A stretch of DNA of 23,083 bases from IMG/VR virus record IMGVR_UViG_3300033143_000106, positions 1 through 23,083 of that record; one strand, 5' to 3'. The position numbers and the translations under genes were made by a program. Under the pieces are notes generated by a model that was not told the DNA's origin, searched no databases, and saw only the letters and a list, made by a program, of their open reading frames with translations. This DNA comes from a virus. The first letter of the stretch is position 1, and the number at the start of each line of letters is the position of its first letter. Positions 1-23,083 of this stretch are shown one piece after another.

Positions 1-2192
1 TCGTTTAACTCTGCTACTTTTTGCTGTATTATTTTATATTCCGTAGTTCTTTTGTTTAGACTTAAACCTATCTCGTTTAACTCAACCATTTCATCTAGGT
101 TCTTTCTATAACCTTCAAAGCTATTATAGTCAGATAAGTTTGACAAAACCATACCTTTAACAACAGGAACAGAGTTTAAACCAGTACCTATAAACATTCC
201 ATCAAAAGCGCCTTGAGGTACGTTATCAAATATGCTTACACCTTCTTTACCTCTAAGTATGTCAATACCGTTTTGTACGAGTACAGTACCACCTTCTGAA
301 AGAGGTTCAACAACAGCTCCATCAACGCCAGCTTTTGTAAATTGTTTTGTAAAATGTTTCTTAAAACCTTCGTTAATTAAACTTCTTTTACCTATTAAAT
401 CAGCGGCATTAAATCCTCTTTTCAAAGCAAAAAACGTAGGCGCAAAACCTAATCCAACTTCAGCTACAGTGAAACCAGTAGCAACAGCTGCTTTGTAGTG
501 CGTAGATAGTTCTGTTCCTAATAACTCTTCTTCTTTATCTAACAATCTTCTTTGGTCGTCGTATGAGCTAGCACCAATACCTATCATACCTGGATATAAG
601 CCAGATGCTAGCATCGCAAACGTCGCGCTTTGCCCTACTGTTTGTTGTAAAGCATATTCACCAAAGTTTTCCCAACTATTAAAAGCATCATCAAAAGCAA
701 CATCATCTTTGTACTTTTTTCTGTACATGTCCTCTGCTTTTTCAACAATGTCAGTAGTAAAATCTGTAATAGCATATGGGTTTATAGTCAAGGGGCTATT
801 AACTCTTAAAATGTTTTCAACAACATCTTCTTCTATACCGAATAATTTATTTAAAGCTATTTCATAAGCATCAGTGGCTACTCTAGTAACACCACCTGCA
901 AACTTATAAGGTATGGAACCAAGCAAATTTCTAGCATTAGTACCCATTTTTTGTAGTGTGCTGTAATTCTTTTTTAAAAATTCTAATTCAACTTCAGCTT
1001 CGTTTAGCTCTACAGGTATTTCGTTTATTTCTTTTTCTAAACCAGCCAGTGTACTACTTACTTCTTGATTTTCTTTAACTAGATCTTTATATAAATTAAA
1101 AGTTGCCTTTGGAACTTCTTTACCTGTAGACAATACAACAGTCTCAGCGTTTTCAACAGCTTCTTTGTATTTATTCACAAGGTTATTATACAAGTCAACA
1201 CTAGCTTGCGTGGGTAAGTTTTCTGGATCACCTAACTCATTTATTCTTTGTAGGTATACATCAGCATCTTTAGCACTACGAAGTCCACTTAAATCAAACT
1301 TATAATCAGGATCATCAAATCTAGCTGATATATTTATTAAGTTTACGCTATTAGGGCTATCTTTGTAGTTATTAAATATAGTTTGATACTGATCAGTTGC
1401 TCCTGTAAGTTTCTTATCTAACTTTATATACTCATCAACCTTGTAAGGTACAAGTTTTTCTCTTTCTTCGTTTGATATAGAATCTAAATACTCTGTAGAT
1501 TTTCTTTTTTTAACGTCGTATCTGTATTTATCTTTTATATTTCTTTCAGCGAGTTTGCGTATTTGCTGATTGCTAGGTTCTTCGATGCCGTTTTCAATTA
1601 GCATGTTTTTAGCATCAAACAGCTCTTGTTCATATGGCTGAACTGTTTCCATTAAATTACCTGCTTCATCGTAGTCAGGTCTATACACTAAATCAAACTC
1701 TTCTACATACTCACCAGTTGTAGGATTTTTCCAACGAGGATCAAATACAGTGTTTATTAAATCTTCATTTGTCTGTGGATCATATGGTTGTAGTTCTCTA
1801 CCTATGCCTTTAGGTGTAAAATCTATAGGATTATTTAAAAAATCATTATCAACTTGATTAAAAGCCATTGCATCTTCATATGCTTCTTTAGAGTCTTGGC
1901 TTGCAAGTTCTTGTCTTTCTTCGTAACGCTTTTGAGCGCGAACTTCTTGACTAGTCTTTGGTTCTGGTTGTGATACCAATGAAGTATCTACCGAGTCTGA
2001 TTCCGTATTCTCGGATGCTTGCTCCGGTTGCGGTGTTACAGTTGCATCCGTTTCCGCAACACCGTTTGTCTTTCCCTCTGTAAAAGTAGCTTTACGTTCG
2101 TCTACTTTAGTTTGAATATCAGCTGTAGATAAACCTTGAGCTTGTAGTTCATCGACTAAAGCTTTCAATTCTGCAATTTGCTCTTCGTTCAT
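1..2192 (-). CDS. Very large internal virion (ejection/cargo) protein candidate, C-terminus cut by the window edge
   Basis: I read one open frame from an ATG at 2192-2190 down to base 1 with no stop: about 730 visible codons, and the gene continues beyond the left edge. It starts MNEEQIAELKALVDELQ, followed by an acidic, Pro/Ser/Thr-rich linker at about residues 45-80. Next comes a long, charged, mostly helical region with coiled-coil character (about 350-420). A more hydrophobic Gly/Ala-rich stretch at about 515-600 includes SATFAMLASGLYPGMIGIGA and could insert in a membrane. It follows the 529-aa gene with a 10-base gap and ends the virion operon seen here. Very large proteins placed after the tail stabilization gene in podoviruses are usually packaged in the head and ejected to form a trans-envelope conduit, sometimes carrying an enzymatic domain. 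I see no lysozyme, protease or polymerase motif in the visible part. The open frame is certain; the role is inferred from position and composition. Confidence 0.8.
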   Translation of the reverse strand, partial: MNEEQIAELKALVDELQAQGLSTADIQTKVDERKATFTEGKTNGVAETDATVTPQPEQASENTESDSVDTSLVSQPEPKTSQEVRAQKRYEERQELASQDSKEAYEDAMAFNQVDNDFLNNPIDFTPKGIGRELQPYDPQTNEDLINTVFDPRWKNPTTGEYVEEFDLVYRPDYDEAGNLMETVQPYEQELFDAKNMLIENGIEEPSNQQIRKLAERNIKDKYRYDVKKRKSTEYLDSISNEEREKLVPYKVDEYIKLDKKLTGATDQYQTIFNNYKDSPNSVNLINISARFDDPDYKFDLSGLRSAKDADVYLQRINELGDPENLPTQASVDLYNNLVNKYKEAVENAETVVLSTGKEVPKATFNLYKDLVKENQEVSSTLAGLEKEINEIPVELNEAEVELEFLKKNYSTLQKMGTNARNLLGSIPYKFAGGVTRVATDAYEIALNKLFGIEEDVVENILRVNSPLTINPYAITDFTTDIVEKAEDMYRKKYKDDVAFDDAFNSWENFGEYALQQTVGQSATFAMLASGLYPGMIGIGASSYDDQRRLLDKEEELLGTELSTHYKAAVATGFTVAEVGLGFAPTFFALKRGFNAADLIGKRSLINEGFKKHFTKQFTKAGVDGAVVEPLSEGGTVLVQNGIDILRGKEGVSIFDNVPQGAFDGMFIGTGLNSVPVVKGMVLSNLSDYNSFEGYRKNLDEMVELNEIGLSLNKRTTEYKIIQQKVAELN

Positions 2193-2202
2193 ATTATTTT
2201 AT

Positions 2203-3792
2203 TTATTGACCAGGCATTGTTAATAAATCAATTCCTTTATAATCCGCTGGTTCTGCTTGTATATCTTGTAGATATTTATTATCACCTGTATCTATAAACT
2301 TCAACAGGTCTCTAAGTTTATCTTCAGTTAAGTTTTCAAATACATTCACAGATCTATCACCACCAGGTGTAGACTTTGTCAACGTTCTACCTTGTCTACC
2401 ACCAACTATAACTTCAGGTCCAGAAACTCTAAATCCATAAGGTGATAACTGAACTTCAACTTCACTTAAGTTAAATAAAGGTTTACCTTGTTCTTTAGGT
2501 CCAGTACCTATAGCATCTATTTTAATTTCATCAATGTAAGAAACATCTACCGGTCTGTCACCATCACCATCTGTTTTAGCTAACGTATAATTACTATCAT
2601 TACCATCACGTAAATCTGAGTATGTGAAATCAGCTATAGCAGCTTCTAGCAACGCTACAGATTCAGGGTTAAACGCCGTGCCAGTGTCGCCAAAAGACAT
2701 GTCTAATTTATATCCTCCATTTTCGTCTTGTCTATACTTAACGCCAAATTGTTTTTCTAAGTTTGCAACAATAGCTGGATCTATATTAGCGCCTTGACCA
2801 AGTGTAGTGTTCCATAAATTCATTGCTTGCTGAGGAAATTTAGCATAACTTCTAGATTGAGCATTTATAAACACAGAAGTTGTACCTTCTATCTTACCTT
2901 GATTACGTGGTCTAAATTGATAATTATATTTACCATCTTTAGTTGTACCTTGTGTAACATCTCCTACGTAACCATCTGTGTATTGTTTTGTTTTTTCATC
3001 TATAATACCAGACTCAACTAAAAATTTATTTCTAGCTGTCGCTAAATCGTCTATTTTACCACCATCAAAAGAAAACAATACTTTTGGGTCTGCAACTACA
3101 TAGTTGTTGTCTATCTCTCCTCTGTCAAATGCTTCGCTTATTTGATCACTAGTGTACATTGTTTTAAGTTTCCAATTATCATCTTCATCAAAAAACCATT
3201 GCTCTTTAGGATTTCTTGTTGTTCCTAATCTAGTAGGCATAGCTAGCTGATATTGTTTTGATAAACCTTCATTCATGTTAACTGTAGATACACCATTAGG
3301 CATATTAACATCTGCATATCCATCTATATAGTCAGCTGCAAAACCTGCGTCAGCTTGCTTGCCTGACTCAACAACCATACCTAGTTCATTTATTTTTCCG
3401 TCCCAAAAAGCATACTCTTTAGCAAAGGCAGCTTGCTCTTCTCTACTTCTAGCAGATTTCATACCCATGTAAGCATTTGCTTTTTTGTCAATAGCAAACA
3501 AACCAACTTGGTTTAGACTTGGATTGTTTACACCTACCTTTTCCATGTTGTCACTAAACTCATCGTAGTTATCTAAAACAAATTTAGCGTTTTGATCTAA
3601 ATACTTTTGAGTTTGTTGTACAGCTAGTGAATTGTTTTTGGACCGCTTAGCGATTTGCTGTGCGGTTATACGGCCCATTGTTTCAATAGCTTTAGCCCAT
3701 GGGTTATTAGAAGTGTCTACAACTGTAGTAGGGTTTTCATAAGCACCTCCTCTGCTGCCGTAATTTCTTGAAAATTGTGGTAAATTTGCCAT
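2203..3792 (-). CDS. Putative internal virion protein (529 aa), function unknown
   Basis: I do not recognise a defined domain. The ATG at 3792 follows the 240-aa gene by 10 bases and has an A-rich leader without a Shine-Dalgarno sequence. The N-terminal ~170 residues are helical and rich in Gln, Lys and Ala (e.g. ITAQQIAKRSKNNSLAVQQT). The rest (about 180-529) is mixed, Asp/Gly-rich and probably beta-rich, as in soluble virion proteins. There is no signal peptide or obvious membrane segment. Its place between a Gly/Ala-rich 240-aa protein and a giant protein, both downstream of the tail stabilization gene, matches the T7 gp14-gp15-gp16 pattern of ejection proteins and the cargo-protein block of crAss-like phages. 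That role is inference from gene order. A tail-associated structural protein is the main alternative. Confidence 0.78.
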   Translation of the reverse strand: MANLPQFSRNYGSRGGAYENPTTVVDTSNNPWAKAIETMGRITAQQIAKRSKNNSLAVQQTQKYLDQNAKFVLDNYDEFSDNMEKVGVNNPSLNQVGLFAIDKKANAYMGMKSARSREEQAAFAKEYAFWDGKINELGMVVESGKQADAGFAADYIDGYADVNMPNGVSTVNMNEGLSKQYQLAMPTRLGTTRNPKEQWFFDEDDNWKLKTMYTSDQISEAFDRGEIDNNYVVADPKVLFSFDGGKIDDLATARNKFLVESGIIDEKTKQYTDGYVGDVTQGTTKDGKYNYQFRPRNQGKIEGTTSVFINAQSRSYAKFPQQAMNLWNTTLGQGANIDPAIVANLEKQFGVKYRQDENGGYKLDMSFGDTGTAFNPESVALLEAAIADFTYSDLRDGNDSNYTLAKTDGDGDRPVDVSYIDEIKIDAIGTGPKEQGKPLFNLSEVEVQLSPYGFRVSGPEVIVGGRQGRTLTKSTPGGDRSVNVFENLTEDKLRDLLKFIDTGDNKYLQDIQAEPADYKGIDLLTMPGQ

Positions 3793-3802
3793 ACTTTTTT
3801 TA

Positions 3803-4525
3803 TTACATTGTGCCTATGCCAGCGCTAGCTATATTTCCAACAGCACCAATACCAGCACCTATAATTTGAGCTTGTGATTGTCTTGCAGCCACTTCTTGTT
3901 GAGCAGCACCTGTTATTTGAGCTTGTTTTCTATTTAATTGCTCTGTTTCTCTGCGTTCTTTTTCACCATACACAAACTCTTTACCAAGAACATCAGCCTG
4001 CTGCAGGCGTTGAGCTTCTGTCATTTGAGCATTTTGAACTCTTTGAGCTTCAGACATTTGTTTATCTTGCATGCGCTCTTCTCCTCTTGCTATAAGTTCT
4101 TGATTTTTAGCTTCTTGAGATTCTATACTAGCAGCGATACCTCTTTTGCTTTGTAGTGCAGCTTGAGCTAAAGCTGTAGCACCACCAGCACTAGCACCAG
4201 TAGATGCTAATAAATCAAGTGTATTAGCCAAAGCAATATCTGCTTCTTCAGCTTGAAACTCGGCGGCCTTTGTAGCAACACCTACGTTTTCAAACGGATT
4301 TGAAATCATACCAGAATTATCTACTATCATTCCTTCTAAAGAAACAACGTCTTCATAAGGATTTATAATTTGTTGCCTTGAATTTTCTAGCGCGTTGAGT
4401 TCGCTAGTCAAACGGTTTTTATTATTTCTAGCTCTACGCTCTGATTTTTTTTGTTGGTTTGCTGCTATTGCAGTGCCAGCTGCACTAACAGCCGCACCAA
4501 CAGCAACAGCTGCTACTACTCCCAT
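3803..4525 (-). CDS. Putative ejection/internal virion protein with Gly/Ala-rich ends and a helical core (240 aa)
   Basis: Small Ala/Gln-rich protein. Residues 3-22 are hydrophobic and Ala/Gly-rich (VVAAVAVGAAVSAAGTAIAA). Residues about 217-239 form a second Gly-zipper-like hydrophobic tail. Between them is a charged helical core (85-215) with a near-perfect 11-residue tandem repeat at 156-177 (QMSEAQRVQNA, then QMTEAQRLQQA). This layout is typical of small podovirus internal proteins such as T7 gp14 that form a channel in the host envelope after ejection. No clear homologous motif is visible, so the assignment rests on composition and on position upstream of two larger candidate internal proteins. 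The ATG at 4525 lies two bases downstream of the GNAT gene's stop. Confidence 0.75.
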   Translation of the reverse strand: MGVVAAVAVGAAVSAAGTAIAANQQKKSERRARNNKNRLTSELNALENSRQQIINPYEDVVSLEGMIVDNSGMISNPFENVGVATKAAEFQAEEADIALANTLDLLASTGASAGGATALAQAALQSKRGIAASIESQEAKNQELIARGEERMQDKQMSEAQRVQNAQMTEAQRLQQADVLGKEFVYGEKERRETEQLNRKQAQITGAAQQEVAARQSQAQIIGAGIGAVGNIASAGIGTM

Positions 4526-4527
4526 AA

Positions 4528-4932
4528 TTAATTTATTTTTTTCATTAATTCGTATGAAGGCTGTGGATCTTCTAACCAGCCTTTATTTCTCATAGATTCA
4601 CGTATACCATTGCTTTTACCTATGAAAAGCATATACTTAAACCCCATATTTATTGCTATTTTTTCTGCGTCATCAATTAGTTTATCTATAATATTAGTTC
4701 TATCATCTTTGTAATCAGGATCTGATATAATAAATTCTAACCAACAACCTTTTGAATTTGTTTTAAATATAAATCCAGCTATAACTGGTTTATTATTTTC
4801 TTCAATAATTATACCACCTGTACCATTTTCTGGTAAGGCGTCATTATTTGGTATAGGCCAATTATGACCTTTCCACCAAGAGCATAACATGCTCCAGTCT
4901 TTTTCTGTTATTCTACGAGTATTTAATTCCAT
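4528..4932 (-). CDS. GNAT-like N-acetyltransferase
   Basis: The 134-residue protein has the GNAT strand order. It begins with a basic first strand (NTRRIT), then a hairpin GGIIIEENNKPVIAGFIF (39-56), then the strand that normally precedes acetyl-CoA binding (CWLEFIISDP, 63-72). The long helix DRTNIIDKLIDDAEKIAINMG (77-97), the strand YMLFIG and a C-terminal RNKGW segment follow. The canonical R/Q-x-x-G-x-G/A pyrophosphate loop is not visible; the equivalent position reads DYKDDRTN. The protein may therefore bind acetyl-CoA atypically or have lost activity. It sits between the tail stabilization gene (5-base gap) and the internal-protein genes, so it is expressed with the virion proteins. The substrate cannot be told from sequence; a virion or host protein is possible. 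Confidence 0.72.
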   Translation of the reverse strand: MELNTRRITEKDWSMLCSWWKGHNWPIPNNDALPENGTGGIIIEENNKPVIAGFIFKTNSKGCWLEFIISDPDYKDDRTNIIDKLIDDAEKIAINMGFKYMLFIGKSNGIRESMRNKGWLEDPQPSYELMKKIN

Positions 4933-4937
4933 TTAAT

Positions 4938-6392
4938 TTAATATGATGATTCTACATATTCAGAAGAAACCGCAAACAACTCTCTTGTTTTACCACCTTC
5001 GCCTGGCACTTGTGTAGAGTTATCTGTTCTTATAGTTACAGTAGAATAATAACCTTTTACACCTGAAATACTTGCGCCAAATAAAACTTCTTGTGCCGTA
5101 GCTTGACTATTATTTATAAGATTAGAAAAATACTTACCTTCTTTTCTATAAAAACCAGCGTAATACTGTATAGAGTCTTGCGTGTAGCCACCTTCATCGT
5201 AACTTAAAACAACGTTTGCAGTGTCGTTTAATTCAAAACTTCTAGCCGCTTCAAAAGAAGAAACTTCCCAACCACTTGAACCTTCGTAATTAATTGTTTT
5301 AAATACTTTAGACATGCTTACATTAGGGTTAAATATAAATGTAATAAAAGAATCAGAATAAACATTATAAAAATTACTTCTATTATCATTTTTACCAAAC
5401 TCCTGATAATTGTGTTCATATAAAACACCTTCGTTTACGCTATAAAATTTAGCTTTAACACTAAAAGCTTTTTCAGGTTTATATGTAAATCTACTAGTCC
5501 AACCAAGAACAGATTCGTCAAACGTTAATGTTTGGTATGTATCTGAAAATTCATTGTTAGGACCCGATGTTGTAGGTGTTATGTTGCTACCTTGCAAACT
5601 AACTAAATATTGCTTTGTATATATATCCCAAGCACCTACAGCTTTACCTGTTGACAACGATGAATCAAGATTTCCAAATTCATCTCTAAAGTAATCAACC
5701 ATGCCGTAGTTAGATATCTCAGTTAAACCGTCTTGAGATAATCTCATTACAGCATTTCTATCTTTATCTACAAAATATTTTCTATAACCATATACAGCAA
5801 AGCTTTCAGGGTTTCTACTTATACCAAAATTACCAGCATAAGGCACTATTTGACCTATTACTAAATTAAATTGACTAACAGGTGTAGCATTACCTTCAGC
5901 ACTATATATAGCATCTTTATCTATTAAAGCTTTACTTACTTTATTTTCTTGGAATATAATTAAGTTAGTATCTTCAGCATATAATTTTTGTATGCTACCA
6001 TTAGCTGGATCAACAGCTTTAGTTATATCTTCTGCTACGTTAAAAACATTTGTATTGTTAATACCAGTTCTTGAATTAAATATACCAGAATATATAAGAG
6101 CATTTATTCTTTGGCTACCGTTTGGTTCTTGATCTACAAGATAAGCTCTTACACCGTAATCAACATTTGTGTTATTAAAACCACCTTGTATTCTAGCTTC
6201 TTCAACAACCCAACTATCTGCTTGCGCGGGTGAACTAACAGGTCTTAAAGTTTGAGGATAAGCTCCGTTTAAACCAACTGGTACACCTGTGCTACCGTCC
6301 CAAACAGGTGGAGTTGTAGAGGTTGGTGTTCCAGTATGTGTCTTTTTCAGTTGAAAAGCATTAAAATATTTTACTTCTAATATTGCTCCCAT
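4938..6392 (-). CDS. C-terminal half of a split tail stabilization protein (484 aa)
   Basis: I start this gene at the ATG at 6392 (MGAILEVKYFNAFQ), two bases after the previous gene's TAA. An earlier in-frame start at 6407 is a TTG overlapping that gene and is less likely. The protein is beta-rich. It carries segments I associate with the distal part of long tail stabilization proteins of crAss-like and related marine podoviruses: LIIFQENKVSKALI, then FGISRNPESFAVYGYRKYF, DAVMRLSQDGL-like text (here NAVMRLSQDGLTEIS) and YGMVDYFRDEFG, at roughly residues 130-240. Such segments suggest a propeller-like fold in the short tail. In relatives I recall, this region is fused to the N-terminal part encoded by the preceding gene. 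Here the two are separate but adjacent and probably translated together. Family recall, not a search, underlies the name. Confidence 0.78.
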   Translation of the reverse strand: MGAILEVKYFNAFQLKKTHTGTPTSTTPPVWDGSTGVPVGLNGAYPQTLRPVSSPAQADSWVVEEARIQGGFNNTNVDYGVRAYLVDQEPNGSQRINALIYSGIFNSRTGINNTNVFNVAEDITKAVDPANGSIQKLYAEDTNLIIFQENKVSKALIDKDAIYSAEGNATPVSQFNLVIGQIVPYAGNFGISRNPESFAVYGYRKYFVDKDRNAVMRLSQDGLTEISNYGMVDYFRDEFGNLDSSLSTGKAVGAWDIYTKQYLVSLQGSNITPTTSGPNNEFSDTYQTLTFDESVLGWTSRFTYKPEKAFSVKAKFYSVNEGVLYEHNYQEFGKNDNRSNFYNVYSDSFITFIFNPNVSMSKVFKTINYEGSSGWEVSSFEAARSFELNDTANVVLSYDEGGYTQDSIQYYAGFYRKEGKYFSNLINNSQATAQEVLFGASISGVKGYYSTVTIRTDNSTQVPGEGGKTRELFAVSSEYVESSY

Positions 6393-6394
6393 AA

Positions 6395-9300
6395 TTAATA
6401 AAAACAAGGCGTTTGACTACCGGCTATAACAAGACCTGTAGTGTTTGAAAATCTAATTACATAAGCACCATCTTTAGTGTATTCAGGATTTGCAACTAGA
6501 CCTGATGTTGTTGAGCTAGTTTTCATTCTTCTTATTCTGTAATCAATTCCTTGTATACTTGTATATTCAGTGCTTAAAGTGTTATCTGTGTATAATTGAG
6601 TTACATACTTAGCTAAAGGTTCTCTAGCAAAAAGATTTGTAACAGTTGTGAATGAACTACTACAAGAAGTTTGATTTATTTGATATCTAAAAACAGTTTG
6701 TAAACTTCCAATTTCCGGTCCTATACCTTCATCAGGACCACCAGCTGCGGCTGCAGGATAATTAAAATCTCCATATTCAATATAACTAGCTGTATTGATG
6801 CTAGACAAATTTCCAATAGTACCGGGTGGACAAGAAAAACCATTAGCTGGAAATTGAGTACTTGTAAAAGTTCCAAATGTGGTAATATAGTTTCCATGCA
6901 ATATTCTATATTCACCAACTGTATCAAAAGCGTACACTAAACCAGCATATCTTCTATTTGTATTACTTTCTATTTTACCTAGTGTCATCGACGGAATGGT
7001 ACTAGAAGAGTAACCTGAAACTAAACCTTCATCGCTACCGTTATTGTATGTCCAGCTACATGCTAAATCTGCAAGATCACCATTTAAATCTACAGCTGTA
7101 GTCCAAGCGCTACTAGAATTAGCTCTATATGCTATTTGATATCTAACAGTAGTTGTAGATTGAAGAGTAGGATTGAATTGCAGTGGTTGTTGATTCCAAG
7201 GATTTATGTATATATATATTTTTCCAGTTGTAAGAGAAAAATCATTTCTTTTGTTTATAAAACCTGGTTGAAAACCTTGAGAGTTCACAAAACTGGCGAA
7301 AGAGGGATCGCACACGCTTATGACATTCTGACCTATAGATGGGTTTTGAATTAATCCTATCAGTAATCTATTAGTATTATTCCCTTGTGCATTATAACTA
7401 GGTGCATTTTGAAATATAGTTGTATTAATATTATTTGTAAAACCTGAAGACGAACTTGGGGTAAAGTAAATAGCCGCGCCAGATCCTTCTGAAAAATCAT
7501 TAATAATAGTTTGTTGAGGAAAATTACTATTTGGTTCGTCAAAAATAACTTCAAAAGTTTTAGTGGTAGTTCCAATTTGAGGGCTACCAGCGTCCGTAAG
7601 AACTAAATCAAAAGTGCAAGTTCCAGATGCAGATGTGTTTGTGTTTTGTACTTCATTATTATTAACAATACTAAAAACAGCATTACCTGTTGAAGAACTA
7701 ATACTGAAAGTTAAATCAAGAGTGTCTTTAGTGGGATCAGCAGTTCCATTAACTCCACTTAGGTTTTGTAATATCGATTGCTCACCAATTTCTTTTTGAA
7801 TAGGTGTAGCGTTAGAATTATTTATAGTTGGATCTACGTTGTTTAAAAAGCCTGTCGCAGTCACTAAATCTACACTAGTTCCAAAAGTAACTTCAAATGT
7901 AAAGGTATAAGATTCATTAACTCCTGAATTAGCTGCGTAGTAAAATAAAGCATTCGTTCTTAATTCGTATTCGGTATTTGAAATACTTGATAAAGTAAAT
8001 TCGTTTGCTCTGTTTATGTTAGATCCTGAGTTATCTATAACAGAAGCAAGTGTTGCAGTGGTGCCACCTAAAGCAACTCCACCAAAATTTAAAAACTCAA
8101 AACCAGTCGCTACCACATCACCTATAGCAAAACTTTCATCTTGAATATAAACAAAACTACCAACACTAGCAGCGCCACCACTTTGGCTTCCAACCGCAGC
8201 ATTTAAATCTTCTATTGTACCTGCGGTACTTGTTTCATAATATAAATCAATTTTTGATACTGTAGGAGCTGTTTCAAATATAGTTAAATTTTCTACTTTA
8301 GGGTAAATATTAGTAACCGCGACATTTTCAACTCCAAATTGATCTGCAGAGTTTTGTGAAGTAACAAATTCAGCTACAAACGGGTTTGATTCTGATTTGA
8401 AAAAAGGATAATATGGGTTTTGATCACTTGTTATAGGTTCATTTTGTGGAGTTCCTGCATAATCTACCACATCAAATAAATCAAATAAATCTTCTATATT
8501 GTTAGTAGTAAAAGAAACTCTATCGTCATTTGATATATATTGCTCATTACCTATATTACTAAACGCTGCAGCTGTATTTTCAACTCTACCAAAAAGCCTA
8601 ACACTACTTCTAAATGTTTTATCTTGAGGTCCAACTTCTGTTAAATCTCTAGGCACTTTATTTATATTGTCGTTAATTAAAGTAACAAATGAAGTATTAA
8701 GATCTGCAGTAGTACTATTAAGAGGAAGTCCTTTTATAGCACCTGCAGTATATACATTATAATACTCTTGCTGTATCTGTTTAACAACAATTTTAAAAGT
8801 ATACCAACCTAAAGGATTATAGTCATCAGAAGTAGAATCACTGCTATAAAGTCCTGGAGTAAAAAACACTTCGTTCTTATCACTTTGTATAGCAGAATTA
8901 AAAGAAAGTTTTAAAGAATCACCAAGATATGTTACAGAATCATTTATGTCTCTATAAGGTAGGTATATAGTGTCAGCACCAAAATCTCCTGTAGTAGGAT
9001 TTTTATCGTTAGATAATATAACAGTTGATTGTCTACCATACCTATCAGCTAAAACAACACCTACTTGATAGTTTCTATTTTGTTTTAAAGTATGATTAGG
9101 ATATTCTATAGTAGTTTTACTTTGCTCGTATGATGGAGCGCCTGATGGTAAATATTTTTCGTTAGCACCTACTTGATATTTTATGAAGTTTGGTGGGGTG
9201 TGTTTATCTTGAAAATTACTATATACAACTCTATTAGATATAATCTCTTGACCTAGTGCTTTTACAGGAACTTTATCATAAACTCTAGTTATTTCTTTTT

Positions 9301-10444
9301 CAGGTAGAGTTTTGTATGGTTTTTGTGACAAATAAGTAAACTCAAATATAGATCCACTACCAACATCACTAACAAAGTCGGCGTCAACCTGTATTGTTTC
9401 AACTACTTGCAATGCTAAAGCATCAGATTCTTTATATATAATATCTATTTCAGAAACTTTAAAATCATTTTGCAATTGATCGCCTGGAGAAGGTAGTGGT
9501 ATTTGTAGATCTATTTTGTTTACTTTATTCTGCATAAATTCAACAATAGTACTTCCGAAAGTTTGCTGCTCATCACCTTCTAAAAAATAACCATCTTGCT
9601 TTGGTATAAAACAAGGTTGAGTAAATGGAGCTATTAAAGAATATTCGCCGTCATCAAATTTAAATCTATAACTAAATCTTACAAACTTATCTTCTAAAAA
9701 CTGAGGATCACCAGGAAAGTTAGATTCGTAATATGGATTTGTTACGTTGGGTGCGGTAGGAGAACCACCACTTCCTTGATTTAAAGGTATAAATTCACTA
9801 AACGCATCGTACATAGTACATTCATCTTCGCCAGAAGCGGCTGCGAGTGGAGAAGGCTTTATTAAAAGTATAGGCTCGTATGGATAGTATTTTGCAACTG
9901 AAATCTGATCTTCATTTTCGTAATAAGTTATACCGTTTAATATAGCAAAATTAATATTTATTTTCCTAGGTTGATTTCTGTTATCAGTAAAAAACAAAAA
10001 GTCTTCTAAAACATTAACGCCTATTATAGGTGTGTTTGTTGCAAAGTTAAGAAAAGCACCTTCAACTAATTTTACTATTGTTGCCGGCGCTGTAGGATTT
10101 GGTGTATCATTTAGATTACACTGATATATAAAGTTTTTAGCATCTTTATTATATGTAGGTAAGGCTGGATTTGGGTCTGTATAATCTGTAAAAAATAAAT
10201 ATACATTACCATCTGATTCATTTACAAAATAACCTATGCAGGTTAAATTTGAAGCACCTGAATCACTTTCAAAATCAGCTCTACTTACGTTACCCAATAC
10301 ATTTTCTAACGCACCAACATCATCACCTTCTGATTTACTAATCTGTATATTTATAGCATCTCGATATTCTCCACTTGGTACAAGTCTAGCGTCTAAGTCT
10401 TTATTCATCTTAGACTTTAGAAAAGCATTTTTAACTTCAGCCAT
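6395..10444 (-). CDS. Tail stabilization (short-tail/muzzle) protein, N-terminal part, with inserted Ig/cadherin-like domains (1349 aa)
   Basis: The N-terminus has the hallmark of this family: NAFLKSKMNKDLDARLVP (6-23), then EYRDAINIQIS, then ENVLGN. In crAss-like and related phages, proteins opening this way are annotated as tail stabilization proteins and form the distal short tail; T7 gp12 and P22 gp10 are functional analogues. Residues ~50-730 look like one long beta-rich tail domain. At ~730-750 (KIDLYYETSTAGTIEDLNAA) the style changes. Two Ser/Thr/Asn-rich beta-sandwich-like units follow: ~755-865, and ~868-980 with cadherin/Ig-type strand text such as LTFSISSSTGNAVFSI and TCTFDLVLTDAGSP. 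The remaining ~370 residues end in a compact segment with YVTQLYTDNTLST and YRIRRMK. The inserted units may contact host surface glycans or proteins, which is inference. It lies six bases after the 490-aa adaptor and two before the companion gene. Confidence 0.85.
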   Translation of the reverse strand: MAEVKNAFLKSKMNKDLDARLVPSGEYRDAINIQISKSEGDDVGALENVLGNVSRADFESDSGASNLTCIGYFVNESDGNVYLFFTDYTDPNPALPTYNKDAKNFIYQCNLNDTPNPTAPATIVKLVEGAFLNFATNTPIIGVNVLEDFLFFTDNRNQPRKININFAILNGITYYENEDQISVAKYYPYEPILLIKPSPLAAASGEDECTMYDAFSEFIPLNQGSGGSPTAPNVTNPYYESNFPGDPQFLEDKFVRFSYRFKFDDGEYSLIAPFTQPCFIPKQDGYFLEGDEQQTFGSTIVEFMQNKVNKIDLQIPLPSPGDQLQNDFKVSEIDIIYKESDALALQVVETIQVDADFVSDVGSGSIFEFTYLSQKPYKTLPEKEITRVYDKVPVKALGQEIISNRVVYSNFQDKHTPPNFIKYQVGANEKYLPSGAPSYEQSKTTIEYPNHTLKQNRNYQVGVVLADRYGRQSTVILSNDKNPTTGDFGADTIYLPYRDINDSVTYLGDSLKLSFNSAIQSDKNEVFFTPGLYSSDSTSDDYNPLGWYTFKIVVKQIQQEYYNVYTAGAIKGLPLNSTTADLNTSFVTLINDNINKVPRDLTEVGPQDKTFRSSVRLFGRVENTAAAFSNIGNEQYISNDDRVSFTTNNIEDLFDLFDVVDYAGTPQNEPITSDQNPYYPFFKSESNPFVAEFVTSQNSADQFGVENVAVTNIYPKVENLTIFETAPTVSKIDLYYETSTAGTIEDLNAAVGSQSGGAASVGSFVYIQDESFAIGDVVATGFEFLNFGGVALGGTTATLASVIDNSGSNINRANEFTLSSISNTEYELRTNALFYYAANSGVNESYTFTFEVTFGTSVDLVTATGFLNNVDPTINNSNATPIQKEIGEQSILQNLSGVNGTADPTKDTLDLTFSISSSTGNAVFSIVNNNEVQNTNTSASGTCTFDLVLTDAGSPQIGTTTKTFEVIFDEPNSNFPQQTIINDFSEGSGAAIYFTPSSSSGFTNNINTTIFQNAPSYNAQGNNTNRLLIGLIQNPSIGQNVISVCDPSFASFVNSQGFQPGFINKRNDFSLTTGKIYIYINPWNQQPLQFNPTLQSTTTVRYQIAYRANSSSAWTTAVDLNGDLADLACSWTYNNGSDEGLVSGYSSSTIPSMTLGKIESNTNRRYAGLVYAFDTVGEYRILHGNYITTFGTFTSTQFPANGFSCPPGTIGNLSSINTASYIEYGDFNYPAAAAGGPDEGIGPEIGSLQTVFRYQINQTSCSSSFTTVTNLFAREPLAKYVTQLYTDNTLSTEYTSIQGIDYRIRRMKTSSTTSGLVANPEYTKDGAYVIRFSNTTGLVIAGSQTPCFY

Positions 10445-10450
10445 TTAATT

Positions 10451-11923
10451 TTAGTGTTTTATCCATTTAGATTTACCACGCATAACTTGTACAATTTGAT
10501 CTAACTTAATATTAGACAAACGTATTTTAGCGTTTCTTAATTGAGCACTAGCTTCTTTTTTAAGCCTTTGTATTATATACTCTGGTTGATTAATTCTACT
10601 AGCTAGTATAGCATGCTTTAGATAGGCATAGAGAGCTTCTTCTGCTAGCTTAGGTATTCTTGTATCTAAATCAGTAGAAAGTCCATCAGATATATACTCT
10701 AGCACTACAAGTTTATCTACTAAATTAGCTGAAAAAGAAAATTTATTTTCTCTTTCGTTTATAGAAAAGTAACCACTTGAGTTAGCAAACTGAGGATCTA
10801 ATCCGTAAAGTTGACCATAACCAAACTCCGGCCAGCCATAATAATATTCGTAACCTAATATAGTGTCATCTATAAATTCTGTGTTGTCTATATTTTTTAA
10901 TGAGTTATTTTCCCATCTATCTTCTACTACTGATGTTGTATCAATGTTTTTATCAAATTGATCTTGAACAGGTACGCCTTTAGTATCTTGTAAAAATATA
11001 TCTGTTGGATTTGTAGTTAACATGTCTGAAGGCATTATAACTCTTTTAACACCTGAATTATCTATCCAATATAAATTTACATAATTAACATAATCTTGTG
11101 GCATTGCTATGCTAAGATTGTTTGGAATACTAACCTCTAGTTTGTTTACACTTTTCAAAGTATCATAGCTAAATTCTTGCATAGCTCTTTTAGCGTGGAA
11201 TATAACGTCAGTTCTTTTAACACTTGGTATAAGTTTACCAGCGCCAACGTATGCAATTAAAAAGTTGTTTATAACATCATTTAACGCTGTGTAAGCATAA
11301 GAACCATAGTTATCTTCAACAACATCACCATAAGCTTTTTCGTTTGGAGTATTACCATAATTACCACCATCAAGTTTTTTTAACTGTATCACTAAAAAAC
11401 CATTTGATTCAACTACGGGTTGTTTAAAAGTTACAGCTTGACCGCTTCCGTATATAGCATTTCCATACAAAACTGGATTCCATTCATACCTTGTAAGACC
11501 AGATACAAACGGTGTAGGAGAAATATTAGTTATAAATGCAAAATTAGTACTACCACTCCAGCTAGCGCCTTCAATTTCAATTTTATCTCCAATGTTAGCA
11601 GAGCCACTTAAAGAAGCTATATCTATATAGTTAACAAAACTTGGCGCTGATGTAGTTGCTGTAATTGATGAACCTGAGAAACTTATTGTATTGCCAGTAA
11701 CCGTATAGTCTAAAGAGTCATATTCAGACCACGTCCCAGGCGCACCGTTGCTACTAGTGTATATTTTAAAATTGTTTAAAGGATAATTTTGATCCGTATC
11801 TTTTGATGATTTAAAAACAAGATCAGTATTAAATGTTGTTGTGAAATCAGTAGTTGATCCATTAAACCTAAAGCTTTGAGCGCCTTCGTAGTATTGCCTA
11901 TTGTTTTCTTTTATTAATGACAT
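10451..11923 (-). CDS. Tail adaptor/tail tubular protein (T7 gp11/P22 gp4-like candidate), 490 aa
   Basis: Two-part protein. Residues 1-~195 are Ser/Thr/Gly/Asn-rich and beta-like (start IKENNRQYYEGAQSFRFNG). Residues ~200-490 are helical, with a long helix around INNFLIAYVGAGKLIPSVKR and a C-terminal block at 421-490. That block contains RIPKLAEEALYAYLKHAIL, EYIIQRLKKEASAQLRNAKI and the basic end MRGKSKWIKH. The helical block directly upstream of the stabilization protein is what I expect of a ring adaptor joining the portal to the tail, as T7 gp11 and P22 gp4 do. The first ring protein of crAss-like phages holds a similar position. The N-terminal beta domain is an addition relative to the short T7/P22 proteins. 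The start ATG at 11923 has an A-rich leader and follows the 260-aa gene by three bases. Confidence 0.78.
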   Translation of the reverse strand: MSLIKENNRQYYEGAQSFRFNGSTTDFTTTFNTDLVFKSSKDTDQNYPLNNFKIYTSSNGAPGTWSEYDSLDYTVTGNTISFSGSSITATTSAPSFVNYIDIASLSGSANIGDKIEIEGASWSGSTNFAFITNISPTPFVSGLTRYEWNPVLYGNAIYGSGQAVTFKQPVVESNGFLVIQLKKLDGGNYGNTPNEKAYGDVVEDNYGSYAYTALNDVINNFLIAYVGAGKLIPSVKRTDVIFHAKRAMQEFSYDTLKSVNKLEVSIPNNLSIAMPQDYVNYVNLYWIDNSGVKRVIMPSDMLTTNPTDIFLQDTKGVPVQDQFDKNIDTTSVVEDRWENNSLKNIDNTEFIDDTILGYEYYYGWPEFGYGQLYGLDPQFANSSGYFSINERENKFSFSANLVDKLVVLEYISDGLSTDLDTRIPKLAEEALYAYLKHAILASRINQPEYIIQRLKKEASAQLRNAKIRLSNIKLDQIVQVMRGKSKWIKH

Positions 11924-11926
11924 TTT

Positions 11927-12709
11927 TTAGCTTTTTGAATTTGCTTCATTTTGAGCTACTTCAGCAGAGGCAGCTTGTATTATTTGTGGATCACGTATAA
12001 CTATACCAGAGTACTGTAATATTTTAAGAATAACATTAACTTGTTCACTTGAGTTTAGTTCAAAATCTTGAGAACCAGAAGGAGAATATATATATTGACC
12101 TTGAGCTCCAATACCATAATCCCATATAACATTTCTTGGTTTTCTTATAAATGAAGCTTCTATGCTAGAAGTTATATCAATAGGTCTTATAAATAAAGTG
12201 TTATTTTCGTATAGATATGTAGGGAATGATTTTGTAGATTTTGTAAGTGGAGAAGACTGTATGTTATAAAAATCACTACGCTGTAGTCTTTGTAGTTCTA
12301 CTGGATCACCTGCCGCAGGATTGAATACTATTGTTCCAAGCCTATAAAAAGATACTTCATTAGTAGACGGGTTATCGTTGTAAACAATACCGTCTCCAGT
12401 ATTTAAATCTATAGTTGGCAAATCAAAAGCGCCAGGCACAATAACATTGTTGTTTAATTTAGGTAAACAATTACCTATGGCTTTAAATATAGACATGTTT
12501 TCATCTATATTCATTTGCCTATCAGAATAATCAAAATCTGCTTGTGGCACTCGCAGTTGTTGATTTAAATCATCAAAATACTGCTCAAACGTATCTAATT
12601 GAACCTGTGTAGCTGTTTTATTAAATTCATCAGGAGTTATATAACCACGTTGCTCTTTATTTATAATAAGTAAAACAGTTTGATATACAGTGTTTACGTT
12701 TATTGCCAT
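11927..12709 (-). CDS. Putative connector/head-completion (ring) protein, 260 aa
   Basis: The protein starts MAINVNTVYQTVLLIINKEQ and continues GYITPDEFNKTATQVQLDTF, a helical N-terminus. A beta-rich middle follows, with RRIGTIVFNP-like text (here RLGTIVFNPAAGDPVELQRL), FPTYLYENNTLFIRP and an EASFIRKPRNVIWDYG segment near 190-205. It ends in a helix (SSEQVNVILKILQYSG). This helical-sandwich-helical pattern and its place between the capsid block and the tail adaptor suggest a structural ring or head-completion protein. Proteins of this style are common next to tail adaptors in uncultured marine podoviruses, where they carry generic structural names. The ATG at 12709 lies 14 bases downstream of a strong hairpin in the transcript, which may influence its expression. 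Confidence 0.75.
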   Translation of the reverse strand: MAINVNTVYQTVLLIINKEQRGYITPDEFNKTATQVQLDTFEQYFDDLNQQLRVPQADFDYSDRQMNIDENMSIFKAIGNCLPKLNNNVIVPGAFDLPTIDLNTGDGIVYNDNPSTNEVSFYRLGTIVFNPAAGDPVELQRLQRSDFYNIQSSPLTKSTKSFPTYLYENNTLFIRPIDITSSIEASFIRKPRNVIWDYGIGAQGQYIYSPSGSQDFELNSSEQVNVILKILQYSGIVIRDPQIIQAASAEVAQNEANSKS

Positions 12710-12723
12710 TTATATTTTTTTTA

Positions 12724-12756
12724 AATATAAGGGCCCGAGTGAACGAGCCCTATATT
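12724..12756 (-). other. RNA hairpin in the intergenic gap, no U-tract
   Basis: The minus-strand transcript folds AAUAUA-GGGCUCG / loop UUCACU / CGGGCCC-U-UAUAUU. This gives 13 pairs with one bulged U, and one pair is a G-U wobble. On the plus strand that position would be a C-A mismatch, so the structure is built for the minus-strand RNA. It sits between the stop of the 256-aa gene and the start of the 260-aa gene. The RNA after the stem is A-rich (UAAAAAAAAUAUAA), so it is not a classical intrinsic terminator. It may be an mRNA processing or stability element, or may set the level of the downstream tail genes. Confidence 0.75.
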
Positions 12757-12767
12757 ATTGTTACATG

Positions 12768-13538
12768 TTATTTTAGCTTTTTCTCGATAGATTTAAAGAC
12801 TTCTACGCCTTCATCTGTCTTAAAGAAAGCCGCCATAGCAGAATATGGGTTTTCATCAAATGGAACATTCATAAGTTTTTTACCATTAGATGCCCACGTA
12901 AATGATCTTTGATCTTGAGATAACTTTATAATTTTAGCTTCAGTAGCTATTATAGCAAAGTTTCTAAGTTGAACATTTTCATCTTTAGCTAAATCTAAAA
13001 ATAAACTTGGATTTTGTCTAGCAAATATAAGACCGTCTCTTTTTAATTCTTTAGAAGACATATCATTTACTTTACTACCAACTTCAACTCTCATTATAGC
13101 TTCTAGATGTTCTACATCCATAGATCTAGCTGCGTTAAGAGCATCAATTTGTAACTCCATAAGGTCTAACTGATCTACTGCTTGAACAATAGAATCAAAC
13201 TCTCTATATCTTTTACCTTTCATTGGGTGATATAGAGATAAAAGCTTTTGTAAAGCTTGTTGGTTCTTAGGAACTACTAACGCACCATCTTTAAATAGTA
13301 TAGTTCCCATAGTAGCTTCACCTTTTTGTTCATCTACAAATGGAGAATTTTGATTAGTGGCGTATCTAAGCTCTCGTTGTTTATTAGTTTCTTGATCAAA
13401 CCAAAGCATAGGAAATTTCCTGCTATGTCTTGATGGTATTCTTAATGTTAAAGGTTTGTATCTACCTGTAACAAAATAAGTTCTATCTTTTATTTCCCAA
13501 CCTTTTTCTACTGATGGGATTTCTTTAGTTTTTGACAT
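12768..13538 (-). CDS. Conserved phage protein of unknown function (256 aa)
   Basis: I do not recognise a named family, though the style is familiar from marine phage head modules. Residues 22-92 form a compact beta-rich domain with several distinctive stretches: VTGRYKPLTLRIPSRHSRKF, MLWFD, LRYATNQNSPFVDEQKG and FKDGALVVPKNQ. A Leu/Ala-rich helical half follows (95-205, LMELQIDALNAARSMDVEHL). The C-terminal segment has FTWASNGKKLMNVPFDENPY (213-232) and a final helix to residue 256. It lies just after the capsid terminator and shares a 16-base start leader with the scaffold gene. Being first after the capsid gene suggests a structural or head-associated role, such as a decoration, completion or head-tail joining protein, but nothing in the sequence proves this. 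Confidence 0.75.
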   Translation of the reverse strand: MSKTKEIPSVEKGWEIKDRTYFVTGRYKPLTLRIPSRHSRKFPMLWFDQETNKQRELRYATNQNSPFVDEQKGEATMGTILFKDGALVVPKNQQALQKLLSLYHPMKGKRYREFDSIVQAVDQLDLMELQIDALNAARSMDVEHLEAIMRVEVGSKVNDMSSKELKRDGLIFARQNPSLFLDLAKDENVQLRNFAIIATEAKIIKLSQDQRSFTWASNGKKLMNVPFDENPYSAMAAFFKTDEGVEVFKSIEKKLK

Positions 13539-13551
13539 AATATAATATAAT
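13536..13551 (-). repeat. 16-base start leader repeat, copy 1
   Basis: On the minus strand this reads ATTATATTATATTATG and ends in the start codon of the 256-aa gene. The identical 16 bases precede the scaffold gene at 16325-16340. It may be an A/T-rich ribosome-access leader or a -10-like promoter element. The short A/T-only composition means chance cannot be excluded. Confidence 0.5.
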
Positions 13552-13557
13552 AAAAAT

Positions 13558-13605
13558 GTTAATAAAAATAATAACTACCCCCGTTAATAAAAACGAGGGT
13601 AATTA
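13558..13605 (-). terminator. Intrinsic terminator after the major capsid gene
   Basis: The minus-strand RNA forms a 14-bp stem (arms at 13592-13605 and 13572-13585) around the 6-base loop UUUAUU. The pairing is UAAUUACCCUCGUU with AACGGGGGUAGUUA, including two G-U wobbles and a GC-rich core. It is followed at once by the U-rich run UUAUUUUUAUU. It begins 20 bases after the capsid stop codon. The G-U pairs are mismatches on the plus strand, so the signal is directed at leftward transcription. A terminator here would raise capsid mRNA relative to the tail genes, as in T7 after gene 10. Read-through or a promoter downstream must then supply the tail genes. Confidence 0.85.
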
Positions 13606-13625
13606 CTATAAAGTATAATGCTTAA

Positions 13626-15122
13626 TTAAGCAGCTGTAAACAATACAAAGTTGTTAGCACCTTGCACACATAGACATCTTTCAGATAGGAAGTTTACTTC
13701 CATCGCGTCAAGATCACTAGTAAATGCGCCACCAACAGAACCAGTCAACCAAGACTTCATACGACGATCGTCAGTTTGTGACGCTCTGTATCGTACGTGT
13801 AAGAATGGACGACGAATGTTAGTACCAAGGATTTGGTCATACACAGTAGAAGTACCAGCTGGAATTAAAACTCCATCAATAGCACTTACACCATAACCAA
13901 CAACTGGTGCAGTTTCAATACCACCTCGTGTTGAAGCATCGTTTAGATATTTCCAGTCAGTTTTGTAGAAGTCATAAGAACCTCTGCGGAAACCGCTAAA
14001 ACCTAAATTCAATGCCATGTCTTCTGAATTTTCAAATATACCAAATGAAGTACCACCAGAATAAGCGGCGTTCACTGCAGCTAGCATATCATCAAAATTC
14101 AATGAAGTCTCACGATTTAAGAAAAGCATATTTTCTTCAATAGCACCTTGCGTATCTAAGTTACGTAAAATACCATCAAATTCAGCTAACGCTTGTGTAG
14201 GGACTTGTCCAGCAGCGGCGTTAAATCCAGCTTCTACATTACCACGAGATTGAATAGCAGCAAATAAACCTTCTGTACCTTTAAATCCAGCGGCTGTAGC
14301 AGCTGAAGGAGTACCTCCACCTGTATCTTCTACAGCTTTTTCACCTTCAACCATAGCCATTTCTAAGTAGTCTTCGAAACGTAGGCGAGTTTCAGATTCA
14401 GCTTTTAGATACCAAAGATATCCACCAGTTCCGTCTTCTGTAGCAACTTCAACCCAACCAATCTGAGCAGTGTCAGAACCAGAAACTACATATTTATTTC
14501 TGATAATAACTGGTGAGTTAGAAAATTGAGTAAAAGAAGGTTCTACACTTACATAACCATCAGCAACTGTAGCTGAAGTGTTATTAGGTGTAGAAGAACC
14601 TTTTGAATATTCAGAACCGTATACAAACATTTTGATATTTGCAGTTGCTCCTGTCGCAATACCACTTGTATCTGCAGCGCTATAAGGAGCTACAGTTACA
14701 TCACCAGTAGTTAGATTAGATGCAGTTACAACACCAGTAAGTTCTTGTCCTGTATCGTCTAATAAAACCACTGTTTGGTTTACTGAAATTACGTTTTTAA
14801 CTTCTGCACTAACTGGAATACCGATAACTCCAGCACCGTCGTTAGTACAACCTTCGTAAGCAATATGCAAACGATTTTGTTCAGACCAAATTACTTGGTC
14901 AGATGTCATTGGCATTTCAGCACCAACCATACGTAAGAAGCCAGAAAGAGTACGATTACCATATCGCTCTACTTCTTGCTCATAAATTTCAGGTAGATAC
15001 TGTTGTGCAAATGTGTCGGAATCGCCAGGATTGTTACCTCCATTAAAAGACAGGAAGTTTGTATCTAGCAATTGTTGTTGTTGACTTGGGATAATACTCC
15101 CAAATAATGGATCAATAGCCAT
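13626..15122 (-). CDS. Major capsid protein (HK97-fold type), 498 aa
   Basis: The protein forms the icosahedral shell. The N-terminal region has ERYGNRTLSGFLRMVGAEMP (52-71) and SDQVIWSEQNRLHIAYE (74-90). This is the pattern I associate with crAss-like major capsid proteins. A beta-rich Thr/Ser/Gly section (~100-200) follows, probably an inserted surface domain or extended loop. Then comes the conserved stretch IIRNKYVVSGSDTAQIGWVE (~205-225), and a helical and beta core reaching the Cys-containing tail LSERCLCVQGANNFVLF. It lies between the acidic scaffold gene and a strong terminator, the classic place for a capsid gene. The length of about 500 residues fits the family. The start ATG has an A/T-only leader and no Shine-Dalgarno sequence. 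I see no protease gene nearby, so maturation may not need cleavage. Confidence 0.92.
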   Translation of the reverse strand: MAIDPLFGSIIPSQQQQLLDTNFLSFNGGNNPGDSDTFAQQYLPEIYEQEVERYGNRTLSGFLRMVGAEMPMTSDQVIWSEQNRLHIAYEGCTNDGAGVIGIPVSAEVKNVISVNQTVVLLDDTGQELTGVVTASNLTTGDVTVAPYSAADTSGIATGATANIKMFVYGSEYSKGSSTPNNTSATVADGYVSVEPSFTQFSNSPVIIRNKYVVSGSDTAQIGWVEVATEDGTGGYLWYLKAESETRLRFEDYLEMAMVEGEKAVEDTGGGTPSAATAAGFKGTEGLFAAIQSRGNVEAGFNAAAGQVPTQALAEFDGILRNLDTQGAIEENMLFLNRETSLNFDDMLAAVNAAYSGGTSFGIFENSEDMALNLGFSGFRRGSYDFYKTDWKYLNDASTRGGIETAPVVGYGVSAIDGVLIPAGTSTVYDQILGTNIRRPFLHVRYRASQTDDRRMKSWLTGSVGGAFTSDLDAMEVNFLSERCLCVQGANNFVLFTAA

Positions 15123-15133
15123 AATAAATTATT

Positions 15134-16327
15134 TTATTTTTTTAATGTTACTTTTTTAATTTTGAGTTTTGAAGAATCAACACCACTAATAGCTTTAACT
15201 TTTAATCCATTAACAAATACTTCGCCTTGCGCAGATTGTCTTGGTTCAGTAGAAATGTTTTTCGACTTTGCCATTACATCTTTAACTGCATCAGCTTTTC
15301 CTTGCTCATAGAAGTGTTGAGCTAAAGTATCAGCGTTACGGGCTGCATACAGAGCTTTGTGGTAACCATTAGCATCAGATATTTCTCCTTTATCGTTTAA
15401 GAACTTCTTAACGAAATTACCAATATCTGTTTGAGCTTTAGCTACACTTTCAGGATTTTTAACACCATATTTAAACTTTTTATCCCCGACTGAGAAATCA
15501 AAACCTTTGAAATCATTAGAAAAAAGTTGATTAGTTTTGTTGCTAAAATTTTCCTGCCTCTGTTTTATAACCTGCTGTTCTTCATTGTATCGATTGAAAA
15601 AGTCTACTGCTTTTTGTTGCTCTTGGGTTACGCCCGGTCTCAACTTGATCTCGTCGTAATACTTACCTTTTAAGTCTTCCAAAAAGTTTTTGGCTTTTCC
15701 AACTTCTTCTTTAAACGCAATTTTCTTTTTGCGTATGTCTTTATCGTCATCTAACTCTTCATCATAATCAAAGTCTTCTAATAAAAGACTTACATCTTCA
15801 TGATCAAGATGTGGACGTGTTTGTTTATAATATTCTCTTACTAACGTGTTGTTATCTACATTAGTATAATCTGCATTAAGCCGCACATAGTCAGCGACTG
15901 TACCACCAGTGTCTTCCATGAAAGAAACTAGCTTTTCAATATTTTCAGGTAACTGTTTAGTTGGTTCTGCTTGCTGTACAGGTTCATTAGAAACTTCAAC
16001 ATGATCATTAACTTCAGTTTCTTCTACTAAAGTTAAAGGTGTTTCTACTTCTTCTTTGGTTTCCCGTACTTCTTCAACCACTTCTTTGCTGTCGCTACCG
16101 TTTCCGGATTCTTCGACAACAGCATCGCTATCATTTGTCTCTTGTGTTTGAATGGCATCTTTTTCTTTTATTTCAACTTTAGTTACTTCAGGCGCTACTT
16201 CACCTTGACCATCTATTGGTGTTTTAGGTATTTCAACTTTAGTTACCTCTTCTTTTTTTCCTAAATTTTTAGGTTTAGAAGGTTTTTTAATTTTAAATTC
16301 ACCTTCTTGCTTTACTTCTTCTGACAT
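15134..16327 (-). CDS. Scaffolding protein candidate, acidic (397 aa)
   Basis: The gene directly precedes the capsid gene (11-base gap). The first ~125 residues are a low-complexity Glu/Lys/Val/Thr-rich tract containing the repeat EVTKVEI twice, 20 codons apart. A helical section with DTGGTVADYVRLNADY (~138-153) and EDFDYDEELDDDKDI follows, then a long charged helix/coiled-coil region (~195-260, e.g. KAKNFLEDLKGKYYDEIKLR). The C-terminus is basic (SSKLKIKKVTLKK). An acidic, helical protein with a basic tail next to the capsid gene is typical of internal scaffolds such as T7 gp9, where the basic C-terminal end binds the capsid protein. No serine-protease motif is visible. Function is inferred from context and composition and is fairly secure. 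Confidence 0.85.
   Translation of the reverse strand: MSEEVKQEGEFKIKKPSKPKNLGKKEEVTKVEIPKTPIDGQGEVAPEVTKVEIKEKDAIQTQETNDSDAVVEESGNGSDSKEVVEEVRETKEEVETPLTLVEETEVNDHVEVSNEPVQQAEPTKQLPENIEKLVSFMEDTGGTVADYVRLNADYTNVDNNTLVREYYKQTRPHLDHEDVSLLLEDFDYDEELDDDKDIRKKKIAFKEEVGKAKNFLEDLKGKYYDEIKLRPGVTQEQQKAVDFFNRYNEEQQVIKQRQENFSNKTNQLFSNDFKGFDFSVGDKKFKYGVKNPESVAKAQTDIGNFVKKFLNDKGEISDANGYHKALYAARNADTLAQHFYEQGKADAVKDVMAKSKNISTEPRQSAQGEVFVNGLKVKAISGVDSSKLKIKKVTLKK
16170..16246 (-). repeat. 17-base direct repeat within the scaffold gene
   Basis: The 17 bases ATTTCAACTTTAGTTAC (plus-strand reading) occur at 16170-16186 and 16230-16246, exactly 60 bases apart. They encode the repeated peptide VTKVEI in the acidic N-terminal tract. 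The in-frame 20-codon spacing points to duplication within the gene. Confidence 0.7.
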
Positions 16328-16340
16328 AATATAATATAAT
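16325..16340 (-). repeat. 16-base start leader repeat, copy 2
   Basis: Identical to 13536-13551 (minus strand ATTATATTATATTATG). It ends in the start codon of the scaffold gene and lies in the 33-base gap after the portal gene, one of the longer gaps in the operon. It has leader or promoter-like character; the function is inferred. Confidence 0.5.
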
Positions 16341-16360
16341 TAAATAATTAAAAGTTTTTT

Positions 16361-18778
16361 TTAACGAGGTTCAAACTGTTCTAGTCCAAATCCTCCAAGC
16401 GCGTCATTACCAGCTGACTCAAAGTTTTTTGGTAATTCGTCATTTTGTCTTTGCGAAATCATTTCAGACTGTTGAGTGCCTATAATTCTAGCACGTTTAT
16501 CTTTACGGTCTTCTATTTCTTTTTCACGAGTAGATTCAGCATCTACTTTAGCTTTCGCTAATTGTAAGTTATAACCAAACTCTTGCTCCATTAACATTTG
16601 TTTTATTTGAGCTTCTCGTTCTAATTTTTGTATTTCAAATTGTGACTTACCTTGTTCTAATTGTAGTTTGCTTTCAGTAAGAGCTTGTTGTTTCTGTACT
16701 TCAGCTAAAGCTGCTTGTTCAGAAGCTTGTGCGTTTGCTTGAGCTTGAGCTTGTATATTTTGTTGCTGAGCTGCAGCGGCAGCTTCAGCACGTTGCTTTT
16801 GTTTTTGTTTGAGGTATTGGTTTGCTAGCTTTATATTTTTAATCTGCCTAATGTCAATAGCATCTTCTAAACCTATTTGACCACCTTGTAAAGCAACTTG
16901 TATATTCTGTTCTAATCTCTGTTGCTCTTCTTCTTCTGGTTCTAGCTCTAAGAAAATACCAAATTCATGCATGTTTAATTTTTCTATCTCTTGTAAAGAA
17001 CCTACATTATATTGATTGATAGAACTTATTAAAGCGTTTTTAGTAAGCGGAAAGCTTAACATATCAGCAGCGCGTAAGCTTATATTTTCTGCAGCTCTAA
17101 TTGTTAAATACATAAGAGACTGTAATATATGCTTGGTAGCTGTATTTGATGCTGCTGCAGCTAATTTTTGTAAACCTACTAACGAGTCTTTGCTAGGTTG
17201 ACTTCCGTCTCTAGCCTCGTTTAATCCTGTCACGTCGCGTATCATTTGTAAATAATATTGATACGTTTGTACTAGTGCACCTATTTTAGCTTGACCATTT
17301 GATGTTTGTAACTCTTGAATAGGTACTTTACCAGGATTTAAATCACCATCTATTGTTTTAGATCTTCCTACAATACTACCAGTTTGAAAGTACATGTTCA
17401 AAGCTTCTTGAGGATTATAATTTGTACCATTTCCTAAATCAACTTCTGATAACCCATCAACGTCTACAAATACTCCATCTGGCACCATCCTAGCTAGAAC
17501 CTGTTGTATCTTTAAATGGGTAAGTTGTATCATGTCAGCAAAACCAATACACTTACTTACAACACTTTCTATTCTGCCTTTATACATCCGTGGAGCAGAT
17601 ATAGCATAATTCATTTCTACTTTAGTTTGATCGCTGTAAGGCCTTGTCATATTATCAGCAAGTTGCCACTTAAGCATTTTTTCTTGACCTAATATTTTGG
17701 CTCCACTATATAAAACCTCTATCGCTCTATGTACTCTTTCAAAGTTATTGTTTTCAGGTGGATTAAAATCACCTGGTTTTTCTAAAGCTTTTTCTAAACC
17801 TTGATCTGTTTGTTTAATTTTAAATACTTGATTATTATACGTTTTGTATTCAAAATATAAAACTTGTATGTTGTTGTAGTTATCATCTTGACCCCAATAA
17901 TTTCTAGTGTAATTAGAATCGCCAGGATATTTTTGTATTTCTTCTAGCTCAGAGTCAGTTAAATACGGAAATTGTTTTTTAACTTCTTCTAAGCTTACAC
18001 TTTTAACTTCTCCAACATAATACACGTCTTCAAAGTTAGGGTCTTCTGTGTAAGAATAAACTAAATTAGCTGGATCTACATAATCTACAGTTACTCCGTT
18101 AGCTAAATTAAAATCTGTTTTAACGCAGCTTATACCTATAGTAACTAAATCATAAGCTAATCTTTTCTTTATTTCATCGTACTTATTGTAGTTAAATACA
18201 TTTTCAATTAATTCTTCTTCAGCTATTTCTATAGACTGCTTGTAGCTTAATTGCATGTATAACTCTAGCTCTTCTTCGTTTTGAGGCAGAGCATCTGGAT
18301 TTACACTTGAATAAAAATTTTGACCCGTAGCTTTATTTAAACTTTCTATTTGTTCTCGACTCTGCATGTCTCTTATAGCATCGAAAACATATCTAGTTCT
18401 TTGCTTTAAAGCAAATGGATCACTAGCGAAAGATTTTATTTCATAACCTTTATCTGTCATGCCATTTACTACAATATCTACAAATTTAGATAATACAGCA
18501 ACTGGTTTCCAGTCTAAGTTTAAATAAGACAAATCACCATTTATTGATAATTCATCTTTATATTTAGCTACAGACTGTTCTCCTCTAGCATAAAGCCTTA
18601 ATCTATGAAAATCTTGCCAGTTATTACCAAAACGACCACCAGCACCTAAGCCACGATCACCTCTAAACCATTCGTTTTCAATAGCTCTACCTACTTGGAA
18701 ACCATAATCCAAAGTATTCTTTTCTGCGTCTGGTACCACCTGACTGGGAAAGGAACTATTTACATTAGTATAAACCAT
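16361..18778 (-). CDS. Portal protein (805 aa)
   Basis: This protein forms the dodecameric ring at the head vertex through which DNA passes. The N-terminal pattern WQDFHRLRLYARGEQSVAKY (54-73), then LSYLNLDWKP, then LSKFVDIVVNGM (96-107), matches what I know of crAss-like portals. A helical section follows (EIAEEELIENVFNYNKYDEI, ~183-202), then a clip/stem-type region with PANLVYSYTEDPNFEDVYYV (~236-255), and helices near 500-560 (e.g. MIRDVTGLNEARDGSQPSKD). From ~656 to 776 lies a Gln/Ala/Glu/Lys-rich coiled coil that likely forms the barrel inside the head. The length fits large podovirus portals. It follows the terminase gene after three bases and is followed by the scaffold gene, the usual terminase-portal-scaffold-capsid order. 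Confidence 0.9.
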   Translation of the reverse strand: MVYTNVNSSFPSQVVPDAEKNTLDYGFQVGRAIENEWFRGDRGLGAGGRFGNNWQDFHRLRLYARGEQSVAKYKDELSINGDLSYLNLDWKPVAVLSKFVDIVVNGMTDKGYEIKSFASDPFALKQRTRYVFDAIRDMQSREQIESLNKATGQNFYSSVNPDALPQNEEELELYMQLSYKQSIEIAEEELIENVFNYNKYDEIKKRLAYDLVTIGISCVKTDFNLANGVTVDYVDPANLVYSYTEDPNFEDVYYVGEVKSVSLEEVKKQFPYLTDSELEEIQKYPGDSNYTRNYWGQDDNYNNIQVLYFEYKTYNNQVFKIKQTDQGLEKALEKPGDFNPPENNNFERVHRAIEVLYSGAKILGQEKMLKWQLADNMTRPYSDQTKVEMNYAISAPRMYKGRIESVVSKCIGFADMIQLTHLKIQQVLARMVPDGVFVDVDGLSEVDLGNGTNYNPQEALNMYFQTGSIVGRSKTIDGDLNPGKVPIQELQTSNGQAKIGALVQTYQYYLQMIRDVTGLNEARDGSQPSKDSLVGLQKLAAAASNTATKHILQSLMYLTIRAAENISLRAADMLSFPLTKNALISSINQYNVGSLQEIEKLNMHEFGIFLELEPEEEEQQRLEQNIQVALQGGQIGLEDAIDIRQIKNIKLANQYLKQKQKQRAEAAAAAQQQNIQAQAQANAQASEQAALAEVQKQQALTESKLQLEQGKSQFEIQKLEREAQIKQMLMEQEFGYNLQLAKAKVDAESTREKEIEDRKDKRARIIGTQQSEMISQRQNDELPKNFESAGNDALGGFGLEQFEPR

Positions 18779-18781
18779 TTA

Positions 18782-21004
18782 TTATATTATTTTTGAAATG
18801 TAACCTGTGTTATCGTATCTTTTAAATGATATGTTAACTGGATCTCGTTGTTGTATGTTTACTGGTGTATATTTATTTTTATTACAAGCCATTATAGCTA
18901 AGCCAGAACTAATTGTTGCGTCAAATTTTGTTCTATTGTTTATATTAAATTTGGCCCAATCTTCTAAAGTTCTTTGAAAATACATGTCACCATAACCATT
19001 TTCATTTAAGCCCACATAATTTTCTATATACGATTCTATAGCAGCGGCGTGAGCTTGCTTAATATCTTCGCTTGAGTTAGGTATACCACCTATTTCTCTT
19101 TCTGCAACCGAAAGTTTATTGTATAATTTATCAGGTCTATTTATAGAGAACTTTCTATAACCTCTACGCTTTAAGTAATACAGTAATCTTGGTTTGTTGT
19201 TCTCTGCTAATATAGGCATACCATAAAAATGTAATGCCATTAAAACATCTTCAAAGAATATTTCAGCCGTTGGAGGTCTTGATATATATTCTAAAAAGAA
19301 CATATTAAATGGAGCTTGCTCCATGCTGAACTTTGTTAAACCGTGTAAAGATCCTTTTGACCCACGCTTGTCTACCGTACCAGATATATCGTAACTATCA
19401 CAGCCGAAAGCTCCTACATGATCATTTCCAGGAAACTTAACTCCATTTTTTATTATCACACGATTTTGTAGATTTATAGATGGAATCCATGAAACTAAAA
19501 ATCTACCGTTATTGTCAGGTACAAAATTTACACTTGTATCTTTTATACCACCAGCCCACTGAAAGTTACCTTGAGTGACTGTTGTTTTGTTTTTCATATC
19601 TTCATTGTGATCTATCTGTTCATAAATCTTAGTTAGATTAAATAAAGATAATTTTGCTTCGTCTCTAAATGCGTGTTTTTCTGTTCGAGGAAACTGACGA
19701 TAGTATTCATTTAAACTGTCCTGATCATTTCTAAGACCATCAACTTCATTTTCCCAATGTTCTATAACACCTGTAGTAATTAAATCGCCTTGCGCATCTT
19801 TAACCGCGTCTTTTGGTGAGTCGAATACAGGTACGCCATAAGAATCAATGAATCCTTCGTAGTTCCATTCCATAGGTATGAACAAACTATATAATCCCGA
19901 GCTAGTCTGTCCATTGCGGTTTCTTTGTGTGACGTCTGACGCATAGTATAATTTTTTAAAGTTATCACCACCTTTGTCTAAAGAGTTACTTGTAGAACCC
20001 ATCATACATTTACCAACAATTTTACTACCTAGTCTCATTGTTGTTTTAGTAACACGCCAGTTGTTTAAAATGTTATCAGGACGCTCCCACTTACCTGATT
20101 CATCATGGGCAAGAAGCTTGAGCTTTTCACCATCATATGAGTTGTCACCCGTGTTTTTCCAATCGATCGTGGTGTCAAGACCTTCAATTTCTTCAGGCGT
20201 TTCACCTTGATCAAGTTTACGCCTTGTAAGTTTAGAAGCTGGTACTCTGTATGCGAGCTCTGTTTTTGGCCTGTCCATACCGTCTTGTATTGGTTTAAAA
20301 AAGAACGGGTAGTTGACAGACATAGGTACGACTTTGTCGGTAAACATTTTCTTAGCATCAGCTCCTGATTTTGAAAGTATGCCAAACCTTGAGTCTGAAG
20401 ATATTGTTGCTTGATGTACAAGTTCTGACGATGCCATAAAGGAGAAACCAGAGCGTCTGTTTTTAAGATAGCACATTCCATAACATCTTTGATCTGCTTT
20501 ACAGGCTTCCCAGAATATAAAGAAAATTCTATTTGATTCTCTATAATCTGCGGCGCCAACGTCAATTTTAGACCACTGCAAGAACATGTAATGAGAGCCA
20601 GTAATATAAGTAGATAAACCTTTGTTTTTAAACCAAAAACCTTCTTCTCTTCTTTTGAACTCTTCATCAATATAATCATACCATTCTTCCTTAAAGTTAA
20701 CTGGATATCTTTCCCAGTCAAATACGCTTTTAATTTTAGACAGTTTTTTTGGGTATTCTGTTTTTACCCAACGCTGATCTTCTGTTTCTTTAGATACAGC
20801 GTAAACGTTTTCAGGAATAGCTGGTAAAGCTATTTTAAGGTTTTGTATTTCAACCACCTCACCTATAGTACCATCTTTACTTATAACTACAACGTCGTTT
20901 TCAACGTCGTAACCATACTCCCACTTTTTATACCTATTGTTTCTTTTTAATAACTTAGGTTTAATGTGGTCTTTTATTGTTTTTATTAAAGACTGCTCGT
21001 ACAT
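18782..21004 (-). CDS. terL: Terminase large subunit (DNA-packaging ATPase/nuclease), 740 aa
   Basis: This is the packaging motor and headful or site-specific nuclease. After a ~110-residue N-terminal extension comes the ATPase domain. Its Walker-A-like loop is CYLKNRRSGFSFMAS (~176-190), a K-x-R-x-G-F-S variant of the classical GKT loop, as in crAss-like and related terminases. Walker B with the catalytic acid is LKLLAHDESGKW (~293-304). The coupling motif is CMMGSTSNS (~332-340). The RNase-H-like nuclease supplies three acidic sites: D in FGCDSYDISG (~536), E in FFEDVLMALHFYG (~585-590) and D in KFDATISSGLAIMA (~690-700). The start ATG shares one base with the preceding gene's stop (TAATG), which implies coupled translation. 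All expected motifs are present, so it appears intact. Confidence 0.93.
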   Translation of the reverse strand: MYEQSLIKTIKDHIKPKLLKRNNRYKKWEYGYDVENDVVVISKDGTIGEVVEIQNLKIALPAIPENVYAVSKETEDQRWVKTEYPKKLSKIKSVFDWERYPVNFKEEWYDYIDEEFKRREEGFWFKNKGLSTYITGSHYMFLQWSKIDVGAADYRESNRIFFIFWEACKADQRCYGMCYLKNRRSGFSFMASSELVHQATISSDSRFGILSKSGADAKKMFTDKVVPMSVNYPFFFKPIQDGMDRPKTELAYRVPASKLTRRKLDQGETPEEIEGLDTTIDWKNTGDNSYDGEKLKLLAHDESGKWERPDNILNNWRVTKTTMRLGSKIVGKCMMGSTSNSLDKGGDNFKKLYYASDVTQRNRNGQTSSGLYSLFIPMEWNYEGFIDSYGVPVFDSPKDAVKDAQGDLITTGVIEHWENEVDGLRNDQDSLNEYYRQFPRTEKHAFRDEAKLSLFNLTKIYEQIDHNEDMKNKTTVTQGNFQWAGGIKDTSVNFVPDNNGRFLVSWIPSINLQNRVIIKNGVKFPGNDHVGAFGCDSYDISGTVDKRGSKGSLHGLTKFSMEQAPFNMFFLEYISRPPTAEIFFEDVLMALHFYGMPILAENNKPRLLYYLKRRGYRKFSINRPDKLYNKLSVAEREIGGIPNSSEDIKQAHAAAIESYIENYVGLNENGYGDMYFQRTLEDWAKFNINNRTKFDATISSGLAIMACNKNKYTPVNIQQRDPVNISFKRYDNTGYISKII

Positions 21005-21279
21005 TATCTTGATCTACCTTCAGCAAAACCTTTAAAACTTTTTTCTTTGGTTTCTCCAGTTTTATCTTCAAGCATTGTTTTTTCTTCTTCTATTCTAGCT
21101 AGTATTTCAAACGCATCGAATATAGCAAGCTTTTTTGTTGCGGCTGCGTTTTTAAGTCTATCTGCAGAAACATCATCTTCTGTGTTGGTGATTATCTTTT
21201 CTTCAGCAACCTTAATTAACTCTTTAACTGCTTTCTGCCCAGCTTGGATTATATTCTTCCTCGTTTCCTTTGAACTCAT
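21004..21279 (-). CDS. Small helical protein before the terminase gene; small terminase subunit candidate (91 aa)
   Basis: Lys/Glu/Ala-rich and helical. Residues 1-30 form one helix (RKNIIQAGQKAVKELIKVAE). DDVSADRLKNAAATKKLAIF and DAFEILARIEEEKTML (about 35-70) form a second helical unit, followed by a Gly/Lys tail. No helix-turn-helix is obvious. It sits directly upstream of the large terminase, and its stop overlaps the terminase start by one base. This is the usual place of the DNA-recognition small terminase subunit. The length is short for that role, so the name is positional only. The only reasonable start, the ATG at 21279, makes its first 56 bases overlap the end of the co-chaperonin gene in another frame. 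Confidence 0.7.
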   Translation of the reverse strand: MSSKETRKNIIQAGQKAVKELIKVAEEKIITNTEDDVSADRLKNAAATKKLAIFDAFEILARIEEEKTMLEDKTGETKEKSFKGFAEGRSR

Positions 21280-21829
21280 ATTTAACTAAAATATCATTTG
21301 ATTGCATACAATATAGTCTTTGTTTATCTACAATAAACTCAAACTCCCTGTTAGATTTAAAACCAACTAAATCACCTTCATGTATACCAAGTGACTCTAG
21401 TGTTTTATTACCTATTTTTACTATACCTTTGTTTTTTTGTTCTGGTTCTTTAGACCACGTATCATTATTTTTTATAGGCATAATAAAACAATGGTTACGA
21501 ACTGGCAACCATTTTACCATACGTTTATAAAGATATATTTGATCGTATTGACAAAGATATTTATTGTCATTAAAAGTTTTACTACTATCAACTTCTTTAC
21601 CTTGATGGTTATAATATCTTCTAAATACATTATGGTGTATAATAACCTTATCACCCTCCTGTATTGGCGTATCAAAAGCTGTTGGCACTGTAAGCACAAT
21701 AGCTGTTCTGTTTATTAACTTAAAGTTTTCTATACTAGAATTAACTATAAGTTTATCGCCATTTATATCAACCTCATTGTTATACCTTTTACCTTCTGGT
21801 ACAACTATAAAATCAAAAACACTTCTCAT
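21224..21829 (-). CDS. Phage co-chaperonin with two GroES-like domains (201 aa)
   Basis: The protein reads as two GroES (Cpn10)-like halves. The second half (~113-185) runs CFIMP, a short loop, KGIVKIG, GIHEGDLVGF, then LYCMQSNDILVKYE. It follows the order of GroES strands, with the typical G-D-x-V-x-F and closing D-I-L-x-x-x-E elements. The first half (~5-103) parallels it: FIVVPEG, a longer loop (about 13-38) that could serve as the mobile loop contacting GroEL, then AIVLTVP, QEGDKVIIHHNVF and YLCQYDQIYLYK. GroES is ~97 residues, so 201 fits a duplication. Phage co-chaperonins such as T4 gp31 work with host GroEL to fold the major capsid protein; the gene lies upstream of packaging and capsid genes. 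Divergence is high, so I rate the fold as likely and the function as inference. Its ATG overlaps the upstream stop (TAATG). Confidence 0.75.
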   Translation of the reverse strand: MRSVFDFIVVPEGKRYNNEVDINGDKLIVNSSIENFKLINRTAIVLTVPTAFDTPIQEGDKVIIHHNVFRRYYNHQGKEVDSSKTFNDNKYLCQYDQIYLYKRMVKWLPVRNHCFIMPIKNNDTWSKEPEQKNKGIVKIGNKTLESLGIHEGDLVGFKSNREFEFIVDKQRLYCMQSNDILVKYEFKGNEEEYNPSWAESS

Positions 21830-22056
21830 TAATATTCTAAATCATATTCAACAGATATAGCCATGTTAGAATTAAATTTCTTCCATGGCAATACCTCATT
21901 GTTTTTCTTTATGAATATGTTATAAGAAGCGTCTTCATCTTCAAACAGAATATGCGATATCTCATGACCACCGTAGACCTGTTGACCTAAAGCGTAGTGC
22001 ATAGCATCATTCTTATAATCAGAACCAATACTGATTTTTCTTATAACAGTACTCAT
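21829..22056 (-). CDS. Small conserved phage protein, function unknown (75 aa)
   Basis: A compact, probably alpha/beta protein: VIRKISIGSDYKNDAMHYAL, GQQVYGGHEISHILFEDE, then NIFIKKNNEVLPWKKFNSNM and a beta end AISVEYDLEY. I recognise the style from small genes near terminases of uncultured marine phages but know no function. No membrane segment, metal site or catalytic motif stands out. Both ends are joined to neighbours by TAATG overlaps (22056-22052 upstream and 21829-21827 downstream). It is therefore probably co-translated with the coiled-coil protein and the co-chaperonin and may act with them. Confidence 0.72.
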   Translation of the reverse strand: MSTVIRKISIGSDYKNDAMHYALGQQVYGGHEISHILFEDEDASYNIFIKKNNEVLPWKKFNSNMAISVEYDLEY

Positions 22057-22319
22057 TAGTCCTCTGATTTAACAACACTTAAATCTGATTCGTCTTCGAT
22101 TTCTGTGTAAGTACCTGTTTCTAAATCAATATTAATAGATCCATATTTTTCTTCTAATTGCTTTTTAGTATCTTCAATAACTTCATTGATACCAGCGATT
22201 TTATGTAGCAACGCGTGTTTGTTTGCTTCTAGTTGACCTATTTGATTTACTACTTGACCTAACTCTGTTTGTTGATCTTTAATTTGTTTAAGCTCTTCAG
22301 CTGTAATTGATTTTGACAT
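22056..22319 (-). CDS. Small coiled-coil protein, function unknown (87 aa)
   Basis: Residues ~5-60 form a continuous amphipathic helix with heptad-like hydrophobics (LKQIKDQQTELGQVVNQIGQ, then HALLHKIAGINEVIEDTKKQ). A short beta-like end (YGSINIDLETGTYTEIEDE) and an acidic tail follow. It lies 14 bases after the holin-like gene and overlaps the next start by one base. The protein could be a spacer or partner subunit for lysis or assembly. A spanin is unlikely because no signal peptide, lipobox or membrane segment is present. The function is unknown. Confidence 0.72.
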   Translation of the reverse strand: MSKSITAEELKQIKDQQTELGQVVNQIGQLEANKHALLHKIAGINEVIEDTKKQLEEKYGSINIDLETGTYTEIEDESDLSVVKSED

Positions 22320-22333
22320 TTAATTTGATTTTA

Positions 22334-22726
22334 TTATTGTTTACTTTTTTTTGACTTTTCCCAAGTACGACCTACAAAATAAGCGCCGTATACTGTAATT
22401 AATAATGACTGAAATATTGGGATATACTCTTCAGCCACTTTAAACCCGCCAATGTTACCATCGAAAAATGCTAATGCCGTAAATATAACAGTTAAGTATA
22501 TTAACACTAACGGGCGGATATTCTTTGATAAAAATGAATCTGATTGCATATCAAGTTTCCAGCGCTCGCTTATTTGAGTCTGCGCGTCTTGATCTGCTTT
22601 TTCTAATAACTCTTGAATCTTTTGTTTAGCAGCTAATCTTTCCTCGTCTGTAGTTGTAAGTTTATCTATTACATTACCTACGTCTTTAATTAAACCGCCA
22701 GTTAAAAGACTTAAAAGTTTTTTCAT
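22334..22726 (-). CDS. Holin-like membrane protein (GTA/3TM-type), 130 aa
   Basis: A charged helical N-terminus (KQKIQELLEKADQDAQTQIS, 35-54) is followed by a first membrane segment IRPLVLIYLTVIFTALAFF (~70-88). A short loop and a second membrane segment YIPIFQSLLITVYGAYFVG (~101-119) come next, then a basic end (WEKSKKSKQ). A weak hydrophobic patch at the N-terminus (LLSLLTGGLIKDVGNVI) may be a third helix. This order (SERWKLDM...RP...F.....G...K) resembles the three-TM holin family of gene-transfer agents and phages, which open the inner membrane for endolysin. No endolysin is seen in the window, so the lysis role is family-based inference. A different small membrane protein remains possible. 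Confidence 0.78.
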   Translation of the reverse strand: MKKLLSLLTGGLIKDVGNVIDKLTTTDEERLAAKQKIQELLEKADQDAQTQISERWKLDMQSDSFLSKNIRPLVLIYLTVIFTALAFFDGNIGGFKVAEEYIPIFQSLLITVYGAYFVGRTWEKSKKSKQ

Positions 22727-22729
22727 TTA

Positions 22730-23068
22730 TTATTTTTTTGGAAGCGCGTTGTAAGAGCTTTCAGCAAATTTTAACCTTTGTTCAGGAGACAAACCACTTT
22801 CTCGTAGCTTATCTAACTGCTTGTTCATGTATTCTGTTTTTAAAGAATCTTTAGCCAAAGGGTTTTCTTCTACTTTCTTTTTTATTTTGTTAGCTTTTTC
22901 TTTTGAAAGTTTTTTATCACCGAAAAGACTATTAGCAATATCGCTAAGATCAGAATCTTGATGTAAAGCTGAACCTCCACTCATACCAGTAAATTTAGCT
23001 GGTGATCCTTCGTGGTCCATTTTATATGGAGACATTTCAATAGCTGATGCTTTGTCATCAATTGGCAT
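22730..23068 (-). CDS. Unknown protein with SP-x-K motifs, possibly N-terminally incomplete (at least 112 aa)
   Basis: The N-terminal 30 residues contain SPYKMDHEGSPAKFTGMSGG, with the short motif SP-[Y/A]-K twice. The rest is Lys/Glu-rich and helical (LSKEKANKIKKKVEENPLAK, LRESGLSPEQRLKFAESSY). I chose the ATG at 23068. Upstream codons to the window edge (GAT TTA TTA AAA GAC) are open and in frame, so the true start may lie outside. Small proteins with SP-x-K motifs occur in marine phages, probably as virion or DNA-associated proteins, but I assign no function. It precedes the holin-like gene by three bases. Confidence 0.65.
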   Translation of the reverse strand: MPIDDKASAIEMSPYKMDHEGSPAKFTGMSGGSALHQDSDLSDIANSLFGDKKLSKEKANKIKKKVEENPLAKDSLKTEYMNKQLDKLRESGLSPEQRLKFAESSYNALPKK

Positions 23069-23083
23069 GTCTTTTAATAAATC

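What the first reader, a model, noticed from the sequence alone, without database searches (positions are those of the whole stretch)
21224..21829. Tandem GroES-like co-chaperonin next to the packaging genes
The 201-aa protein appears to be two fused Cpn10-like halves. Each half carries a proline-containing strand start (VVPEG / IMP), an I-V strand, a G-D-x-V element (EGDKVIIHHN / EGDLVGFKSN) and a closing YLC-x-x-x-(x)DI-like strand (YLCQYDQIYLYK / LYCMQSNDILVKYE). Only the first half keeps a long loop that could be the GroEL-contacting mobile loop. A double-domain, asymmetric co-chaperonin would be an unusual geometry: two domains per subunit against a seven-fold GroEL ring. It would suit a phage that must fold large capsid or tail proteins.
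Basis: partly seen in the sequence, partly recalled or inferred. Interest (0 to 1): 0.72.

Follow-up and report, generated by a model that had tools for sequence, protein, structure and literature searches.

The report
Two-barrel viral co-chaperonin beside terminase
Phages of marine and freshwater Bacteroidetes carry, next to their DNA-packaging genes, a protein made of two fused GroES-type barrels, usually in genomes that also hold an ordinary GroES and often a GroEL, a set otherwise described in chloroplasts.

Summary
In detail: window 21224-21829 (minus strand) encodes a 201-aa protein with two Cpn10/GroES barrels. Half 2 is a Cpn10 by sequence (hhalign E 1.3e-9). Half 1 is too divergent for sequence methods, but folded alone its 16 best-placed solved entries are all Cpn10s (Z 8.2 to 5.8). 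The best full-length match is 7ekq_R, a double-length chain of a Chlamydomonas complex whose chain P is Chaperonin 11. The family is not new: it is PHROG 13932 ('co-chaperonin GroES'). What I found nobody describing: (1) the double-barrel layout; (2) a terminase beside the gene in 237 of 237 testable loci and a coupled ~75-aa gene in 253 of 253; (3) of 42 records checked, 35 also carry a separate single-domain GroES and 33 a GroEL; (4) only barrel 1 keeps a mobile-loop-like segment, whereas Callevirus-type and phi18:3 relatives have loops in both barrels, so loop 2 was probably lost. Best reading: a second, Cpn20-like co-chaperonin, perhaps mixed with the phage's single GroES into seven-barrel lids, on phage or host GroEL. 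The main rival is a packaging factor that reuses the fold. Nothing was tested at the bench.

The parts
21224..21829 (-). tandem Cpn10-like protein, 201 aa
   Evidence: phrog_13932 E 6.8e-24 over residues 1-183; AF2 and fold search
21515..21829 (-). barrel 1 (residues 1-105)
   Evidence: AF2 alone pLDDT 87.8; Cpn10 entries fill the first 16 VIA places; sequence-only signal weak
21707..21775 (-). mobile-loop-like segment of barrel 1 (residues 19-41)
   Evidence: position by comparison with single GroES sequences; pLDDT 71 in blocks 21-40 of the full model
21743..21751 (-). hydrophobic tripeptide L-I-V (residues 27-29), candidate GroEL contact
   Evidence: hydrophobic in 87, 85 and 80 of 87 rows; the GroEL contact is inferred
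21629..21637 (-). HHN motif of barrel 1 (residues 65-67)
   Evidence: H65 and N67 invariant in 87 rows, H65, H66 and N67 in 27 rows; phi18:3 has DVN there; not seen by eye in the single GroES rows printed
21224..21514 (-). barrel 2 (residues 106-185) plus C-terminal tail and stop codon
   Evidence: hhalign E 1.3e-9 to single Cpn10s; VIA Z 8.6 to 8wuc_a
21428..21475 (-). shortened loop of barrel 2 (residues 119-134)
   Evidence: 16-18 residues in 84 of 87 rows, 26-27 with a GroES-like loop in 3 of 87
21829..22056 (-). 75-aa gene coupled to the tandem gene (1-nt overlap), no known family
   Evidence: a homologue ends within 60 nt upstream in 253 of 253 testable loci; 1-nt overlap in 64 of the 79 (of 88) representatives where the script found the ORF
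21004..21279 (-). 91-aa gene between the tandem gene and TerL, overlapping the tandem's end by 56 nt
18782..21004 (-). terminase large subunit
   Evidence: phrog_6681 E 4.4e-165; TerL follows in 237 of 237 testable loci
16361..18778 (-). portal protein
   Evidence: PF16510 E 9.7e-10; phrog_6547 E 8.3e-137

Best explanation
A second, double-barrel co-chaperonin of these phages, analogous to chloroplast Cpn20. Shown: two Cpn10 barrels whose predicted arrangement roughly matches a double-length chain of the Chlamydomonas Cpn complex, a loop with a hydrophobic tripeptide at the mobile-loop position of barrel 1, and company with single GroES and usually GroEL in the same genomes. Inferred: several copies join side by side, probably with the phage's single-domain GroES, into rings of seven barrels (for example three tandems plus one single); barrel 1 docks on GroEL by its loop, while barrel 2, whose loop was lost in this lineage, fills ring positions and shapes the lid; the lid closes the phage GroEL, or host GroEL where the phage has none, to fold virion or packaging proteins made from the same gene block (TerL, portal, the 498-aa virion structural protein at 13626-15122).
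For: Fold of both halves; sequence homology of half 2 to Cpn10 (PF00166 rings in 49 of 87 rows at E<=0.1). Single-domain phage GroES matches phrog_3188 in three of three tested and, in one of the three, the second half of phrog_13932. Tripeptide kept in barrel 1. Tandems with loops in both barrels: L294, L296, L297 and phi18:3 (ESGLEL, and SLIYIPEDNKEKTIEGK), the last related to the family at hhalign prob 98.1, E 1.3e-13. Company: of 42 records with the tandem, picked mainly for length (27), 33 have GroEL and 35 a separate single GroES; in the 33 with both, single GroES and GroEL matches lie within about 0.9 kb of each other. The 7 with neither are contigs of 23 to 52.7 kb, the window among them. 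Of those at least 55 kb, 19 of 19 have the single GroES and 18 of 19 GroEL (several are near-duplicates). phi18:3 has tandem and single GroES. The tandem is not among the proteins that the phi18:3 record marks as found by MS/MS, in the stretch read. phi38:1 GroEL was found methylated by mass spectrometry in infected cells and in a free-virion sample (PMC13288928, passages).
Against: The gene sits beside terminase, not beside groEL (the smallest gaps I worked out are about 2.9 kb, in G040 and G043, from the coordinates; not worked out for every record); a single GroES is already present in most records; loop 2 is gone in the window's lineage; barrel 1 is so divergent that profile comparison barely sees it, and it carries an HHN motif not seen in the single GroES rows. 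No complex with GroEL could be modelled. Phages without a GroEL match keep the tandem (phi18:3, G039), which fits use of host GroEL but also fits a GroEL-free role.
Confidence: 0.6

Rival explanations
1. A former co-chaperonin turned packaging or head-assembly factor: the two barrels now act with the coupled 75-aa protein and TerL or portal, not with GroEL.
For: TerL adjacency in 237 of 237 and the 75-aa neighbour in 253 of 253 testable loci, and in 24 of 24 and 29 of 29 in assembly contigs; 1-nt overlap with that gene in 64 of 79 representatives; invariant H65, N67 and E162 and a lost loop 2; a single GroES already present.
Against: Barrel 1 keeps the hydrophobic tripeptide; relatives keep two GroES-like loops; in phi18:3 the tandem stays near TerL but the gene just upstream is unlike the 75-aa gene. 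Gundel, a portal relative, has neither a tandem beside TerL nor any PF00166 match at E<=0.1, so it is not strictly required for such packaging.
Confidence: 0.25
2. A virion structural protein (ring or neck component).
For: Position in the structural block.
Against: In the stretch of phi18:3 read, portal and four other proteins are marked as found by MS/MS and the tandem is not; in the phi38:1 record many neighbours are labelled structural and the tandem is not. Absence of a label is weak evidence.
Confidence: 0.07
3. A lid or cap for another ring machine, for example ClpP, or a decoy that blocks host GroEL.
For: The best structural match, 7ekq_R, comes from an entry titled CrClpP-S2c, whose chain P is Chaperonin 11; that this is a Cpn cap on chloroplast ClpP is recalled, not read here.
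Against: No sequence or context evidence for ClpP was seen; phage GroEL is present in 33 of 42 records.
Confidence: 0.05

Closest known systems
Chloroplast/apicoplast Cpn20 (double-domain co-chaperonin)
   Same: Two Cpn10 domains head to tail in one chain; in chloroplasts it works beside a single-domain Cpn10 and can form seven-domain mixed rings (PMC5780408, PMC3542282, passages).
   Different: Phage protein, only remotely similar in sequence; loop 2 shortened in this lineage; gene beside terminase. Both loops are reported kept in apicomplexan Cpn20 (PMC3542282, passage).
PHROG 13932; tandem 'Cpn10' of Callevirus (phi38:1, Calle)
   Same: Same family by full-length profile match and same gene position. 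A cpn10 is listed among the core genes of Pervagoviridae (PMC8776804, Table 2, passages); the passage does not say which cpn10.
   Different: Callevirus keeps a long loop in barrel 2; the double architecture is not named in the labels or passages seen.
phi18:3 gp096 (Pachyviridae)
   Same: 200-aa tandem with one small gene between it and TerL, single GroES elsewhere, hhalign prob 98.1.
   Different: About 20-23% identity, loops in both barrels, no HHN, no GroEL match, no 75-aa homologue just upstream.
T4 gp31 and single-domain phage GroES
   Same: Cpn10 fold (gp31 1g31_A: Z 6.4 with the full model; Z 6.8 with half 1); phage-coded.
   Different: One domain per chain; in the 33 records with both, the single GroES lies within about 0.9 kb of groEL, the tandem beside terminase.

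Membership tests
Cpn10/GroES (PF00166) | Cpn10 barrel | tested here: met
   Both halves by AF2 and fold search; half 1 at Z 8.2 and less
Cpn10/GroES (PF00166) | Score over the Pfam gathering cut-off | tested here: not met
   Window protein 16.9 bits against 21.1; phi38:1 relative 24.1 bits, over it
Cpn10/GroES (PF00166) | Mobile loop with hydrophobic tripeptide | tested here: met
   Barrel 1 by sequence position; barrel 2 lacks it
Cpn10/GroES (PF00166) | Seven-barrel ring | not testable with these tools
   No oligomer prediction offered; no coordinates laid in the Python box
Cpn10/GroES (PF00166) | Binds GroEL and supports folding | not testable with these tools
   Needs the bench
Cpn20-type double co-chaperonin | Two Cpn10 domains head to tail in one chain | tested here: met
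   7ekq_R Z 10.1 over model 1-185
Cpn20-type double co-chaperonin | Mobile loops kept in both domains | tested here: not met
   Loop 2 16-18 residues in 84 of 87; met in L294, L296, L297 and phi18:3
Cpn20-type double co-chaperonin | Common descent with plastid Cpn20 | not tested
   No tree with plastid sequences; a profile of the family found 7ekq_P only at E 1.3
phrog_13932 | Full-length profile match | tested here: met
   E 6.8e-24, residues 1-183 on 1-198 of 200

The most novel reading that the evidence does not exclude
A viral three-part chaperonin (phage GroEL, single GroES, tandem GroES) whose lid is a mixed seven-barrel ring with loops on only some barrels: three tandems plus one single would give four loops for seven GroEL subunits. 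That would be a half-docked lid, reached independently of chloroplasts.
Probability: 0.25. Interest if true: 0.85.

Novelty: new variant of a known kind. Interest (0 to 1): 0.6.

Why it matters
[quoted passage not shown] the paper itself concerns an apicomplexan one). A widespread phage family with the same layout, two-loop and one-loop forms, cultured representatives (phi38:1, phi18:3, elemo phages, Calle, Panino) and a matched single GroES and often GroEL makes two questions testable: why a cell or virus would want an even-domained lid on a seven-fold ring, and how few loops a lid needs.

Tried and rejected
Half 1 by sequence alone: hhalign prob 14 against 26 Cpn10s and prob 2.6 against half 2, so a recent internal duplication is not supported; the structural test was used instead. 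A guess that the 91-aa gene is a split-off N-terminal part of TerL: hhalign of 68 small against 15 long downstream ORFs gave prob 0.71, not supported; that set of long ORFs was crude and probably included wrong frames. Two family scans from single sequences found little: Panino as query gave no relatives, phi38:1 as query gave 4. The tree (89 rows) puts the four loop-2 rows (L085, L294, L296, L297; L085 and L294 are identical) on one side of a branch (100/97), but its bootstrap had not settled, long branches meet and the root is arbitrary, so loop loss rests on phi18:3 as an outside relative, not on the tree. phmmer against PDB sequences gave designed DPBB proteins at E 1.1e-5, and the A2 profile's best PDB sequence hit was an acyltransferase at E 0.063, ahead of GroES at 0.17; I set both aside as chance or general barrel resemblance. 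Six literature searches aimed at a phage tandem co-chaperonin or its genomes listed no paper that I recognised as describing a two-domain phage GroES; three more were aimed at the Chlamydomonas Clp complex, the elemo phages and C. baltica proteomics. Listings are capped and only open-licence PMC papers are searchable.

TerL was tested in the 237 of 268 loci with at least 1500 nt downstream, the 75-aa gene in the 253 of 268 with more than 300 nt upstream. Loci were capped at 80 per scan, so counts are of what was fetched. The 42 records searched for GroEL and GroES were picked by me, mainly for length. For the Cpn10 profile I used 26 single GroES proteins: 6 of the 22 printed and 20 of the 30 loci (9 ordinary bacterial, 17 phage or phage-like in all). 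Left out: similar rows; and four rows my script parsed badly (L329, L341, L354, L355), two long forms (L340, L344), a tandem fragment (L357), and L350, L352, L358 without a special reason.

Full report
What is there. Window 21224-21829, minus strand, encodes a 201-aa protein. It lies in a block of phage genes read on the minus strand: holin, an 87-aa gene with weak coiled-coil matches, a 75-aa gene, the protein in question, a 91-aa gene, terminase large subunit, portal, then further virion genes. The window is a whole 23-kb virus record. PHROGs names the family 'co-chaperonin GroES' (phrog_13932, E 6.8e-24 over residues 1-183); Pfam Cpn10 sees only the second half, below its cut-off.

Two barrels. 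AlphaFold2 on 87 aligned relatives gives mean pLDDT 85.0 and pTM 0.76. Among solved structures the best full-length match is 7ekq_R, a 194-residue chain of the Chlamydomonas entry CrClpP-S2c (Foldseek E 2.6e-6, TM 0.54-0.55, rmsd 6.7; VIA Z 10.1, rmsd 3.5, 156 aligned, model 1-185 on chain 11-194). Chain P of that entry is named Chaperonin 11; that chains Q and R are the tandem Cpn20/23 is my recall. The other Cpn10 rows of that search align to half 2. Half 1 folded alone (pLDDT 87.8) gives Cpn10, GroES, gp31 or the Chlamydomonas chain in all of the first 16 VIA entries, Z 8.2 to 5.8, with dehydrogenases and reductases, whose domain is GroES-like, below at 5.2 and less. These Z-scores are middling by the tool's own note, and Foldseek alone is weak there (best E 7.3e-3).

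Sequence. Half 2 against 26 single Cpn10s: hhalign prob 96.4, E 1.3e-9; half 1: prob 14, score 22.05, a little above the best of 30 column shuffles, 18.6. At residues 27-29 of barrel 1, where single GroES proteins have the tripeptide of the mobile loop (SGLxL, GGLML), the residues are hydrophobic in 87, 85 and 80 of 87 rows. Barrel 2 has 16-18 residues in the matching place in 84 of 87 rows; three rows (L294, L296, L297) have 26-27 with a GroES-like loop. Cellulophaga phage phi18:3, of another family, has a homologous 200-aa tandem (hhalign prob 98.1, E 1.3e-13; the viral fold library lists a 200-aa phi18:3 protein, which I take to be the same, at E 4.5e-14) with loops in both barrels. Two loops is therefore probably the older state and the window's lineage lost the second. 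Barrel 1 carries an HHN motif (H65 and N67 invariant in 87 rows) which phi18:3 lacks.

Spread and neighbours. GenBank phages: 77 of 50,697 records match (68 Flavobacterium, 7 Cellulophaga, Maribacter Panino, one uncultured). In bacterial and archaeal assemblies there were 31 loci: 30 on contigs of at most 78.9 kb, which may be phage contigs binned into metagenome genomes, and one, L319, on a 1.05-Mb chromosome record of an archaeal MAG. TerL follows in 24 of 24 and the 75-aa gene precedes in 29 of 29 testable ones of these, L319 included, so they look like viral loci. Among the phage and viral loci, TerL lies within 1200 nt downstream in 237 of 237 testable loci and a homologue of the 75-aa gene ends within 60 nt upstream in 253 of 253; the overlap with that gene is exactly 1 nt in 64 of the 79 representatives (of 88) where the ORF was found. 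In phi18:3 one small gene separates the tandem from TerL, and the gene just upstream is not a match to the 75-aa gene.

The other chaperonins. Of 27 tandem-bearing records, 22 have a GroEL over the Pfam cut-off and the same 22 a separate single GroES. Of 15 more, 11 have GroEL and 13 a single GroES. In the 33 with both, the two matches lie within about 0.9 kb of each other. The 7 with neither, the window's record among them, are contigs of 23 to 52.7 kb. Among records of at least 55 kb, 19 of 19 have the single GroES and 18 of 19 GroEL; several of these are near-duplicates, and the 42 were picked by me, mainly for length. phi18:3 and G039 (72.8 kb) have tandem and single GroES but no GroEL match. 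Tenacibaculum phage Gundel, a portal relative, has no Cpn10 match and no tandem before TerL. The phage GroELs diverge from host GroELs around apical helices H and I yet keep the LE pair in 8 of 11 rows and an L-x-x-N stretch in 11 of 11 (the helix assignment is from memory). GroEL in this phage group was reported in 2017 (PMC5332604, passages), and a cpn10 as a core gene of Pervagoviridae in 2021 (PMC8776804, Table 2, passages; which cpn10 is not said there).

How it most likely works. Shown here: fold, loop pattern, neighbours, company. Inferred: the protein is a co-chaperonin that adds two barrels at a time to a seven-barrel lid. The chloroplast case shows that double and single Cpn10 can mix into seven-domain rings and that six or eight covalently linked domains still work (PMC5780408, passages). 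These phages carry the same two kinds of subunit. With loop 2 lost, a mixed lid in this lineage would hold GroEL by fewer than seven loops, which could make release easier or the cage larger; that step is speculation. The gene's place among the virion genes suggests late expression and virion clients; expression was not examined. The main rival, a packaging factor that has left GroEL behind, explains the strict TerL neighbourhood and the coupled 75-aa gene at least as well and is kept at 0.25.

Novelty. The gene family and the label GroES are known. My searches listed no paper that I recognised as describing a double-domain phage GroES or its pairing with a single-domain one. I file it as a new variant of a known kind: Cpn20-like in layout, not shown to share descent with plastid Cpn20.

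Noticed in passing
window 21829-22056 (-): 75-aa protein, just upstream of the tandem gene in 253 of 253 testable loci, conserved pattern RKISiG.DyKn.aMHY...WKkF, no match in Pfam below E 0.02 and none in PHROGs or NCBIfam; a candidate partner.
   Followed up: partly
window 21004-21279 (-): 91-aa gene whose first 56 nt overlap the tandem's conserved C-terminal tail (EYNPSWAxSS); in Elemovirus, Callevirus and Panino TerL is longer (876-879 aa against 740) and follows the tandem directly. A split TerL was not supported.
   Followed up: partly
BFVD A0A516L046: A 304-aa viral protein matches the tandem model at E 1.9e-9; its extra length might hold a third barrel.
   Followed up: no
L319 8001-8555: A tandem (phrog_13932 E 3.9e-26) with TerL and 75-aa neighbours on a 1.05-Mb chromosome record of a Candidatus Aenigmatarchaeota MAG: an inserted virus or an assembly join.
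   Followed up: partly
L359-L369: Phage GroELs diverge strongly from host GroELs in the apical domain, for example where hosts have KAPGFGDRRKAML.
   Followed up: partly
L296 (G039): 72.8-kb phage with tandem and single GroES but no GroEL match, with loops in both barrels.
   Followed up: partly
KC821614 / NC_021796: Structural proteins of phi38:1 are annotated 'by similarity to phi18:1' with the same gene numbers as phi38:1 itself, which looks like a labelling slip.
   Followed up: no
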